Shown here piece after piece: positions 1 to 63,377 of a DNA stretch of 63,377 nucleotides (positions are counted from its first letter, which is position 1; every line of letters begins with the position of its first letter). The notes beneath the pieces were generated by a model. It ran no database searches and was not told the DNA's origin. It was given only the letters and a program-made list of their open reading frames with translations. Location of the stretch: the NCBI GenBank assembly GCA_944380275.1, contig CALWHB010000005.1:1-63377 (forward strand), read 5' to 3'. This DNA is from an uncultured Christensenellaceae bacterium (lineage in GTDB: Bacteria > Bacillota > Clostridia > Christensenellales > UBA3700). Both the position numbers and the translations under genes were made by a program.

Positions 1-273
1 GCGATGCATTTACCGCCACACACGTCGCCACTTTCCTCTTCATATATGAGATACTTTAAAATACTCTTTTGTTACATCAAACTTTATTTCTGAAATCCTT
101 TTACCAAATAACTGTATTTATAACAAAATCATATTCATTTATATGTTGAACCGATATTTAAAAACAACTAATAATGGTAGCAATATCATACATATCTAAA
201 ACAAAAAAAACGGAATACCTTGCCTCTTATAATTTTTCTCCTTTATTTGAGCCGGAAAACTCATCATCAGTCG

Positions 274-1647
274 TTATTTCCTCTTCAGGCACGCCACCGT
301 TTCTACGTGTTTTGTCTGAGGAAACATATCGTAAGGGGAAACGGATAATATTTCGTAATCGCAATCCAGTATCGCAAGGTCGCGCGCAAGAGTCGCGGGA
401 TTGCAGGATATATAATACACGGCGTCCGGCTTTGCGGATTTGAGCGCGTCAAGCACTTTTGCGTCGCAGCCTTTGCGCGGCGGGTCAAGCACTACCGAAA
501 ATTTTTCTCTCTCTTCTCTCAGCTTATCCGCAAGCAGAGGAAGTTTTTGCGCACAGTCCCCGCAGATGTTGACCACCTTCACTGCATTGCCGCAGCTTTT
601 CGTAAGCTCGTCCGCATCCGCGACAGCCTCAGGAACAATCTCAATGCCGTATACTTTTTTCGCGCTTTTTGCCAGTACGTTTGTAAGAACGCCTGCACCG
701 CTGTAAGCGTCGATTACAGTACCTTCGCCGTCCGATTTAATCCTTTCTGCAACATCGCGGTAAATCATATCCCTGACGCCGTCGTTTATCTGCATAAAAG
801 AAAGCGGGCTTACTTTTGCCCTGACGCCGCAGACGTCAGCCTCCAGCCTTGCCTCGCCGTATATCAGAGTAATGTCAGAAGACATTATCACGTTGGTCTT
901 TTTTGTATTGCTGTCAAAATAAAGTGAAAATTTCCTGCCCGTGTTTGTTAAAGCCTTTATCAAAGATTTTTGAAGAGGCAGTTTTTTGCCGTTGCCCACT
1001 ATGACGACGGCATATTTGTCGCCCACTTTGCGCGCTACGAAATGACGGAGAAATCCTTCGTGCCTTTCCTCGTCGTAACAGTCGAGTCCCGCCTCGTTTG
1101 CATAATTCAGGAAAGCGTCGAGCATATCCTGCATGCCCCTCTCGTACATAACGCACGCGCCCAGGTCCTCTCTGACTCTTTCACCGAACGGTACGACCTT
1201 GTGCGTATTGCCCTTGTAATAACCTGCAACCACCTTACCTGCAACTTTTGCGAGGGGGACCTGAATTTTGTTGCGATAGCCGAAAACCAAACCGTCGCCG
1301 CGCACGTCGTCCACGTCTATGCGCCTTTTCAAAGCTTTATAAAGACATGCCTCCACGTTTGCTTTTTTTATCTCAAGCTGTTTACGATATTTTATATGCT
1401 GCATATCGCAGCAACCGCAGCGGTAAAATATAGGGCAAAGAGGTATTACTCTGTCCTCGCACGGTTCAAGCACTTTTATCACAGACGCGCGGGCAAACTT
1501 CTTGTTCACCTCTCTGACCATTACGCGAACTTTCTCTCCCTGCATGCAAAGCGGCACGAAAACGACCTGTCCTTCAACTCTCGCCACGCCCTCTCCTTCC
1601 ATACCGGAAGACGTTATCTCCAAATCCAGAATATCGCCTTTTTTCAT
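274..1647 (-). CDS. rlmD: 23S rRNA (uracil-C5)-methyltransferase, RlmD/TrmA family
   Basis: SAM-dependent m5U methyltransferase acting on 23S rRNA. An N-terminal TRAM domain (about residues 1-60) is followed by a C-x5-C-x2-C cluster (C71, C77, C80) that in this family binds a 4Fe-4S centre, then a Rossmann methyltransferase domain. The C-terminus has the DPPRKG motif and the catalytic-cysteine motif YISCNPATLARDL. Length (457 aa) is normal. An upstream in-frame start would add 14 residues, but MKKGDILDLE is the family's usual N-terminus and lies 6 nt after a -10 box, so the mRNA is probably leaderless. The U1939-specific name is by similarity; Firmicute homologues can modify U747 as well. Confidence 0.9.
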   Translation of the reverse strand: MKKGDILDLEITSSGMEGEGVARVEGQVVFVPLCMQGEKVRVMVREVNKKFARASVIKVLEPCEDRVIPLCPIFYRCGCCDMQHIKYRKQLEIKKANVEACLYKALKRRIDVDDVRGDGLVFGYRNKIQVPLAKVAGKVVAGYYKGNTHKVVPFGERVREDLGACVMYERGMQDMLDAFLNYANEAGLDCYDEERHEGFLRHFVARKVGDKYAVVIVGNGKKLPLQKSLIKALTNTGRKFSLYFDSNTKKTNVIMSSDITLIYGEARLEADVCGVRAKVSPLSFMQINDGVRDMIYRDVAERIKSDGEGTVIDAYSGAGVLTNVLAKSAKKVYGIEIVPEAVADADELTKSCGNAVKVVNICGDCAQKLPLLADKLREEREKFSVVLDPPRKGCDAKVLDALKSAKPDAVYYISCNPATLARDLAILDCDYEILSVSPYDMFPQTKHVETVACLKRK

Positions 1648-1653
1648 AGCTAT

Positions 1654-1682
1654 ATTGTAGCACACGCAAAGTTTCAGTGCAA
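1654..1682 (-). promoter_or_regulatory. Sigma-A promoter of the RlmD gene, leaderless geometry
   Basis: TTGCAC (1677-1682), 17-bp spacer, TACAAT (1654-1659), then ATAGCT and the ATG at 1647. Transcription starting 7 nt after the -10 box would begin at the A of the start codon. No SD is present. Confidence 0.7.
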
Positions 1683-1760
1683 CAGACAACCGGGCGGTTT
1701 TATGCGTTTTAAAAGAATAATCGTATCAGGCAAGCACACAATAAATACGGAGGTGAACTT

Positions 1761-1904
1761 ATGAACAAGAACAAAAATACAAAAAAGGGCAAGAACCCCT
1801 CAAAAGCGCGTGAAGAAGATTTGCGCAATCTCGAAATGAGCCTTAAAGACGAGGCCGACGGCTTTTATCATTTTGAAGACGAACTCAGCGATTATCTCGA
1901 ATAA
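1761..1904 (+). CDS. Small charged protein, 47 aa, unknown function
   Basis: A 47-codon reading frame starts with ATG behind a strong SD (GGAGGTG, 1749-1755, 5 nt spacing). The product is hydrophilic: a Lys/Asn-rich N-terminal third (MNKNKNTKKGKN) and an acidic helical C-terminal half ending ELSDYLE. No signal peptide, cysteine or membrane segment is seen. The stop is followed directly by a hairpin at 1907-1930. The gene runs divergently from rlmD and convergently with the 1917-2171 gene. I do not recognise the family; the SD and the terminator are what support it as a real gene. Confidence 0.65.
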   Translation: MNKNKNTKKGKNPSKAREEDLRNLEMSLKDEADGFYHFEDELSDYLE

Positions 1905-1906
1905 AC

Positions 1907-1930
1907 AAACCGCTCCTCAAGGGGCGGTTT
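1907..1930 (+). terminator. Hairpin ending the 47-aa gene; overlaps the end of the convergent gene
   Basis: A 10-bp stem (AAACCGCTCC / GGGGCGGTTT, one G-U pair) with loop TCAA. The T tract is weak on both strands. The stop codon of the convergent minus-strand gene lies in the loop and its last codons in the stem. Confidence 0.6.
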
Positions 1931-2171
1931 CGTCTTCGTCATCAAAAAACCACTCAATGATTTCTTTGAGAGTCAGATTTTCTATTCCCAAATCTCTTGG
2001 AGATTTGTCCTCGTATCTTTCCCCCAAAAATCCGAACATACCCACTTCGTCTGCCTTGCCCAGCTTTTCGAGAGTAAGGGAAGAATATCCCCAGTAAACC
2101 GCTATTATGACTATCGCAACGGCAATAACCGCCTTGGAAAGACAGCCGCCGCACCCGCATCCTCTTTTCAT
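1917..2171 (-). CDS. Small single-pass membrane protein, unknown function
   Basis: An 84-aa protein starting MKRGCGCGGCLSKAV, with one hydrophobic segment (about residues 12-28) followed by a mostly acidic tail ending FFDDEDETAP. Four cysteines lie just before the membrane segment, in a Gly-rich patch. I chose the start at 2171 because an in-frame start at 2240 abuts the terminator of the upstream GH27 gene. No clear SD precedes it, so the start is uncertain. Family not recognised; orientation would put the acidic tail outside or inside depending on the positive residues at the N-terminus (likely tail outside). Confidence 0.55.
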   Translation of the reverse strand: MKRGCGCGGCLSKAVIAVAIVIIAVYWGYSSLTLEKLGKADEVGMFGFLGERYEDKSPRDLGIENLTLKEIIEWFFDDEDETAP

Positions 2172-2240
2172 ACCGCGAGTATTGACAAACAAATGCGTAA
2201 ATAAACCGCCTATTGTTGTCCCTGACGGGAATAATACCAA

Positions 2241-2275
2241 AAAGGACGGCTCGACTCAACGCCTCTCCGTCCTTT
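2241..2275 (-). terminator. Intrinsic terminator of the GH27 gene
   Basis: Read on the minus strand: AAAGGACGG, 17-nt loop, CCGTCCTTT continuing into a T run. It lies 24 nt after the stop codon of the alpha-galactosidase gene. Confidence 0.8.
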
Positions 2276-2298
2276 GATTTTATGATTTATATTTTATT

Positions 2299-3933
2299 TC
2301 AGATTTTCCTGAGTACGATTACCTCACAACCATCGCCTGCAAGCGCAACCTCTATCTTTTCGCCGAGAGTATAGGTTTTGCCCGAATATACCTCTTTGCA
2401 CTCGTACTTTGCACTTCCATCTATCCCTGCGTATCCGTCTTTTATCAGAGTTTTTATGCTGACCGACGCTTTTCTTGCACTGCCCTTTTTATTGAACAGA
2501 CATATTGCCGCGCCGCCTCCTTCAAGAGGTCTTGCCAGTACGTCGACCGCGCCTTTCACCACACGTTTTGCCGCTTTGCCCAACGGGTCGCCGTCTATTT
2601 TTATCAGGTCTTTCTGCGTTACGATTTTTAGCACTTCGTCGCTTATTTTTCTTATATCGTTGCCCAGTATCAGAGGAGCCGCCATCATACACCACAACGC
2701 AAAATGCGATTTGTTCTGCTCTTCAGTCAGATTTCCGTTGCCCACCTCAAGCATATCGGGGTCGTTGTATGCTCCTACCGACGCATAAGCGTACAGCTTT
2801 ACCGTTTTCTCGTAAATCATCTTTATCCAGAACCAGCGCGGCATTATGTCCGGAGTCGTACGCCACATATTGCCTGCAAGCGCACCCCACTTCCAGGGCT
2901 GGTTCTTGCCCCACTCGCATATAGAATATACGATGGGCTTTTCCTTCTCCCCCCTTTCTTCCGCCACTCTCTTTGTCGCAGCCTTGAGCGCGTTGCCCAT
3001 GGTCAGATATTGCAGCATAGAGCTGTCTGCGCGACTGGAAACGGGATTGAAAATACGCACTTTGTTGACGCCTTTCTTCAGTTTTACGACGGTCTGGAAA
3101 CGCGAAGTCAGATTCCAGAATTTCTGAGGCGGAATATGACAGAGATATACGTCGTCGTTTACCTCTATCATAGCAAGCTTTTCAAACTTGCTGTTGGTCT
3201 TTTTGCACAAAAGCGTAAGTACGTATTCCCCTCCCTGTTCGCTGTACACGTTGTTGTATTCCATTGCGCCGAGGCATTTGTCCATACCGCTGACGTAACA
3301 GCCTGTCTGAAGTTTTTTGCACGGCATAAACTTTGCCAGTCCTTCGAGTTTAGCGTCCGTACACGGATAAATTACGCCCTCTTTTTGTCCCTTTTGGGTC
3401 ACTTCTATGCCGTAAACAACGGGGGCATAATACGGTAAAGGTACGTTGTGGCAGAAGTCGTATTTAAAAAATTCTATTCCCCACTTCGCAAAAGTGTAGG
3501 CATCGCGGTATTCATTGCCGAGGCTCGCCGGAAGGTCTTCGCAAGTCAGAGTCCCGTTGGAAGAATAAATGCCAACCTTAAGCCCAAGAGCGTTTATCTT
3601 TTTTACCAGTTCTCCTATTCCGCTCCTGAACCTTGTAAGGTCGCCCTGAAGATTGCCGTCTTCGTCGCGCAAAGAGCTGTGCCAGCAGTCATCCATGTTC
3701 ACTCTGTCATAACCGGCAGCAAGAAGTCCTTTCTCTTTCATAGCCACGGCAGTTTCGTAAATCAGGTCCTCGTCTATATTGTTCTTGAACGTATTCCAGC
3801 TGGACCACCCCATAGGAGGCGCGGTAACGACTCCGCTGTCGTATTTGACTTTAGGATATACGTTGCCCACCTTGGACGGACGGGTAAATACCGTTCTCAG
3901 AAAACATATGGGGCACATTGAATTTCTTTTCAT
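2299..3933 (-). CDS. GH27 alpha-galactosidase with an inserted CBM35/CBM6-like module
   Basis: Retaining alpha-galactosidase, removing terminal alpha-galactose from oligosaccharides or glycans. The (beta/alpha)8 barrel begins at APPMGWSSWNTF (residue 38). The nucleophile is in FFKYDFCHN (D159) and the acid/base in MWRTTPDI (D362), with NDPDMLEVG at 390 and a C-terminal beta domain. Between the nucleophile strand and YSICEWG (335) sit about 150 extra residues (roughly 175-325) reading like a beta-sandwich carbohydrate-binding module (GGEYVLTLLC, then W-x8-V-x-L-x2-GVNKVRIFN). The ATG at 3933 has the SD AGAGGA; an upstream TTG was rejected. No signal peptide is visible, so it is probably cytoplasmic. 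Single gene with its own promoter and terminator. Confidence 0.9.
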   Translation of the reverse strand: MKRNSMCPICFLRTVFTRPSKVGNVYPKVKYDSGVVTAPPMGWSSWNTFKNNIDEDLIYETAVAMKEKGLLAAGYDRVNMDDCWHSSLRDEDGNLQGDLTRFRSGIGELVKKINALGLKVGIYSSNGTLTCEDLPASLGNEYRDAYTFAKWGIEFFKYDFCHNVPLPYYAPVVYGIEVTQKGQKEGVIYPCTDAKLEGLAKFMPCKKLQTGCYVSGMDKCLGAMEYNNVYSEQGGEYVLTLLCKKTNSKFEKLAMIEVNDDVYLCHIPPQKFWNLTSRFQTVVKLKKGVNKVRIFNPVSSRADSSMLQYLTMGNALKAATKRVAEERGEKEKPIVYSICEWGKNQPWKWGALAGNMWRTTPDIMPRWFWIKMIYEKTVKLYAYASVGAYNDPDMLEVGNGNLTEEQNKSHFALWCMMAAPLILGNDIRKISDEVLKIVTQKDLIKIDGDPLGKAAKRVVKGAVDVLARPLEGGGAAICLFNKKGSARKASVSIKTLIKDGYAGIDGSAKYECKEVYSGKTYTLGEKIEVALAGDGCEVIVLRKI

Positions 3934-3973
3934 AATTTTTCCTCTCAATCTGTTTTACCTTCTGGTTGCGTTT

Positions 3974-4002
3974 ATTATACCATACACCGCGCGCTATGAC
4001 AA
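3974..4002 (-). promoter_or_regulatory. Sigma-A promoter of the GH27 gene
   Basis: TTGTCA (3997-4002), 17-bp spacer, TATAAT (3974-3979), giving a 5' leader of about 33 nt with an SD. Confidence 0.8.
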
Positions 4003-4074
4003 CCACGCATGAAATTCAAGGATAAATATTACACTTTTATGTTTACTCAATAATATTAATATCTACACAGGCGC

Positions 4075-4138
4075 GGAAAATTTTGGTTTTACTGGAAAAT
4101 TTTGTGCATTGACTCATCGGTATAAATCCATATACAAT
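4075..4138 (+). promoter_or_regulatory. Promoter of the NlpC/P60 gene with two direct repeats upstream
   Basis: TTGACT (4109-4114), 18-bp spacer, TACAAT (4133-4138). Immediately upstream, GGAAAATTTTG occurs twice (4075-4085 and 4094-4104), 19 bp apart. Each copy contains the palindrome AAAATTTT. They could be an operator pair or an AT-rich UP element. Confidence 0.55.
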
Positions 4139-4181
4139 ATCCGTGCGGACAAGGTCCGTAATAAATTAAGGAGGCAGGAAA

Positions 4182-5012
4182 ATGAAGACTGTAACTGTTA
4201 TCGCCGCGATAGCGATGATTGCCGTATCTCTGTTTGCTTTCGTATCGTGCGGGCAGGCGGATTCTGAAAACTTCGCTTTTTCAATCGCGGATAAAATCGA
4301 CGCTCTTATTTATGCGAACTATATAGGTCAGAACAAGGGCGAAGATGACGGTCAGTCCCCTTCGGATAGCGGCACGGATACTCTCGTCGTTTCCCTGACT
4401 AACGGGCTTAACGTACGCAGTGGAAAAGGCTCTTCCTATGCGTCGCTCGGTACTCTTGACAAGGGTGATATGGTATCCTTTGTCGCTCTCGAAGACGGCT
4501 GGTACAAGACATTATACAAAGAAAGAGTTGCTTATGTGTCTGCAAACAGCGCGTATGCGACGATTTACCGCATGGATACCGCAGGAGAAAAAATCGAAAG
4601 CGTTATCGCGGTGGGAAAATCTCTGCTGGGATACCCCTACGTATGGGGCAGCCAGCGTTATCATTGGGGAAACGGAGTTCTCAATCCCAACTTCAAAGCG
4701 GGAGAATTCGACTGTTCTGCTCTGACTCAGTATGCCTACTACAAAGGCGCAGGCGTGCTGCTTGACGTAACCACGAGAACACAGGTGCTGCAAGGTAATC
4801 GCGTAACGAGGGAAAACCTTAAGAGAGGAGATTTGATGTTCTTTACCAACTCTTCGCGTTACAACCTCAGCGGAACAGAAAGAATAGGCCACGTGGCTAT
4901 CTATCTCGGTGACAATTATATTCTGCATACGGCAAGCGACCATGCCGTAATCGAACAGATTTCTTCAAAACGCTGGTCGTATTTCATCGAAGGGCGCAGA
5001 GTAATCGACTGA
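4182..5012 (+). CDS. SH3b-NlpC/P60 cell-wall peptidase, probable lipoprotein
   Basis: Predicted peptidoglycan endopeptidase (gamma-D-glutamyl-diamino acid type) anchored outside the membrane. An N-terminal signal ends in a lipobox-like FVSC (C23). A bacterial SH3 domain (about 65-128; NGLNVRSGKGSSY, GWYKTLY) precedes an NlpC/P60 domain with catalytic Cys in FDCSAL, His in GHVAIYLG and a third polar His in LHTAS. The SD is TAAGGAGG. Own promoter and strong terminator, so monocistronic. The FD insertion YHWGNGVLNPNFKAG before the catalytic Cys lengthens the usual loop. Substrate specificity is inferred from the family. Confidence 0.9.
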   Translation: MKTVTVIAAIAMIAVSLFAFVSCGQADSENFAFSIADKIDALIYANYIGQNKGEDDGQSPSDSGTDTLVVSLTNGLNVRSGKGSSYASLGTLDKGDMVSFVALEDGWYKTLYKERVAYVSANSAYATIYRMDTAGEKIESVIAVGKSLLGYPYVWGSQRYHWGNGVLNPNFKAGEFDCSALTQYAYYKGAGVLLDVTTRTQVLQGNRVTRENLKRGDLMFFTNSSRYNLSGTERIGHVAIYLGDNYILHTASDHAVIEQISSKRWSYFIEGRRVID

Positions 5013-5027
5013 CCCTTTTCAGACACC

Positions 5028-5053
5028 CCCTCCGCAGTAGCGGAGGGTTTTTT
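5028..5053 (+). terminator. Intrinsic terminator of the NlpC/P60 gene
   Basis: Stem CCCTCCGC / GCGGAGGG with loop AGTA, followed by six T. Confidence 0.9.
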
Positions 5054-5133
5054 ATTATATTGTTTTTATTAAATAGACTTGTTTTTGAGTTTTAACTGAA
5101 ATATTTGTTTAAATTTTCTTCAGGGTTATCTTT

Positions 5134-5817
5134 TCATGCTACAGCGAGAATAATCGCGTCCGCAATTTCTCTGCACAGCTCTCTTCTGAAAGCCTCCGTC
5201 TTCAGCAATGCCTCGTCTTCAGCATTGGAAATAAAGCCGCACTCTATTATAAGCGACGGGGAAGACGAACATTTCGTTATGTAGAAATCGCCGGGTTGCG
5301 GTGCCAAATCTGTCCTTTTGCTGTACTTATAATTAATAGCCGCGTTGAGCTTTTCCTGCATAAACGACGCAAAGCTTTCGCCCTTTCCCGTATCGTCGTA
5401 AAAGACCTGTACCCCGCGGCGACTTTTGTCCCGATAGCTGTTGAGATGTATGCTTATTACGCAGTCTGCACGGCTGTTTCTGATAATTTCCGCACGCTTT
5501 TTCATATCTTCTCTTTTTATATCGGAAAGCGCGTTGTCATCTGTCCTTGTATAGACGACGGCTGCGCCGTCAGCCTCAAGCATTTCTCCGAGGCACATCG
5601 CTATACTGAGGTTCAGCTCACTCTCTTTAGTACCGGAAACGCCGACCACTCCGCCGTCAAAACCTCCGTGTCCCGCGTCGATTACAATCACCGCCCCTAA
5701 AGGCGTGCAGGAGCTTGCCGCCGTCCTAACGACGGCGAATACTCCGAGGCAGGCAAACGAAAATACAAGCGTCGCCGCCACAACGCATAAAGCTGTCTTT
5801 TTTCCTATAAAAACCAT
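5134..5817 (-). CDS. cwlD: N-acetylmuramoyl-L-alanine amidase, CwlD-like
   Basis: Zinc amidase (Amidase_3) that cleaves the muramoyl-alanine bond. In the CwlD branch it helps make the muramic-delta-lactam of spore cortex. A single N-terminal membrane segment (about 8-30) leads to DAGHGGFDGG (His50), E65 in TKESELNL, ISIHLNS (H124) and the catalytic Glu in LIIECGFISN. Length 227 aa matches CwlD-type proteins lacking wall-binding repeats. The ATG at 5817 has a distant GAGGG SD; an in-frame extension upstream would run through the DnaA-box cluster and has no SD. The cwlD name rests on the domain layout plus spo0A in the same window. Confidence 0.8.
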   Translation of the reverse strand: MVFIGKKTALCVVAATLVFSFACLGVFAVVRTAASSCTPLGAVIVIDAGHGGFDGGVVGVSGTKESELNLSIAMCLGEMLEADGAAVVYTRTDDNALSDIKREDMKKRAEIIRNSRADCVISIHLNSYRDKSRRGVQVFYDDTGKGESFASFMQEKLNAAINYKYSKRTDLAPQPGDFYITKCSSSPSLIIECGFISNAEDEALLKTEAFRRELCREIADAIILAVA

Positions 5818-5888
5818 ATTGAGAAAACCCTCACGCAAAAGTTGTCGGAAACAGGCGGAATTTAGCTGAATTCTGCCTTTCAGCCGAG

Positions 5889-5980
5889 TTATCCACAGAC
5901 TTATCCACAAGAACGGATGTTTTTGTGGATAACTCCGTTAAAAAATATACGTTCATATTCTTATTTGTATGTGTGGATTA
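5889..5980. promoter_or_regulatory. DnaA-box cluster upstream of cwlD
   Basis: Three perfect TTATCCACA boxes: two on the plus strand (5889-5897, 5901-5909) and one inverted (TGTGGATAA, 5924-5932). A fourth near-match, TGTGGATTA, lies at 5972-5980. A very AT-rich stretch (5936-6025) follows. An AACGGA/TCCGTT inverted repeat brackets the third box. The cluster lies between the terminator of the upstream gene and the cwlD start, so it occupies the cwlD promoter region. Confidence 0.8.
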
Positions 5981-6018
5981 AACGCGTTATTACATATATT
6001 TTACAATTTTAAAGAGAT

Positions 6019-6051
6019 AAAAAAAGACCCCCGAAAACTGTTGCGAAAGTC
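6019..6051 (-). terminator. Intrinsic terminator of the radC/ygjP operon
   Basis: On the minus strand, GACTTTCG pairs with CGGGGGTC (three G-U pairs) and is followed by seven T. Confidence 0.65.
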
Positions 6052-6089
6052 CGTTTTTTTTATTATTTTCCTTTATCGTGAGGCTTAAA

Positions 6090-6749
6090 TCATCTGCCTC
6101 TCATAATCTTTATTCTCAGTTTATAGTCAGGCATATATTTTGATACAAGCGCGTAAAAATTCTTGCGATGTCCCGCATAACGTATATGGCAAAGTTCGTG
6201 CAGTACTACGTAATCAATTACACACAGCGGCTTTGCGGCAAGCCTGCAACTTATCTTTATCGTTCTGTCGTTTACGTTGCATCTGCCGAGATAGGTCTTT
6301 GCGTTAGTAACCGTTACGCTTTTTGCGTACAGCCCGGTAACTTTCTGCCACTTGTCAAAATATGCGGGCAGGATTTTTTCGATTTCCCGCTTATAAAACG
6401 CAAGCAACGCCTTTTCACGGTGCGTTTCGTCCTTTCCTCTGACCGTGCATACGCCGTCTGCAACCGTTACGGACGCCCTCAAAGCGTATTCGTCGACTCT
6501 CTCGTAAGCATTGCCGTACAGAAATATCTTGCCTTGCTTTTCTGCATGCTTGAGGAGATGCGTTTTTATCCATCTGTCGTGCTTTGCGACTATCTCCTTT
6601 ACTCTTGTTTCGGATTGTGAAACGGGAGCGGTAACCACAACCTCTCCGTTCTTTATCCTAATCGTGGTATTTCTGACCTTTTTTCTGAGCAGCAAAAAAT
6701 CTGTATCGCCTTGTTTAAGACGTATCTGACTGATTATCGGACGCGGCAT
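6090..6749 (-). CDS. YgjP/SprT-like zinc metallopeptidase (DUF45)
   Basis: COG1451-type protein of 219 aa. The C-terminal half has the zinc motif VVLHELCHIRYAGH (H-E-x2-H plus a downstream His) followed by the family's typical F-x-lysine helix. The N-terminal half is a beta-rich region with the signature RLKQGDTDFLLLRKK. Physiological substrate unknown for the family. The start has the SD AGGAG and immediately follows the radC stop (TAAATG), so it is translationally linked to radC. Confidence 0.85.
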   Translation of the reverse strand: MPRPIISQIRLKQGDTDFLLLRKKVRNTTIRIKNGEVVVTAPVSQSETRVKEIVAKHDRWIKTHLLKHAEKQGKIFLYGNAYERVDEYALRASVTVADGVCTVRGKDETHREKALLAFYKREIEKILPAYFDKWQKVTGLYAKSVTVTNAKTYLGRCNVNDRTIKISCRLAAKPLCVIDYVVLHELCHIRYAGHRKNFYALVSKYMPDYKLRIKIMRGR

Positions 6750-7496
6750 TTAATTTCTCCTGTCCGAAATTTTACTTTCGTCTATAAATTTGTAATAGGA
6801 TTTTCTGAAATCGTCCAGCTTACCGTCCTGAAGAAAACTGTAATAACCGTTCTTTGCGATAATTATATGGTCTATAAGCAGTACGTCCATGATTTCAAGC
6901 GCGGTAACCGCCCATTTTGTAAACTCCACGTCCTCGACCGACGGTTTTGCTATGCCTGACGGATGATTATGTGCAAGATAAAGATATTTTGTCTGAGAAT
7001 TCTGACAGAGCATCACGAGTTCTTTTACTCTCAACTTGCAATCGTCGCTGCTGCCTTTCCCCAGTTCACAGCGTTCTTTGAGTCTGCCTGCGCTGTCCAC
7101 GCTGATTGCGTAAATACGCTCTTCTTCGAGAGTACTCATAAAACTCGATAGATATTCAAGTATCTGCGCCCGAGTTTCCATCTTGGGTTTTTCGCCCATC
7201 TTGCTTGCGCCGTAACGCCTCGCAAGCGAAGACATACTGCTGAGATAAAGTGAGGCGTTTGCAGTCATGCCTTTGACCGCCTCCAACGCTTTTGGGTCGC
7301 TGTCCAGCACCGCGGAAAGCGAACCGAATCTGGATATAAGTTCGTGCGCAATAGAATTTGTATCCCTTCTGGGAACGAAGGGATAAAGCAGATATTCAAG
7401 AACCTCGTGCTCGCTGAGAGAATCGAGAGAGTTCTCTCTTACCCGGGCGCGCATCCTCTCTCTGTGATTTTCGTGAGGATTAATCTTTTTCTCCAC
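6750..7496 (-). CDS. radC: RadC family JAMM/MPN+ domain protein
   Basis: UPF0758 protein of 248 aa: a helix-hairpin-helix region (about 25-95) then a MPN+/JAMM metalloprotease-like domain with H176-x-H178-P-S and S186/D189 (HNHPSGIAKPSVED). The family's role is unresolved despite the DNA-repair name. The start is GTG at 7496, inside the last codons of the P-type ATPase gene (17-nt overlap); AGGAG lies 13 nt upstream. The start is supported by the family-typical NHRERMRARV near the N-terminus. Confidence 0.88.
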   Translation of the reverse strand: MEKKINPHENHRERMRARVRENSLDSLSEHEVLEYLLYPFVPRRDTNSIAHELISRFGSLSAVLDSDPKALEAVKGMTANASLYLSSMSSLARRYGASKMGEKPKMETRAQILEYLSSFMSTLEEERIYAISVDSAGRLKERCELGKGSSDDCKLRVKELVMLCQNSQTKYLYLAHNHPSGIAKPSVEDVEFTKWAVTALEIMDVLLIDHIIIAKNGYYSFLQDGKLDDFRKSYYKFIDESKISDRRN

Positions 7497-10047
7497 TCTT
7501 TCCGTTTTTCTCCTCTTGTCTTTTGTTGTATTTCTCTATTCTCTTCTGTTTGAACGCACGTATTTTTTCGTCCATACCTTCGACTATCTGCTCCCCGTAC
7601 TTTTTGTCGAAATACGAGATGACCCAACGCGTCCCCAGCATACCGACGAGAGCTATCACCGAACTTACCACGATAAGCCACGAATAACTCAACGGAACAA
7701 AACTCATGCCCAGGAAAGTGCCTTCCATAAAGCTGTTGTCAAACCATATTGCAAGCAAGGATACCGCAAACATCACGACTATCACTATGAGTCTGAATTT
7801 ATTAGGCGGCATACTGATTACCGTAAGGCATACAAATCCCGCCATAGTAAGCGCGAAAGTCGCCATTACCGCTTTTACAGACTCAAGTTCTTCCGCAGTT
7901 GCGGCGATGGGCGAATAATCCATAAACCCGTTCATAATCATAACGAATCCGGTCGCCGCAATTAATCCTACCGCCGCAGAGAGCGACGATTTGAGTACGT
8001 TTCTTAAAAAGTTGCCTTTAGGTCGCGATTTCGTCGGTTGCAATGCAAAAAGGAAGGTGGGAACGCCTATTACGAAAAACTCTATCATCAACATCTTCTT
8101 TGTATCGAAGGGATAGCTGTTGACCTTTGTAACTATCGTGATTATTGCGTAAAGTAAAGTCATGAACATCACGAAGATGTTTTTCATGATATACAAAGCG
8201 GAAACCTTTTCTATATTACCGATAACCTGTCTGCCTTCGCGCACAATATCCGGCATAGACGCGAAATCGTTGTCCATAAGTATGATTCTGGAAATATTCC
8301 TTGCCACGTCGTTTGCACTCGCAAAAGATATTGAACAATCCGCCTCTTTCAGAGCCTGCACGTCGTTTACGCCGTCGCCTATCATGCCTACCGTCCTGCC
8401 TTCGCTCTGCAACTGCTTGACTATGACGGCTTTCTGTTCCGGAGAAACTCTTCCGAACACGGCGGTATCTGCCGCAGCCTCTTTCAGAGCATCTTCGTCA
8501 AGAGCGGCGCAATTTACCGCATGGTCGCAACGTCTGAGTCCTGCTTTGCCCGCTATATTCGCGACCGTTTCCGGGTCGTCGCCCGAAATAATCTTTATAT
8601 CCACGTCGTTCTCGTAAAACCAATCGAGAGTTTTGCGTATGTTGGGACGCAACGTATCTTCCAAGGCAAATACGAAACAAGGCACGGTTTTTGTCTTGTC
8701 TATATCTGCAATCGCACCGTCGAAACGGGAAAGCAGAATACTTCTTCTGCCTTTGGCAGAATTCTGCGCAACCGCCTCTTTTACCTCTCCCGAAAGCACA
8801 CCTACGAAGTCAGGCGCACCAAGTACGTAAGTCGCGCCGCCCTCCAGAGTAACCGCGCTGTATTTTCTCGCGCTGTTAAAACTCATAACGTCGCTTACCG
8901 GCATTACCTCGCCTTCTCCAACGCCTTGCAGAAGTGCAAGCGCGGTGGATTTGCTGTCGTGCGTCGCGCTCATTATCGTATTGAGCAAATCGACCGGACT
9001 TTCGACGTCGCCTACCTTTACCGTTTCAACCAGTTCAAGCTTTCCGTCGGTAATAGTTCCCGTCTTGTCGAGAAGGAGCGTATCTGTAAGCGCAAGCATT
9101 TCTATACCTGAGAGGTCCTGTGCAAGCGCGTGCTTTTTTGACAGTTTCAGCACGCTTGCAGCAAGCGCGGTAGAGGTAAGAAGGAACATGCCTATAGGTA
9201 TCATACCAAGTACGCTGCTCGACACCGTGATTACCGTTTCCTTCCAGTCGCCGCCAACGGTGATTCTGTCCGCGGCAAGCAAAAATCCCGCAAGTATCAC
9301 GAGGACTACGGTAATGCCTTTTATCAGAGAATCGAGAACTGAAAAAATGCGGCTTTTGGGTTTGCTTACCCTCTTTGCCACCCTTGAAACACCTTCTATA
9401 TATCTGTCCCTGCCAACGCGCGTCGCTATACAGCACGCCTCGCCTTCATGAACGTTGCTGCCGGCAAGTATATGTGAACCTGCCTCTTTGCGCACGGGAC
9501 GCGACTCTCCGCTTATTATAGATTCGTCCACCTCTATATATCCGCTCTTTACCTCTGCGTCCACAGGCACCTGCGCACCTGCGTGGATATAAAATACGTC
9601 CTCCAGCACGAGGTCTGCGGTATTTACGTTGACCCTCTTGCCGTCGCGGATTACGTCGCATCTGGACTGAGCAACGAGGGACAGTTTCTGCACCGTCCAC
9701 TTTGCTTTCACTTCCTGGATTATGCCTATGGCTATGTTGATAAAAATAATGCTTGAAGAAAGCGTATAATCCCATGCTCCTATCGCAAGAAGAAGGATTA
9801 CGAGAAGAATCGTAACAGTGTTGCAAAAATTGAAAATGTTTTCAAAAACAATCCTTACGTAAGACTTGCCGGTGTTGTCTGTCTTTTTGTTGACGAGTCC
9901 TTCCTGCAAACGCTGCTCTACCTGTGCCGAAGTCAATCCCTCTTCGACCGTCGGATAAAATCTGTCCGCGTTCTTGAGCTTATGACTGTCGTGCTTTTTT
10001 TTATTGCGCGCTCTGTCAAGTCTTTTTAGGTTTCTTATCTCTTTCAT
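7480..10047 (-). CDS. P-type cation ATPase, CtpE-like
   Basis: Membrane ion pump of 855 aa. It shows the actuator motif SGES (179-182), the phosphorylation motif DKTGTITDG (D327), the hinge MIGDGVNDVQALKEADCSIS and ten or so membrane segments. The M4 segment reads GMIPIGMFLLTS where CtpE-type calcium pumps usually have a P-E-G; the acidic ligand appears replaced, so the ion is uncertain (Ca2+ is the family-based guess). There is no metal-binding HMA domain at the N-terminus. No SD precedes the ATG; the promoter's -10 ends 7 nt upstream, suggesting a leaderless mRNA. radC and ygjP follow in the same operon. Confidence 0.88.
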   Translation of the reverse strand: MKEIRNLKRLDRARNKKKHDSHKLKNADRFYPTVEEGLTSAQVEQRLQEGLVNKKTDNTGKSYVRIVFENIFNFCNTVTILLVILLLAIGAWDYTLSSSIIFINIAIGIIQEVKAKWTVQKLSLVAQSRCDVIRDGKRVNVNTADLVLEDVFYIHAGAQVPVDAEVKSGYIEVDESIISGESRPVRKEAGSHILAGSNVHEGEACCIATRVGRDRYIEGVSRVAKRVSKPKSRIFSVLDSLIKGITVVLVILAGFLLAADRITVGGDWKETVITVSSSVLGMIPIGMFLLTSTALAASVLKLSKKHALAQDLSGIEMLALTDTLLLDKTGTITDGKLELVETVKVGDVESPVDLLNTIMSATHDSKSTALALLQGVGEGEVMPVSDVMSFNSARKYSAVTLEGGATYVLGAPDFVGVLSGEVKEAVAQNSAKGRRSILLSRFDGAIADIDKTKTVPCFVFALEDTLRPNIRKTLDWFYENDVDIKIISGDDPETVANIAGKAGLRRCDHAVNCAALDEDALKEAAADTAVFGRVSPEQKAVIVKQLQSEGRTVGMIGDGVNDVQALKEADCSISFASANDVARNISRIILMDNDFASMPDIVREGRQVIGNIEKVSALYIMKNIFVMFMTLLYAIITIVTKVNSYPFDTKKMLMIEFFVIGVPTFLFALQPTKSRPKGNFLRNVLKSSLSAAVGLIAATGFVMIMNGFMDYSPIAATAEELESVKAVMATFALTMAGFVCLTVISMPPNKFRLIVIVVMFAVSLLAIWFDNSFMEGTFLGMSFVPLSYSWLIVVSSVIALVGMLGTRWVISYFDKKYGEQIVEGMDEKIRAFKQKRIEKYNKRQEEKNGKSGEKD

Positions 10048-10054
10048 ATATTAA

Positions 10055-10084
10055 ATCATATCATAGGCGCGCGCGAATATGCAA
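10055..10084 (-). promoter_or_regulatory. Promoter of the P-type ATPase, leaderless geometry
   Basis: TTGCAT (10079-10084), 18-bp spacer, TATGAT (10055-10060), then seven bases and the ATG at 10047. A second overlapping TATGAT lies at 10060-10065. Confidence 0.5.
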
Positions 10085-10145
10085 TTATAAGCAGGTTCAA
10101 ACTTAAAAAATGCATAAATACACACCTGACGTATTATTTCGCGCA

Positions 10146-11792
10146 TTATACGCTCTTTCCGTCCGAAAGGTTAAACCTGAGCGTTTTTTCTTCTTCGTTT
10201 TCTGTATACGCTATTTCCAGCACACCCTTGGCGGCATAGCGCACGTCTTTAACTTTTACTCCTCTTTCAAAACACTCTCTGGCGATTTGTTTCTCTCTTT
10301 CGCCGTAATCGCCGGCATTATCGGATACGAACAACACTCCTCCTATTACAGAATTGAATAACGCAAGCAGTTCTTTTTGCTTTTGCGTAAATTTGATATT
10401 GTCTTTTCTCAGAAAGAAAACGTCCGGGTCGCATATAAACGCTCTACCGTTGAGATGGTGCCTGAAAGCCGAAGAAGTCATCGCATTGTATGTGGACACA
10501 ATCTCGTTGTTGGTTAGCTTTGAAAAAATCCTCTCTTTATAACTGAGGTCGACGTCGCTGCCGACGCGGCAGTAATCGCATGTACCGAAAGCGGCAAAAA
10601 GAGGAACTCCGCAGCCAAGCAACAGCTTTTCTCCTACACAGGTGCGCAAAAACTTCATAGCGTCAACCATAAGCTCTCCTCTCGTCTTGTTCTCTAACGG
10701 AACAAGTGCGGCTGCATACAGGAAGTCGAGTTTTACCATATCGAATCCCCAGTCGTTCAATACGGTATCGAACACTTTTTTAAGGTATTTTTTCACTTCT
10801 TTATTGGTAGAGTCCAGCGCATAAGCACCGCCCCAGCCTACTCCTCCCAAAACGGGTTTGCCGCCGCGTTTCACAAGCCAGTCAGGGTGTTCTTTTGCAA
10901 TTTTACTCTTCTTTGAACACAGATAGGGAGCAAGCCATAGCCCTGCCTTGAAACCGCGTGAGTGAATTTCTTCACAAAGCTTTTTCATGCCAGAAGGGAA
11001 CTTCTGTCCGTCACTTTCAAGCCAGTCGCCTACCGCGGATTGATACCCGTCGTCTATCTGAAAAATTGTCGCCCCTATATCCGCTTTTTTTAATCCGTCA
11101 AGGTCGCGCATTATACTATTTTCGTCTATTTTCCCGAATAGGTTATACCAGCTTGTATATCCGCAAAGCTTGTCTGCCAAAGGCTTATCTGTCCCCAACC
11201 TTGCGAAATACTCGTCGAAAATCTCGTCTTCAGAACCTTTTACAAAGCACAAATCGTACAGTTTATACCTTTCTCCCGCACGGATTACCAGTCCTTCAAG
11301 GTCCTTGACGACCTTTATCTCTTTTCTGTCGCGACTGTGATAAAACACCGTGTAGCCTTGACTCTCGTCCAGACTGCCGGCAAAAGTAAAACTGTCTTTA
11401 TCTCTTACGTAAGTGTAATAAAAAGAGTGGCAGTCCCCCTCTCTCAGGCTGTATTTTGCAAAATCGTAATCGCCGAAAACCGCAGCATACTTTCTGCCCG
11501 CACCGTATCTGACCGGAAGGCGCAGCCCTTTCTGCACGTCCTTTTCTCCGTACTCTCTCGTGTGCGTCCACGACTGGTATCCTCCTGCAAATACCATAGC
11601 CCCCGCAGGATAATCGTAATCGTACCTCAGCTCGCATATAAGCGGTATCACGTCTTTGTGCGCAAGCACCCACAGTCTGTAACCTTTCTCTGAATACTCG
11701 CACGTAAATTCCACTTCGTCGCGCGAACCGTTTGCCGTCAGGATGTCGTCGCCGCACCTGAAAGCGAATTTGAGCTTTGGATTCCCAAGCAT
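10146..11792 (-). CDS. GH36 alpha-galactosidase
   Basis: Retaining alpha-galactosidase of the GH36 (raffinose-family/plant-like) type, 548 aa. An N-terminal beta-sandwich (about 1-190) precedes the barrel with WYNLFG, QIDDGYQ, the nucleophile in MVKLDFLYAA (D356) and the acid/base in CRVGSDV (D413). There is no signal peptide. SD AGAGGT; starts 3 nt after the GH20 stop, so the two are one operon. The pairing with a beta-hexosaminidase suggests joint trimming of alpha-Gal and beta-GlcNAc/GalNAc-bearing glycans taken into the cell. Confidence 0.88.
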   Translation of the reverse strand: MLGNPKLKFAFRCGDDILTANGSRDEVEFTCEYSEKGYRLWVLAHKDVIPLICELRYDYDYPAGAMVFAGGYQSWTHTREYGEKDVQKGLRLPVRYGAGRKYAAVFGDYDFAKYSLREGDCHSFYYTYVRDKDSFTFAGSLDESQGYTVFYHSRDRKEIKVVKDLEGLVIRAGERYKLYDLCFVKGSEDEIFDEYFARLGTDKPLADKLCGYTSWYNLFGKIDENSIMRDLDGLKKADIGATIFQIDDGYQSAVGDWLESDGQKFPSGMKKLCEEIHSRGFKAGLWLAPYLCSKKSKIAKEHPDWLVKRGGKPVLGGVGWGGAYALDSTNKEVKKYLKKVFDTVLNDWGFDMVKLDFLYAAALVPLENKTRGELMVDAMKFLRTCVGEKLLLGCGVPLFAAFGTCDYCRVGSDVDLSYKERIFSKLTNNEIVSTYNAMTSSAFRHHLNGRAFICDPDVFFLRKDNIKFTQKQKELLALFNSVIGGVLFVSDNAGDYGEREKQIARECFERGVKVKDVRYAAKGVLEIAYTENEEEKTLRFNLSDGKSV

Positions 11793-11795
11793 AAA

Positions 11796-13361
11796 TTACC
11801 TCTTTTTTCCGTATTTTATTTTTACTGCCGCGTCTTCTGCCAGATTGTGCAGCCCTTGCCAGTGAAGTTGTCTTCTTTCAAACCACAGTTTTTGCAAAAA
11901 AGCTCTGATTTTTCCCGGCATCGCCGTCTTTCGCGACGCAAAGCAGTAGCCGTTTTTCTCTAAGAAATCACGATAATAACCAAGTCTTGACGAAAACTCT
12001 TCAAAATCCCCTCCGTATCTGCCCCAAATAACGTCTGCCGCGGCGCACAATCTGGGCAGAGTACGTCTGCACGCTGTATTAAAATCGGGGACGTATTCTG
12101 TCCACAATGCACACTCTGCCCCTATGAACTTCTCCTTAACCGCCCCCTGTGGCACGGGAGAAAACGAGTAGCTTTTTTCAAGATTGATGTATGCGTATGG
12201 CAAATCGAGATATACGTATGCGCTGTCGCTGTTTATCAGTCCTCCGTCTTCGCATGCTCTCCTTGCAAGGTCATGCGCATTAGCTCCCTCAGAAGTCCAG
12301 AACTGCCATACCGTCTTCCCGTTGCAGGGATAGGACGCATCCGAAGGATTCCACATTACGGGAATAAACCCTCTGTCGATTACGCGCTGCGCTACTCTTT
12401 GCATAAAATATGCCTGAAGTCCTTCTGTCGTGGCTATCCCCTGCTTTTGCATCATCTCGCGGCAATGCGGGCATATATCCCACCTCGTCTTTACCGCCTC
12501 GTCGCCTCCGAGATGTATAAAACGCGTGTTGTCGCCGAACATTTCAATAAGCTCGTCAATTACGTCATACACAAAAGTGTATGTACTCTCTTTGCCCGCG
12601 CACATAATGTCATGCTTAACGCCTGAGTGAGTGGCAACGGACAGTTTTCTGCCAAAACATCCCAGCTGCGGATAACACGCAAGCGCGGCGCGCGAGTGTC
12701 CCGGAATATCGAACTCAGGTATCACGCTTATGTTGCGCGCCTTGCAATACTCTACTATCTCTCTGACGTCTTCTTTTGTATAGTATCCGCCATGAGGTCT
12801 GAACCCGAAGTTTGTATGAGAACGTCTGCTGCCTTTTTCAGTCAGCAACGGATATTTGTCAATCTGTATTCTCCAGCCCTGGTCCTCTGTAAGATGCCAG
12901 TGAAATACGTTTATTTTGTGCAGAACGCAGAGGTCGATTAATTTTAAAACGTCTGATTTAGGAAAAAAATATCTGCCTGAGTCAAGCATAAACCCGCGAT
13001 AACTTACGGCGGGTCTGTCTTCGATAACGCACAGCGGCAGCTTGCCGTCATAATTGCAGAGCAACTGGATAATCGTAACCGTCGCGTAAAGAACTCCCGC
13101 GTCCGATTGAGCGTTTACGCAAACGCCGTCTTGCGAAATGTCCAGGACGTATCCTTCGCGACCCGCATTGTCCGAAACCGTGCGCGAATAGTTTACGCGT
13201 ATGCCGTCGGCAGAAACGGCTATCCCGTACTTCTCAAACAAATCGGTTGTAACTGCGCTTTTTATATCCTCTCCCGTCGGATTTACCGCGGCGCAACTCA
13301 AAAAGCCGCCCAGCAGCCTGACTTTGTAAGGATAAGGAATAAGTCTGATTTTGTTCTCCAT
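11796..13361 (-). CDS. GH20 beta-N-acetylhexosaminidase
   Basis: Removes terminal beta-linked GlcNAc or GalNAc by substrate-assisted catalysis. 521 aa: an N-terminal Glyco_hydro_20b-like domain (1-115), then the barrel from YRGFMLDSGRYF, HWHLTEDQGWR, PEFDIPGHSRAAL, the catalytic Asp-Glu pair in FIHLGGDEA (D287-E288) and WQFW/LWTEY near the sugar site. No signal peptide, so probably intracellular. SD GGAGTGG. It is preceded by a 54-nt gap with a hairpin and followed directly by GH36. Confidence 0.92.
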   Translation of the reverse strand: MENKIRLIPYPYKVRLLGGFLSCAAVNPTGEDIKSAVTTDLFEKYGIAVSADGIRVNYSRTVSDNAGREGYVLDISQDGVCVNAQSDAGVLYATVTIIQLLCNYDGKLPLCVIEDRPAVSYRGFMLDSGRYFFPKSDVLKLIDLCVLHKINVFHWHLTEDQGWRIQIDKYPLLTEKGSRRSHTNFGFRPHGGYYTKEDVREIVEYCKARNISVIPEFDIPGHSRAALACYPQLGCFGRKLSVATHSGVKHDIMCAGKESTYTFVYDVIDELIEMFGDNTRFIHLGGDEAVKTRWDICPHCREMMQKQGIATTEGLQAYFMQRVAQRVIDRGFIPVMWNPSDASYPCNGKTVWQFWTSEGANAHDLARRACEDGGLINSDSAYVYLDLPYAYINLEKSYSFSPVPQGAVKEKFIGAECALWTEYVPDFNTACRRTLPRLCAAADVIWGRYGGDFEEFSSRLGYYRDFLEKNGYCFASRKTAMPGKIRAFLQKLWFERRQLHWQGLHNLAEDAAVKIKYGKKR

Positions 13362-13380
13362 ATTTCCACTCCGTATAACT

Positions 13381-13417
13381 GCCCTCCCTCCCGAAAAAGG
13401 AGAGAGGGCGTTTTTTT
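13381..13417 (+). other. Inverted repeat between the uL15-like gene and GH20
   Basis: GCCCTCCCTCC / GGAGAGAGGGC stem around CGAAAAA. Seven T follow on the plus strand, where no gene ends. On the minus strand, where transcription runs, no T run follows, so it may be a partial terminator, an antisense terminator or an mRNA-stabilising stem. Confidence 0.45.
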
Positions 13418-15908
13418 ATTGTTCGGGCTGTATAATCATATAAGCCTCGCCGCCCGCGACGCAAATCATCTTTGCAGCGGCAACGGTGTATTCGTCTGCA
13501 TACACGTGCAGCTTTTTCCTCAGCGAACTGCTGTCTGTTACAGACAGATAGTTGGCGTTTACCGCGCACAATCCCTTTTCGCGTACAGCCGCCACGTCGA
13601 CCGTATCGCCGCTCCTGAAATTGTCGCTTATCTCTTTGAGCGACAGCTCTGCCTTTATAAAGCGACTCGCCTTTTCGGGCGCGTAAACGTATTCTACCGC
13701 GTTGGTCGCAAAGTCATCCGGAATTTTGTCCACTTCTTCCTTTTTAGCAACCCCGTCGGGATTTACGAGATAGCCGTATCCCTTGCGTTCGACGGTGGAA
13801 ATTCCGTCCAGAGTGAGATTTTCAGTAAAGTCCTGCGGCGTATATTTCTTGGGGAAAATGACAAGCTCTTCTGCAATTCTGTCTATCAGCATCTTCACTT
13901 TCTTTACCGCGACTTTTGAGCGCACGTTTATCATAGTGGGCAGCTCAGCCACGCCTTTTTTGTCGCTTACGTCGCGATGATGGTAATATTTGGGGTCTAT
14001 TTCGGCAGGATTGATTGCAAGATATATCTTGAGCGTCTTGCCGTTTATCGCCATACGTGCGATATTGTTTCTTCCCTTGTTGAAATTCTCTTTGTGGCGG
14101 GACATCCTCGCGTGCATACCGTAAGAAAGCAGCGCGTTCTTGATGTCGCTGTAAAATCTCTTTACGTCGTCAGAGGCAATCCTCAGTTTCATGTCAAATG
14201 TAAATCTCGGCTTTGCCCTGCGCTTGTTGGACGCAACTTCTTCCCAGGTTATTTCGCCCGTCTGAACGCCTTCGCTTTCCCCGGTTTCCTCTTCTTCGTC
14301 TTCCTCTTCAGGTTCTTCAGACTCTTCTTCCTGTTCTTCTTGCGACTGTTCTTGTATTTCCTCTTCTTCGACGGGTTCTTCGGCAATTTCCTGCTCGGTT
14401 TCTTCGCAAGGTGCAACTACTCCATTGGCAAGCAACGATTCGGCATATGTAAGCCTTGAAAGCAGCTTTTCGAGAGTAAGCATTATAAACGGATAATTTT
14501 CAGCCGCATCGCAAGGTTTCTCTTCCTCGGTTTCAGACATACCGGAAATAAGACTTTCAGCATAAGTGAGCCTTGAAATTATGTTTTCTATAGCACGCAT
14601 CACAAACGCCTTGTCGTCATCCGCCTTTATTACCGCGGTCTGCGTTGACTTGCCGGTACGCGTTTCGAGATATGCAAGTCTTGAAGTGAGTTTTTCTATA
14701 TCCAGCAGTACGAAACGGTAAGAATTTTTAAGTTCTCCCACCTCTTTTTCGAGTCTGTCTGCTCTTTGTGTCTGTTCTTTGAGCAACTCTTCCGCTTTTG
14801 AGAGTCTTTCTTCAAGTTCTCCGTTCTGCTTGTAAAGTCTGTCCAGAGTCTTCTGTACCGCCTCAAGAGTAGCTCCCCAGTCTTCGTGTTCGTCCGTTAT
14901 GGCAACGACCGAATCCGCAACCTCTTTTCTGCACTCATCTGCTACGCAATTTTCTGCGGCTGCGGTTTCTGCAACGCTCACTTCTTCAACTTCTTCGACA
15001 ATCTCCTCTTCGTCGCATACTATACTGTCGACAAGATAACTCGTCTTTGCATAAACTGCCTGAAGTGCCGCGGAAATCAATATCGCGCCTATCGCAAGTA
15101 TAAGCGTCGCGGTATGCGGAGCGATTATGTACCCGATTACCAGCACCACTCCGGCAGGAGCGATTGCAAAAGTATACGCGTCCATAAAATTCATCGTCTT
15201 GTTGTAAAGTCTGATAATCAGTCCTACGATAAACATCACGCCTGCGACTCCGCCCATAACGGCGCAATTGAGCAACATCTCGTTTTTCGCGCTTTCGTTG
15301 AGGTCGAACACGTCCAGCCAGCCCTGTGCCTGCGCAAGTACGAACATAAGGGATATTATTACCGCTACTGCCGCCATAAACCATGTGGACGGTTTTTTTA
15401 CGAGTGCGACGTAATAATCCTTGAAATTGCTGTTGGTCTTCTCGCCGTGCGTGGAAATCAACTTGTTTCTCCTTGGAGAGAACATTATCCATCTGACGAT
15501 GCTTATCAGCACCGTGCATACGAGAGGAAGTACGTATATCAGTATTTCACCCGTATTCGTAATGTTTGCGTCAATGGAGAATTTTTTCACCATGACCACA
15601 ATGTCCGCAATCCCGACGACTATCAGCGCAACGTCAAGCGCGCTTGTGCGTCCGGACGCAATCTTCAATGCGATAAACGCTATTACCGTCAGCCCCAACA
15701 CTACGCCGAAAGCAATCAGCGTGTATTTAAGCCCGGAATTGACTGTCAGTTCCGCCTTCAGGTCGCCCAGCATGTAATTGTAGAACATATAATAAATCAC
15801 ATAGATAATCGCCGAGAGCGACAATGCGGAAAAAACTCCGCCTACCCGGGCAACCGTTTTGTAGTAATCGAACAGCTTGAAACCGCTGCCGTACTTTGCC
15901 TTTTTCAT
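13416..15908 (-). CDS. Multi-pass membrane protein with coiled coil, acidic linker and uL15-like C-terminus
   Basis: 830 aa with no whole-length family I recognise. Residues 1-300 hold about eight membrane segments. A coiled-coil region (about 345-490) contains three near-copies of an xxI/LEKLxSRLTYAESL motif. An extremely acidic Glu/Asp linker (about 500-560) leads to a basic globular domain (FTFDMKLRIASDD ... INPAEIDPKYYHHRD). The last 75 residues resemble the C-terminal domain of ribosomal protein uL15: L-x2-I-x5-F-x-SGDTVDVAAV, a GL, then SLRKKLHVYADEYTVAAAK and an AGGEAYMI-type end. SD GGAGAGGTG. Possibly a membrane tether for ribosomes or RNA; that role is inference. Confidence 0.75.
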   Translation of the reverse strand: MKKAKYGSGFKLFDYYKTVARVGGVFSALSLSAIIYVIYYMFYNYMLGDLKAELTVNSGLKYTLIAFGVVLGLTVIAFIALKIASGRTSALDVALIVVGIADIVVMVKKFSIDANITNTGEILIYVLPLVCTVLISIVRWIMFSPRRNKLISTHGEKTNSNFKDYYVALVKKPSTWFMAAVAVIISLMFVLAQAQGWLDVFDLNESAKNEMLLNCAVMGGVAGVMFIVGLIIRLYNKTMNFMDAYTFAIAPAGVVLVIGYIIAPHTATLILAIGAILISAALQAVYAKTSYLVDSIVCDEEEIVEEVEEVSVAETAAAENCVADECRKEVADSVVAITDEHEDWGATLEAVQKTLDRLYKQNGELEERLSKAEELLKEQTQRADRLEKEVGELKNSYRFVLLDIEKLTSRLAYLETRTGKSTQTAVIKADDDKAFVMRAIENIISRLTYAESLISGMSETEEEKPCDAAENYPFIMLTLEKLLSRLTYAESLLANGVVAPCEETEQEIAEEPVEEEEIQEQSQEEQEEESEEPEEEDEEEETGESEGVQTGEITWEEVASNKRRAKPRFTFDMKLRIASDDVKRFYSDIKNALLSYGMHARMSRHKENFNKGRNNIARMAINGKTLKIYLAINPAEIDPKYYHHRDVSDKKGVAELPTMINVRSKVAVKKVKMLIDRIAEELVIFPKKYTPQDFTENLTLDGISTVERKGYGYLVNPDGVAKKEEVDKIPDDFATNAVEYVYAPEKASRFIKAELSLKEISDNFRSGDTVDVAAVREKGLCAVNANYLSVTDSSSLRKKLHVYADEYTVAAAKMICVAGGEAYMIIQPEQ

Positions 15909-15960
15909 AACAACACCTCTCCTCAGATAATATTTAATATAGACGCGCGGTCAGCGCGTT

Positions 15961-16608
15961 TTATTCAAAAGTATCTACCATCGCCAACAGGTCAGACGGC
16001 TTTGCCGCAAAGACCTTTGCTCCTGCCTTCTCAAGCACGCTGTAATGTCTGAATCCCCATGCCGCCGCAATAAAATCCACCCCTGCCGCTTTCGCGCACA
16101 GAACGTCCGCCTCCCCGTCGCCGCAATAAAGCGCGTCGTTTGCAGTGTAGCCTGCTGTCTTAAGCAGTTCCAGAAGTGCTGAAGGGTCGGGTTTTACCTT
16201 TACGCCTTCTTTCTGCCCGACGGCATATTTTATCTTATCGCCGAAATAGTATGAGCAAAGCGATTTTACCGCGCAGTCGTACTTGTTTGAAAGCACGGCG
16301 ATTTGATATCCTTTCGCTTTCAGTCCGTCAAGAGTTTTTCCTACGCCGTCGTAAGGTCTGGTCTGATTCTGCATATCCCTGTCATATATTCTTTTAAAAG
16401 CAGCTTTACACTCGTCGAATTTTTCCGGTTTGTCATCAACGGCGCGTTTTATGAGCATATCCACTCCGTCGCCGACGAAACTCCTCACTTCTTCTTCGCT
16501 CCTGTAAGGCAGACCACACTCCCACAGCGCGCCGTTTACCGCCGCCCATAAATCCTTGAGCGAATTCAACAAAGTACCGTCAAGGTCGAATATTATTATC
16601 TTCTTCAT
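15961..16608 (-). CDS. HAD hydrolase, phosphoglycolate phosphatase-like
   Basis: HAD-superfamily phosphatase with an alpha-helical cap (subfamily IA). Motif I IFDLDGTLLNS with nucleophile D8 and general acid D10, motif II VLSNK, motif III lysine in VKVKPDP, motif IV CGDGEADVLCA. Length (215 aa) is typical of Gph/PgpB-like enzymes; the true substrate could be phosphoglycolate or another small phosphate ester. It overlaps the end of thiN by 29 nt, so it is co-translated with it. Confidence 0.85.
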   Translation of the reverse strand: MKKIIIFDLDGTLLNSLKDLWAAVNGALWECGLPYRSEEEVRSFVGDGVDMLIKRAVDDKPEKFDECKAAFKRIYDRDMQNQTRPYDGVGKTLDGLKAKGYQIAVLSNKYDCAVKSLCSYYFGDKIKYAVGQKEGVKVKPDPSALLELLKTAGYTANDALYCGDGEADVLCAKAAGVDFIAAAWGFRHYSVLEKAGAKVFAAKPSDLLAMVDTFE

Positions 16609-17206
16609 ATACGTATACCGTCAGTAAACCTTTCTCTGCAGAAATCTCCGCTTTTTTTCCTATAAACTCGTTGCTTACGCCGAGAGCGACCCTGTTTGTC
16701 AGGCGTCTTCCCTCTATCTCGTACTTGAGTCCTCTGATAGTAACCCCTTCTGTTACGTCAGGACTGAATACCGAAACTCTTCCTCTTTTTCTTGCAGGCA
16801 GCTCCAACTTGTCGCCTTTTACGAAATAAACGGTATATCCGTTGCTTACGAAAACCGTTTTTATTCCCCTGTCGGCAATCCTCGCACCCAGCTGAAGATT
16901 GGCGACAGCATGGTCGGGTTTGCCTCCGAGGCACCCGTAAAAATATATTTCGTCCGCGCCTTTTTTCGCCGCATATTCTGCAGCCACGTCAGTATCCGTT
17001 TCGTCTTTTTCGCGTTTAAGTTTTATCACGTTGCTTATATCGGGTACGTAACCGAGAGAATCGAAATCCCCTATCGCAACGTCTATCAGCGACTTGTCTG
17101 CAATTTTAGCATAACCGGCGTCTGCGGTTATAAGCAAATCTCCTTTCTTCTTCTCAAGCCAGCGGGTACAGAAATCGTCTGCCGCTCCTATCACAAACGC
17201 TCTCAT
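16580..17206 (-). CDS. thiN: Thiamine pyrophosphokinase
   Basis: Transfers pyrophosphate from ATP to thiamine to give thiamine diphosphate. 208 aa with the family signatures AIGDFDSLG, KREKDETDTDVA, YGCLGGKPDHAVANL (the GG-x-x-DH motif) and the thiamine-binding C-terminal LTN-x5-GVSNEF. The start codon overlaps the preceding stop (TAATG), and the HAD gene overlaps its own end. Thiamine-dependent steps are not encoded nearby, so this is a housekeeping salvage gene riding in the operon. Confidence 0.92.
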   Translation of the reverse strand: MRAFVIGAADDFCTRWLEKKKGDLLITADAGYAKIADKSLIDVAIGDFDSLGYVPDISNVIKLKREKDETDTDVAAEYAAKKGADEIYFYGCLGGKPDHAVANLQLGARIADRGIKTVFVSNGYTVYFVKGDKLELPARKRGRVSVFSPDVTEGVTIRGLKYEIEGRRLTNRVALGVSNEFIGKKAEISAEKGLLTVYVYEEDNNIRP

Positions 17207-18408
17207 TACATTATCAGCCCGTAAATTTTCTCCAGTTCGTCTGCCCCCATAAGCCTCGGCACCGGATAAAGCGGATTGCCTTCCGCCGCCGCGCGTTTTG
17301 CCATTTCAGGTACGTCTTCGGGCTTTATTCCGTCAATATTGGACGGTATCTGCATCAGATTGTTCATTTCTTTTATCCTGGCAATAAAAGCCGTCGCCTT
17401 TTCAGCGTCGTCGCCTTGGGTACATACGCCCGTAATCTCTGCAAGTCTTGCAAGCGGTTTATGCGCACTTTCTCCGTAAAATTCAAGCACGACGGGCAAC
17501 AATACGCTGTTGGCAAGCCCGTGAGGGGTCCCGTAAAAACCGCCCAGAGCGTGAGCAAGCGCATGTACGTATCCTACGTACGCTCTCGTAAATGCGACTC
17601 CCGCATAATAGGACGCCTTCTGCATATTTGCTCTCGCCTCCAGGTCGTCGCCGTGTTCGTATGCCTTAAGCAGATTGTCGAAAATGAGCTTGACCGCCTC
17701 TTCTGCGCGCTGTTTCGTCTTTTTAGTGTTGCTCCTGCCTATATATGCCTCTACCGCGTGAGTAAGCGCGTCCATGCCCGTCGTCGCAGTAGTCTGCGGC
17801 GGCAAAGCGGCGGTAAGACGGGGGTCGAGTATTGCATATCTGGGTATCAGGCTCAAATCGTTTATCGCGTATTTTTCATGAGTTACAGAATCGCTTACGA
17901 CCGCCGCAATTGTGGTTTCGCTGCCGCTGCCCGCAGTCGTGGGTATAGCATACAAATCAGGTATCCTCTTCATTATTTTGAGAAGACCTTTCATTTTTTT
18001 GACGGGCTTATTCGGCTTTGCGGCGCGCGCACCGACTACCTTCGCAAGGTCCATAGGAGAACCTCCTCCAAGAGCGATAATCGCGTCGCATCCTTCTGCC
18101 TTGTAGAGCGCGTACGCCTCCTCTATATTGTCAATCGTGGGGTTGTTTACCACCCTGTTGAACAGAGCGTAAGGAATACCGTTTTCCTCTATGCCCTTTA
18201 TCAGTTCGTCCGCAAGTCCTTTCTTATAGACGTTGGGTCCGGTAACGACAAAGACTTTTTTATATCCTTCTCCTTTGAGAAAGACACCCAGTCCGCGCGT
18301 ACCGTTTCTGCACTGTATGATTTCGGGTTCACGCCATGGCAGCAACGGAGTCGCTACCTTCATAACCGTCTGAAAGGTCCTGCACCATATCTTTTGCAAA
18401 GTATTCAT
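17206..18408 (-). CDS. Iron-containing alcohol dehydrogenase
   Basis: NAD(P)-dependent group III dehydrogenase, 400 aa. An N-terminal Rossmann-like domain has ALGGGSPMDLAK; AIPTTAGSGSE and the DPRLTAALPP-x-TTATTGMDALTHAVEAY motif lead to metal ligands Asp/His in the helical domain (HALAHALGG-x-YGTPHGLAN). The substrate may be a short alcohol/aldehyde or 1,3-propanediol-type compound. The ATG at 18408 follows the SD GAGGTG; an upstream in-frame start lacks one. First gene of the thiN operon, with a consensus promoter. Confidence 0.92.
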   Translation of the reverse strand: MNTLQKIWCRTFQTVMKVATPLLPWREPEIIQCRNGTRGLGVFLKGEGYKKVFVVTGPNVYKKGLADELIKGIEENGIPYALFNRVVNNPTIDNIEEAYALYKAEGCDAIIALGGGSPMDLAKVVGARAAKPNKPVKKMKGLLKIMKRIPDLYAIPTTAGSGSETTIAAVVSDSVTHEKYAINDLSLIPRYAILDPRLTAALPPQTTATTGMDALTHAVEAYIGRSNTKKTKQRAEEAVKLIFDNLLKAYEHGDDLEARANMQKASYYAGVAFTRAYVGYVHALAHALGGFYGTPHGLANSVLLPVVLEFYGESAHKPLARLAEITGVCTQGDDAEKATAFIARIKEMNNLMQIPSNIDGIKPEDVPEMAKRAAAEGNPLYPVPRLMGADELEKIYGLIM

Positions 18409-18451
18409 AAAAAACACCTCATAACTCAATACTTATCGCACGTTTTTAACC

Positions 18452-18480
18452 AGTATACCTCTTTTTGACACATTTGTCAA
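18452..18480 (-). promoter_or_regulatory. Promoter and palindromic operator of the Fe-ADH operon
   Basis: TTGACA (18475-18480), 17 bp, TATACT (18452-18457). The -35 box is one arm of a perfect palindrome TTGACAAATGTGTCAA (18465-18480), the position expected of a repressor site. The symmetry resembles redox-sensor (Rex-like) sites but the sequence differs. Confidence 0.75.
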
Positions 18481-18565
18481 TGCGATTGTTCGCGCACGCA
18501 CGCAAAGAAATGTGTTCATAAAAACAGATTTTAGTGAGTTTTATCTCCCATTTTGGTTTATTCCG

Positions 18566-18594
18566 TTTACTTAATGCTCATGCGGTGGTAAAAT
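18566..18594 (+). promoter_or_regulatory. Sigma-A promoter of the thioesterase gene
   Basis: TTTACT (18566-18571), 17 bp, TAAAAT (18589-18594), giving a leader of about 11 nt with SD GAGGTGG. Confidence 0.6.
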
Positions 18595-18611
18595 ATAGCG
18601 CGAGGTGGACT

Positions 18612-19109
18612 ATGAAAGTTATCAAAAAACAGACCAACAGCAAAAGTTGCATAATCTGCGGCATGCAGAACCCGGCAGGAGTAAAAGCTCCCTTTTACGA
18701 AATGGAGGACGGCAGCGTGGTTACGCTCTTTTCATATTCATCCGAACATCAGAGCTATCCGGGCAGAGTACACGGCGGCATGATAACCTGTATGCTCGAC
18801 GAACTGATAGGGCGAGTTATATGGATTACAGACCCCGAAGTGCTCGCGGTAACGCTGGACATAAACGTGAAATTCCGCAAACCCGTACCTTACGATACCA
18901 AACTGATAGGTATAGGCACTATCGTAAAAAGCAGTTCACGCGCTTATACGGGACACGCGGTCATAAAGGACGAAAAAGGCACCGTCCTCGCAGAAGGTAC
19001 GGCAACCTATTACAAAATGCCTGCAAAGATGATTACAAATGCGGATATGCACGAAGAACTCGATATGTACATACCCGACGACGTAAAAGAAATCAATCTT
19101 CCGCAATAA
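18612..19109 (+). CDS. PaaI/4HBT hot-dog thioesterase
   Basis: Predicted acyl-CoA thioesterase, 165 aa, single hot-dog fold. HGGMITCMLDELIGR carries the family's HGG motif and the catalytic acidic residue. An N-terminal CIICGMQNPAG (two Cys) precedes it, a variant seen in PaaI-like proteins that may bind metal. The ATG at 18612 has the SD GAGGTGG and a promoter just upstream; the frame is open further upstream but that part is the promoter. Substrate unknown. Confidence 0.85.
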   Translation: MKVIKKQTNSKSCIICGMQNPAGVKAPFYEMEDGSVVTLFSYSSEHQSYPGRVHGGMITCMLDELIGRVIWITDPEVLAVTLDINVKFRKPVPYDTKLIGIGTIVKSSSRAYTGHAVIKDEKGTVLAEGTATYYKMPAKMITNADMHEELDMYIPDDVKEINLPQ

Positions 19110-19130
19110 GTTTTTAAACGTAGAACAGAT

Positions 19131-19159
19131 AAAAAACCTCCCGCAAAAGGAGGTTTTTT
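19131..19159. terminator. Bidirectional terminator between thioesterase and hydroxyacid dehydrogenase genes
   Basis: AAAAAACCTCC / GGAGGTTTTTT around CGCAAAA. T runs on both strands serve the two convergent genes. Confidence 0.9.
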
Positions 19160-19235
19160 ATGATATTAAGCTGTTGTCTTTAACTGATATAAAGCGTTTT
19201 TTGCTTTCTTGACAAAATGCAGTCGTCCTGAAACT

Positions 19236-20198
19236 TTAATAGACCAGATTTATCGGATTGCCTTCAATGAAGGCGTCGATATTCTTCTTCGCAGCCTTGA
19301 GCAATCTCGAACGCGCCTCTATGCTTGCCCATGCGATATGCGGCGTTATTATACAGTTGTCTGCACCTATAAGCGCGCTGCCGTGTACCGGAGGTTCCTC
19401 AGCAAGTACGTCCGCACCGTAACCTGAAAGTATCCCTTCGTCCAAAGCCTTTCTGACAGCGTTTTCGTCGACAAGCCCTCCCCTTGCGGTATTGACGAGA
19501 ATACTTCCTCTTTTTACTTTTGACAGAAAAGCCTCGTTTACCATCTTTGCGTTGCCCGCGTTCAGGTCGCAATGCAAAGTTATCGCGTCTGCCGCAAGGA
19601 GCAGTTCGTCAAGACTGTCCACAAGCGTTACGCCTTTGTCGGCAGCGCAGGTATGACGTTTGCATGCTACTACTTTCATACCCATTGCCAGCGCGATTCT
19701 CGCGACAGCCCTTCCTATGCTGCCGTACCCTATTATTCCCAGAGTTTTGCCTGACAGCTCAGTTACCTCTCCCTTGAAAAGACAGAAATTCTTGCACTGT
19801 CCCCACTCTCCTTTATTTACGCTCTGCGCATGCGCAGGCAGCTTTGCCGCAAGCGCGGTGAGGAGCATTATCGCGTGTTGAGCAACGCTCATCGTGGAGT
19901 ATGCCGGCACGTTGCATACCGGGATTCCGCGTTTTTTCGCCGCTGCAAGGTCTACGACGTTATATCCCGTCGACAGCAACCCTATATATCTGAGTTTAGG
20001 GAGCGACGCAATCGTCGTTGCACTCAGATTTACCTTGTTGTCTATGATTATATCCGCGTCCGCCGCCCTTTCGACAACCTGACTTTCGTCCGTGTGCGAA
20101 TATACGCTGACCTCTCCGAGGCTTTCAAACTCTTCCCAGGAAAGGTCCCCGGGATTGGCGCAGTTTGCGTCAAGTATCACTATTTTGAGATTGCTCAT
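19236..20198 (-). CDS. D-isomer 2-hydroxyacid dehydrogenase
   Basis: NAD-dependent oxidoreductase interconverting a 2-keto acid and its D-2-hydroxy acid, of the glycerate/hydroxypyruvate reductase branch. 320 aa: Rossmann motif GIIGYGSIGRAVA (about 155-167), catalytic Arg in NTARGGLVDE, Glu in LAEEPPV and His in ITPHIAWAS. SD AAGGGG. Last gene of the HD-trxB-ABC operon (14 nt after the ABC gene), ending in the shared terminator. Exact substrate cannot be read from sequence. Confidence 0.9.
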   Translation of the reverse strand: MSNLKIVILDANCANPGDLSWEEFESLGEVSVYSHTDESQVVERAADADIIIDNKVNLSATTIASLPKLRYIGLLSTGYNVVDLAAAKKRGIPVCNVPAYSTMSVAQHAIMLLTALAAKLPAHAQSVNKGEWGQCKNFCLFKGEVTELSGKTLGIIGYGSIGRAVARIALAMGMKVVACKRHTCAADKGVTLVDSLDELLLAADAITLHCDLNAGNAKMVNEAFLSKVKRGSILVNTARGGLVDENAVRKALDEGILSGYGADVLAEEPPVHGSALIGADNCIITPHIAWASIEARSRLLKAAKKNIDAFIEGNPINLVY

Positions 20199-20212
20199 AT
20201 TATTATTCCCCT

Positions 20213-21961
20213 TTATTCGTCGTATTCTTTATACTGGGATTCGTAAAGCAACTTGTACTCTCCGTCCTGACTGAGCAACTGAGCGTGAGTGCCGCGTTCC
20301 TTTATCTCCCCGTCGTCTATAACTATTATTTCGTCCGCGCTTTTGATTGTGCTGAGCCTGTGCGCGACTATAAGCGTGGTCCTGCCCTTGCAGAGTTCGA
20401 ACAATGCCTTCTGCACGGTTACTTCAGTGGCATTGTCAAGCGCGCTCGTCGCCTCGTCGAGTATCAGTATAGACGGGTCCTTAAGAAAAACTCTGGCTAT
20501 GCTGAGCCTTTGTTTTTGTCCGCCCGAAAGCTTTATTCCCCTCTCTCCTATCTGCGTGTCGTACCCTTCGGGAAGTCCCGTGATGTAATCGTGAATATCC
20601 GCCCTCTTTGCCGCGGTGATTATCTCTTCTTCCGTCGCATTTTCGTTGCCGTACGCTATATTCTCTCTGAAAGTCCCCGTAAACAGAAATACGTCCTGCT
20701 GAACTATCCCCACGTTCTGTCTGAGCGACTTGTTGGAAATTTCGCTTATCGGCACTCCGTCTATATATATCATACCGTTTTGCAGTTTGTAGAATTTCGG
20801 TATCAGATGACACAGCGTCGTCTTTCCGCCTCCGCTCGAACCTACGAGAGCGTAAATCTTTCCTGCAGGAATATCGATATTTATATCTTTGAGAACCTCT
20901 TTTTTATCGTCGTACGAAAACGAAACATGCTCAAATCTCAGATTGCCTTCAGGCTTTTGCATATCTTTTGCCGTCTTGCTGTCTTCTTCTATCTTCGCGT
21001 CCATGATTTCAACGTAACGCCTGAATCCGGTCACTCCGTCCTGGAGCTGTTCTGAAAACATCAGAAGGTTTTCAACGGGATTGATAAAAAGGGAAATCGA
21101 CAGCATAAACGCCGCAAGGTCGCCGTAATCCAGCTTGCCCTTTACACAGAACAATCCTCCCGCGACAAGCACCACGGCGTTGCATATCTGAGTGGTAAAA
21201 CTCATGCTTGCAGAAAACCTGCCCATCGCCCTGTAAGCCTTTGAACGCCAGTTCACATAGCCTGCATTGTTTTTCTCAAATTTCTGTTGCTCATAAGCGT
21301 CGTTTGCGTAAGCCTTGGTTACGCGTATGCCCGATATGCTGTTTTCAAGCGTTGCGTTGATGTTTCCCGTTTCCTGCCTGCTTTTGTCAAAAGCGGCGTT
21401 CATCTCGTTCTGCGCCTTGACCGATACTATTATAATTACGGGCAGAAATGCAAATACGATGAGCGAAAGCAGCCAGTTTATCGTGCAGAGATATACAAAG
21501 GACCCCACAATCATAAAAGAGGAAATAAAGAGATTTTCGGGACCGTGATGAGCAAGCTCCGACACCGTAAAAAGGTCGTTTGTCATACGCGCCATAATCT
21601 GTCCCGTTTCGTGATTGTCATAAAAAGAATACGGCAATTTCTGCAGATGAGCAAACAAATCGCTCCTCATCTGAGCCTGCATCTTTACGCCCATTATATG
21701 CCCGTAACAGCTGATATAGTAATTCATGCACGCGCGCAATATGTATATCCCTATCAGCCCCACGCCGAATAATATTATCTCTTTTACCATGCCTCCCGGT
21801 ATAAAATCGTTGAGCATCTGCCTTGTCAAGATAGGATAAAACAATCCGCTCAGCGAAAAAATCAGCGACGCGCCCATATCGCAGAAGAACGTCGCTTTGT
21901 AAGGCTTGTAATACGAAATGAAATATCTGAACAGATTTCGCTTTTTCTCAGTCTTTTCCAT
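20213..21961 (-). CDS. ABC exporter, fused membrane and ATPase domains
   Basis: MsbA/BmrA-type half transporter of 582 aa: six membrane helices (about 1-320), then a nucleotide-binding domain with Walker A GSSGGGKT, signature LSGGQKQRLSIAR, Walker B ILILDEATSALD and the H-loop in VAHRLSTI. It would act as a homodimer. No partner half is adjacent. The start lies 9 nt after trxB without a clear SD, so translation is probably coupled. Substrate unknown. Confidence 0.9.
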   Translation of the reverse strand: MEKTEKKRNLFRYFISYYKPYKATFFCDMGASLIFSLSGLFYPILTRQMLNDFIPGGMVKEIILFGVGLIGIYILRACMNYYISCYGHIMGVKMQAQMRSDLFAHLQKLPYSFYDNHETGQIMARMTNDLFTVSELAHHGPENLFISSFMIVGSFVYLCTINWLLSLIVFAFLPVIIIVSVKAQNEMNAAFDKSRQETGNINATLENSISGIRVTKAYANDAYEQQKFEKNNAGYVNWRSKAYRAMGRFSASMSFTTQICNAVVLVAGGLFCVKGKLDYGDLAAFMLSISLFINPVENLLMFSEQLQDGVTGFRRYVEIMDAKIEEDSKTAKDMQKPEGNLRFEHVSFSYDDKKEVLKDINIDIPAGKIYALVGSSGGGKTTLCHLIPKFYKLQNGMIYIDGVPISEISNKSLRQNVGIVQQDVFLFTGTFRENIAYGNENATEEEIITAAKRADIHDYITGLPEGYDTQIGERGIKLSGGQKQRLSIARVFLKDPSILILDEATSALDNATEVTVQKALFELCKGRTTLIVAHRLSTIKSADEIIVIDDGEIKERGTHAQLLSQDGEYKLLYESQYKEYDE

Positions 21962-21970
21962 GATAAAAAT

Positions 21971-22879
21971 TCAGTCGCGGCTGCAATATTCGCTCGCGGC
22001 AAGAGCGGCTACGCTGCCGTCGGCAGCAGCGGTAACAAGCTGTCTGACTTTTTTTGTGCGACAATCTCCGGCAACGAAAACGCCTTCTGCCGCTATGCAG
22101 TCCTCTCCTGCGATTATATATCCTGCGTTGTCGCGTTTTACCAGTCCTTCAAACACGTCCGTACTCGGAGTCTGTCCCACCGCGACAAAAATACCGTTGA
22201 GAGCAATTTCTCTTTTTTCTCCGCTGACAACGTCCTCTACGACCGCTCCGCTCAGCTTGTCGTCGCCCTTGAGTTCTGTCACTTTTGCATTGAGTATAAA
22301 TTCCACGTTGGGAAGACTCTTGATTTTTGCCACCTTTTCGGGTTCTGCCCTGAACCCCTCTCTCCTGTGGATAAGATAAACTTTGGAACACAGTGACGCA
22401 AGCACTTCAGCATCCTCAAAAGCGGTATTTCCTCCGCCTACGACAGCCACGGTCTGTCCCTTGAAAAACGCACCGTCGCAAGTTGCACAATATGACACGC
22501 CGTAACCCGTAAACTTGTCTTCGTTCTCAACGTCAAGTTTGCGATTTTTCGCACCCGTGGCGATTATAATAGCTTTCGCCTCAACCTCGCCGCCGTCGTA
22601 ACTCACTAAAAATCCGCCGTCTTTTCTGGTTATCCTGCTGACGTTTGCACTAATCATTTCAGTCCCCAGCTCTGTCGCCTGATTGAAAAGACCTATCGCA
22701 AAATCGTACCCGCTTACCTTGCCGAGCGCAGGATAATTGTCAACTTCGGGCGTTACCACAATCTGTCCGCCGGGCATGTAGCCTTCAAACATTAACACGT
22801 CCTTACCCGCGCGTTTTGCGTATATAGCCGCGCTCATGCCCGCGGTTCCTGCTCCTATTATCGCAATATCCGTTTTCAT
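21971..22879 (-). CDS. trxB: Thioredoxin reductase
   Basis: FAD/NADPH flavoenzyme, 302 aa. FAD-binding GAGTAGMSAAIYA (about 9-21), redox-active CATC (C131/C134), NADPH motif GGGNTAFEDA and the C-terminal GIFVAVGQTP and VFVAGDCR. SD AAGGAGAAGG. It sits between an HD hydrolase and an ABC exporter; no thioredoxin gene is in this window. Some homologues reduce ferredoxin-dependent partners instead, which cannot be excluded. Confidence 0.93.
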   Translation of the reverse strand: MKTDIAIIGAGTAGMSAAIYAKRAGKDVLMFEGYMPGGQIVVTPEVDNYPALGKVSGYDFAIGLFNQATELGTEMISANVSRITRKDGGFLVSYDGGEVEAKAIIIATGAKNRKLDVENEDKFTGYGVSYCATCDGAFFKGQTVAVVGGGNTAFEDAEVLASLCSKVYLIHRREGFRAEPEKVAKIKSLPNVEFILNAKVTELKGDDKLSGAVVEDVVSGEKREIALNGIFVAVGQTPSTDVFEGLVKRDNAGYIIAGEDCIAAEGVFVAGDCRTKKVRQLVTAAADGSVAALAASEYCSRD

Positions 22880-22891
22880 ACCTTCTCCTTC

Positions 22892-23500
22892 TCAGTTGAT
22901 TCCTATCTTTTCGTCGAGATAGGACGCCATGATGTCAGCTATATGAGTAAGCACGGCAAGCGGATATTTTTCATAAGCCTTTGAAATGCTGTAATCGCCG
23001 CCTCTTACCCTTGTATCGAATCCGCCCATATGCCAGTTTATCGCCATTGCCTCTTCTCTCGTAAGCCTCATAAACCCGTTGACGATATAGACAGACTTTT
23101 CACCGTGTCCGTAGGGCAATTCTTCGTTTATCGCAAAATACGGCACCTTTTCCCAGACGTCGTTCTTTTTCTGATTGCGATATTCTACTTTGTAAAAATT
23201 TGCTTTGCATACGTCGTGAAGAAGTCCGCAAATCACGATGCTTTCATCTGTTATCGAAGTAACCGCCTCGTTTGCCGCATGAAGTTTTTTCTCCTGCTCC
23301 ACAAGCAGTTTGAGCCTTTTGCATACGTTTATGCTATGCTCGCAAAGCCCGCCCTCGAAAGCGTTGTGAAACTTTGAACTCGCGGGCGCATAAAAGAAAT
23401 CTGTCTTCGTGAGCCACTCAAGCAGCTTGTCCGCTCCCGCACGCTTAACCGAATTATTGAATATCGTAATAAACTCCTTCTTGTTCTCTTCGCAATCCAT
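22892..23500 (-). CDS. HD-domain phosphohydrolase
   Basis: Predicted metal-dependent phosphohydrolase, 202 aa. The metal ligands are in GGLCEHSINV (His), CGLLHDVCK (His-Asp) and INWHMGG, with a final Asp in LTHIADIMASYLDE. This layout is seen in small clostridial HD proteins acting on nucleotides or second messengers; the substrate is unknown. The ATG at 23500 has the SD AGAGGAG and a perfect promoter just upstream; an in-frame extension would pass through the promoter and is rejected. First gene of the trxB operon. Confidence 0.85.
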   Translation of the reverse strand: MDCEENKKEFITIFNNSVKRAGADKLLEWLTKTDFFYAPASSKFHNAFEGGLCEHSINVCKRLKLLVEQEKKLHAANEAVTSITDESIVICGLLHDVCKANFYKVEYRNQKKNDVWEKVPYFAINEELPYGHGEKSVYIVNGFMRLTREEAMAINWHMGGFDTRVRGGDYSISKAYEKYPLAVLTHIADIMASYLDEKIGIN

Positions 23501-23528
23501 TGTGATTCTCCTCTTTGTCGCTGGATTT

Positions 23529-23557
23529 ATTATAACGGATTGCAGAGCGGTTGTCAA
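23529..23557 (-). promoter_or_regulatory. Perfect consensus promoter of the HD-trxB operon
   Basis: TTGACA (23552-23557), 17 bp, TATAAT (23529-23534), 22 nt downstream of the preceding gene's stop. Confidence 0.92.
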
Positions 23558-23579
23558 TGTCAACCCCGTCGCCTTGAGC

Positions 23580-24020
23580 TTAATCTTTGCCGTTGACCTC
23601 TGCGATTTTTTCTTTGAAATCGCGCTCAAGTTCTATCGTCTGACTAACATACTCGCAAATCTCCGGTTTTGCCAGAGAATACGTCCTCGCATCTCGCTCC
23701 AGCGTAGCTATCGCCTTGTCAGCACTTGAAATCGCAGAGCGTATGACCTCCCCTGTATCGTGCTTGCCGGCAAACTTAAATTCTATACCTTTCACCGCAA
23801 ACCACTCTGCTATCTTGCTCGCGTTTTTTGCGTCTTTTCCCTGAGTGCGCAAAGTATTGTCAATCTTCTCTGCGAGTTCGACGTGCTTTGCCACATATTC
23901 AAGCATCGTATCCCTTACCTTGCCTTCTTTGCAGAATTTTGCCATGTTTTCAAGCGCAGTCGCACCCATCTTTACACCTTTTGAACATTTAGTCGCCAGC
24001 TTATAACTCTGTCCGTCCAT
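23580..24020 (-). CDS. Helical protein of unknown function, possibly four-helix bundle
   Basis: 146 aa, almost wholly predicted helical with heptad-like spacing, no signal or membrane segment, two Cys near positions 10-25 and one in the C-terminal third. The regular pattern (YVAKHVELAEKIDNTL, YVSQTIELERDFKEKI) suggests a ferritin- or DUF2383-like bundle, but the usual E-x2-H iron motifs are not clear. SD GGAGGTC. Preceded by a leader of about 200 nt. Function not recognised. Confidence 0.7.
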   Translation of the reverse strand: MDGQSYKLATKCSKGVKMGATALENMAKFCKEGKVRDTMLEYVAKHVELAEKIDNTLRTQGKDAKNASKIAEWFAVKGIEFKFAGKHDTGEVIRSAISSADKAIATLERDARTYSLAKPEICEYVSQTIELERDFKEKIAEVNGKD

Positions 24021-24178
24021 AATAGACCTCCGTTTTTTTGTGTTAGTATTATTAAAAAAACAGAAGTTATTCGAATTGAATCTGAATCCGATACGATGCA
24101 TATCTGAAATATATTAAATTGCCGTTTTCAAAAGCTCATTGATTACGGTTGTAAAACCGTCAATCTTTTTCGTCTTTA

Positions 24179-24233
24179 TCAGAACCTGTTTTGCTTTTTA
24201 TCTTTCATACAATCCTCTGTTTTTATTATAACA
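24179..24233 (-). promoter_or_regulatory. Extended -10 promoter and possible leader peptide
   Basis: TGTTATAAT (24225-24233) is an extended -10 box. About 10 nt after the likely start is AGAGGA and a 9-codon frame, MKDKKQNRF (24179-24208). A CGGTT/AACCG hairpin lies between this and the helical protein's SD. Attenuation of 23580-24020 is possible but unproven. Confidence 0.35.
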
Positions 24234-24362
24234 TACGGGTTATACCAAAAATCGCCCTGTAATCCATAACTTATAAAGATTTTTTCAAATAAGATTTAAT
24301 TTTTAATTATAATAGACAAGTTAATTTAATTACCGCCATAACATTTATTATCGTAATTTTGC

Positions 24363-24391
24363 TTGCAAAATCGTCGTTTTTATGATAATAT
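24363..24391 (+). promoter_or_regulatory. Promoter of tRNA-Ser
   Basis: TTGCAA (24363-24368), 17 bp, TAATAT (24386-24391); the tRNA starts 25 nt downstream. Confidence 0.6.
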
Positions 24392-24416
24392 TGCTTTTGC
24401 GATAAAATATAGGTGT

Positions 24417-24507
24417 GCAGAGATGGCTGAGCTGGCCTAAGGCGCACGATTGGAAATCGTGTGTACGGTAAAACGTACCGAGGGTTCGAATCCCTCTCTC
24501 TGCGCCA
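24417..24507 (+). tRNA. tRNA-Ser(GGA)
   Basis: 91 nt with encoded CCA. Acceptor GCAGAGA/TCTCTGC, anticodon loop TTGGAAA (anticodon GGA), class II long variable arm GTACGGTAAAACGTAC, T arm GAGGGTTCGAATCCCTC, discriminator G. Confidence 0.97.
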
Positions 24508-24569
24508 TAAAAATACCGAGGTTTAAAGCCTCGGTATTTTTATGCGCCGAGAGGGATACACGAACCCTC
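24481..24569. repeat. Inverted duplication of the tRNA-Ser 3' end around its terminator
   Basis: The left arm (24481-24521: T arm, acceptor end, CCA and half terminator) is repeated in inverse, imperfectly, at 24529-24569. The right copy keeps TATGCGCC, GAGAGGGAT and GAACCCTC but has lost pairing in the T loop and acceptor stem. Confidence 0.7.
24509..24541 (+). terminator. Terminator of tRNA-Ser
   Basis: Perfect 13-bp stem AAAAATACCGAGG / CCTCGGTATTTTT with loop TTTAAAG. Confidence 0.9.
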
Positions 24570-24615
24570 ATCATAAGCGTAAGCGTTGACAGGGTGCGGC
24601 AATCCGCCGCAAGGT

Positions 24616-27600
24616 TTATTTTGTCGGAGAATTTCCTATCAGCTCTTTGAGTTCGTCGGCATTGACGCTGTTTTTTTCGGCAAGAACGCTCACCAGTTTG
24701 TCGACGGCGTCTTTATTTGCTGTCAGGATTTTTTTCGCGCGCTCCAGCTGTGTACGCAGTATGGCGTTTACTCTTTCGTAAATCTGTCTTTCAAGCGCGT
24801 CGCCGAAATATCCCGTTACCGCCATGCCGTCATCCGTCATGCCCCAACTGCCGACGAGGTCGTAAGCGAGTTCCGTCGCGCTTTCAAGGTCTGAAGACGG
24901 TCCCGTGGTAAGCCCTTCGTCTTCCCCGTAATATATGAGTTCTGCCGCTCTGCCTCCAAGAGAACAGCATATCGCGTCGAGAAGTTCCGGTTTTGTCATA
25001 ACTCCTTTTTCTTCCGGCTCGTCGTCGTGCATCATATATCCGCCGTAATTGCCGCGGGCGACAACTGTAACATATGCCGGCACTTTGCCGTTTGCCCACG
25101 AAACTATCGCATGTCCCGCCTCATGACGCGCGGTCCTGAGCATAGACTCTCCCGAATATTCCTTTTTGTCGCCGTACTCGTACTTATCCTGAGCCTCTTC
25201 AAGCATCTTTACGGTAACTTCTTCTCCGTTGAGTCCCTTTACGACGTCATTGACCATATTCATTATGTCGCAGGGGCTGTATCCTACGCACTTTTTTGCC
25301 ATGAGTTCTATACCGTTTTCAAGGTCCGACGTGTCTATGCCGTGTCTTGAGAGGAAGAATTTTATCAGTTCTTCTCTGTCTTTTTTGTCAGGCAGTCCTA
25401 TGAGTATTTTTCTGTCAAAACGCCTTACAAACGCGGCGTCGAGAACTCTCGAATCTTTGCCGTTGTCCTTAATCGAGAAGTTTGTAGCGGCAAGGACTAT
25501 AACGGGTCTGTTCTCATCCACTCTGAAACCTTCCATTTCTGACAAAAAGGTATTGAGCAACTGTTCCGCTGCCTGGGTATATTCAGAACCCGTCCTCTTT
25601 TTTGCGAACGCGTCTACTTCGTCGATAAAGATAATCGAAGGGGCATATCTTCTTGCGGTACGGAACAATCTTCTTATACTTTCAGGACCTTCGCCGACAT
25701 ACTTATTAAAGAAAGAGGTACCGTTCTTTTCGATAAACGTAACGTCCGTTTCTCCCGCAAGAGCCTTGGCAAGCAAAGTTTTTCCGGTACCCGGAGGACC
25801 GTACATAAGTATGCCCTTGGGAGCCTTCAATCCGCTCGCAGTATACTTTTTGGGATTGGACAAATATGAAATGAATTCCTTCATCGACTTTTTTGCCTCG
25901 GACGCTCCTACAACATCGGCAAATCTCTCTTTGGGTTTGCTTACATCCGCAAGTACGTCTGCTGCGTCTTCTGCTCTTACTGCGCGCTTAACCGTAAGCC
26001 TTCTCGCGAGTATTTTCATCTCACTGCCGTCGTCATTTATAATCTGGGCGCCGTTATAGCTGACAACTTTCAACGAACGCGACAGTTTATAAAAATTGTT
26101 GCCTGTTACGGTAGCGTTGCGAATATATTCTATCTCTTCAATGCTGTCCTCTTTGTCGTCCTTGTCAAAGCGCAACACACCTTTAGCTCCCTTAGCGAGG
26201 AAGGTGTCAAAAGCAGCGTCGTCGTATTCCGCATCGGCATCGTTGAGTACGTAAACGGGAATTTCAGGATAATTTGTTCTCACATACCCAAAGAGTTCGA
26301 CGCCGTCTGAATCAATATCCTCAAGGTCGCTGGGGCGGAACTGCATGTTTTTTTCTCCTGCAAAAATATCGAGAACGAACGCGCTGACATCGTTTCTGAA
26401 CGCCTCTTTTACCGACTTAATATCCGTCCTGAAAATCTGCTTTACGCACGCTGCGTCGCAGATTTCCTTCATTTCTTTTTTATACTTTTTGTCAGCCGCA
26501 ACGAGCAGACTGAGCTTGCCTTTTTCTTCAAAAAGCTCTGCGACGGCACTCTTTTTATAGTCGACGTCTATATATATTTTTCTGAGTGAAGAAATATCCA
26601 TCTTCTTGCGGGAATACTGAGAAACCGCGTCAAAAAGTTCGCTGTCCACAAATCTTGAAACCGCGCCGGTCATACTGCGTGCGTCACCGCTGCCGCCCAC
26701 GGAATACATTATCAGCGAGGCGATGCGGTCATAATTGCACTCTATCTTCACACCCATATTTTCCGCAGCGGAATTTATCTCTCTTTTCAACTGCCCCAGC
26801 ACGATTTCTTTAACAGCGTAAGGTTCTAAGCGATTGAAAAGCACAACCGTGCCTTTAGCCCAGCGCGAAACGAGTTCTTTGGGGAAATAAGGTCTTCCCG
26901 TCAAGGGATTCTTGTCGCTTTCGAGCGCGGCAATCACGGCGTTCTTGGGTATAGAGGCGAGATTTGCGTTTTCAGAATCCTCATACAGATTTTTTGCAAC
27001 GTTTGTCGTAAATATCAGTATGGTATCTCTGAAAGACACGTCCTTTTTTGTTGCCGCATCCTGTATCGTACCTGCGTCAAGTATCTGCAAAAACAGTTTG
27101 AGGTTGGACTGCGACGCTTTTTCTATCTCGTCGAACAGTATTATACACTTTGGATTTTTTGCAACGAAAGAAGTAACTACTCCGGGAGTCTTGTAAATCA
27201 TATCGCTGCCGTTGAGGGGCGCGCCCGTTTCGCCGTACTCGCTCATATTAACCCTGAGATACGGTCTACCCTTGCAGAACGGTGCGGCGCACTCTGCGAG
27301 ATAAGTCTTTCCGCATCCCGGAGGTCCCGCAAAGAAAAATGTGGCAAGAGGTCCCTTACGTCCTTTGTCGGCAAGCACTTCGGCACCGAAGTATGCCCTG
27401 ACAAAAGCGGCAATCGCATGCGGCTGTCCTTTTACTTTGCGCGAAAGTTCCGCTTTCATATCAGATATGCGCTTTTGTATTTCTCCGAGAGTTTCTTTGC
27501 CTTCTTCCGCCTCGTAATCTTTTACAAATTGCTCTCTCTTCAAATCTTCGTCCTTTACGCCTGCCTGCTTTGCAAATCCGGCAAAACCTTCATAGTCGGT

Positions 27601-28098
27601 TTTGTCTTCATATGCGTCTTCGCATGCCGCTGCCACCGCTTTTTTGTCATTGTCGCTGTCTGAAAATGCTTTCATGGCGATAGCTGCAAATTGTGCCTGT
27701 TTTTCCTCTTTTCCCGTCGCGCCGACAGATACGGCTTTTTCACCGTCGGGATTATTTTGCCCGCTTTGCTCACCGACGGATTTTTCGCCGCAATCTTCAT
27801 TTGTCAGGGACCCGAATCTTATGCCGTAAGAATTGCCCGCGTTGTCGATATATTGCAGCTCAATGTCGTCAAAACTCAGGTCGCACGCCTCAGCTGCCCT
27901 CTTTACAAGTTCGCAGACCTGTTCGTAAGACAGAAATGTTTCTCCCTCTATTTCGCAGAAATTATCCTTGACGGTTTTGCAGTTTACTCCCGGCAATACC
28001 ACGGAAAGCAGTTCAATCAGCTTATCAAGCTCTTTTGCCGCTTTCTTTTCTTTGTTGTTTTCAATCCATTTGTCAGTAAATCTTATGTAGATTTTCAT
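24616..28098 (-). CDS. Soluble ClpA/B-type AAA + receiver-like + FtsH-type AAA/M41 protease fusion
   Basis: 1160 aa. An N-terminal alpha/beta region and charged linker (1-215) precede a Clp-type AAA+ ATPase (Walker A GPPGCGKT 258-265, Walker B CIILFDEIEKA, sensor IFTTN). Next is a response-regulator-like fold (about 528-660, LLVAADKK, FVLDIF with D577, PVYVL, KGAKGVLRFDK). Then an FtsH-type AAA+ (Walker A GPPGTGKT 767-774, IIFIDEVDA, VRRFDRK) and a M41 zinc protease domain (HEAGH 992-996, third ligand D1070 in PSSDLESATELA). FtsH's membrane segments are absent, so the protease should be cytoplasmic. SD AGAGGA. It follows the RyR membrane protein by 73 nt with no terminator, so the three genes form one operon. 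I know no characterised protein of this layout. Confidence 0.9.
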   Translation of the reverse strand: MKIYIRFTDKWIENNKEKKAAKELDKLIELLSVVLPGVNCKTVKDNFCEIEGETFLSYEQVCELVKRAAEACDLSFDDIELQYIDNAGNSYGIRFGSLTNEDCGEKSVGEQSGQNNPDGEKAVSVGATGKEEKQAQFAAIAMKAFSDSDNDKKAVAAACEDAYEDKTDYEGFAGFAKQAGVKDEDLKREQFVKDYEAEEGKETLGEIQKRISDMKAELSRKVKGQPHAIAAFVRAYFGAEVLADKGRKGPLATFFFAGPPGCGKTYLAECAAPFCKGRPYLRVNMSEYGETGAPLNGSDMIYKTPGVVTSFVAKNPKCIILFDEIEKASQSNLKLFLQILDAGTIQDAATKKDVSFRDTILIFTTNVAKNLYEDSENANLASIPKNAVIAALESDKNPLTGRPYFPKELVSRWAKGTVVLFNRLEPYAVKEIVLGQLKREINSAAENMGVKIECNYDRIASLIMYSVGGSGDARSMTGAVSRFVDSELFDAVSQYSRKKMDISSLRKIYIDVDYKKSAVAELFEEKGKLSLLVAADKKYKKEMKEICDAACVKQIFRTDIKSVKEAFRNDVSAFVLDIFAGEKNMQFRPSDLEDIDSDGVELFGYVRTNYPEIPVYVLNDADAEYDDAAFDTFLAKGAKGVLRFDKDDKEDSIEEIEYIRNATVTGNNFYKLSRSLKVVSYNGAQIINDDGSEMKILARRLTVKRAVRAEDAADVLADVSKPKERFADVVGASEAKKSMKEFISYLSNPKKYTASGLKAPKGILMYGPPGTGKTLLAKALAGETDVTFIEKNGTSFFNKYVGEGPESIRRLFRTARRYAPSIIFIDEVDAFAKKRTGSEYTQAAEQLLNTFLSEMEGFRVDENRPVIVLAATNFSIKDNGKDSRVLDAAFVRRFDRKILIGLPDKKDREELIKFFLSRHGIDTSDLENGIELMAKKCVGYSPCDIMNMVNDVVKGLNGEEVTVKMLEEAQDKYEYGDKKEYSGESMLRTARHEAGHAIVSWANGKVPAYVTVVARGNYGGYMMHDDEPEEKGVMTKPELLDAICCSLGGRAAELIYYGEDEGLTTGPSSDLESATELAYDLVGSWGMTDDGMAVTGYFGDALERQIYERVNAILRTQLERAKKILTANKDAVDKLVSVLAEKNSVNADELKELIGNSPTK

Positions 28099-28171
28099 AA
28101 ATTCCTCTTGTCTTTTTGTTTAAGTCTGTCCGCTCTAATCCGTTTTTCTGCTGCCGCAACCATGCTTGACC

Positions 28172-30892
28172 TTATACGTTTTTCCCGTTATCGGCTAAAT
28201 AGAACGCACTTAGCACGTTTATGACGTCATAACAACGGTTTTCCCCCTTGAGTTCGTCGTATTTCCTTATGTCGGGATGTTCTTTTACAGAAAGACGTTT
28301 GACTTCGCCTTGCACATAACCGTTTACAGTCATGTATCTTGACCATCTGTCGTGTTCCACCGCGCCCAGTCTGACGAGATTTTCTGTCGAAACGTCGTCG
28401 AAAGCTCCGTTTTTACCTCCGCCGAATTTTATCGCGCACTGACTGCGTGTGAAGGGATAAAACATTGCCGCATATCTGCTAGACAGCCTGTTGTAGAAAG
28501 ACAGTTGCGCCGTGCTATCCCATTGCATTTCAATACCGGCAGGGTCGTAACTCTCTGTGAGTTTTTTGTAATATCCGCCCGAAAGGTATAGCTTGTCCGC
28601 CGTCTTTTTTCCCGTGCATACGTCGCCCATATCCTTTCTCAACACATTATCATTGCCGTCTTTCAATCCTCTCTCTATGCAGGAATAAACGTAATTGCAG
28701 TACTTTGCATTTTCCCAGTTGACTATTCCGTCATAACAGTACATATCTTCTGCCGCACCGTAAACAATTACTTTGACCTTATCGAACCTGCGCGCATCGT
28801 TTCCGCACCAGTTTATCCTGTCATAATTCTGTTTGTCGCGCAAGTTTATCGCTATCGTCTGGTAACCGTCCTTGCCGCTGCCGCGCATAAGTTCATGCTT
28901 TACGTCTTCAAGAAGGGCGTTGGCTATACTGACGTTGCTGTCATCGTTGCCCAGAGCGATAACTATCAGATTGTAATCGTATTTTGAACACTTTCTCAGC
29001 CCTGTGTTTTTGTCAGCTCTTCTTATGAACTCTTTTGAAAAAGCGGATTCTCTGTACATATTGACGCGCAGTCTGACTTGCTTTTTTGCCGCAACTTCAG
29101 AGCAATCATTTACTTCGTCAGAATCTGCATATCGGACTTCGACGTCAGGATGCTTAATCCTGTACACTCCGCCCAGTTCGTCTGCGTTCTTGTCGAATAC
29201 GTCTGCGACAAAAGGCTGAGGATTGTAACCGAGAAGAGGCGAATCCTTCTCTTCGCCTTCGTGCTCTGCGCCATTGCCGTGTTCACCGCTTGCCGCGAAC
29301 ACGTAAGCGGCGTTCATGGTCTGCTGTCCGTTCTGCCCGAAACCTATAATCATCGCCCTGTAATTTTTATCTCTGAGTTCCTGCTCGTACAACATCGGAC
29401 AATCTCTTATAAGTTCGCTTTTTTTCAGCGCAAAATCTGCCGCCGCCAGGCTCGCCTCGTTAACTGCGTAAAATCTGAAGTGCTTTTTCAGCCGGTTGTA
29501 CGCCTCAGGACTCTTGCCTGTGTCGTTGCCTTCTGCTTTGCGGGCAAAGTAGCCTATATAACTCAGCAAGCTGATTTCTTTACCTTTTTCTATTGCGTCG
29601 CCTTTGGCAAATTTTGCCAGTTCGCTGTCGCAACGCATATCAACGTTGGAGATGTCAATATCCTCGCTTGACAGGAAGTAGTAATTTACCGTCGACAGAC
29701 GCATTTCTCCAAAGAGCCTGTCCACCTGAGCGTTGCGCGCAGCCTTGACGACTTTCTGTTCCTCTTTATTTGCCTCAGCAAATCTCTTCTCGTACTCTTC
29801 TTCGCACAGATAGTCTTCAGGGATAAAAACCTTTTTGTCCTTGAATTTTCTTCTTACGTTTCTTCCCACATCGTCAAAAACAACCTTGTCGTTTACACAA
29901 GTCTTTTCCTTTTCCCAGTCAAGCGCAAAGATATGTATTTCTTCCACTTTTCCGTCGGCATAATCTTCGTTGAACAGCTTTCTTCCATGAGGAGAAGTCA
30001 AATCCCTGTCTTTTGAATTTATCCTGAGAAATTCGGTAATCGATTTGTCGTGTTTGCCGGGACTGTATGTCAGAAACAAAAATCCCGAGTGCATGATGTC
30101 AAGACATAACGGATTCTTGCCGCTGAAAGCCTCTCTCCCTTCTGTACGGAGGAAGATTATCGCGTATTTTTGTCTGAAGATATATTTCACGACAGCTTTA
30201 GCCGCCGCAACTATTTTCTGACCCACGCCTGCCTTCCGCTCAGACTCTGCCCCCTGTTTTGTGAGGATATTGCGGTACACGTCTGCCAGACATGTCCTGT
30301 TTTTCTTATCAATGCTGTGAGCGAGAGCGACGCTGTCTTCAGTTATCGCGGTAAATATATAAACCTTGGATTTGCCCTTTCCGGAAAAATTCACCCAGGC
30401 AAAAAAACTGTATATTTCGTAACTCAGACTGAAAGTTACGACGCTGAGCACTACAAGTCCCGCATACAAAGAAGAGGCCGCGTAATACATCGCATAAAGA
30501 TTCTCGTAACTCTTATAGTAAGGCAGACCGTCAAAAGACAGTCCTCCTACCGCCTGAAATACCGAATATACGAACTTTACCGTGCTGTCCCAGGTATCGT
30601 ATTTTACCTCGCCCGTGTCTTCTATATAGCTTATCGCCATCTTTCCCGCTATGCTGAACAACAAAACAACCGCGACGAAAGAGAACTCAACCGCGTATCT
30701 CGTCCTTGTCCTCTTCTTCAAGGCAAAATAAAGCCACATCGTCAGACAGTAAAGCACGACTATTATGAGCGCGCCTTTCAGAATACCCATAGTAACAATC
30801 AGCCAGTCAGATATGACTATGCCCGCAAAATTCTCGTACGGGACAAGCAATACTCCCAGCAGGACTATGCAAACAGCTAACAGTTTTTTCAC
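28172..30892 (-). CDS. Membrane TrkA-N/RCK-like protein with C-terminal RyR domain
   Basis: 906 aa. About four membrane segments (4-26, 31-58, 68-90, 130-165) with a possible re-entrant loop (102-128, VYSVFQAVGGLSFDG) give a small channel-like domain. A first Rossmann-like unit starts at KVYIFTAITEDSVALAHSI (176) and a second has the dinucleotide loop MIIGFGQNGQQT (514-524), as in TrkA-N/RCK domains. The C-terminus (843-900) is a RyR domain: EHDRWSRYMTVNGY, then HPDIRKYDEL and a YDVIN helix. In bacteria such RyR proteins are thought to sense nucleotide-type ligands; the ligand and conducted ion are inference. GTG start with AGGAG 8 nt upstream, 4 nt after the preceding stop. Confidence 0.82.
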   Translation of the reverse strand: MKKLLAVCIVLLGVLLVPYENFAGIVISDWLIVTMGILKGALIIVVLYCLTMWLYFALKKRTRTRYAVEFSFVAVVLLFSIAGKMAISYIEDTGEVKYDTWDSTVKFVYSVFQAVGGLSFDGLPYYKSYENLYAMYYAASSLYAGLVVLSVVTFSLSYEIYSFFAWVNFSGKGKSKVYIFTAITEDSVALAHSIDKKNRTCLADVYRNILTKQGAESERKAGVGQKIVAAAKAVVKYIFRQKYAIIFLRTEGREAFSGKNPLCLDIMHSGFLFLTYSPGKHDKSITEFLRINSKDRDLTSPHGRKLFNEDYADGKVEEIHIFALDWEKEKTCVNDKVVFDDVGRNVRRKFKDKKVFIPEDYLCEEEYEKRFAEANKEEQKVVKAARNAQVDRLFGEMRLSTVNYYFLSSEDIDISNVDMRCDSELAKFAKGDAIEKGKEISLLSYIGYFARKAEGNDTGKSPEAYNRLKKHFRFYAVNEASLAAADFALKKSELIRDCPMLYEQELRDKNYRAMIIGFGQNGQQTMNAAYVFAASGEHGNGAEHEGEEKDSPLLGYNPQPFVADVFDKNADELGGVYRIKHPDVEVRYADSDEVNDCSEVAAKKQVRLRVNMYRESAFSKEFIRRADKNTGLRKCSKYDYNLIVIALGNDDSNVSIANALLEDVKHELMRGSGKDGYQTIAINLRDKQNYDRINWCGNDARRFDKVKVIVYGAAEDMYCYDGIVNWENAKYCNYVYSCIERGLKDGNDNVLRKDMGDVCTGKKTADKLYLSGGYYKKLTESYDPAGIEMQWDSTAQLSFYNRLSSRYAAMFYPFTRSQCAIKFGGGKNGAFDDVSTENLVRLGAVEHDRWSRYMTVNGYVQGEVKRLSVKEHPDIRKYDELKGENRCYDVINVLSAFYLADNGKNV

Positions 30893-30896
30893 TCCC

Positions 30897-32249
30897 TTAT
30901 CTCCTCGCTTTTATTATCTTTTTATCAACGTAAGCCAGCAGTCTTTGTGCCTCGTCAATCAGTTGATAGTCGTATTTTCTGACGTCTTCTTTTTCCTCGT
31001 CCGTACCTTTGCGCACTGCCTCGTCCCTGCCGAAATCAGCAAGCCCTCTCCATGTGGTGAGATTGACGTGTTTTCCCTCTTCAAACAGCTTGTCCTTGCC
31101 TTTGAGCGCATACTCGCTCTTTGCCGCGGGAACAAACCCGCAAGCCGCCATATATCCGTTCCATCTGAAATGCTCTCTGACAGCGAGAGCCGTCCTTAGT
31201 CCGCACGTCCGAGTCGTCCTCAAGTCGTAAACTACGTTGCCCGCGACGTATTTGCGGGGATTGCCTTCGTCATACAACGCATAAAAATCAACCGCGGCAT
31301 TTTCGCCTTCATCAGCGCAGTCGTACCCGCACTCAAGCAGAACTTCTCTCAAAGCGGTCGCCGCGTAAACGTTTGAAAGTTTTTTGACGGGTGCGGCAGA
31401 CGAAGTTTTGAACCGTCTTTCCGCCTCTCCGAGCGAACGTGTAAATGCGCCGCCATACACCAGGTCGCGTCCGTAGGCAATCCTGCATAGACAGAGATAG
31501 GTTTCAACGCTTTCTTTTTCTGACGGCATACTTAAGATTTGCCCTTTTTCTTCGGCACCGTCGCAGAATACGACGCAGTCTGCTCCTTTCTCTTTAAGCA
31601 GCCTTTCAACCCGTTGCGCGCGCGAAACATCGCCGTTTGCGACAACGACAAACACAAAGATTTGCATATTGTCCCGGCAAAGACGTTGAACCGCGTCGCA
31701 ATCGCCCTCAGCAAATACCGTACTTATGTTTTTTTGCGGCATCTCGTAAAAATCCGCGTCGTCGGCGTGACTGTCTACAAAAAAATTAAATTTTGAGTAT
31801 CCGCCGCGGTACAACCTCTTTTCTTCTGCCGAAACGCTGAAAACGCAGTCAGTACTCACCTCTTTTATAAGGCCGTCCTCTCCCGTATCCGTCGCGGCGA
31901 ATACCGAGGCAAACGCCTTGAAAATCTCAGAGGACAAAGAATCAAATCCGAAAAACGCCGCGCATACTCTTTTGCCTTCGCTGCAAAAATGCGATTTAAC
32001 TTTGCAAAAAAACGCGGGGGGATACCTGAACATGACGGTTAGCGCGCGCGCCCTGTCAAGGTTGACAAGGTCGATACGCGGTACGGCACCTGCCGTTGCC
32101 TCAAGGTTGAGTTCTGCATCCGAATCGCACAATACGACCGCTTTTTTGCCTTCAGGAACTATCAGTGAAAGCCTGCTTTCAAACTCGTCCGCTGCCTTTC
32201 TTCCCTCTATTCTCAATATTACAGTTCCGTCTTGCAGGTAATGCGACAT
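30897..32249 (-). CDS. Soluble TrkA-N/RyR-like paralogue of the neighbouring membrane protein
   Basis: 450 aa, no membrane segment. It lines up with the C-terminal half of the 28172-30892 product: AAFFGFDSLSSEIFKAFASVFAA (97-119) with its GFGQNGQQ region, MQIFVFVVVANGDVSRAQRVERLL (195-218) with IVIALGNDDSNVSIANALL, and a C-terminal EHFRWNGYMAACGF (359-372) with EHDRWSRYMTVNGY, then a HVNL...RKYDYQLIDEA region matching HPDI...YDVIN. The glycine loop is degenerate (GFDSLS for GFGQNG), so nucleotide binding there may be lost. First gene of the operon, behind promoter 32303-32331. Likely a regulatory partner of the membrane protein (inference). Confidence 0.7.
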   Translation of the reverse strand: MSHYLQDGTVILRIEGRKAADEFESRLSLIVPEGKKAVVLCDSDAELNLEATAGAVPRIDLVNLDRARALTVMFRYPPAFFCKVKSHFCSEGKRVCAAFFGFDSLSSEIFKAFASVFAATDTGEDGLIKEVSTDCVFSVSAEEKRLYRGGYSKFNFFVDSHADDADFYEMPQKNISTVFAEGDCDAVQRLCRDNMQIFVFVVVANGDVSRAQRVERLLKEKGADCVVFCDGAEEKGQILSMPSEKESVETYLCLCRIAYGRDLVYGGAFTRSLGEAERRFKTSSAAPVKKLSNVYAATALREVLLECGYDCADEGENAAVDFYALYDEGNPRKYVAGNVVYDLRTTRTCGLRTALAVREHFRWNGYMAACGFVPAAKSEYALKGKDKLFEEGKHVNLTTWRGLADFGRDEAVRKGTDEEKEDVRKYDYQLIDEAQRLLAYVDKKIIKARR

Positions 32250-32269
32250 TTACTCTTCTCTCTTTCTTT

Positions 32270-32283
32270 GCGCGTATACGCGC
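32270..32283. promoter_or_regulatory. Palindrome just after the RyR-operon transcription start
   Basis: GCGCGTATACGCGC, a perfect 14-mer, lies about 13-26 nt into the predicted transcript, between promoter and SD. It could be an operator or a short hairpin. I saw no second copy in the window. Confidence 0.5.
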
Positions 32284-32302
32284 CTTTTTTATTAATAGTC
32301 TT

Positions 32303-32331
32303 ATTTTACTATAAGTATTATAACTTGTCAA
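32303..32331 (-). promoter_or_regulatory. Promoter of the RyR/AAA-protease operon
   Basis: TTGACA (32326-32331), 17 bp, TAAAAT (32303-32308). The only good promoter seen upstream of the three genes. Confidence 0.85.
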
Positions 32332-32426
32332 TATACAAAGTCTGCCCTGCAACGACGTGAAACAGGTCAGTCGCGGCGACTTGAGAAATCCCGCCTCGCA
32401 CAAAACGAATAAATCAATTTGTTCAT

Positions 32427-32451
32427 AAAAACGCCCTCCTTGCGGAGAGCG
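32427..32451 (-). terminator. Terminator of the permease gene
   Basis: Minus strand CGCTCTCC, loop GCAA, GGAGGGCG (one G-U pair), then five T. It separates the permease from the RyR operon. Confidence 0.85.
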
Positions 32452-32468
32452 ACGGATGTTTTTATTCT

Positions 32469-33773
32469 TTATAAGACCGTGTAACACGTCAGATAACCGA
32501 ATCCGGCAAGTATGAGCAAAAACCCGAAGTTCAGACCAAGGAACAGCAATATGTATTTCTTTGTATCTCCCGGCATAAGTTTGCGGTACGTATTCAGCGT
32601 TATAAGGCTGGCGAGCGACGCAATAGGCGTCCCCAGTCCTCCCAGGTTTACCGCTATAAGCAACCTTGCGTAATCTGTAGTAAACCTCGAAAGCAGTACC
32701 GCGCTGGGTACGTTGCTTATCACCTGGCATGACAGTATGCCGAAGGCAAGCGGGTCGATGTCCATCAGTTTACTCAGAAATTGCTGGACGGGTTCAATCC
32801 TCGACATATTGCCGGAAAATACGAAAAACGCGCAGAACGTCAGCAGAAGTCCGTAATCCACCTTAAGCACAGACCTGAAATCAAGCAACAAGAGTGCGAC
32901 AGTTACCGCAAGCAGTCCCCAGTAATAAGGGAATATCCTGAAAACTATGAGAACGGACACGATAAAAAGCACGCTGTATACCGCCACTCTCCACGCTTTG
33001 GGAGCAGGACGTTTTTTTGTGCCAACTTCTACTTTTTCCGGTTTTACGAAAAGGCACGTGCCGAGTATGAGCAGAAAAGCCGCAGCAAAAGGCACCGCCA
33101 TTATCTTGAAAAATTCCGCCGCGCCGATATTGAAAAAAGAATACAGATACAGGTTTTGCGGATTGCCGAAAGGAGTCAGCATGCCTCCGAGATTTGCCGC
33201 TATGTTCTGCATTATAAACGTAAACGCCATATAACGCTTGCCGTTGCAGGATTCAAGCACGAAATAGCCCAGCGGAAGAAAAGTAACGAGAGCCATATCG
33301 TTTGCCATAATCATAGAACCGAAATAAGTTACGAATACAAGAGAAATGATAACCGTCCTTATACTTTTGAACCTTCTGACTATGACGTCTGCAAGCCAGA
33401 CGAAAAATCTGATGTTCTTGAAAGCGGCAACGACCGCGAGAGTACAGAAAAGACAAGAAAGCGTACGCCAGTCGAAATAATCGACATACTGACTGTCGAA
33501 AGGTACGAAAAAGCAGGTAATCGCCGCCGCGATTATCGCTATTATAAGCACCGTGTTTGCCTTGAGAAAATTCTTTATGTCCTGTTTGCGAAAAAGCTTT
33601 TTTATGCGCAGTCTTTCTGCGCGAGCATCTGCTCCCCTAAGCGGTTCTTCGGCGTCTGCACCCGTCCTGACGTCTGACATATTGTCTTCGCAACTTTCTG
33701 CGTTTGCGCCAAAATTCTCCTGTCTGTGTTCATTATCGACAGTTTTGTCCTCTTTTTCTTTGTCTTCTTCCAT
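32469..33773 (-). CDS. Ion-transporter-superfamily permease (SLC13/ArsB-like)
   Basis: 434 aa with a hydrophilic, acidic 60-residue N-terminal extension, then ten to twelve membrane helices. The repeated motifs MLTPFGNPQNLYLY and SNVPSAVLLSR, plus IMANDMALVTFLP, are those of the CitM/ArsB/SLC13-type transporters with paired re-entrant hairpins. The substrate could be a carboxylate, inorganic anion or metalloid oxyanion; nothing nearby decides. SD AGAGGA 12 nt upstream. Own promoter and terminator, so not part of the RyR operon although co-directional. Confidence 0.82.
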   Translation of the reverse strand: MEEDKEKEDKTVDNEHRQENFGANAESCEDNMSDVRTGADAEEPLRGADARAERLRIKKLFRKQDIKNFLKANTVLIIAIIAAAITCFFVPFDSQYVDYFDWRTLSCLFCTLAVVAAFKNIRFFVWLADVIVRRFKSIRTVIISLVFVTYFGSMIMANDMALVTFLPLGYFVLESCNGKRYMAFTFIMQNIAANLGGMLTPFGNPQNLYLYSFFNIGAAEFFKIMAVPFAAAFLLILGTCLFVKPEKVEVGTKKRPAPKAWRVAVYSVLFIVSVLIVFRIFPYYWGLLAVTVALLLLDFRSVLKVDYGLLLTFCAFFVFSGNMSRIEPVQQFLSKLMDIDPLAFGILSCQVISNVPSAVLLSRFTTDYARLLIAVNLGGLGTPIASLASLITLNTYRKLMPGDTKKYILLFLGLNFGFLLILAGFGYLTCYTVL

Positions 33774-33821
33774 ACCGCTGATTTCCTCTATACCGTTAAA
33801 ATATACTTTTAATCCGTAAAG

Positions 33822-33850
33822 AGTATATACCTTTATCTTCCTTCGGTCAA
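33822..33850 (-). promoter_or_regulatory. Sigma-A promoter of the permease gene
   Basis: TTGACC (33845-33850), 17 bp, TATACT (33822-33827). Confidence 0.75.
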
Positions 33851-33881
33851 CGCTTTAAACGCAATCGCTTGCGACTTATAA

Positions 33882-33908
33882 AAAACCCGCTTTTTTCAAG
33901 CGGGTTTT
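33882..33908 (-). terminator. Terminator of the nitroreductase operon
   Basis: Perfect 11-bp stem AAAACCCGCTT / AAGCGGGTTTT, followed by T on the minus strand; 2 nt after the zinc-ribbon gene's stop. Confidence 0.9.
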
Positions 33909-33909
33909 A

Positions 33910-34461
33910 TCATTGCCTTATATGCATTTCTTCTATCGTCGCCTCTCTTACGAAACCGCAGTAAGGACATACGACCTTACCGTTTTCGTACACCATAACG
34001 GCATTGCACGACGGACATTTGCCCACCTCTATGCGCTCTCTGGGCTTTTCCTTCTTTCTGGACGCCACAAGAGTCGTCCCGTCAAATACGTATCCTACCA
34101 GACAACGACGCTCTATAAGCTTGCGTATGTCTGCGGCAATTTTGTTGACGGGTTTACCGAACTGCGCCGCAAGGCTTTCAACGGTTTCCGCCCCCTCGTA
34201 CTCCACCGCGCCGACAAGCGCGCTGCGGAATCTGTTTTCTCCGAAGAACACCCACGCTATCGGGCAGCCGTAAAATCCCAGTACAGTAAACGCTATGCCT
34301 ATTGCCATAACCGCCCATATCTTGTTTGACGCGCCAAGCACTATCATAGGAACTCCGACTATCAGCATCATGCTGAGTACGATTGCGGCAATCAGAGATT
34401 TTTTCTCGTATTTTTTTGCATTTATTACGTTCTGATTCTCGTCCATATATGTTGCGGTCAT
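33910..34461 (-). CDS. Membrane protein with winged-helix-like segment and zinc ribbon
   Basis: 183 aa. Two adjacent membrane helices (about 22-43, 47-72) are followed by a cytosolic segment that looks like a small winged helix or PCI-type fold (ETVESLAAQFGKPVNKIAADIRKLIERRCLVGYVFDG) and a C-terminal zinc ribbon (CPSC ... CPYCG). This layout recurs in clostridial hypothetical proteins; no function is known to me. The start overlaps the nitroreductase stop by 4 nt (ATGA), so expression is coupled. Confidence 0.75.
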   Translation of the reverse strand: MTATYMDENQNVINAKKYEKKSLIAAIVLSMMLIVGVPMIVLGASNKIWAVMAIGIAFTVLGFYGCPIAWVFFGENRFRSALVGAVEYEGAETVESLAAQFGKPVNKIAADIRKLIERRCLVGYVFDGTTLVASRKKEKPRERIEVGKCPSCNAVMVYENGKVVCPYCGFVREATIEEMHIRQ

Positions 34462-34982
34462 GAAAGATAAACCGCTATCTCCTCCGTTGATTTTCTGCGC
34501 TTAGGCGGCTGCTCGCAGGCAGGATACCCAAGCGATATTACAAGTTTCGTTTTTTCTCCCAACGAGGTACCCAGTATTTTGTCTACGTTTTTAGCGTTGA
34601 CCCAACCGATTATACACGTACCAAGTCCGAGTTCCGCAGCTTTAAGGCAAAAACTCTGTACTGCGATGCCGAGGTCTATCGACGAAAAATCCTGATGTTT
34701 GATTTTGTCAGCCATTTTGTCGGCAAGCCTGGGTTTTACCGTTACCGCCACGAGAACGGGTGCCTCGTCCGTAAACGCGTTTGCCCCGAAAAGCTGAGTC
34801 TGTTTTGCAATTTGCGCTTTCAGCTCTCCCCTGGTAACGTAAAACTTCCACGGCTGTTTGTTGAGAGCCGAGGGGGCAAGTCTGGCGCACTCAAGGCATT
34901 GTTCTATAAGTCCGTTTCCCACGTCTTCACGACTGTATTTTCTGCAACTGAATCTGCTCTCGCAGGCTTTGCTTACATCCAT
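34458..34982 (-). CDS. Nitroreductase family flavoprotein
   Basis: FMN-dependent NAD(P)H oxidoreductase, 174 aa. SRFSCRKYS near the N-terminus, APSALNKQPWKFYV and GLGTCIIGWV are typical FMN-binding and dimer motifs of the small nitroreductase family. The physiological substrate is unknown. SD GGGGAGAG, first gene of a two-gene operon with a consensus promoter. Confidence 0.9.
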   Translation of the reverse strand: MDVSKACESRFSCRKYSREDVGNGLIEQCLECARLAPSALNKQPWKFYVTRGELKAQIAKQTQLFGANAFTDEAPVLVAVTVKPRLADKMADKIKHQDFSSIDLGIAVQSFCLKAAELGLGTCIIGWVNAKNVDKILGTSLGEKTKLVISLGYPACEQPPKRRKSTEEIAVYLS

Positions 34983-35016
34983 AATCTCTCCCCAAACAGT
35001 ATTATTGTTTTTTATA

Positions 35017-35046
35017 ATTATAACTTGCGCGCGAAAAGTTTGTCAA
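35017..35046 (-). promoter_or_regulatory. Promoter of the nitroreductase operon
   Basis: TTGACA (35041-35046), 18 bp, TATAAT (35017-35022). Confidence 0.88.
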
Positions 35047-35424
35047 TACACAATCTCTTTTACATATTTCAGTATGACGTTTATGACTTCAAAGTACGCA
35101 AACGCGCGGTGCCGATGCCCGTATATATAACTCCCTTTTCACCTGCTTGCCTTTTGTGCTGTCCGACATGTTTATTATTATGCATGCACTATAATTTTGC
35201 ATTTCTCTTCTGTCACCGCTGTGAAATAAGATTTGCTCTTAATTCTACGTCACGTTTTGTACATAATGTATAAAAAACTATATTACGGCTTGTTTCGTGC
35301 ATATAAATTTGTTTAAACCTAAAAAATGCATATAAAACACATATAAAACATATTATTTCGATATTTTAAGGTATTATTTTAAAAAATCCTCGTTTTTATC
35401 AGGATTTTATACATTTTAAAACGT
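35047..35424. other. AT-rich gene-free stretch between two divergent promoters
   Basis: No reading frame with an SD, no clear hairpin and no repeat above background. The flanking promoters (35017-35046 minus, 35425-35453 plus) are the only signals I see. Confidence 0.5.
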
Positions 35425-35453
35425 TTGACACTTCTCTTTCTTAATGCTATATT
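35425..35453 (+). promoter_or_regulatory. Promoter of the O-antigen-ligase-like gene
   Basis: TTGACA (35425-35430), 17 bp, TATATT (35448-35453). It excludes any start codon before about 35460 for the gene behind it. Confidence 0.85.
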
Positions 35454-35475
35454 TATATACATATTGGATAAAATT

Positions 35476-36855
35476 ATGTATAAAACAGGTATAAAAGCAA
35501 AATACAAAAGCATATTTCTGTCTGACCCGGTAATGATGTCGGAAGTAGTCGTCGCGTCGCTCGCGTTCTGCCTGAACAGCGTGTCTCTGACGATAATTTT
35601 CTTTGGATTGTTCATCTCTGCGCTCTTCGTAATGAGCGACGACGTTACACCCGTTATACTGCCTTTCTGCCTGCTTTCTCTCTCCCTTACACGTCAATAC
35701 GACAGCAAGCCTGAAGATTATTATGTTTATATACCCGTTGTCGTTTTGCTGATAATAAGCGCGATATTGCATTTTATTATCTATCCGCCCGTTTTCAGAA
35801 AAGGAAAACTTTTAATCCCTTCTGCCGCAGTCGCCGTTGCGCTGATTGCCGGCGGAGCTTTTTCAATAAACGCAAAGGACTACTTTGCGCCTTCTGCGCT
35901 GTACTATACTCTTACTCTCGGTATTGGTGTAACTATAGCCGCACTCGTCGTATATTCTTATACGCGCCCCGACTGTTCTCCTGCACGCGCCGTAAGTTCT
36001 CAGATGAGCTACCTCACGCTCGGCGCGGTAATAATGCTTTTCTCTCAGATACTGCCATATCTGATTCTCAGCCGTTTTGACTGGTATTTCACATGGAAAA
36101 ACACTTTGACTACTTTCCTGCTGCTGTCGTCGCCGTTCGCATTTTATACTGCTGCAAAAGAGGATTTCGGACTTAAGGCATGGGCTAACTATGCACTTGG
36201 CATTGCAGGGTTCGGCGCAGCAGCTCTGTCTTTTTCGAGAGGCGGAATACTGTTTGGAAGTATATCCCTTGTCGTATGTATCGTCGTTACCTGTATTTTC
36301 TGTGAAAAGCGCAACAGGATTTTCTTTGTCGTATTCACGATAATATCGGTTGCCGCGGCAGCGTCTTTTGCCGCAGCCGGTGGGCTGTTTCAGAAACTTG
36401 CTGAAAAAATGCAAGTATCTTCAAGCGAGGCAAGGATAAAACTGTGGAAAGAGGCGTGGAACAACTTTAAAAACAACCCGATATTCGGTGCAGGCGTGGG
36501 TTACAGAGGTGAATTGGACAATTTCAAGCCTACAAGCATGTATTGGTATCACAGCACTCCTCTTCAGATTATAGGTACAGCGGGACTCGTGGGCGTACTC
36601 GCTTACGGATATAATTATGCAATAAAATTCAGAATACTCTTTTCTTCAAAGAGATTGTATTTCGTATTCTTCGCGATAGCTTTTCTCGGATACGAGGCAT
36701 ATCAACTGGTTGATGCAAGCGACTTCGTGCCGATACCTTTCGTAATGCTGATTACTCATCTGTTCATAATCTCCGAGGCGTACTCTTGTTGTCCCCAGGA
36801 CGGTCGCGAAGAACCGATAAAAGGAGGAACTCTTGAACAACCGCAAACTGATTAA
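35476..36855 (+). CDS. O-antigen ligase/polymerase-like membrane protein (Wzy_C)
   Basis: 459 aa, ten to twelve membrane helices. The large loop near the C-terminus has the Wzy_C pattern: EARIKLWKEAWNNFKNNP-x2-GAG, then a His in WYHSTPLQI-x3-AG. Such proteins polymerise or ligate surface polysaccharide or teichoic-type glycans. I chose ATG 35476, the first start after the predicted transcription start; the SD (GGAT) is weak. A TTG-started DUF2238 gene overlaps its end by 23 nt. No glycosyltransferases lie nearby, so its glycan is unknown. Confidence 0.8.
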   Translation: MYKTGIKAKYKSIFLSDPVMMSEVVVASLAFCLNSVSLTIIFFGLFISALFVMSDDVTPVILPFCLLSLSLTRQYDSKPEDYYVYIPVVVLLIISAILHFIIYPPVFRKGKLLIPSAAVAVALIAGGAFSINAKDYFAPSALYYTLTLGIGVTIAALVVYSYTRPDCSPARAVSSQMSYLTLGAVIMLFSQILPYLILSRFDWYFTWKNTLTTFLLLSSPFAFYTAAKEDFGLKAWANYALGIAGFGAAALSFSRGGILFGSISLVVCIVVTCIFCEKRNRIFFVVFTIISVAAAASFAAAGGLFQKLAEKMQVSSSEARIKLWKEAWNNFKNNPIFGAGVGYRGELDNFKPTSMYWYHSTPLQIIGTAGLVGVLAYGYNYAIKFRILFSSKRLYFVFFAIAFLGYEAYQLVDASDFVPIPFVMLITHLFIISEAYSCCPQDGREEPIKGGTLEQPQTD

Positions 36856-37693
36856 AATCAAAGACCTTGCCCCCAAACAACGCAGACAGATATTTTTTCT
36901 CTCTGCGCTTTACGGAGCAATGTGTCTTATATCGATAGGTATGCTGATTTACTACCGCGCCATAGGCGACCCTTACAAACGCACCGCAAATTGCGTGAAT
37001 ACGGCACTTGCGGTATGGCTGCCTTTTGTCGCAGAGCGACTGCTCAAGCACAGATTTTCTTTTGTTCAGCATCTCGTATACGCTTTTATAATGCTGACGT
37101 CCTGCGTGATAGGTTCTGTATTCTACGTCTTTGAAATCTGGGCTCCTTATGACAAACTGGCTCACGGCACAAGCGGCTATCTGATTATGATTTTTATACT
37201 GGGAATCTTTGTGTATTTCGTGAAGGATTTTGACAAAATAAACGCGCCCGTGTCGATTATGATGATTTTTGCCTTCAGCTTAGGCACTGCCTGCGCATGG
37301 GAAGTCATTGAATTTCTTTTCGATTGGCTGCTGGGACAGAACGGTCAGGGTTACGTATCCGAAGAAATTTTGCAAAAAATCGCAGAACAAGGTTATTCCG
37401 GTATACGTGCAAACTTTGAAAAGCTGAAGTACGTCGGAGTGCTTGATACTGATACCGATATGGCGGTGCATACGCTCGGCTCTCTGATTTTCTCAATACA
37501 TTATCTGATTCACCGCTTGTCGCGTCGTAACCTGCTCATGGGTACCATAATAAAAGACGCTTACGCGACAGAAATGAATACTGCCGCAATTCAAACGGGT
37601 TGCTCTGAAAATGGCACAGACTCGCGCTGCCGCGCTGCCGAATCGAACGAAACGGAGGCGCAAAAACACGACCGCCACACGACAAAACAATAA
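36833..37693 (+). CDS. DUF2238-like membrane protein
   Basis: 286 aa, five to six membrane helices. The conserved polar residues of the family are visible within helices: YDKLAHGTSGYL, AWEVIEFLFDWLLG and TDMAVHTLGSL. Function of the family is unknown. Start is TTG at 36833, chosen because AGGAGG lies 5 nt upstream; it overlaps the preceding gene by 23 nt. The C-terminal 50 residues are hydrophilic with two Cys and look disordered. Co-transcribed with the Wzy_C protein. Confidence 0.78.
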   Translation: MNNRKLIKIKDLAPKQRRQIFFLSALYGAMCLISIGMLIYYRAIGDPYKRTANCVNTALAVWLPFVAERLLKHRFSFVQHLVYAFIMLTSCVIGSVFYVFEIWAPYDKLAHGTSGYLIMIFILGIFVYFVKDFDKINAPVSIMMIFAFSLGTACAWEVIEFLFDWLLGQNGQGYVSEEILQKIAEQGYSGIRANFEKLKYVGVLDTDTDMAVHTLGSLIFSIHYLIHRLSRRNLLMGTIIKDAYATEMNTAAIQTGCSENGTDSRCRAAESNETEAQKHDRHTTKQ

Positions 37694-37838
37694 AAAATGC
37701 GGTTAAAACGCAAATTTCAGGTTGCTCTACTTTTAATTCTCTGACAATTGCTATCTTTGACCGATTGAGCAACTCTCAGGTATTGCAGATGCAACTCATA
37801 ATAATATCAAAATAAAAATAAATATTGATATTAATCAG

Positions 37839-37867
37839 TTGACAATGATAAATTCAGATGTTATATT
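37839..37867 (+). promoter_or_regulatory. Promoter of the candidate small RNA
   Basis: TTGACA (37839-37844), 17 bp, TATATT (37862-37867). Confidence 0.8.
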
Positions 37868-37873
37868 TATAGA

Positions 37874-38030
37874 CGTAACGGGTATTTATATGTATAAAAT
37901 GAATATGCACTTGCGTCAACAGTATTCCGATTAGACGCGAAAAAATACCCGGATATATATGCTATCTCTCATCGGCATAACGCCGAACTTCCACCAAACC
38001 GACCCCTCTTGCCTGAAGGGTCGGTTTTAT
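37874..38030 (+). ncRNA. Candidate structured small RNA, about 155 nt
   Basis: A consensus promoter ends 6 nt upstream, and the transcript would end at a terminator (AAACCGACCC / GGGTCGGTTT, 37996-38027, then T4). Between them are a 9-bp helix (CGGGTATTT 37879-37887 with AAATACCCG 37943-37951) enclosing a second hairpin (TTGCGTC 37911-37917 with GACGCGA 37934-37940), and a third (TCGGC / GCCGA, 37972-37986). There is no SD-led frame; only a 14-codon frame lacking an SD (MYKMNMHLRQ...). No plus-strand gene follows, so it is not a leader. I cannot assign it to a known class; it does not show the end-to-end pairing of 6S RNA. Confidence 0.6.
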
Positions 38031-38035
38031 AAGGC

Positions 38036-38065
38036 AAAAAAATACGACGGCTTGCGCCGCCGCAT
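38036..38065 (-). terminator. Terminator of the MarR/ABC exporter operon
   Basis: Minus strand ATGCGGCGGC, loop GCAA, GCCGTCGTAT (two G-U pairs), then seven T; 13 nt after the stop codon. Confidence 0.9.
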
Positions 38066-38078
38066 TTCTGTTTGTGTT

Positions 38079-39962
38079 TTATTCAAGTTCGAAAGCACCT
38101 GTATAAAGCTGATAATAAACGCCTTTCTGCGCGATAAGCTGGTCGTGTGAACCGCGCTCTATAATCCTGCCGTGGTCGAGAACCATTATCGCGTCCGAGT
38201 TCTGAATCGTAGAAAGTCTGTGTGCGATTACAAATACCGTTCTGCCCTCCATAAGGTGGTCCATACCCTGCTGTACGAGAGCCTCGGTACGTGTGTCTAT
38301 CGACGACGTCGCCTCGTCCAGAATAAGCACGGGAGCGTTGGCGACCGCCGCGCGGGCAATGGACAACAGCTGCTTTTGTCCCTGCGACAAATTCGCACCG
38401 TCGCCCGTCAGCATCGTGTTGTACCCTTCAGGCAATCTGGTGATAAAGTCGTGCGCATTTGCAAGTTTTGCCGCTGCCACACACTCATCGTCGGACGCGT
38501 CGAGCTTGCCGTAACGGATATTGTCCATTATCGTACCCGTAAACAGATTGGTATCCTGCAAAACCATACCCAAAGAACGACGCAGGTCGTCTTTCTTTAT
38601 CTTATTGATATTGATACCGTCGTATCTTATCTTTCCGTCCGCAATATCGTAAAAACGGTTGATAAGGTTGGTTATCGTCGTCTTTCCCGCGCCGGTCGCA
38701 CCGACGAAAGCTATCTTCTGACCCGGTTTTGCATACAACGACACGTCGTGCAGCACTATCTTTTCAGGCACATATCCGAAATCGACGTCAAAGAGCTGAA
38801 TATCTCCTTTGAGTTCCTGATACGTTACAGAACCGTCTGCCTTATGCGGATGTCGCCATGCCCATTTTCCTGTACGGGTCGCGCTTTCGCGTATGTTGCC
38901 CTTTTCGTCAATCTCTGCATTTACGAGAGTAACGTATCCGTCGTCGGTTTCGGGTTCCTGGTCGAGCAGTTCGAATATACGTTTCGCGCCCGCGGTACCC
39001 ATAACCACAGAGTTGAGCTGCATTGAAAGCTGTCCTATATTTATCGTAAACTGACGGCTCATGTTGAGAAACGCCACTATCGCGCCCATCTTTATAGCGT
39101 CAGCCTCCATGCCCGTAATGCTCAGGTTGTGAACGCCTGCGAGAACGAGAAGTCCCCCGACAATCGCAACGAGAACGTACAGTACGTGTCCTATGTTGTT
39201 GATTGTAGGCATAAGCACGTTGGCAAATTTGTTCGCGCTTTCGCTGTCTTTAAAGAGCTGTTCGTTTATCTTGTCGAAATCACGTTTTGACTGCTCTTCG
39301 TGGCAGAATACTTTGATGACTTTCTGTCCGTTCATCATCTCTTCCACAAAGCCTTCCGTCTTACCCATAGAACGCTGCTGACGGATAAAGAACTTTGAAC
39401 TTCTTCCGCCCACCGCCTTTGTTACGCACAGCATAGCGACGCAGCCGAGAATCACGACCAGGAAGAGCCATATGCTGGACTGCAACATGCTGAATATAAG
39501 CGTTATCAGCGCAACCGCCGAATAATACATCTGCGGCAAGCTCTGCGAAACAAGCTGTCTGAGAGCGTCGATATCGTTGGTGTAACAGCTCATTATGTCG
39601 CCGTGCGTGTTTGTATCGAAATAACGTATCGGCAGAGATTGCATCTTGTTGAACATTTCAAGCCTCATATGCTTGAGGAATCCCTGCGTTACGTACGCCA
39701 TTATGCGGTTGTAAGCAAATGAACAGATTACGCCCAGAGCAAATATGCCCGCCATTATCAACCCTATGTTGAGCATCGTGCCTTTAACCGCGTCCCAGCC
39801 TGCAACGAGTCCGGGGTCGATAACTTCGTCCACGATTATTTCGAGGAATATCGAAGAGCTTATCGCCGCGATTGCGTTTATCGTAATACAGATAATTACC
39901 GCAGCCAGTTCAAATTTGTAAAATCTGAACATGTATTTAAGTAGTCTGCCGAGAATCGCCAT
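38079..39962 (-). CDS. ABC exporter half-transporter B (heterodimeric multidrug type)
   Basis: 627 aa: six membrane helices, then an ATPase domain with Walker A GATGAGKTT, signature LSQGQKQLLSIAR and Walker B VLILDEATSSIDTRTE. An insert between the two domains (ETDDGYVTLVNAEIDEKGNIRE region) is typical of the larger half of LmrCD/BmrCD-like pairs. The ATG at 39962 (MAILGRLL) has AAGGCGG 5 nt upstream; an in-frame GTG upstream overlaps the partner gene. The catalytic Glu after Walker B is present here. Confidence 0.9.
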   Translation of the reverse strand: MAILGRLLKYMFRFYKFELAAVIICITINAIAAISSSIFLEIIVDEVIDPGLVAGWDAVKGTMLNIGLIMAGIFALGVICSFAYNRIMAYVTQGFLKHMRLEMFNKMQSLPIRYFDTNTHGDIMSCYTNDIDALRQLVSQSLPQMYYSAVALITLIFSMLQSSIWLFLVVILGCVAMLCVTKAVGGRSSKFFIRQQRSMGKTEGFVEEMMNGQKVIKVFCHEEQSKRDFDKINEQLFKDSESANKFANVLMPTINNIGHVLYVLVAIVGGLLVLAGVHNLSITGMEADAIKMGAIVAFLNMSRQFTINIGQLSMQLNSVVMGTAGAKRIFELLDQEPETDDGYVTLVNAEIDEKGNIRESATRTGKWAWRHPHKADGSVTYQELKGDIQLFDVDFGYVPEKIVLHDVSLYAKPGQKIAFVGATGAGKTTITNLINRFYDIADGKIRYDGININKIKKDDLRRSLGMVLQDTNLFTGTIMDNIRYGKLDASDDECVAAAKLANAHDFITRLPEGYNTMLTGDGANLSQGQKQLLSIARAAVANAPVLILDEATSSIDTRTEALVQQGMDHLMEGRTVFVIAHRLSTIQNSDAIMVLDHGRIIERGSHDQLIAQKGVYYQLYTGAFELE

Positions 39963-39984
39963 CGTTCCGCCTTTCTTTTCCTGT

Positions 39985-41748
39985 TTATTCACGATTCTCA
40001 CCTCCCTTTACTGCGTCCGCGTTGCCTATCTTGTTCTGAGAATAATATACTTCCTGATATACGGGGTTGCGGGCAAGCAATTCTTCGTGCGTACCTACGT
40101 CGCTGACCATGCCGTTCTTCATAAGAATTATCTGGTCGGCATCCTGCACGGAAGATACTCTCTGCGCGATAATGAACTTCGTCGTGTCCGGAATTTCTTC
40201 TTTGAACGCTTTTCTTATCAGCGCGTCCGTCTTTGTATCGACAGCACTCGTCGAGTCGTCGAGGATAAGTATCTTGGGCTTTTTGAGCAGAGCGCGCGCT
40301 ATGCACAATCTCTGTTTCTGTCCGCCGGATACGTTGGTGCCGCCCTGTTCGATATGCGTGTCGTACTTGTCAGGGAAAGACAGTATGAAGTCGTCTGCCT
40401 GAGCGAGTTTGCATGCCTTTACCAGTTCTTCGTCTGTAGCGTCTGGATTGCCCCAGCGCAGATTTTCCTTTATCGTACCGGAGAAAAGCAGGTTTTTCTG
40501 AAGTACCACGGCAACCTGATTTCTCAGCGTTTCAAGGTCGTATTCTCTTACGTCCACTCCGCCCACGTAAACCGCACCTTCTGACACGTCGTAAAGTCTG
40601 GGAATAAGGTTTACGAGCGAAGTCTTGCTGCTGCCCGTACCTCCCAGAATACCTATTGTCTGACCGCTCTTTATGTCAAGGTTTACTTCTTTGAGAGCGC
40701 GGCGTTCTGCGTTTTCGTTATACTTGAAGGATACGTTTTCGAATTTTACAGAACCGTCCTTTACTTCCTTTATCGGGTCTTCGGGGTTGTGAAGAGTACT
40801 CTCTTCTTTTATTACTTCAACTATACGTTCCGCAGAGGTGCGGGCAATTGAGAACATTACCAGCACCATGGAAAGCATCATAAGGCTTGAAAGTATCTGC
40901 GCAGAATAAACGATAAGAGAACTCATTTTGCTGCTGACGTTGACGTCGCCTTTCTGCAAGCCGACCATAGGTCCCATAAAGCAGATAAACAGCGTCGCCG
41001 CCCAGAAACAGAACTGCATAAGCGGGTTGGACAAAGCAATCAGCTTTTCGCCGCGTACGAAGTCTTTCTTTACGTTTTCTGCCGTCGCCGCAAACTTTTT
41101 CTTTTCATAATCCTCTCTGACGTAGGATTTTACAACCCTTATACCCTTGATGTTCTCCTGTATGGATTCGTTCATCGCGTCGTACTTCTTGAACACCTTG
41201 TCGAATATAGGCCAGCTCTTTTTGAATATTACGAACAAGCCCACTCCGAGTACGGGTACAAGCACAAGGAACACAAGTGAAACGACGGAGTCGATAAAGA
41301 ATGCCATTATCAGCGAAAACACAAGCATGATAGGACTTCTTACCGCTACTCTTATCAGCATCATATAAGCGTTCTGAACGTTGGTAACGTCTGTCGTCAT
41401 CCTCGTAACGAGGCTGGATGTAGAGAATTTGTCTATGTTTGCGAACGAGAAATCCTGTATTCTGTAATACATATCCTCTCTAAGATTGCGCGCAAATCCT
41501 GCCGACGCCGTCGCGGAAAACTTACCCGCGAGCATGCCGAACAGCAATGATAATGCCGAAAATACGAGAAGTATCGCACCCCATTTGATTATGTTGGAAA
41601 GTGAATTGTCCAACTGAATCTTTTCAAGCATTTCTGCCATATAAAACGGCAGGATACACTCAAGCGCGACCTCGAAAGTAACGCATACAGGTGACAAAAC
41701 AGACGTTTTTTTGTATTGTCGTATGCTCTTTGCCAAAGTCTTTAACAT
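39985..41748 (-). CDS. ABC exporter half-transporter A (heterodimeric multidrug type)
   Basis: 587 aa, six membrane helices plus ATPase domain: Walker A GGTGSSKTSL, signature VSGGQKQRLCIAR. Walker B reads ILILDDSTSAVD: the catalytic Glu is Asp, the degenerate site expected of the partner subunit in heterodimeric exporters (BmrC/LmrC/TM287 type). It is preceded by a MarR regulator by 10 nt. Likely exports drugs or a lipophilic compound; the actual substrate is unknown. Confidence 0.92.
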   Translation of the reverse strand: MLKTLAKSIRQYKKTSVLSPVCVTFEVALECILPFYMAEMLEKIQLDNSLSNIIKWGAILLVFSALSLLFGMLAGKFSATASAGFARNLREDMYYRIQDFSFANIDKFSTSSLVTRMTTDVTNVQNAYMMLIRVAVRSPIMLVFSLIMAFFIDSVVSLVFLVLVPVLGVGLFVIFKKSWPIFDKVFKKYDAMNESIQENIKGIRVVKSYVREDYEKKKFAATAENVKKDFVRGEKLIALSNPLMQFCFWAATLFICFMGPMVGLQKGDVNVSSKMSSLIVYSAQILSSLMMLSMVLVMFSIARTSAERIVEVIKEESTLHNPEDPIKEVKDGSVKFENVSFKYNENAERRALKEVNLDIKSGQTIGILGGTGSSKTSLVNLIPRLYDVSEGAVYVGGVDVREYDLETLRNQVAVVLQKNLLFSGTIKENLRWGNPDATDEELVKACKLAQADDFILSFPDKYDTHIEQGGTNVSGGQKQRLCIARALLKKPKILILDDSTSAVDTKTDALIRKAFKEEIPDTTKFIIAQRVSSVQDADQIILMKNGMVSDVGTHEELLARNPVYQEVYYSQNKIGNADAVKGGENRE

Positions 41749-41758
41749 ATCTGTCTTT

Positions 41759-42208
41759 TCACTCCTTTTGAGCGGAATCCCCGCCCAGATTGTATTTGCA
41801 CCTCTCTAAGAAGGAATAAAACGTGTCAAGTTCTTCTTTTGAAAATCCTTGCGTAATCTTTGCCTCAGCCTCGTTTATCGCCTCTTCGCTCCTTCTCATA
41901 TACTCTCTCGCAAGAGGAGTGGGTACGATTTTTTTAAGTCTGCGGTCAGACGATACCTCTGTCCTTTCTATAAGTCCGCCGCTTTCCATCGTATTGAGCA
42001 GCTGCGTCATCGTTGAACGGCGCACTCTGAATTCAGTTTCCAAATCTCTCTGAAAGATATCCTCGCCATCGTGATGTGTAAAGTATCCGAGTACCCAGCC
42101 CTGCATGCCCGTCATCTGAGCGTTGGATTTCATAAAGTCGGTATTGTCGATGCATTGTTTCATCATCCTTGCGACCGTCTTCAACTCGTAACCAAGATTT
42201 TTTCTCAT
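41759..42208 (-). CDS. MarR-family regulator of the ABC exporter operon
   Basis: 149 aa winged-helix dimer. FQRDLETEFRVRRSTMTQLLNTMESGGLIERTEVSSDRRLKKIVPT spans the recognition helix and wing with the DxR signature. SD AAGGCG. It is the first gene of the exporter operon, and two palindromes sit between its promoter and start codon, so autorepression released by an effector is the likely mode. Confidence 0.92.
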   Translation of the reverse strand: MRKNLGYELKTVARMMKQCIDNTDFMKSNAQMTGMQGWVLGYFTHHDGEDIFQRDLETEFRVRRSTMTQLLNTMESGGLIERTEVSSDRRLKKIVPTPLAREYMRRSEEAINEAEAKITQGFSKEELDTFYSFLERCKYNLGGDSAQKE

Positions 42209-42225
42209 TTTCGCCTTCGGATTTT

Positions 42226-42261
42226 GTTAGTATTACTAACATTTTTGTTAGGTTTGCTAAC
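42226..42261. promoter_or_regulatory. Twin MarR operators
   Basis: GTTAGTATTACTAAC (42226-42240, perfect 7+1+7 palindrome) and GTTAGGTTTGCTAAC (42247-42261). Their centres are 21 bp apart, two helical turns, and cover about +1 to +36 of the transcript. Confidence 0.85.
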
Positions 42262-42290
42262 ATTATAAGATTAATAAAAAATATTGTCAA
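42262..42290 (-). promoter_or_regulatory. Perfect consensus promoter of the MarR/ABC operon
   Basis: TTGACA (42285-42290), 17 bp, TATAAT (42262-42267), abutting the second operator. Confidence 0.95.
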
Positions 42291-42570
42291 TACATTTACG
42301 CCAAAAATTCAGTTTAAAATAAGTTATTTTTTTAACCTCATTTTTCCTGCAAATTTTATTGCCCGTAAAGCGTTGCATTTTTGTTAAGCACCTGATTTTC
42401 TCTTAAAAACGCACGCAAACTCAGACAGCATAACCCAAGCATTTTATAAATTCTTATTTGAATACGCGACGGAATAAATGCAAAAACTCAAAAACACACC
42501 CTGAGCAGAACTCTTCTAAACCGATTTTACACGCTTAAAACAGACGAACAATTCATTACAACTACGGTTT
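42291..42570. other. Gene-free AT-rich spacer
   Basis: Between the MarR promoter and the terminator of the decarboxylase genes. I see no SD-led frame, promoter or hairpin worth calling. Confidence 0.5.
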
Positions 42571-42612
42571 AAAAAGCAAGAAGACAAGAAACGATGCGTT
42601 TCTTGTCTTCTT
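42571..42612 (-). terminator. Strong terminator of the oadB/G-like operon
   Basis: Perfect 16-bp stem AAGAAGACAAGAAACG / CGTTTCTTGTCTTCTT, 3-nt loop, followed by GCTTTTT on the minus strand. Confidence 0.85.
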
Positions 42613-42630
42613 ATATTGTTGATAATATTT

Positions 42631-42876
42631 TCAATCAGCTTTGTTCTGACCGCTGTCGTCCGGCTTGTTCTGCGCCTGCTCCGCTCTCTTCTTGTCGACC
42701 GCGGCGCGGGCTTTGTTGCAGATTGTGTTGATTGCCCATGATACGAACAGAATTATCGCTATCGTGATAAAAATCGCGAGAACTCCTTTCCACATTATCT
42801 CAAGCGACTTGAGTACGTTGTCCTTATTCATGGGAGTAAGGTTCAATGATATTGCAAGCAAAGAATACATATTCAT
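42631..42876 (-). CDS. Na+-pump decarboxylase gamma-like subunit (OadG-type)
   Basis: 81 aa: one membrane helix (about 30-50, LAIFITIAIILFVSWAI) followed by a charged, proline-poor tail (KKRAEQAQNKPDDSGQ). Size, topology and position directly after the beta-subunit gene match OadG/MmdD-type subunits that assemble the complex. SD GGAGGTG. Sequence similarity alone is weak for such short subunits, so context carries the call. Confidence 0.7.
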   Translation of the reverse strand: MNMYSLLAISLNLTPMNKDNVLKSLEIMWKGVLAIFITIAIILFVSWAINTICNKARAAVDKKRAEQAQNKPDDSGQNKAD

Positions 42877-42888
42877 ATTTCCACCTCC

Positions 42889-44019
42889 TTAAACCAGTAC
42901 CAGACCGATAATCAGACCGCCGACTATCGCAGACGCTATCTGTCCCGACACGTTTGCACCGATAGCGTGCATAAGCAAATGGTTGCTGGGGTCCTCTTTT
43001 AGTCCCATCTTTTGTATAACGCGCGCCGACATCGGGAAAGCTGAAATGCCTGCCGCGCCTATCATGGGATTGAGCTTTTTCTTTGAGAACAGATTCATAA
43101 ATTTTGCAAACATGACGCCTGCTACCGTATCGAATACGAATGCAAGCAAGCCCAGTGCAAGGATTATAAGAGTTTCAATGCTTATAAAGCTTTCAGCCTT
43201 CATCTGCGCAGCTATCGTAATACCCAGCAGCAGCGTTATCAGATTTGCAAGTATGTTCTGAGCCGTTTCGCTGAGTAATCTCAGAACTCCGCACTCTCTG
43301 AGCAGGTTGCCGAACATAAGGAATCCTACAAGAGCAAGCGACTTGGGAGCGATAAGTCCAGCTATCAGCGTTACCACTATCGGGAAAAGCACCTTGGTCG
43401 TACGGGATACGGATACGGGATTGTACTCCATCTTTATTCTTCTTTCTTTCTTTGTGGTGATACATTTAACGACCGCAGGCTGAATTATAGGCACGAGTGC
43501 CATATACGAATACGCGACTACTGTTATTGGTCCCAAGAACTGGCTGCCCAGTTTCATTGCGACGAGTATCGAAGTGGGACCGTCTGCCGCGCCTATGATA
43601 CCTATTGCCGCCGCGTCGTTGATATTGAAACCTATCATCGCCGCAAGCAGTATCGTCAGGAAGATACCGAACTGAGCCGCTCCGCCCAGCAAAAACAGCT
43701 TTGGATTGGATAGCAGCGGACCGAAGTCTATCATCGCTCCTATACCTATAAACAGCAGTATAGGCATTGCCTCGCTCGCCTCAACGCCTATCTCGAACAT
43801 CCAGTCGATTATGCCTGCTGAAACCACATTGCCGTCTACGACCTCGTTTACCACGTTTGACAACGGGATATTGACGAGTATCGCACCGAAACCCATCGGG
43901 AGTAACAGTGCAGGTTCCATATCTTTCTTTATTGCGAGAAAGATAAGGATTCCGCCGATTATCCACATCGCGACATGCTTTGGCCCGACCTGAGAAATCG
44001 ACTCAATCAAAAAATCCAT
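42889..44019 (-). CDS. Na+-transporting decarboxylase beta subunit (OadB/GcdB family)
   Basis: 376 aa, nine or more membrane helices. GIGAMIDFGPLL, GIIGAADGPTSIL (the conserved Asp region that carries Na+) and the C-terminal GAAGISAFPMSARVIQ...LMHAIGANVSGQIASA are hallmarks of the beta subunit that exports Na+ on decarboxylation of the carboxybiotin. No alpha (carboxyltransferase) or biotin-carrier gene lies in the window, so the decarboxylated acid is unknown. SD AAGGAGAG. The 160-nt leader contains a structured region and a terminator. Confidence 0.92.
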   Translation of the reverse strand: MDFLIESISQVGPKHVAMWIIGGILIFLAIKKDMEPALLLPMGFGAILVNIPLSNVVNEVVDGNVVSAGIIDWMFEIGVEASEAMPILLFIGIGAMIDFGPLLSNPKLFLLGGAAQFGIFLTILLAAMIGFNINDAAAIGIIGAADGPTSILVAMKLGSQFLGPITVVAYSYMALVPIIQPAVVKCITTKKERRIKMEYNPVSVSRTTKVLFPIVVTLIAGLIAPKSLALVGFLMFGNLLRECGVLRLLSETAQNILANLITLLLGITIAAQMKAESFISIETLIILALGLLAFVFDTVAGVMFAKFMNLFSKKKLNPMIGAAGISAFPMSARVIQKMGLKEDPSNHLLMHAIGANVSGQIASAIVGGLIIGLVLV

Positions 44020-44045
44020 AAGAAACTCTCCTTTATCTCCTTATT

Positions 44046-44181
44046 AAAAAAGCCACACCGAGCCGACTGAGCGGCTTGGTGCGGTCTTGTCATTTCAAAT
44101 TAAACCGGGAGAAAGCTCTCCGTGTTAGCGATTTAACTACGCGACATGCCGCGCCGACTACTCCCCGCGTCCGGAATTTAC
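44046..44181 (-). promoter_or_regulatory. Candidate riboswitch/attenuator in the oadB-like leader
   Basis: Predicted transcript start near 44181. A closing helix pairs AAATTCCGG (5') with CCGG...AATTT, enclosing GGGGAGTAG, a CGCG/CGCG hairpin, a GTTA/TAAC hairpin and GGAGA-GCTT-TCTCC. It is followed by an intrinsic terminator (44046-44081: CACCaAGCCG / CGGCTcGGTG, six T) that ends 14 nt before the SD region. The layout is that of a ligand-controlled terminator. I cannot assign an Rfam class; a Na+ or related signal would fit the gene. Confidence 0.6.
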
Positions 44182-44187
44182 ATCTTT

Positions 44188-44216
44188 ATTTTAAAGGATT
44201 GAAAAAAATCTGTCAA
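44188..44216 (-). promoter_or_regulatory. Promoter of the oadB-like operon
   Basis: TTGACA (44211-44216), 17 bp, TAAAAT (44188-44193). Confidence 0.85.
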
Positions 44217-44280
44217 GCGGTATGCACAACGCTGAAAATTTTTGCCTTGACGTTATTTTCAGCATGTTATTATATGCTTT

Positions 44281-44880
44281 TCAGCGTTTTTTTGCGATAG
44301 AAGGAAATCTCCCTTTGTCCTCAGCAGTAATCGGACGCAGCACCCTGCAGGGATTGCCTGCTGCAATTACCCCCGAAGGTATATCCTTGGTTACCACGCT
44401 GCCCGCGCCTATCACGGTATTGCCGCCGACTGTAACCCCCGGAAGTATTACCACGTTGCCTCCTATCCATACGTCGCTGCCTATAGTAACGGGCAGAGCG
44501 TATTCAATCCCCTCGTTTCTCTCTTCCTTGTCCAAAGGATGCCCGGCACAGTATATACCGCAATTGGGCGCAATAAAGACGTTGTCGCCTATGGTTACGC
44601 GCGCGGTGTCCAGAATAACCAGCCCGTGATTGGCATAAAAATTTTCGCCTACATACGTGTTGTATCCGTAATCGCAGTTGAACGGCGACTCTATCAGAAA
44701 ATCCCCTTTCGCGCCGCCGAGTATTTCGAGCATTTTAGCTTTGCGCTCTTCTCTGTGAGATGGAGGAATATTGTTGTACTCAAAACATTTATCCTTTACG
44801 GTTTCTCTGTCCTTGGTGAGTTCCGGGTCGTAATTGGGATTGTAAAAAAGTCCTGCTTTTCCCTTTTCTTTTTCTGTCAT
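44281..44880 (-). CDS. Sugar O-acetyltransferase (LacA/NodL/Maa type)
   Basis: Acetyl-CoA-dependent acetyltransferase, 199 aa, trimeric left-handed beta-helix. The hexapeptide repeats run from about residue 70 to 185, with catalytic His in YANHG and the IGSDVWIGGNVVILPGVTVGGNTVIGAGSVV stretch split here for reading as IGSDVWIGG and PGVTVGGNTVIGAGS. The N-terminal helical domain is typical of maltose/galactoside acetyltransferases. SD GGAGG; the frame is open 30 codons further upstream but without SD. Single gene; the acceptor sugar is not determined. Confidence 0.88.
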   Translation of the reverse strand: MTEKEKGKAGLFYNPNYDPELTKDRETVKDKCFEYNNIPPSHREERKAKMLEILGGAKGDFLIESPFNCDYGYNTYVGENFYANHGLVILDTARVTIGDNVFIAPNCGIYCAGHPLDKEERNEGIEYALPVTIGSDVWIGGNVVILPGVTVGGNTVIGAGSVVTKDIPSGVIAAGNPCRVLRPITAEDKGRFPSIAKKR

Positions 44881-45117
44881 AAATCCTCCATGCCAAAAAA
44901 TGCCGTGCGCTTTTATTATTATATATATGATAACACAGTTTGCGCGCGCACGTATAGATATATTGTTCATTATATACTATTTAAAAATCCCGCAAAGACA
45001 ACATACCCGTTTTAAGGCACGCGTTTCTGACACTTCCTCTTTCTTTTGCGATGTCTGTCGTCCTTATAATACGGTACGGAAAACGTCGTCGTAAGGTATT
45101 TTCCGCAATTGCGGTTT

Positions 45118-45154
45118 AAACAAAGACTCCCACTTTTTGCGGAAGTCTTTGTTT
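45118..45154. terminator. Terminator downstream of the giant lipoprotein gene
   Basis: AAACAAAGACT / AGTCTTTGTTT, 11 bp, around a 15-nt loop, 16 nt after the stop. On the plus side two further inverted repeats (CGGAAAA/TTTTCCG 45077-45104 and CCGCAATTGCGG 45103-45114) precede it. Confidence 0.7.
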
Positions 45155-45169
45155 TAACGATTGTATCGG

Positions 45170-48100
45170 TTACAGCTTGCTCTGACCCGTTATAACGGTC
45201 GAACCTTCGGGCAGATTCCAGCCGGCAGGCTGCTGCTCCGCATCCGTCTTGACCGTAACGGCATTGCTGAACGCATTGGGTTCTATCGTCGTAACCGTAG
45301 ACGGTATGAATATCTCGCTGACGGAATTCTTGAACGCATTTGCTTTTATTACAGTCAACGCAATACTCTCCCCGTTATACGTAATCGTCGAAGGCAACGT
45401 GATTTTATCGAGTACGGGCATAATCGAAGACGTTTCGGAGGTGCTGTATATGTATGCCGTATTGTCGGTCTTTACGACGTAATTTATATATATTTCTTTA
45501 TATGGCACAGAACCAAAATTGTCTTTCTTTTCCTGAACCTTGCCTTTCGCACTCCAGAAAGTAGGCAATTCTGTACCGTTCTTGAACAGCGTTTCGACAG
45601 CTCCCGCGATATTGCTAAGGTCTATGCCGGTAAGCGAAGTCGTATAGTTCCAGCCCATCTTGTAGCCAATCAGACCGGACGCTGTCGGCGCAGAATCTCT
45701 GCCCATAAACAGCTCTGCGTTGTTGGCACCCGTAAAGGCGAAATATCCTATCTCGTCGCAGGACGCAGGTACGTAAACGTACTTGAGATTGGTATTCATC
45801 GCAAACGCAAGGTCGCCTATCGTCGTTACGCCTTCAGGCAAAGTCAGGCTTTCAAGATTCGTACCGTAGAACGCCTGGTCGCCAATAACGTTTATGGTAT
45901 CGGGTATGGTTACGACAGACAGCAGGAATTCGTCCTTGAACAGCTGCGCTCCCAGTTCCGTTACCGTATACGTCTTTTCATTATAAGTTATTTCAGACGG
46001 AATCGTATAGTTGGTAAGCGAACCCACAAACGTCAGATTCTGTGCGATTGCCACCGCCTCTCCGGTACCTCTCAGCAGATAGGTTACGTTGTCTATCTCG
46101 ACAAGTCCGTCGCAGTTCCACTCAAGGGTAAGGTTGTCGTTTTTGCTCGTCAACGTGTTGTAATTCCAGACCCAGCTCCACTTGCCGATTATGTAATCGT
46201 AAGGAATACCTAAGGCTACGGGTCTTTCCATAGCGAGATATACCGTCGCGGTCACGTTTTTGAACAGATATGCGCCCAGTTTCATATTCGCTGCCTCTGC
46301 AGGTATGAACGCAGTCTGTATATTCGTCATATCCGCATAGCAGTAGTCTGAAATGTTGGTTACCGTGTATGTCTTTGCCTCTGTATCCGTCGCGCCTTTA
46401 TACGAAACGGTCGTCGGGATATTCACATAAGCGGTGGTCGCATTGAGGAACTTGTGAAGTATCGCACTGCTGTCGCCGTACATAATGACTTCGTAATCTC
46501 CGATAGCGGTTATATTGCTGACTTCCCAGAATATACGGTTGCTGTCGATACCGTAATCCCAGCTCGTTTTGAGCGTATCGTCTACGAGTTTCTTTTCTCT
46601 CGCCATATAGACGACTATCGTATTCAGAAGGTCGGTTTCGCTTATTACTCCTTCACCCAAGTCCCAAGGATACGGAGAATCCTCTGAGCGGAACACATAT
46701 TTGTCCAAAGTCAATCCGTCAGGTACGTAGACCGCGCTTATCTCTTTACTCGTCCTGCCGTAGAATATCTTCCCTTCTGCTCTTACGACCTTCTGTCGCT
46801 TAGCGTAAGTAGGCAGAATTACGAAACTTGCATCGCCGTCGTAATGTCTGATGACCTGATTGTCTATCTGGAATCCTTCCATAACGAGGTTGCCGTAAAG
46901 AGTCATATCTCCCTGTACGTGGCCGACAGACAAACCGTCCTCGTCAAGGTCTGTGATTTCTTCGGGAAGTGCCAGAGCATAATAACCTCCGTTGCCGTCA
47001 GACAGATACCAGCTGTCCCACTCGTAACCCGCCTCTGCCATCGTGCGGTCGATAAGGCTGCCGTAAGGCAAGGTGTTCTGACCCTCGTATGCCCCGCTGT
47101 TGAGGTCGTAATACGTAATCGTATAATTGCGTATCGTCTTGCTGTACAGCGCGGTGATTACCGTATCGGCATATATAGTCATCGGCTTATCCCAACCGCT
47201 GAAGGCAAAGTCGTACTTGACGGTTGAATCCTTTGCAAGGTCCTGCTCTGAATAAACGCTCGGGTCTGCGGCATAACCGTAAAGCACGGTCTGCTCATCT
47301 TCGCGGTTATTGCCGTAAATAAACGTAACCGTATAAGGCCTTAACTCTCTGTTGTAAGTCGCCTTCAGATATATATCACCGCTTACTGTCGCCGCGGTAT
47401 CGAACGCCTCTCCGTTTACGTCAACCCAGCCTGCAAACGTAAACACGTACTGCTCTGTCTGCTCTTTTGTCGGTTTGGGCGGCTCTACCGTCGAAATCAC
47501 CGTGCCGTAATCCACGGTCGCCGCGTCTATCGTCGTACCGTCGTCGTCGAGGAAGGTAACCGTATACTGACGTACGGTTTCCTTAAAGTGTGCGGTAAAC
47601 GTATAGCTGTCGTCGATTGAGTTGACTTTGGTTTCGAGTTCGCTGTGCAAAATAAAGCCGCTTGCTCCTCTTTCGGTCGTATAATTCCAGCCGTCAAACT
47701 CGTAGGTAAACTGGACCGTCTGCTGCTTGACAATCTGCGACACGTCGGGCAATACCAGAGTGTCTTTATCGTATCTGACGTATTGCGGCGCGCTGAGCAG
47801 GGTGTTTCCGTCCTCAGTATAGAACGCTACCTTATGGTAAACCTCTATTTCAAGGTATACGGCATTTATCGTCATGTCCTGGGTTACGTTGAGCCAGTTT
47901 GCGTTTTCCCAACCCTGGAATATGTATTTAGTCGTAGCGGTCGTGCTTTTTGCCGCCTCTTCTGCCGAAGGAGCGACCGCCGCGCTGCCGTATCTGACTT
48001 TCTGTTCGCTCTTCTTGTCGTCGCCGTAAAGGAATATTACCGTATACTCGTTGACTGTTGCGCTGTAAACGGCGGTAAACGTAGCCGCGCCGACGACAGT

Positions 48101-50800
48101 CGTCTGAGAGAGGTCAGCCTCAATTCCTTTTTCGTCAATCCACTTTTCAAAGACGTAAGTATACTGCTGATTAGCCTCTTTGACGGGAGTCTGAGGAGCA
48201 ACGTCTGCAAGCAGAGTTCCGTAAGCGTAAGACGCACTTGAAATCACGCTGCCGTCATCGTCAAGGAATACGACTTCATAGTTTCTCACCGTCTTGTCAA
48301 AGTGGACGGTAAATGTGTAATCTTTGTCTATTTTTCCGAACAATCCGTTTTCGTCGGCAAGAGAAACGAACTGCTGAACTCCTTCTTTATCGGTATACGT
48401 CCATCCGTCGAACGTATAATCAAACTCGTCGTCACTTGTCTTGACAAGTCCCGCCGCATCGGGCTGAACCGCGCTGTCTTTGAGATACCTGACGTACTGC
48501 ACTTCGCTGAGCAAAGTCTTTCCGTCCTCTGCGACAAAACGCACCTCGTGGTAATTCTCTACCGCGATATATTCTGCGTTTACCGTTATGTCCTTGGTTA
48601 CGTTGAGCCAGTTAGAGCTGTCCCAACCCTTGAATATGTATTCGTATTCAGCCGTTTCGCTCTTTTCAAGCCCTTCAGTGGGTTCCACTGCCTTATCTCC
48701 GTAAACGACCGTCTGAACGTCGCTCTTTCCGTCGCCGTAGTTAAACGTTACGGTAAACTTTCTGAGCGTCTTTGAGTATGATGCGACCTCTGTGTAATCG
48801 CCGCTAACGGTCGCGCCCTGCTCAACCTTCCAGCCTTCAAACGTATAGTCGTACTTGTCGTCGCTGTAATTCTGAACAGTCTGAGGAATTTCTATCTCTG
48901 CGCCGTAATCGAGCATCTTGCCGTATACGACGTCCTCTCCCAGCTCGTTCTTCGCTATAAAAGTGATATTGTAACTTCTCACAGTTCTGACGTAAACGGC
49001 TGTGAAAGTAGTTGCGCCTACTACCGCCGTCTGAGAAACGTCAACGTCTTCACCGCTGCCGTCCATCCATTTTTCAAACGCATAGCTGTACTGCGCGTCG
49101 CTTTCTCTCGCTGTCTGTTCCTCAGAAGGAGCTGTTGCGTAAGAACCGTATTCCACATACTGTGTTTCGCAAAGTCTGTCGCCGTTTTCGTCAACAAAGT
49201 CGACCGCATATACTCTCAGAATCTTGTCGTATGTCGCGGTAACGTATATGTTATCGGTTACGCATGAGAAATCCTTGTCCCAACCTGTGAATACGTAATG
49301 GTACTGCGCCGTGTCGTAAGCGGAAAATTCGGCGTTCATACCGTCAGGAGAATTGGCTCCCTTGCCGTAAGATACCTTAACCGTACGAGTTATGTAACTG
49401 TTGTTGATTCCGAACTGGAAAGTTACGTCAAAAGTCTTAAGCTCGTATACCGCGTTGATTTTCTTGTCCGAAGTGATGTTTTCAAGCGAAGAATCCCAGC
49501 CTATCAACACGTATTTATCCTCAAGGGATACCGTTGAAGGAGGCTCAACGTTGCTGCCGTACGCCACCTGCTTGCTGCCCACCAGTATTCCGTCAAGATA
49601 GAAAGATACCGTGTATTTTCTGTACGTTTCTTCGTATACTGCGTGTATGACGGTATCTTCGGTTATGTTATTAGCACTATTGCTCCAGCCCGCGAAAGCG
49701 TAATCGTAAGTGTCGTCAGACGCTTTTACGGGGTCTGATTCCGGGAGTTCCGCATTTCCTCCGAGAGGAACGTATCTGCGGCAATAAAGCGTATCGCCGT
49801 CATAAAAATCCACGGTGAAATATCTGACGTTGTTGTTGTAAATCGCGTTTATTACTCTGTCTTCCGTAACGTAACAATAGTTGTTGTCCCAGCCGACGAA
49901 CAGATAATCTATGTTTTCGGTAGGAGCTTTATCCAGTTTTCCTCCCTCGTTTGTCGGAGCGACCGCATCCTCACCGTATTTTACCGTCTGAGTTTCGCTC
50001 TTTCCGTCGCCGTAATTGAAAGTAACGGTATAGCTCTTGTATTCTCTCGTGATGCTCGCGCTGATTTTGAGGTCAGATTTGACAACTGAAAAATCTTTAT
50101 TCCAGCCGGCAAATTTATAAACACTTCCCTTGAGTGAAGGCAGAGCCGCCTCTATCGCCTGCTGAGAAGGAGCGGTTGCGGATTTGCCGTATTCAACCTC
50201 TTCAGTCTTTATCACGACTCCGTCAACAGAGAAAGTAACGGTAAACGTTCTTATCTTCTGCTCGTAAACGGGGCGCACTTCAATGTCTTCGGTAATATTC
50301 GAAAGCGGGGTGTCCCAGCCTGAAAAATAATAATCGTACATTTCGTCAGAAGGCTTGTCTGACGCAGACATATATCCCGTGAGATTTGTCCCTATCGGGA
50401 AGTACGCGCTGTAAAGCACGAGTGCATCCGACCAGTCGTAAAACGTAACCTTTACGACCTCGTCCATTTCAAGCCATCTCGCATAAAGAACGGTGCCTTC
50501 TTCTGCATTTGTTACCGCATTGTAATCAGCAGGCAACTGCCACAGATTGTTGTCGAAATACCAGCCGCCGAATACATAACCTTCTCTTTCAGGCACCGAC
50601 GTGAAAAGCGAGGTAATTTCGTCTGACGAAATATTGACTGCATACCCCTCCCAGTAAACGGCATTGATGCCCGTAGAAGTATCGACACCCCCGTTCCCTT
50701 CATTGACCTCAGTTGTTTCCTTCGTATCGCATGCCGACATGGCAAAAGCCCCCAAAGCGATTACCGTAACGATAAGCAAAACCGAAATGAATTTCTTCAT
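45170..50800 (-). CDS. Giant lipoprotein with InlB B-repeats and BspA-type leucine-rich repeats
   Basis: 1876 aa surface protein. A lipoprotein signal ends in MSAC (C24). About 17 repeats of 60-80 residues follow (residues about 45-1370), each with the Flg_new/InlB B-repeat pattern: Y-x-V-x-F, x-V-x-YG-x-A-x-x-P, Y-x-F-x-GW, a Y at the end. The last 470 residues are LRR_5/BspA-like (GVTTIGDLAFAMNTNLKYVYVP). Such proteins mediate adhesion or glycan contact in gut bacteria; the ligand is unknown. SD AAGGAG. Repeats are diverged, so the array is old rather than freshly amplified. A 125-nt leader precedes it. Confidence 0.9.
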   Translation of the reverse strand: MKKFISVLLIVTVIALGAFAMSACDTKETTEVNEGNGGVDTSTGINAVYWEGYAVNISSDEITSLFTSVPEREGYVFGGWYFDNNLWQLPADYNAVTNAEEGTVLYARWLEMDEVVKVTFYDWSDALVLYSAYFPIGTNLTGYMSASDKPSDEMYDYYFSGWDTPLSNITEDIEVRPVYEQKIRTFTVTFSVDGVVIKTEEVEYGKSATAPSQQAIEAALPSLKGSVYKFAGWNKDFSVVKSDLKISASITREYKSYTVTFNYGDGKSETQTVKYGEDAVAPTNEGGKLDKAPTENIDYLFVGWDNNYCYVTEDRVINAIYNNNVRYFTVDFYDGDTLYCRRYVPLGGNAELPESDPVKASDDTYDYAFAGWSNSANNITEDTVIHAVYEETYRKYTVSFYLDGILVGSKQVAYGSNVEPPSTVSLEDKYVLIGWDSSLENITSDKKINAVYELKTFDVTFQFGINNSYITRTVKVSYGKGANSPDGMNAEFSAYDTAQYHYVFTGWDKDFSCVTDNIYVTATYDKILRVYAVDFVDENGDRLCETQYVEYGSYATAPSEEQTARESDAQYSYAFEKWMDGSGEDVDVSQTAVVGATTFTAVYVRTVRSYNITFIAKNELGEDVVYGKMLDYGAEIEIPQTVQNYSDDKYDYTFEGWKVEQGATVSGDYTEVASYSKTLRKFTVTFNYGDGKSDVQTVVYGDKAVEPTEGLEKSETAEYEYIFKGWDSSNWLNVTKDITVNAEYIAVENYHEVRFVAEDGKTLLSEVQYVRYLKDSAVQPDAAGLVKTSDDEFDYTFDGWTYTDKEGVQQFVSLADENGLFGKIDKDYTFTVHFDKTVRNYEVVFLDDDGSVISSASYAYGTLLADVAPQTPVKEANQQYTYVFEKWIDEKGIEADLSQTTVVGAATFTAVYSATVNEYTVIFLYGDDKKSEQKVRYGSAAVAPSAEEAAKSTTATTKYIFQGWENANWLNVTQDMTINAVYLEIEVYHKVAFYTEDGNTLLSAPQYVRYDKDTLVLPDVSQIVKQQTVQFTYEFDGWNYTTERGASGFILHSELETKVNSIDDSYTFTAHFKETVRQYTVTFLDDDGTTIDAATVDYGTVISTVEPPKPTKEQTEQYVFTFAGWVDVNGEAFDTAATVSGDIYLKATYNRELRPYTVTFIYGNNREDEQTVLYGYAADPSVYSEQDLAKDSTVKYDFAFSGWDKPMTIYADTVITALYSKTIRNYTITYYDLNSGAYEGQNTLPYGSLIDRTMAEAGYEWDSWYLSDGNGGYYALALPEEITDLDEDGLSVGHVQGDMTLYGNLVMEGFQIDNQVIRHYDGDASFVILPTYAKRQKVVRAEGKIFYGRTSKEISAVYVPDGLTLDKYVFRSEDSPYPWDLGEGVISETDLLNTIVVYMAREKKLVDDTLKTSWDYGIDSNRIFWEVSNITAIGDYEVIMYGDSSAILHKFLNATTAYVNIPTTVSYKGATDTEAKTYTVTNISDYCYADMTNIQTAFIPAEAANMKLGAYLFKNVTATVYLAMERPVALGIPYDYIIGKWSWVWNYNTLTSKNDNLTLEWNCDGLVEIDNVTYLLRGTGEAVAIAQNLTFVGSLTNYTIPSEITYNEKTYTVTELGAQLFKDEFLLSVVTIPDTINVIGDQAFYGTNLESLTLPEGVTTIGDLAFAMNTNLKYVYVPASCDEIGYFAFTGANNAELFMGRDSAPTASGLIGYKMGWNYTTSLTGIDLSNIAGAVETLFKNGTELPTFWSAKGKVQEKKDNFGSVPYKEIYINYVVKTDNTAYIYSTSETSSIMPVLDKITLPSTITYNGESIALTVIKANAFKNSVSEIFIPSTVTTIEPNAFSNAVTVKTDAEQQPAGWNLPEGSTVITGQSKL

Positions 50801-50931
50801 AATAACCAGCTCCTTCTGTGCGCCGCACTGTTGCCGCGCGCTATCTGTCCCTACTTTTTCTTCTTTTCTCTTCTTATGCGGAATTCCGCTTTTTATAATT
50901 CAAGCCCGTACAATCTTTTTTAAGCGTTTAC

Positions 50932-50960
50932 ATTATATTATATAAAAATTTAAAAATCAA
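50932..50960 (-). promoter_or_regulatory. Promoter of the giant lipoprotein gene
   Basis: TTGATT (50955-50960), 17 bp, TATAAT (50932-50937). The 5' leader includes the palindrome GCGGAATTCCGC (50878-50889). Confidence 0.75.
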
Positions 50961-51190
50961 CGCAATTTAAGGTAAAATTAATTTTGAACATATACCCGTT
51001 TTATACATAATTTTGTACCATTAATCCTTGCAAAACGAATAATTATAGAATTTATACATTTTTCAGACTTTACTTTAAACAGCAGACTTTGAATCGTTTT
51101 GCCTGTTTTTCTAAATGTCTTATCAAAACGTCAATTGACGTTTACTAAAAAAATTTCCTCGCCCGTGTTTGTATAAGCATATTATAATGC
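50961..51190. other. AT-rich spacer with an 18-bp perfect palindrome
   Basis: No gene. AAACGTCAATTGACGTTT (51126-51143) is fully self-complementary and may be a regulator site. A plus-strand TATAAT (51183-51188) lacks a partner -35. Confidence 0.5.
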
Positions 51191-51221
51191 AAAAAAATCC
51201 TCTGCGTTTCTGCAGAGGATT
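51191..51221 (-). terminator. Terminator downstream of luxS
   Basis: AATCCTCTGC / GCAGAGGATT stem, loop of 6, seven T on the minus strand. It lies about 145 nt after the luxS stop, leaving an unexplained 3' segment. Confidence 0.85.
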
Positions 51222-51364
51222 ATATCCGGTTTGCGTCTGATGCTGCCTTGAGTGATTATTCGTTTCGGATTGATAATATTAATTTGTTATTTTTTTTACA
51301 ACGTCTGAATTATCTCTGTATTTTTACAAAGTTGCAGACTCCTTCTGCCGGACAAACCGCTGTT

Positions 51365-51835
51365 TTATTTTACGGGATATTCAAATCTCTTGTTGTTTTT
51401 CAGTTCGTCAAGATATCTTATTGCGTAATACTTTGCCATAGAGAGATTCTGTTCAAGATAATTGCCGCACTCGTCCGCCTTTGCGCCCGGAATTTCGCCC
51501 TCGAAATCAACGATAAACTCAAAAGCTCCTCTGACGTACGGCTCAATCTGTGCAGGGGAAAGTTCTCCGAATACCAGCAGATAACAGCCCGTCCTGCAGC
51601 CCATAGGTCCGAAATAAACGATGCTGTCCTTTATCGGACAGTTTCTCAGCCACGTCGCCGCAAGATGCTCTATAGTATGCAGCGCAGGCTGGTCTATCAC
51701 GGGCTCTCTGTTGGGAGCAGTCATCCTGATGTCAAAAGTCGTAACCGTGCAATCTTTGCACCTGTCGCGCCTTGAAAGGTAAATCCCCGGCAGCAATTTT
51801 GTGTGGTCTATGCAAAAACTGGCAATTTTTTCCAT
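51365..51835 (-). CDS. luxS: S-ribosylhomocysteine lyase (AI-2 synthase)
   Basis: Splits S-ribosylhomocysteine into homocysteine and DPD, the autoinducer-2 precursor. 156 aa with metal ligands H53 and H57 in HTIEHL and C123 in ECGNYLEQN, the catalytic Glu in the same HTIEHL motif and the catalytic Cys in GPMGCRTG (C80). SD AAAGGAGA. No pfs/mtnN or other methyl-cycle gene is adjacent, so it acts with partners elsewhere. The upstream 150 nt contain several short inverted repeats but no leader I can name. Confidence 0.97.
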   Translation of the reverse strand: MEKIASFCIDHTKLLPGIYLSRRDRCKDCTVTTFDIRMTAPNREPVIDQPALHTIEHLAATWLRNCPIKDSIVYFGPMGCRTGCYLLVFGELSPAQIEPYVRGAFEFIVDFEGEIPGAKADECGNYLEQNLSMAKYYAIRYLDELKNNKRFEYPVK

Positions 51836-51993
51836 ATAATCTCCTTTTATACGTGTGCGGACTCCTTTCCGCGCCCACTTTAAAACACGTCTTTCTGTCC
51901 GGCTGTAAACCGTGCGATAACTCGTTGAAAATCGCGCGCTACCACATTAAAGAGTCAGTCGACATCCTCGCGCGATGTGACTATAATCCCGAA

Positions 51994-52078
51994 ACGCGTC
52001 GCATAATGAGCTTTCTGTCAATCTGAATAACGTTCTCCGATAAGTGCTGAAAAAACCTCGGCAAACCGAGGTTTTTGT
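51994..52078 (+). ncRNA. Possible small RNA opposite the ABC importer terminator
   Basis: TCGACA (51959-51964), 17 bp, TATAAT (51982-51987) on the plus strand, and a hairpin with T5 at 52051-52076. No SD-led frame lies between. Weak evidence, since the hairpin is needed anyway by the minus-strand gene. Confidence 0.25.
52050..52076 (-). terminator. Terminator of the ABC importer operon
   Basis: AAAAACCTCGG / CCGAGGTTTTT, loop CAAA, immediately after the ATPase stop codon; T tracts on both strands. Confidence 0.92.
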
Positions 52079-52079
52079 C

Positions 52080-52862
52080 TTAAATCATCAGCATCTTGTC
52101 GCTCTCTATCTTGAATTTTTCAAGCAGCTGAGCTACCGTAAGATTTTTCTTTTCTTCGCCGCGCACGTCGTAAATGATATTGCCTTCGTTCATCATTATA
52201 AGACGGTTGCCGTAACGTATCGCGTCTTTCATGTTGTGCGTTATCATTATCGTCGTCAGCTTGTTCATCGACGTAAGTTCTTCTGTAACCGCAAGCACTT
52301 TTTCAGCTGTTTTGGGGTCGAGAGCCGCGGTATGCTCGTCCAGCAAAAGCACCTTGGGCTTTTTCATAGTAGCCATGAGAAGTGTGAGTGCCTGCCTCTG
52401 TCCTCCGGAAAGCAGTCCGACCTTTGCCGTCAGTCTGTCTTCGAGTCCCAGTCCCAGTATCTTGAGCTGACTCTTGTAATCCACTTTTTCTCTGTGAGTT
52501 ACACCCCAGGACAAACCTCTCATTTTTCCTCTGCGTGCAGCCAGAGCGAGATTTTCCTGAATTTCCATATTTGCCGCCGTACCCGTCATCGGGTCCTGAA
52601 ACACTCTCCCCAGATACTTCGCACGTTTATGTTCTTTTAGTCTGGTTACGTTTTGTCCGTCAAGCTCAATCGTTCCTTCTTCAGGGAAATACACTCCGGC
52701 GATAAGGTTAAGCAGCGTGGATTTGCCCGCTCCGTTTCCGCCTATTACCGTAATAAAGTCGCCCTTTTCCACCTCAAGAGAAAGATTGATTATCGCTTTC
52801 TTTTCGTTTACCGTACCCATATTGAAGGTTTTGGACACGTTTTTCAAACTGAGCATACTCAT
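52080..52862 (-). CDS. ABC importer ATPase (TrpXYZ/ABC_sub_bind-type system)
   Basis: 260 aa ATPase: Walker A GGNGAGKSTL, Q-loop in VFQDP, signature LSGGQRQALTLL, Walker B VLLLDEHTAALD (His follows the catalytic Glu, as in this COG1101 branch), H-loop ITHN. The start overlaps the permease stop by 4 nt (ATGA). It energises the permease encoded upstream. Cargo is probably an aromatic amino acid or related small molecule, by analogy only. Confidence 0.9.
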   Translation of the reverse strand: MSMLSLKNVSKTFNMGTVNEKKAIINLSLEVEKGDFITVIGGNGAGKSTLLNLIAGVYFPEEGTIELDGQNVTRLKEHKRAKYLGRVFQDPMTGTAANMEIQENLALAARRGKMRGLSWGVTHREKVDYKSQLKILGLGLEDRLTAKVGLLSGGQRQALTLLMATMKKPKVLLLDEHTAALDPKTAEKVLAVTEELTSMNKLTTIMITHNMKDAIRYGNRLIMMNEGNIIYDVRGEEKKNLTVAQLLEKFKIESDKMLMI

Positions 52863-54031
52863 TTGTCCTCACCTCCTGCCGTCGATACAGATAAAGCCTC
52901 TGCGCTTTCTTCGATTTCTTCCATCGATTTGGAGCCGTACTTTTCAACGTACTTCTCCTTTGCCTTGACGAGTTTTGCGTGCTGTTTCTTCACCGTCTTT
53001 TCGTCAACGCACGTTTTGAGCTGTTGTGTAAGCGAATTTATTGTCGCAAGCAGTTTCTGCCTCTCCGCCTCTTTCTTAGCGGCATTGCGTTCGTCACGCT
53101 TTGCAGCATAATCTGCGTACTTAGGATACTTCTTTATAAGATAATTGTCCAGCATCTTCGCGCCCGCCTTGCTCTTTGCTTTAATCATAGGCAGACACAG
53201 AGCGATTACGACGAGAACCGCCGTGCAGAGTTTGATATATTCCGTGGGAAGACCTACGTAATAAACTATCGCATAGATTATACGGTATATTATACTGCCT
53301 ATAACTACGCCCGTAAGCGTAACCGCAAAGTTGCTGTTTGCAGGTATCAGAACTTCACCTATGATTACCGACGCAAGTCCGGCAACTATCGCGCCCTGTC
53401 CCAAAGACCAGCTTGTCGTACCCTGAGATTGCGCAACCAACGCCCCCGACAAAGCTATCAGCGCATTGGAAAGCATAAGTCCTATTATCTTTGTATTGTC
53501 GGTATTGATACCCTGCGCGCGGCACATCTTTTCGTTTGCACCCGTTGCACGTATCGCGCTGCCTATTTCTGTTCCGAAGAACCAGTAACAAGCACCGATT
53601 ATTGCAACTACGCAAATCGCGCCCATAATCAATATGCTGTACATGGATTTCATCTCTCCGAAAACAGCATAGAAGACGGGTACGTTGATAAGTCCTATCG
53701 AAGACTTGTTACCCATCGTAATAAACGTAACGGAATACAATGCCGTCAACGTGATAATTCCCGAAAGTATGGGAGCTATCTTGAGTTTGGTATGCAAAAG
53801 CGCGGTGATAAGTCCCGCTGCAGCACCTGCAAGCAACGCTATTAAACATGCTGTGATGCCGTGCCAGGAATTGTTCTGAATCATCACCGCAGCAACTGCG
53901 CCGCCAAGAGCGAAACTGCCCTCACAAGTCAGGTCCGCGAAGTCAAGCAGTCTGAACGTGATAAACACGCCGATTGCCATTACAGCCCATAGCAGACCCT
54001 GATTGAGTCCGCCCAATAAAGTTATGCCCAT
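52859..54031 (-). CDS. ABC importer permease with long charged C-terminal tail
   Basis: 390 aa: eight to nine membrane helices (1-290) of the branched-chain/BmpA-type permease fold (FADLTCEGSFALGGAVAAV near the N-terminus; ALIALSGALVAQSQG), then about 90 charged, partly coiled-coil residues (KRDERNAAKKEAERQKLL ...) not usual in the family. Starts 15 nt after a stable hairpin downstream of the substrate-binding protein gene, with only a weak SD. Confidence 0.88.
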   Translation of the reverse strand: MGITLLGGLNQGLLWAVMAIGVFITFRLLDFADLTCEGSFALGGAVAAVMIQNNSWHGITACLIALLAGAAAGLITALLHTKLKIAPILSGIITLTALYSVTFITMGNKSSIGLINVPVFYAVFGEMKSMYSILIMGAICVVAIIGACYWFFGTEIGSAIRATGANEKMCRAQGINTDNTKIIGLMLSNALIALSGALVAQSQGTTSWSLGQGAIVAGLASVIIGEVLIPANSNFAVTLTGVVIGSIIYRIIYAIVYYVGLPTEYIKLCTAVLVVIALCLPMIKAKSKAGAKMLDNYLIKKYPKYADYAAKRDERNAAKKEAERQKLLATINSLTQQLKTCVDEKTVKKQHAKLVKAKEKYVEKYGSKSMEEIEESAEALSVSTAGGEDK

Positions 54032-54044
54032 TTCTTCATCCCGA

Positions 54045-54072
54045 CTTTCCCGCCTCTTTTCAGGCGGGAAAG
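54045..54072 (-). other. Intercistronic hairpin between binding protein and permease
   Basis: Perfect 10-bp stem CTTTCCCGCC / GGCGGGAAAG with no T run on the transcribed strand. Such stems often stabilise the upstream message, giving more binding protein than permease. Confidence 0.6.
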
Positions 54073-54086
54073 CCTTATATTGTTTT

Positions 54087-55079
54087 TTATGCCTTGTCTA
54101 ATATGCTCTGAGGAATCGTAAATCCGATTTCGTCAGCGACCGCTTTATTTACTACGTAATCGTAATCCTCTGTCTGGCTGCCGACAGATATATCGCCTGC
54201 AGCTTTTTTTCCTGTCAGAATATCGTATGCCATCTGCGCAGCAAGCTCTCCGAGATAAGTGTAGCTTACGCTGAGGGTCGCAACGCCGCATACCTCTGTC
54301 ATACCGCCCTCACCGCAGACGATGGGGAGCTTTACGCCGAGACTCACGTTCTGAGCGTGAACGGTGGTCGCGCTCTCTGCAAGAACGTTATCGGTGGGGA
54401 GATATACGATATCCGCACCTTTGTTCTTGAGGGACTGGAGTCCGAAACCTATATTGTCAACCTCAGAAATACCCTCGCTGACAAACGCAATGCCTTTCTC
54501 CTGGCAAGCCGCCTGCACCGATTCCATCTGAACAACAGAGTTGGTTTCTTTGGTAACGTAAAGCACGCCGATGGTAATGTCTGTGCCGCCGCCGAGCAGT
54601 TCCTGCATAAGAGATACCTGGTCAGCTATCGGGTTGATATCGGATACGCCGGTAACGTTGCCGCCGGTAGGAGCGGTCATGCTGGTTACGAGTTTTGCGT
54701 CAACAGGGTCAGTAACCGCGTTGAATATTACGGGGATTTCGTAATCCTTGCACTTTGTTACAGCAGTCTGCGAGGACGCGGTAGCTATTGAATACACGAG
54801 GTTTACCTGCTTTCCTATAAAGCCGTCAACGATAGAACCGTTCTGCGAATCGTCGCCCATTGCGTTGCCTTGCAGGAATTCTACGGTTTTTCCGTCTGCC
54901 TTAAGCAGTTCTGTCAGTTTATTGCAGAAAGCCTCGTTTGCCTGGTCGAGAGCAACGTGAGGAGCAAGCTGAATAACACCTACTTTGTAATCCGCTTTCG
55001 TGTTGTTGCACGCGACAAGCGCGAAACAGCCCGTTACGAGCGTAACAAGGACTATTGTCAATATCAGAATCTTCTTCAT
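54087..55079 (-). CDS. ABC importer substrate-binding lipoprotein (ABC_sub_bind family)
   Basis: 330 aa, type I periplasmic-binding fold. A lipoprotein signal ends in LVAC (C24). YKVGVIQLAPHVALDQANEAF, IVYSIATASSQTA, PVIFNAVTDPV and GADIVYLPTDN are family signatures (PF04392). SD AAGGAGAG. First gene of the SBP-permease-ATPase operon, with an extended -10 promoter. Characterised relatives bind tryptophan or tyrosine; substrate here is not readable. Confidence 0.92.
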   Translation of the reverse strand: MKKILILTIVLVTLVTGCFALVACNNTKADYKVGVIQLAPHVALDQANEAFCNKLTELLKADGKTVEFLQGNAMGDDSQNGSIVDGFIGKQVNLVYSIATASSQTAVTKCKDYEIPVIFNAVTDPVDAKLVTSMTAPTGGNVTGVSDINPIADQVSLMQELLGGGTDITIGVLYVTKETNSVVQMESVQAACQEKGIAFVSEGISEVDNIGFGLQSLKNKGADIVYLPTDNVLAESATTVHAQNVSLGVKLPIVCGEGGMTEVCGVATLSVSYTYLGELAAQMAYDILTGKKAAGDISVGSQTEDYDYVVNKAVADEIGFTIPQSILDKA

Positions 55080-55122
55080 AATTCTCTCCTTCCGTTTATA
55101 CGGATTTTTGAATATTGGAAAT

Positions 55123-55131
55123 ATTATAACA
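55123..55131 (-). promoter_or_regulatory. Extended -10 promoter of the ABC importer operon
   Basis: TGTTATAAT; the -35 (TTTAAT, 17 bp upstream) is poor, compensated by the TG motif. Confidence 0.65.
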
Positions 55132-55234
55132 TATATAAAGAATAAATTAAAAGAGTTTTTTGATTTTTTTGACGTATATTTGAATATTTTACAAAAAGCA
55201 CGTTAAAATGCGCATATCATGCGTTTTTTAACAG

Positions 55235-55264
55235 AAAATCCGTCCGCTTTTGTTGCGGACGGAT
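55235..55264 (-). terminator. Terminator of mrp
   Basis: ATCCGTCCGC / GCGGACGGAT, 7-nt loop, then TTTTC on the minus strand. Confidence 0.8.
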
Positions 55265-55300
55265 ATGATTTTTATGAATAAACCGATATTTTGTGAATAA

Positions 55301-56128
55301 TTATTCGCGTATACGCTTTTCAGCGACGGTCACCGCGTCCGCTACGGGCGCGATTTCGGCACACTCTGCGTCCTCAATCCTTCCCTCGTCGCACAGCTTT
55401 GCAAAACAGGGATTTATCGGAAGTCTTGAGAGAAGTTTCACGCCGTAACTCTCGCACACTTCTTCTGCCTTCGACTCGCCGTAAATATAATGTCTTTTGC
55501 CGCAATTGTCGCACTCGAAATAACTCATATTTTCGACGACGCCCAGTACGGGTATATTCATCATCTTCGCCATTTTGAGAGCTTTTGCGACTATCATAGA
55601 AACAAGTTCCTGAGGAGAAGTTACTATGATTATGCCGTCCACCGGAAGGCTCTGGAACACGGTAAGCGGCACGTCGCCCGTGCCGGGAGGCATGTCCACC
55701 ACCATATAGTCTGTCTCGCCCCAGTCCACATCAGTCCAGAACTGCTGAACCATACCGGCAATGAGCGGACCTCTCCATATAACGGGGTCGTCCTCGTGTT
55801 CAAGCATCATGTTTACGGAAATCATCTTTGTACCTTTTTTCGTCATTGCGGGAATAATCATCTTCCCGTCGCCCATAGCCTTTGCCTTTACGCCGAACAC
55901 CTTGCACATCGACGGTCCTGTAACGTCCGCGTCGAGGACTGCGACTTTATTGCCTCGCGCCGCAAGCGCACACGCCGTAAGCGCGCTGACAAGAGATTTG
56001 CCTACGCCGCCCTTACCGCTGACTACCGCGATTACTTTCTTTACTTTACCTCCGCCGTTCTTTTTCTCCTGCTTGCGTTCACCGCAATTTGCCGAAGAGC
56101 ATGAAGAACAATCGTGATTACACTCCAT
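55301..56128 (-). CDS. mrp: Mrp/NBP35-type Fe-S cluster carrier ATPase
   Basis: P-loop protein that carries and delivers Fe-S clusters. 275 aa. The N-terminus is Cys-rich (CNHDCSSCSSANC), as in Nbp35-type and archaeal homologues. Deviant Walker A SGKGGVGKS (about 37-45), DADVTGPS, VDMPPGTGD and the C-terminal CDNC (cluster-bridging CxxC) follow. SD AAGGAGG is ideal and lies just beside a 9-bp hairpin. The Cys-rich N-terminus may bind an extra cluster. Confidence 0.92.
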   Translation of the reverse strand: MECNHDCSSCSSANCGERKQEKKNGGGKVKKVIAVVSGKGGVGKSLVSALTACALAARGNKVAVLDADVTGPSMCKVFGVKAKAMGDGKMIIPAMTKKGTKMISVNMMLEHEDDPVIWRGPLIAGMVQQFWTDVDWGETDYMVVDMPPGTGDVPLTVFQSLPVDGIIIVTSPQELVSMIVAKALKMAKMMNIPVLGVVENMSYFECDNCGKRHYIYGESKAEEVCESYGVKLLSRLPINPCFAKLCDEGRIEDAECAEIAPVADAVTVAEKRIRE

Positions 56129-56137
56129 ATATCCTCC

Positions 56138-56161
56138 TTAGCCGCATTTTTTTGCGGCTAA
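56138..56161 (-). other. Hairpin abutting the mrp ribosome-binding site
   Basis: TTAGCCGCA / TGCGGCTAA with a six-A loop (minus strand). The 3' arm ends inside the TAAGGAGG SD, so the structure could limit ribosome access. It lacks a T run. Confidence 0.55.
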
Positions 56162-56218
56162 ACGTGTTTTTATCTGTCTATGACGCGAGTGCAGTTTTTT
56201 CATGCCCGTGTCTGCAAA

Positions 56219-57070
56219 CTATATAATTACAAAGTCGCCGGGCGTTATGAAAAGCCAGCTCAGCGCAGCCAGTATAACCGCAATTACGACCTGATGCAGT
56301 ACGTACACCCATATCGCTATCCTGCCCCAGAAATCGAAAGGCGCGTGCCAGTTGTATTCGCCGAGCCACGGCATAAGACTACGTTTCTTGCCGTAAAGCA
56401 AAGGCGCGACTCCTGCCCCGATAAGCATATATCCCACAGACGGGAATATAGGATAATAATCCGCAGAATAAAACTCATCGGAATTTCCAAGCATCCAGTC
56501 TGCGATAAAATACCAGTCGTTGTTATCCGAAAACGCCTGTTCGTCAATACTGTATCTTACCTTGCAGAATTCGTTTATTATTATAATCATTATTCCTACG
56601 GCAAGACATATCACCGCGGTTCTCCACGCGTCTTTGCGCGCGATGAAATTAATCGCAACCCAAAGAAGTATCGCCACCGCGAACATGTGCAGAATACCGA
56701 ATTTTATCGGCATATCCATTGCCGTGGTTACCGCCGTTATTATAAGAGCGAAAACCGCGACTTCAATGCCTCTTTTGAGATTGCTCCTTGAAAACGAACA
56801 GGATATGCCGCAGAGAAGGGCAAAAACCCACACGACTATATCTCTCGTAACGAGCCTTAACGGGCTTGTGTCATAAATTACCGCACGTTTGTAAAGTCCT
56901 ATAAAAAATTCCGTCCCCTGTGCCTGCGCCCATGCCTTGCCGAAAACACCGCTAATGTCGAACATAAAGTGGTCGAAAATCATCAGAAGTACGCATACGC
57001 CTCTGAGAAAATCCAGCTCCCATATTCTGTTTTTGACAGGTTTTAACGCCTCTCCCGACTTGAATTTCAT
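56219..57070 (-). CDS. DUF1624/HGSNAT-like membrane acyltransferase
   Basis: 283 aa, seven to eight membrane helices. The family signature is R-x-WELDFLRGVCVLLMIFDHF (about 15-33) with the key His in DHF, and GILHMFAVAILLWV further on. Relatives of heparan-alpha-glucosaminide N-acetyltransferase and YeiB-type proteins transfer acyl groups to membrane or wall glycans. No SD; a consensus promoter's -10 ends 6 nt before the ATG, so the mRNA is predicted leaderless. Substrate unknown. Confidence 0.82.
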   Translation of the reverse strand: MKFKSGEALKPVKNRIWELDFLRGVCVLLMIFDHFMFDISGVFGKAWAQAQGTEFFIGLYKRAVIYDTSPLRLVTRDIVVWVFALLCGISCSFSRSNLKRGIEVAVFALIITAVTTAMDMPIKFGILHMFAVAILLWVAINFIARKDAWRTAVICLAVGIMIIIINEFCKVRYSIDEQAFSDNNDWYFIADWMLGNSDEFYSADYYPIFPSVGYMLIGAGVAPLLYGKKRSLMPWLGEYNWHAPFDFWGRIAIWVYVLHQVVIAVILAALSWLFITPGDFVII

Positions 57071-57076
57071 AGCAAA

Positions 57077-57105
57077 ATTATATCACCCTACTCTTTTACA
57101 GTCAA
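57077..57105 (-). promoter_or_regulatory. Promoter of the DUF1624 gene, leaderless geometry
   Basis: TTGACT (57100-57105), 17 bp, TATAAT (57077-57082), TTTGCT, ATG. The seventh base after the -10 box is the A of ATG. Confidence 0.85.
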
Positions 57106-57273
57106 TCTTATTTTACGTCGACGGAACAATCGCAACGGCAAATATCCTATATATGCCGTAACGCACGCGCATAAACGTATCTCTTCGCACGGGAACCGAT
57201 ATTTTATTGCATATATGCTTTCAAAGCTTTTTCTCTTTTCTTCTTTTTAAGCGGCTTATACTAAAAACAAAAA

Positions 57274-57609
57274 TTATCTTCTTTCAAGCATAAGCCTTAC
57301 GATTTCAGCAACTGCGTTTTTCTCTGCTCCCGAAAGCTGCGAGTAAGCCTGCATAAACGTCTGCTCTCTTTCTGTCAGGTTTTTATAATACGGCACCAGC
57401 TTTAGCTTTTCGTCCACAAGCCCCAGAAGAAAATCCGCGGACGTGTCGAAATACCTCGCAAGAGCGACAATTGCCTGTGCCGTAGGCATGCGCGTCCCTG
57501 CCTCCCATTGCGCTATCGCAGACTGCGACGCATTGAGCCTCTTTGCCAGTTCTGCCTGCGTTACGCCCTCTTCTTCTCTCAATAATTTTAGCTTTTCACA
57601 AAATTCCAT
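57274..57609 (-). CDS. XRE-family helix-turn-helix regulator
   Basis: 111 aa. The HTH covers about 4-60 (LKLLREEEGVTQAELAKRL, SQSAIAQWEAGTRMPTAQAI, YFDTSADFLLG). A C-terminal helical part (NLTEREQTFMQAYSQL) probably mediates dimers. It runs divergently from spo0A, with 180 bp between the starts. No SD; leaderless promoter geometry. A link to sporulation control is only positional. Confidence 0.9.
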   Translation of the reverse strand: MEFCEKLKLLREEEGVTQAELAKRLNASQSAIAQWEAGTRMPTAQAIVALARYFDTSADFLLGLVDEKLKLVPYYKNLTEREQTFMQAYSQLSGAEKNAVAEIVRLMLERR

Positions 57610-57615
57610 AGCTTT

Positions 57616-57644
57616 ATTTTATCATACGGCACGTTATATCACAA
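57616..57644 (-). promoter_or_regulatory. Promoter of the XRE regulator, leaderless geometry
   Basis: TTGTGA (57639-57644), 17 bp, TAAAAT (57616-57621), AAAGCT, ATG. Confidence 0.75.
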
Positions 57645-57732
57645 ATGAATTTAATAACATTTTAAAAAATTACTTTTGTAATAATATTGCGATTTTAAGG
57701 CTTTTTGACAGAATTTTGAGCGGATTTTTTCT

Positions 57733-57760
57733 TTGAGGTCAAAAACAATTGTAATAAAAT
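57733..57760 (+). promoter_or_regulatory. Probable sigma-A promoter of spo0A
   Basis: TTGAGG (57733-57738), 16 bp, TAAAAT (57755-57760). A sigma-H type match overlaps it but is poor. TGTCAGAA at 57767-57774 resembles a 0A box imperfectly. Confidence 0.5.
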
Positions 57761-57789
57761 GAATTTTGTCAGAAAACGGAGGTAACATT

Positions 57790-58578
57790 ATGCAAAAAAT
57801 CAGACTTATCATTGCGGACGACGAACCCGACTGTGCCAACAGCCTCGCCCGCAGTTTTGAAGGCGACGCAGACATCGAGGTCATTGCCGTCGCGAAAGAC
57901 GGACTGGACGCTATCGCTAAAATCGAAACGCTCAATCCCGACGCCGTAGCACTGGATATAGTTATGCCCAACCTTGACGGTTACGGCGTCCTCGCAAACG
58001 TGGATTTTTCTAAACTTCGCAAAAGACCCGTATTTATAATGACTTCGGGACTTTCAGGCGATACGTTTATACGCAAGGCAATAGGAGCGGGCGCGGATTA
58101 TTATATGTTAAAACCCGTTTCTCCTTCTTCTCTCAAAGAAAGACTGATTGAGTGTACGAGAGTCAAATATTCCCCCGTTGCAGTAAAGGATGACTCCCAG
58201 ATAAAGCAGGCAATACGCCGCAGCCGTCATACTCTTGACGAAAAACTCGCAAATATCTTCATATCGGTTGGTATTCCGGCACATATAAAAGGTTATCAGT
58301 TTTTAAGAGAGGCGATAAAAATGACGATAGATTCTCCCGAAGTCATCAACAGCATAACCAAAAAACTTTATCCCGGAATTGCAGAAAACTTTAACACGTC
58401 TGCATCCAAAGTCGAGCGCGCGATACGCCACGCGATAGAGGTCGCATGGAACAGAGGCAAGATAGAAAACATAAACCAGATTTTCGGCATCAAGATATAT
58501 TCAGCCAACGACAAGCCTACAAACGGTGAATTTATCGCACTGCTTGCCGACAAAATGATAATGGAAGGCGCAGTCTGA
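57790..58578 (+). CDS. spo0A: Sporulation master regulator Spo0A
   Basis: 262 aa response regulator. Receiver domain (1-120) with acidic pocket D10/D11, phosphoacceptor D56 in LDIVMPN, T85 region MTSG and K108 in LKPVSP. The C-terminal DNA-binding domain (about 150-262) has IPAHIKGYQFLREAI, the recognition helix in NTSASKVERAIRHAIEVAWNRG and PTNGEFIALLADKM. All are Spo0A-specific. Start at 57790 has the SD GGAGG. Monocistronic with its own terminator. It indicates a genome from the endospore lineage; whether the host sporulates cannot be told from this gene alone. Confidence 0.97.
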   Translation: MQKIRLIIADDEPDCANSLARSFEGDADIEVIAVAKDGLDAIAKIETLNPDAVALDIVMPNLDGYGVLANVDFSKLRKRPVFIMTSGLSGDTFIRKAIGAGADYYMLKPVSPSSLKERLIECTRVKYSPVAVKDDSQIKQAIRRSRHTLDEKLANIFISVGIPAHIKGYQFLREAIKMTIDSPEVINSITKKLYPGIAENFNTSASKVERAIRHAIEVAWNRGKIENINQIFGIKIYSANDKPTNGEFIALLADKMIMEGAV

Positions 58579-58606
58579 CGCCGTGAGGATATTAAAAAGC
58601 AACCCC

Positions 58607-58671
58607 GTGCCGGGCAACCGGTACAACTTCCCCTCTTTCCGCGTCGCTTACCCTTTTGCGACGCGGTTTTT
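58607..58671 (+). terminator. Terminator of spo0A with a GNRA hairpin before it
   Basis: CCGCGTCGC / GCGACGCGG followed by T5 (58639-58671). Upstream, GTGCCGG-GCAA-CCGGTAC (58607-58624) forms a second stable stem with a GNRA loop. Confidence 0.88.
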
Positions 58672-58812
58672 GCATGCGACATGATTTGTATTGTATTTTT
58701 TGTGCTTTTGACAAAATTCAACAAAAGAACGACATATTGGGATTCTTCTATACGCTTACACGCGCGGAAAAATTTAAAAATGTAAAAATACAAAAATTTT
58801 ACCGAAAAAGTG

Positions 58813-58841
58813 TTTACAAACCGCACAATAGTGAATATAAT
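58813..58841 (+). promoter_or_regulatory. Promoter of the acidic zinc-ribbon gene
   Basis: TTTACA (58813-58818), 17 bp, TATAAT (58836-58841); leader of about 55 nt. The 140 bp before it hold nothing I can call. Confidence 0.85.
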
Positions 58842-58902
58842 ACTACACGCATAGGTAAGGACGATTTTACCTTTATTTCAGGAAAATTGTGAGGTAACGA
58901 CA

Positions 58903-59418
58903 ATGGCAAAATACAAAAAATGTTCCAGATGCGAACTCAACTGGATTCCCGTAGAAGAAGATTACTGCGACGTTTGTAAAGCCGAACTCAAAATCGGCGG
59001 TGCAACCCTTCTTGAAGACGAAGACGAAGACGAAATGCTCTGCCCAGTTTGTCATACTAATTATCTCGAACCGGGCGAAAAAATCTGCGCAGAGTGCGCT
59101 CGCAAAACAGGTAAGAACGGCGCAGACGAAGAATACGAAAAAGACGACCAGCCTGAAGAAGACGACGAAAACAAGGTGTCTTTTGACGAACTTGCAGAAG
59201 AAGAGGCATGGAACGACTTCGATGAACCCTTTGATGACAACGAAGACTTCGACAGCGACGATTACGGCGACGCCTTCGACGACGAAGAAGAAAGCGACGA
59301 AGAGGAAGAAGAATACAAAGACGACCTCGACGACGACTTCAATTATGACATCAGCGACGTCGCTGACGACGAAGAGGAAGAAGAAGAAACTCCCGGCGAC
59401 GATGACGACGACATCTGA
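58903..59418 (+). CDS. Small double zinc-ribbon protein with a polyacidic tail
   Basis: 171 aa. Two Cys4 units, C-x2-C ... C-x2-C: CSRC/CDVC (residues 7-26) and CPVC/CAEC (47-66). The remaining 100 residues are about two-thirds Asp/Glu (runs such as EEEEETPGDDDDD) and must be disordered and strongly negative, like the tail of the RNA polymerase delta subunit, although the folded part is unrelated. SD GAGGTAA. Single gene with consensus promoter and strong terminator. A role in nucleic-acid or RNA polymerase contacts is possible; I do not recognise the family. Confidence 0.82.
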   Translation: MAKYKKCSRCELNWIPVEEDYCDVCKAELKIGGATLLEDEDEDEMLCPVCHTNYLEPGEKICAECARKTGKNGADEEYEKDDQPEEDDENKVSFDELAEEEAWNDFDEPFDDNEDFDSDDYGDAFDDEEESDEEEEEYKDDLDDDFNYDISDVADDEEEEEETPGDDDDDI

Positions 59419-59443
59419 TATCAGACTTTTAAATTCAGCAAAT

Positions 59444-59477
59444 AAAAAATATCCCCTTATCGAAGGGGATATTTTTT
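59444..59477. terminator. Bidirectional terminator
   Basis: 15-bp stem AAAAAATATCCCCTT / AAGGGGATATTTTTT, loop ATCG; shared by the zinc-ribbon gene and the convergent surface-protein gene. Confidence 0.93.
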
Positions 59478-59603
59478 ATTGATATTAAATACGTTTTTTA
59501 TATTTTCGTATTTTTCTTCAGCATGCACTAACTGCTGTAATCTGCAGCTCTTAACTCAACGACCGAACCTTCAAAGCTCAATGCCTGTTCCGACACGCAA
59601 GAA

Positions 59604-62600
59604 TCAGTTTATCGTCAAAGGACCGTAAAATCCTGTCTGCGTTGCCGAGGTTACCGCCGCCGCTCCTACCCAGCCGAACAGTTTGTCAACCGCGTTGAGT
59701 TTGAAGTAATTATCGGTAACGAACAGACCGTAAGCGTCGGTTTTTACATAGGTTTCGTCAAACACGTATGCCTTTATAACGGGTACGAGAGATGCGTCGT
59801 TCCACTCTGCCGCACCGCCGTCTGCCGTTTCTATCGCGGTTTCTTCAACCATGCTCTCACCGCTGCCCTGCACGCTCTCTGTAATGCTTACGCCTTGTGC
59901 CGTTCCCGTCGTGCCGTCGGTTTGTGCGTTTTGTGCAATTCCTTCTGCCTTTCCGCCATCATCGAGATAAGCCCTGTTGACACTCACGCCGCCGCTTATC
60001 ACGCCGTAATTGGTCGCGGCTATGCCGCCTGTCTTTGCAGACGCGCTGAGTACGCCTTCAAACGCGCAATTTTCTATCGTTCCGTAATTGTCTACCGCTA
60101 TGCCGCCTGCCGCAGAACCGTCGCCCGTCGCTATCACAACGGTGTCGGCAACCGTAAGATTTCTGACGACCGCGCCTTCGTCCACTCTCTCGAACAACGC
60201 CGCGCTGCCGGCTCTGTCTATAAGCATACCCTTAAACGCATAACCGTTGCCTTCAAATATGCCCTTGAATCCCTGTACGTTGCCTTCTCCGTCGCGCCAA
60301 GCAAGCATATCGGTCAGCTTTCCTCCGAAGTCTATATCTCCGGCGAGGAGCATATCTATCGCGTAATAATCCGCTGTGCCGCCTTCGTTGTCAATCCACA
60401 TATCGTAATCTGTCGCATCGGCAAGCACATAGAACGCGTCGCCTTCTTTCAGGGTCGTATCGAAATAGCGGAAAGTCAGAGTGCAATCTCTCATAGTTAC
60501 GACGAAGTTGCCACCGTCTGCCTTTTCGGGAAGATTTGCCGTCGCGTAAACCTGAGTCGTCGCAAAATAACCGTCATCACGTTTTTCAAGAACGCCTTCG
60601 CTCACAAGTTCGTCAAAGAAGTTTTCGGGGAAGGATACGGTTATTCCCGCCGCCGCCTCGCTTACGAGTTTTGCGTAATTTTCAGAGGATATTCCGAGAG
60701 CCGCCGCCTGTTCCTGGGTAAAGGTTATTATGCCGTCAGAAACAGCTTTAGGCGCAAGCATCGCAGAGTTGTAGGACTGGTCTTTTCCTACTGTATAATC
60801 AGCATAAATTCCCAGGTCTACCGCAAGTATTCTGCCTGCCGTCGTCATCGCGTTTGCGTTCATGGAAAATTCGCTTTCGACCGCGCCTATCGTCAAATCG
60901 GAAGGCGCGACCCACTCTGCCGAATACAGCGTGTAATTGCCGCCGTTTTCGCCGCCGAGTACGGGTCTGAACACAACCGTCGCACCGAGCGACGCCGTAT
61001 TGTCGGCATCTGCCTGAACGCTTGTCGTGAAATCGTATACGTCAACAAATTCAAATCCGGCAAGCTGCGCCTCTGAGAGGACCTCTCTCGCGTAATCTTC
61101 GTCAGCCAGCCTGCTCATTGCAATCATAAGGTCGTGCGGCGTATACGTGCCTACCGTATCGCTTAAGCTGAATACCGCCGCGTTTTCTCCGCTGCCCACG
61201 GTGATTTGCTGCGTTTCGTAAGTTATGACCGTGCTTTCTCCTTCGCCGGTAATTTTCTGTACAATCTCGTAAAGCACTCCGTCTTTTGCCAATACCTTTC
61301 TCGTCAAAGCCGTGAAATCCGCAAATCCGAATCTTTCAGCCGCCGCAACCTGCGAAGTTAGTTCTCCGGCCGATGTAAAGTAACTGCCCGTAAGCATACC
61401 GGCATCTTTATCTCCGTCCTTGAGCGTAAGAGTGCCGTCAGCGGTCGTGTCGTAATACTTGACCGCCTCAACGCCGTCGGCGTCTATCTGTCTGGGATAG
61501 ATTACGAGTGCAATTCCGTTGGCGACCTTTGTTCCTTCTCCTGAGAAGGTGTATTCCGTTCTCGAACCGCTGTCATAAGTAACGTCGCCAATCGTTTCTC
61601 CGCTCGCTCCGCCGCCGATAATGCCTTCAAGGCTCGCTTTGCTGTAATATCCTGCCTCTGTACCGCCTACGGAAAGCGTTCTGGTTTCTGACACCCCTCC
61701 GCTCGTAACGGTGATATTTACTGAGTAAATCTGCGCAACACCCGTATATACGACTTCTTTCATACTGGTTTCCACGTCGCCGTCCACCTCTACGTTGCCT
61801 CCGCGAACACCGATAGCCACGGTGAACGCGTTGACTCCCGAAGTAATTACCGTCGTACCCTCAAACTGCTGAGCCACGTCGCCTTGCGCGAACAAAGCCA
61901 CGATACGGTTGAGCGACGAACCCACGTTGAAATCACCGATTGCGCTGCGGTAACTTATTCCGTAACCGTCCCACACGAATCTGTTGTAAGGAGCTATAGC
62001 CTCAATCGCAATATATCCCGCGCCGGACGAATAGTCGACGTAATACGACTTGTTGTACTCGCCCTCTCCCGTCAGCACGTTGTGCTGCAAGCCGTCAGTC
62101 GTGTAGTCGTCCTGTGCCGCGAAATAATATCCTATATAGCCCTCTGTATACGGTTCGAGAAGGCTGAGGCTGCCGCCTGCCGCGCCGTCAATCTCTACGT
62201 AAGAATACACGTTGGTCGCCTGAGAAGTTCCGCCTCCCGTTATCGCGCCTGCTCCTGTAAGTCTTCCGTCCGCGACCGCGACGATTACGCCGTCAATCGC
62301 ACCGTCTGAAACGCCTGCAACATATCCTGCGCCGGCAGATATTACGTTATAATTTTCCGCCCCTGCGCTTTCGTTCACCCTGACCGCAATCCTGCTCAGC
62401 GTGCCGTCATTTCTGCCAGAAATCGCACCCCATACCGCTCCTGCCGCATTGACGTCGGCAGAGTATGTAAAGCTTGCGTCGACGATGCTCGCCCCCGACT
62501 CGTTCAGTCCCGTTATACCGCCCGCGTTTGTCGCGCCCGTGATTGTAAAGTCGCTTATCAGCTCAACGGATACGTTTGAAATCGTGCCTCTGTTTATTCC

Positions 62601-63377
62601 TGTAAGACCGCCCGTGCAAGCCGCCGTAAGAGGCGATAAAGGCATCAGTTTTACGTTGACGTTTTCTATTGTGCCTGCGTTGACCGCCACAAGCATACCC
62701 GCCGCGCCGTTCTTGTTTGTCGCCGCAGCTCCGCTCACGAGAGAAATTGTATATCCTCTGCCGTCAAATACGCCCGAGAATACAGCATCTGAAATCTCAG
62801 AGGTGTCCACGCCGTAAATGCTGCTTGTAAGGTAGAAGGACGAATTGTTCTTTATCGCCTGCAAGAACTGCTCTGCGGTAGACACCGCTATGCCCGTACC
62901 TGCCGTCGCCGCCGTCATCTGTCCGCTTTCGAGTTCTGACGACGTCGTAGACGCATTGGTAGAGTTGACAGAATCGTCGTTGCCCTTTACCGCAAAGGTG
63001 TATCTGTCGGTCGCAGTCTGCATATCATAACCTTCAAGTCCCGTGAAGGTAAAGCTCAGCACGTAACCGCTGCCTTGCGCAACGTACTTGAAATTGTCTG
63101 CGAGGTATCTGTCCACGATAGCGGGAGATACCGCGCTTTCGCTGTCGTTGACATAAAGCGACAGTGCGGACAACAACGCCTGATTGAGCTTTGCAAAGTC
63201 TGACGAAGAATCGTAAGCTCCGCCGCTCCACGGCTCTCCCGTGAGCAGTCTTTCTGTGATGCGCGTCTGCGCCTCTGCCGTTATATCTGGAGATTTTGCA
63301 AACAGGAAGTCAAGTCCCTGCAATCCGCTTATACCGACCGCGTAAGTTCCGTTTTCGCGTTCAGCAGTCATTATATC
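59604..63377 (-). CDS. Large surface/secreted protein with GLUG and YDG-like repeats (partial)
   Basis: At least 1257 codons; the frame is open to the window edge, so the N-terminus, including any signal peptide, is missing. GLUG-type motifs recur (GGLTGINRGTISNVSV, GGITGLNESG, GAISGRNDGTLS, GGIAVDNYGTIENC, GGIAATNYGVISGG). A YDG-like unit has AVKYYDTTADGTLT. The composition is Ala/Gly/Ser/Thr-rich with almost no Cys, as in adhesins and autotransporter-like stalks. No LPXTG or S-layer anchor is seen at the C-terminus (ends GFYGPLTIN). An internal ATG at 63371 has no SD and is not taken as the start. Confidence 0.85.
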   Translation of the reverse strand, partial: DIMTAERENGTYAVGISGLQGLDFLFAKSPDITAEAQTRITERLLTGEPWSGGAYDSSSDFAKLNQALLSALSLYVNDSESAVSPAIVDRYLADNFKYVAQGSGYVLSFTFTGLEGYDMQTATDRYTFAVKGNDDSVNSTNASTTSSELESGQMTAATAGTGIAVSTAEQFLQAIKNNSSFYLTSSIYGVDTSEISDAVFSGVFDGRGYTISLVSGAAATNKNGAAGMLVAVNAGTIENVNVKLMPLSPLTAACTGGLTGINRGTISNVSVELISDFTITGATNAGGITGLNESGASIVDASFTYSADVNAAGAVWGAISGRNDGTLSRIAVRVNESAGAENYNVISAGAGYVAGVSDGAIDGVIVAVADGRLTGAGAITGGGTSQATNVYSYVEIDGAAGGSLSLLEPYTEGYIGYYFAAQDDYTTDGLQHNVLTGEGEYNKSYYVDYSSGAGYIAIEAIAPYNRFVWDGYGISYRSAIGDFNVGSSLNRIVALFAQGDVAQQFEGTTVITSGVNAFTVAIGVRGGNVEVDGDVETSMKEVVYTGVAQIYSVNITVTSGGVSETRTLSVGGTEAGYYSKASLEGIIGGGASGETIGDVTYDSGSRTEYTFSGEGTKVANGIALVIYPRQIDADGVEAVKYYDTTADGTLTLKDGDKDAGMLTGSYFTSAGELTSQVAAAERFGFADFTALTRKVLAKDGVLYEIVQKITGEGESTVITYETQQITVGSGENAAVFSLSDTVGTYTPHDLMIAMSRLADEDYAREVLSEAQLAGFEFVDVYDFTTSVQADADNTASLGATVVFRPVLGGENGGNYTLYSAEWVAPSDLTIGAVESEFSMNANAMTTAGRILAVDLGIYADYTVGKDQSYNSAMLAPKAVSDGIITFTQEQAAALGISSENYAKLVSEAAAGITVSFPENFFDELVSEGVLEKRDDGYFATTQVYATANLPEKADGGNFVVTMRDCTLTFRYFDTTLKEGDAFYVLADATDYDMWIDNEGGTADYYAIDMLLAGDIDFGGKLTDMLAWRDGEGNVQGFKGIFEGNGYAFKGMLIDRAGSAALFERVDEGAVVRNLTVADTVVIATGDGSAAGGIAVDNYGTIENCAFEGVLSASAKTGGIAATNYGVISGGVSVNRAYLDDGGKAEGIAQNAQTDGTTGTAQGVSITESVQGSGESMVEETAIETADGGAAEWNDASLVPVIKAYVFDETYVKTDAYGLFVTDNYFKLNAVDKLFGWVGAAAVTSATQTGFYGPLTIN

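Follow-up and report, generated by a model that had tools for sequence, protein, structure and literature searches.

The three-gene locus

Three open reading frames, of 450, 906, and 1160 amino acids, lie in one row on the minus strand of the window, the whole 63,377-nucleotide stretch of DNA that was analyzed. The bacterium carrying the unit is a gut organism. Gene 1 (P0001; 30897..32249) encodes a soluble protein with a Rossmann-like region and a C-terminal RyR-like domain; gene 2 (P0002; 28172..30892), which begins with a GTG start, a membrane protein with tandem Rossmann (RCK-like) units and a C-terminal RyR domain; and gene 3 (P0003; 24616..28098) a soluble, fused AAA+ protease. The gene order and the intergenic gaps of 4 and 73 nt given in an initial annotation of this DNA were borne out by the coordinates of the frames.

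The single promoter proposed for the unit corresponds to one promoter-like site. This site (TTGACA-17-TAAAAT; 32303..32331, minus strand) precedes gene 1 and was the best among 10 in the region, matching the consensus at 11/12 positions, but this is a consensus match only and shuffled sequences would be expected to hold 9.2 such sites. The claim that no terminator interrupts the unit held for the two gaps, in which none was predicted, whereas one weak hairpin was found within gene 2 (30210-30187); the 11 terminator-like sites in the region did not exceed the 9.6 expected. A hairpin of this kind with eight pairs, six of them G-C, and a T-rich tail (32432..32451, minus strand) separates gene 1 from the upstream permease gene. 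On the gene 3 side, the unit is flanked by a tRNA-Ser(GGA) gene on the plus strand (24417..24507), which was present too in five of the seven fetched loci of the genus that carry the unit.

Genes 1 and 2 and their RyR domains

The earlier description of gene 2 as a channel-like membrane protein with two Rossmann units was supported by its four hydrophobic segments and its homology to a channel family. Its membrane part (30413..30892, minus strand) comprises the segments recognized by hydropathy (residues 1-19, 24-42, 64-82, and 134-152) and a pore-like, Q/G-rich stretch that appeared conserved by eye. The Rossmann-like units, at residues 170-430 (29603..30385, minus strand) and 505-740 (28673..29380, minus strand), were recognized from profile comparison and from the best Foldseek match of a low-confidence structural model (pLDDT 61, E 0.005, rmsd 14), the RCK channel GsuK. 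In a profile comparison of the gene 2 family (99.9%, E 1e-31), these units are homologous to a family that includes the K+-channel-RyR protein L112, which combines Ion_trans_2 (E 2e-13) bearing a TVGYGD filter with RyR and is encoded adjacent to a TIR gene. Gene 2 would resemble GsuK, MthK, and other RCK-gated channels in placing tandem Rossmann units after a membrane part, and the homologous family member L112 has the K+ filter, but gene 2 differs from such channels in its extra RyR domain and in having no K+ selectivity filter recognizable by eye. Pfam gave no TrkA_N match in gene 2 itself.

The RyR domain of gene 2 (28175..28495, minus strand) was assigned from profile matches and from the spacing of H847, W850, H872, and D889. 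By itself, gene 2 matched the Pfam RyR profile (PF02026) under its gathering score (E 0.0059), and five of 14 RyR segments from genes 1 and 2 matched this profile; the profile of the 13-member gene 2 family, however, matched solved RyR domains at E 2e-17. The RyR call passes the profile search once the family profile takes the place of the single sequence. The 13 rows (A13) were picked by hand, and full counts were taken from 34 rows; beyond the genus, the open frames were read between stop codons, so that some rows contain extra residues.

By the same kind of comparison, gene 1 is a diverged, shortened paralogue of gene 2, both ending in RyR domains: the two family profiles aligned over 340 columns that include the RyR motif (99.1%, E 1e-18). 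Its RyR-like domain (30900..31202, minus strand) carries H360, W363, H394, and D427. Gene 1 had been annotated as a soluble TrkA-N/RyR-like protein. It is indeed devoid of any membrane segment by hydropathy, and its RyR kinship emerged from the comparison with the gene 2 family and from the four residues, but it fails the PF02026 profile test, with no Pfam RyR match across 14 family members, and TrkA_N was matched in one of 14 relatives (E 0.012). A Dus match, present in one of 14 relatives and under the cut-off, was rejected. The structural model of gene 1 (pLDDT 53) gave no usable match; in PADLOC, gene 1 had a weak match (E 0.016) and gene 2 none. Earlier comparative-genomics predictions on bacterial RyR domains may exist; the open-licence PMC literature yielded no report of RyR domains together with TrkA-N in bacteria.

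The phage protein RyDEP grips an ADPR-type ligand, cyclic ADP-ribose, through H75, W78, H100, and D117, and phage RyR proteins either destroy the signal, as does RyDEP, or sponge it (PMC13232231); binding and cleavage of cADPR signals produced by TIR have recently been reported for RyR domains in phages (2026 preprint). The offsets of the gene 2 residues (3, 25, and 42) are those of RyDEP, and all four residues are kept in both window proteins. Among 34 relatives of gene 2 (E < 1e-10), 27 had the complete quartet, as did 14/14 gene 1 relatives and 10 of 11 shorter RyR channels. Six gene 2 relatives each lack one residue, the first His being replaced by Lys (L082, L085, and L086) or the last Asp by Asn or Ser (L040, L041, and L102); the seventh incomplete sequence (L091) is cut off. 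The domains, with their putative nucleotide pocket of the animal ryanodine receptor type, are like RyDEP and the phage sponges (PMC13232231) in belonging to the RyR/R12 family with the quartet at equal spacing, but unlike those phage proteins, they are found in bacteria, at the C-terminal end of membrane and soluble proteins. Judging from these residues, the RyR pockets of genes 1 and 2 would bind an ADP-ribose-type signal, although their role could be cleavage instead of sensing, because the quartet is also the active site of RyDEP.

The fused AAA+ protease

Gene 3 proved to be the double-AAA+ M41 protease that had been proposed, with AAA_2, AAA, and Peptidase_M41 all over their Pfam cut-offs. 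In order along the protein (all on the minus strand), the AAA_2 module of the ClpB/ClpA second-ring type spans about residues 205-510 (26569..27486; E 7e-27), a pseudo-receiver about residues 522-640 (26179..26535), and the FtsH-type AAA module about residues 720-955 (25234..25941; E 6e-49), followed by the M41 peptidase with its HEAGH motif and distal Asp (24640..25149; E 1e-29). The Walker A and B motifs of both AAA modules and the M41 motifs were intact, by eye, in 23/23 aligned rows; two loci with a partial protease (L145 and L156) were counted as loci and kept outside these rows.

The pseudo-receiver between the two AAA modules had been missed by the initial annotation. Tests on eight rows of the genus were too weak (the best PDB match was haemoglobin), and profile comparisons on the 23-row set settled its assignment, with matches to receivers of the same genome (hhalign 95.3%) and to the YycF receiver (E 2e-4); four of the 23 members matched PF00072 on their own. 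The beta-3 aspartate is kept in at least 90% of the 23 rows, and neither the acidic pair nor the conserved Lys for phosphorylation was seen in them by eye.

Gene 3 is like FtsH and ClpB/ClpA in that it joins AAA modules of both kinds and retains an intact M41 active site. It is unlike them in being fused, in the pseudo-receiver between its modules, and in being soluble, hydropathy having revealed no hydrophobic segment that could serve as an N-terminal membrane anchor. It also falls far under the NCBIfam cut-offs, scoring 339.9 bits against the FtsH equivalog TIGR01241 (cut-off, 600 bits), 113 bits against ClpA (993), and 103 bits against ClpB (1232); it holds a second-ring-type Clp module only, not two Clp rings. 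The MoxR-vWA FtsH ternary systems (PMC7159879), which are predicted conflict systems, likewise have an FtsH-type AAA component. In those systems there are two AAA domains of the FtsH type, of which the first is inactive, along with MoxR and vWA, whereas gene 3 has a ClpB-type AAA module with intact motifs and a pseudo-receiver, and lies alongside RyR sensors. A search of the open-licence PMC literature for a Clp/receiver/M41 fusion found no description of this protease architecture (ClpB-type AAA, pseudo-receiver, FtsH-type AAA, and M41). PADLOC matches in the AAA regions of gene 3 (IetA, E 3e-43, and others) were taken as general AAA kinship. A viral origin of the unit was rejected: gene 2 had no tblastn match in 50,697 phage records, and gene 3 had none in IMG/VR viral contigs, in an insensitive scan with single-sequence patterns.

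Genomic associations and proposed function

What accompanies relatives of the unit suggests an immune or stress alarm driven by TIR. Of the 45 genomes of the order that encode a gene 2 relative, 43 had a TIR domain (PF13676, E <= 0.001), compared with 131 of the 351 that encode none (Fisher 6e-15), and exclusion of the genus left 36 of 38 gene 2-positive genomes with TIR (Fisher 2e-12), phylogeny being modelled in neither test. Counted by genus (by hand, Fisher), TIR was present in 24/24 genera with gene 2 relatives vs. 48/118 others; within the genus of the window, it occurred in 9/9 genomes with gene 2, if only marginally in one (G021), and in 0/4 without. The restriction gene for the type I specificity subunit (PF01420), used as a control, showed no such link (18/45 gene 2-positive genomes vs. 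144/396 overall, p 0.62). For gene 3 relatives, the link to TIR was weaker (20/24 order genomes; 14/18 without the genus, p 0.0025). These counts include a genome with a weak receiver-profile score (E 8e-4) and no protease at that locus (G046, L157), which stands outside the 17 protease loci considered below.

The order survey covered 36 loci, which represent 36 of the 38 genomes that carry a gene 2 relative beyond the genus. A TIR gene adjoins the RyR gene in eight of these loci and lies within the fetched stretch in 10, against 0.94 expected; one further locus, fetched apart (G002, L041), has no TIR nearby, and G195 was left out. In the class survey, 28 RyR matches were obtained outside the genome of the window, 19 of which lie on 17 fetched stretches and nine of which, short frames of about 96-129 amino acids, were left out; TIR adjoins RyR in four of the 17 stretches. 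To be set against the reading proposed below, adjacent TIR is absent from 28/36 order loci and 13/17 class stretches. A profile search of the genome itself gave no TIR_2 match on the contig of the window and six on its other contigs, five of them over the cut-off.

On balance, and with moderate confidence, the unit is read as a Thoeris-like alarm in which an RyR channel module equipped with a protease responds to a TIR signal. TIR enzymes encoded elsewhere in the genome would convert NAD+ to an ADP-ribose-type signal upon attack or stress, and gene 2 and its soluble paralogue gene 1 would bind it in their RyR pockets via the quartet. Binding may then alter the RCK-like ring so that the membrane pore opens or closes. 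The cytosolic protease of gene 3 would act downstream of this. Its most likely role is that of an effector, the alternative being a turnover factor that resets the sensors, and its receiver, apparently dead to phosphorylation, could serve as a docking switch; proteolysis would in this way come under the control of the ligand. In relatives, sensors like genes 1 and 2 sit beside TerY-P-like phospho-switch genes. The likeness to Thoeris lies in the association of TIR with the sensor genes, which share genomes and in some relatives are adjacent, and in a sensor pocket of the kind known to bind 2'/3'cADPR. It does not establish ThsA/ThsB orthology, and unlike Thoeris, the unit has no TIR at its locus and an effector side composed of an RCK/RyR channel and a fused AAA+ protease. 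Such signalling would gain its host side from a bacterial family that combines channel and RyR and is linked genetically to TIR, a candidate class of ADPR-signal receptor. The old question of whether RyR domains allow channels to be gated by ADP-ribose signals thereby becomes directly testable. More speculatively, bacteria might run a form of immunity in which (cyclic) ADP-ribose made by TIR gates an RCK/RyR ion channel, as the prokaryotic equivalent, and perhaps the ancestor, of the animal cADPR-ryanodine-receptor axis. The genus would then have recruited the fused Clp/pseudo-receiver/FtsH protease as a second effector, and the separate RyR proteins encoded next to some copies (L239 and L240) would switch the signal off.

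How far gene 3 belongs to this module bears on a less probable alternative, in which the functional unit is the TIR/RyR channel pair of genes 1 and 2, while gene 3 encodes an independent AAA+ quality-control protease and shares the locus in the genus only by descent. All three genes adjoin in six of the 13 genus genomes and genes 2 and 3 in two more, such that genes 2 and 3 are adjacent in 8/8 genus genomes with a gene 3 match, in a search that did not extend to G016 and G018. Neighbours beyond genes 2 and 3 differ among those eight genomes. Outside the genus, the protease adjoins a RyR gene in only three of 17 loci, as the separate-protease reading would have it, and pairs of genes 1 and 2 occur without gene 3 in six of the 36 order loci (L084, L087, L090, L099, L100, and L105) and in G014. 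The protease relatives there also have other company, a YbjN-like gene in 7/17 loci and kinase/WD40 genes in L154 (by Pfam) and L155 (by BLAST homology only), and seven of the 24 order genomes with gene 3 relatives have no gene 2 match. Against a mere sharing of the locus stand the adjacency of genes 2 and 3 throughout the genus despite differing further neighbours, and co-occurrence at the level of genomes: relatives of the two genes share 17 order genomes vs. 2.7 expected, and 11 vs. 1.8 outside the genus (p 4e-8), by statistics that ignore phylogeny. In L034, genes 2 and 3 seemed to overlap, but this was an artefact of the stop-to-stop frame and was dropped. The initial view that one conserved unit joins a RyR sensor pair, with its channel-like architecture, to a double-AAA M41 protease is supported, the three genes being neighbours mainly inside one genus.

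It is unlikely that the unit is instead a TerY-P-type, phospho-switched conflict island whose variable effector is the RyR pair and protease, stripped here of kinase, phosphatase, and vWA genes. Genes for vWA, PP2C-like, and Ser/Thr kinase proteins do follow gene 3 in four of the eight genus loci, the PP2C-like call being weak (Pfam E 0.0095 in one, no match in another). The same triad lies within the fetched stretch of four of the 36 order loci (L082, L088, L101, and L102), one of which also has a TerD gene, and TerY-P triads are wired to other defence systems, according to the CoCoNuT paper (PMC11090510). The triad had no match in the window, however, and a PP2C-family search of nine genus genomes, including that of the window, found none, albeit with no positive control. 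These neighbours are what the unit has in common with TerY-P triads and CoCoNuT Type II/III-A systems, the core effectors of which are unrelated.

Housekeeping ion or redox homeostasis with no immune role, in which NAD(H)/ADP levels are sensed by the RCK/RyR channel and damaged proteins are removed by the protease, would accord with the GsuK-like fold of the low-confidence model and with the lack of phage-record and viral-contig matches, but is quite improbable given the patchy presence of gene 2 (9/13 genus and 45/396 order genomes), the fast divergence of genes 1 and 2 (36-48% identity within the genus), the TIR link, and the TerY-P-like, DUF4011-nuclease, and TerD genes among the neighbours of relatives. 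In relatives, sensors like genes 1 and 2 sit beside TerY-P-like phospho-switch genes.

Organization of the locus and the RyR proteins

Genes 1, 2 and 3 form a minus-strand unit (24616-32331) encoding a candidate RyR sensor pair and a fused protease, and an ORF check confirmed the order, strand and spacing that the initial annotation had given for the three reading frames. A promoter-like site at 32331-32303 matches the consensus at 11 of 12 positions and is the best in the region, and the upstream permease gene is set apart from gene 1 by a terminator-like hairpin, neither such sites nor such hairpins being above shuffles by count. A second hairpin, found by eye and not in the scanner's list, lies 3' of gene 3 at about 24538-24511; past it is a tRNA-Ser gene on the opposite strand. 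The host genome comprises 1.78 Mb in 75 contigs, the window being contig C5, with completeness of about 90%, and named records with relatives are those of uncultured Christensenellaceae or Christensenella and Candidatus Ornithoclostridium.

The gene 2 product has four hydrophobic segments and two Rossmann-like units, one at residues of about 170-430 and the other at 505-740. It ends in a RyR domain, which fell below the Pfam cut-off as a single sequence (E 0.0059); a profile of 13 relatives matches solved RyR domains (E 2e-17). With a weak AlphaFold model (pLDDT 61), Foldseek placed the RCK channel GsuK first (E 0.005, probability 0.99) but with an rmsd of 14; 4n05, a RyR domain from bacteria, ranked 47th (probability 0.90). 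GsuK is regulated by NAD+ and ADP. In profile comparisons, a family of shorter RyR proteins aligned with that of gene 2 at 99.9% probability across 491 columns and, given that its member at locus L112 has an Ion_trans_2 domain (E 2e-13) and a TVGYGD filter, the wider gene 2 family includes a real channel.

Gene 1 is a shortened paralogue of gene 2; the two families matched at 99.1% (E 1e-18, 340 columns), and the five longer of 14 gene 1 relatives (L039, L087, L099, L100 and L110) start with hydrophobic segments. No member of this family (0/14) matched Pfam RyR, and the main support for the putative RyR-like domain of gene 1 comes from its residues.

In passages of a preprint (PMC13232231), RyR is described as a signal-binding domain of phage proteins, one of which, RyDEP, contacts its ligand through H75, W78, H100 and D117, with H75 and D117 as the catalytic pair. 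The gene 2 equivalents are H847, W850, H872 and D889, at the same offsets (3, 25 and 42), and the full quartet is present in 27 of 34 gene 2 relatives, 14/14 gene 1 relatives and 10/11 short channels. The seven gene 2 relatives without it include L091, a cut-off sequence; the first His gives way to Lys in L082, L085 and L086, and the last Asp is replaced in L040, L041 and L102 (two Asn, one Ser). Since H75 and D117 are catalytic in RyDEP, these replacements are more in keeping with a sensor than with an enzyme, but they also mean that conservation of the pocket is not strict. With the W, H and D retained, the Lys in place of the RyDEP-type catalytic His in the C-terminal RyR domains of L082, L085 and L086 suggests binding without cleavage.

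The protease and its middle domain

Gene 3 encodes a soluble protein with an AAA_2 module of the ClpB/ClpA second-ring type, an FtsH-type AAA module and an M41 peptidase; FtsH ternary systems are treated in parts of PMC7159879. Between the two AAA modules is a domain missed by the initial annotation, which matched eight receiver domains of its own genome (hhalign 95.3%); its 23-row profile matches the YycF receiver (E 2e-4), and PF00072 was matched singly by 4 of 23 members. As at least 90% of the 23 rows retain the beta-3 Asp and neither the acidic pair nor the Lys of receivers was seen by eye in the aligned rows, the domain is best called a pseudo-receiver. Both sets of Walker A/B motifs, HExxH and the distal Asp, also read by eye, are intact in all 23 relatives longer than 1000 amino acids.

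Distribution of the three genes

Among 13 genomes of the genus, genes 1-2-3 adjoin in six (the window's, G013, G019, G021, G022 and G023) and genes 2-3 in two (G015 and G017); G014 has a diverged gene 1-2 pair, and gene 2 had no match in four. Relative to the window, genus members show 36-37% identity in gene 1, 39-48% in gene 2 and 53-58% in gene 3. The neighbouring permease, 65-89% identical in the five genus genomes compared, is no strict yardstick for divergence because four of the five are without gene 2; in G020 (permease 89% identical), all three genes are absent beside it. With calls made by Pfam on representatives and then by family profiles, vWA, PP2C-like (a weak call) and kinase genes were found 3' of gene 3 in 4/8 genus loci, and a DUF4011 helicase-nuclease 5' of gene 1 in 3/8.

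Across 396 genomes of the order, gene 2 relatives occur in 45 (24 genera) and the gene 3 middle domain in 24 (16 genera), together in 17 against 2.7 expected (11 against 1.8 without the genus). Outside the genus, gene 3 adjoins RyR genes in 3 of 17 loci: L149 and L150, whose RyR proteins are known by homology and quartet, not Pfam, and a stretch of G320 (L140 plus L082) holding gene 3, TIR-NACHT, a gene 2 relative, two vWA genes, a kinase and PP2C. BLAST homology placed a YbjN-like gene near gene 3 in seven of these 17 (L143, L144, L145, L147, L149, L151 and L152), one of which was checked by Pfam (E 2e-9). Gene 3 often stands apart from RyR genes, which argues against an obligate channel subunit and for a portable module, either effector or turnover.

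In a sister genus (L040, L041 and L042), a vWA gene directly precedes a very diverged RyR-channel relative, which in L042 is short and matched by BLAST only. At L088, a TerD-domain gene (13716-14711) has an RyR channel on one side and a kinase/PP2C/vWA triad on the other, tying RyR channels to Ter-type systems; TerY-P is discussed in parts of the CoCoNuT paper (PMC11090510).

Association with TIR proteins

Pfam found TIR proteins among RyR-gene neighbours, two over the cut-off and that of L107 below. TIR_2 occurs in 9/9 genus genomes with gene 2, G021 by a single marginal match, and 0/4 without (Fisher 0.0014), and in the order (E <= 0.001) in 43/45 gene 2-positive against 131/351 negative genomes (Fisher 6e-15), or 36/38 of the positives when the genus is left out (Fisher 2e-12), all in tests that ignore phylogeny and whose p-values may be inflated. 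Counted by hand per genus, the values are 24/24 against 48/118. The control family PF01420 had no association with gene 2 (18/45 against 144/396 overall, p 0.62).

With a profile of 16 genus TIR domains and those of L082, L089 and L107, TIR genes were located within 10 of 36 order loci (L080-L115), where Pfam TIR numbers and genome sizes would predict 0.94. They are immediate neighbours in eight (L082, L089, L100, L107, L109, L110, L112 and L113), counting L113, although a small frame intervenes between the TIR and RyR genes, and L100, where the genes are divergent and the RyR gene is a gene 1 relative. In the class, RyR exceeded the cut-off in 23/336 genomes besides the window's, with TIR directly beside RyR in 4 of 17 stretches (L239-L242).

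Alongside the observed architecture, pocket residues, co-occurrence and adjacency in some relatives, a mechanism is proposed in which ADPR-type nucleotides made by TIR would bind RyR pockets, gate the pore, and either engage the gene 3 protease or be reset by it. The closest known kind of system is Thoeris; the window locus falls outside it in having no TIR gene in the operon, but the RyR-channel family would play the part of a Thoeris effector should the proposed ligand be right.

At L112 (8162-12267), the TIR gene comes directly after the Ion_trans_2 channel with its TVGYGD filter and C-terminal RyR domain. At L239 (2080-7375, genome G525) and L240 (G590), three consecutive genes encode a long RyR protein, a RyR domain that stands alone, and TIR, an order read directly in the former and from coordinates in the latter; in L239, the long protein has membrane segments and the TIR gene encodes a TIR-LRR. 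The small, stand-alone protein might serve as an off switch in the manner of RyDEP. A second RyR-TIR arrangement is found at L241 (6828-9531) and L242 (8163-10838), where a protein of 575-578 amino acids with a C-terminal RyR domain and no membrane segment has directly after it a TIR gene encoding about 320 amino acids. On contig C31 of the window's own genome, L225 (5894-7570) joins nitroreductase, TIR and BspA-type LRR in one protein.
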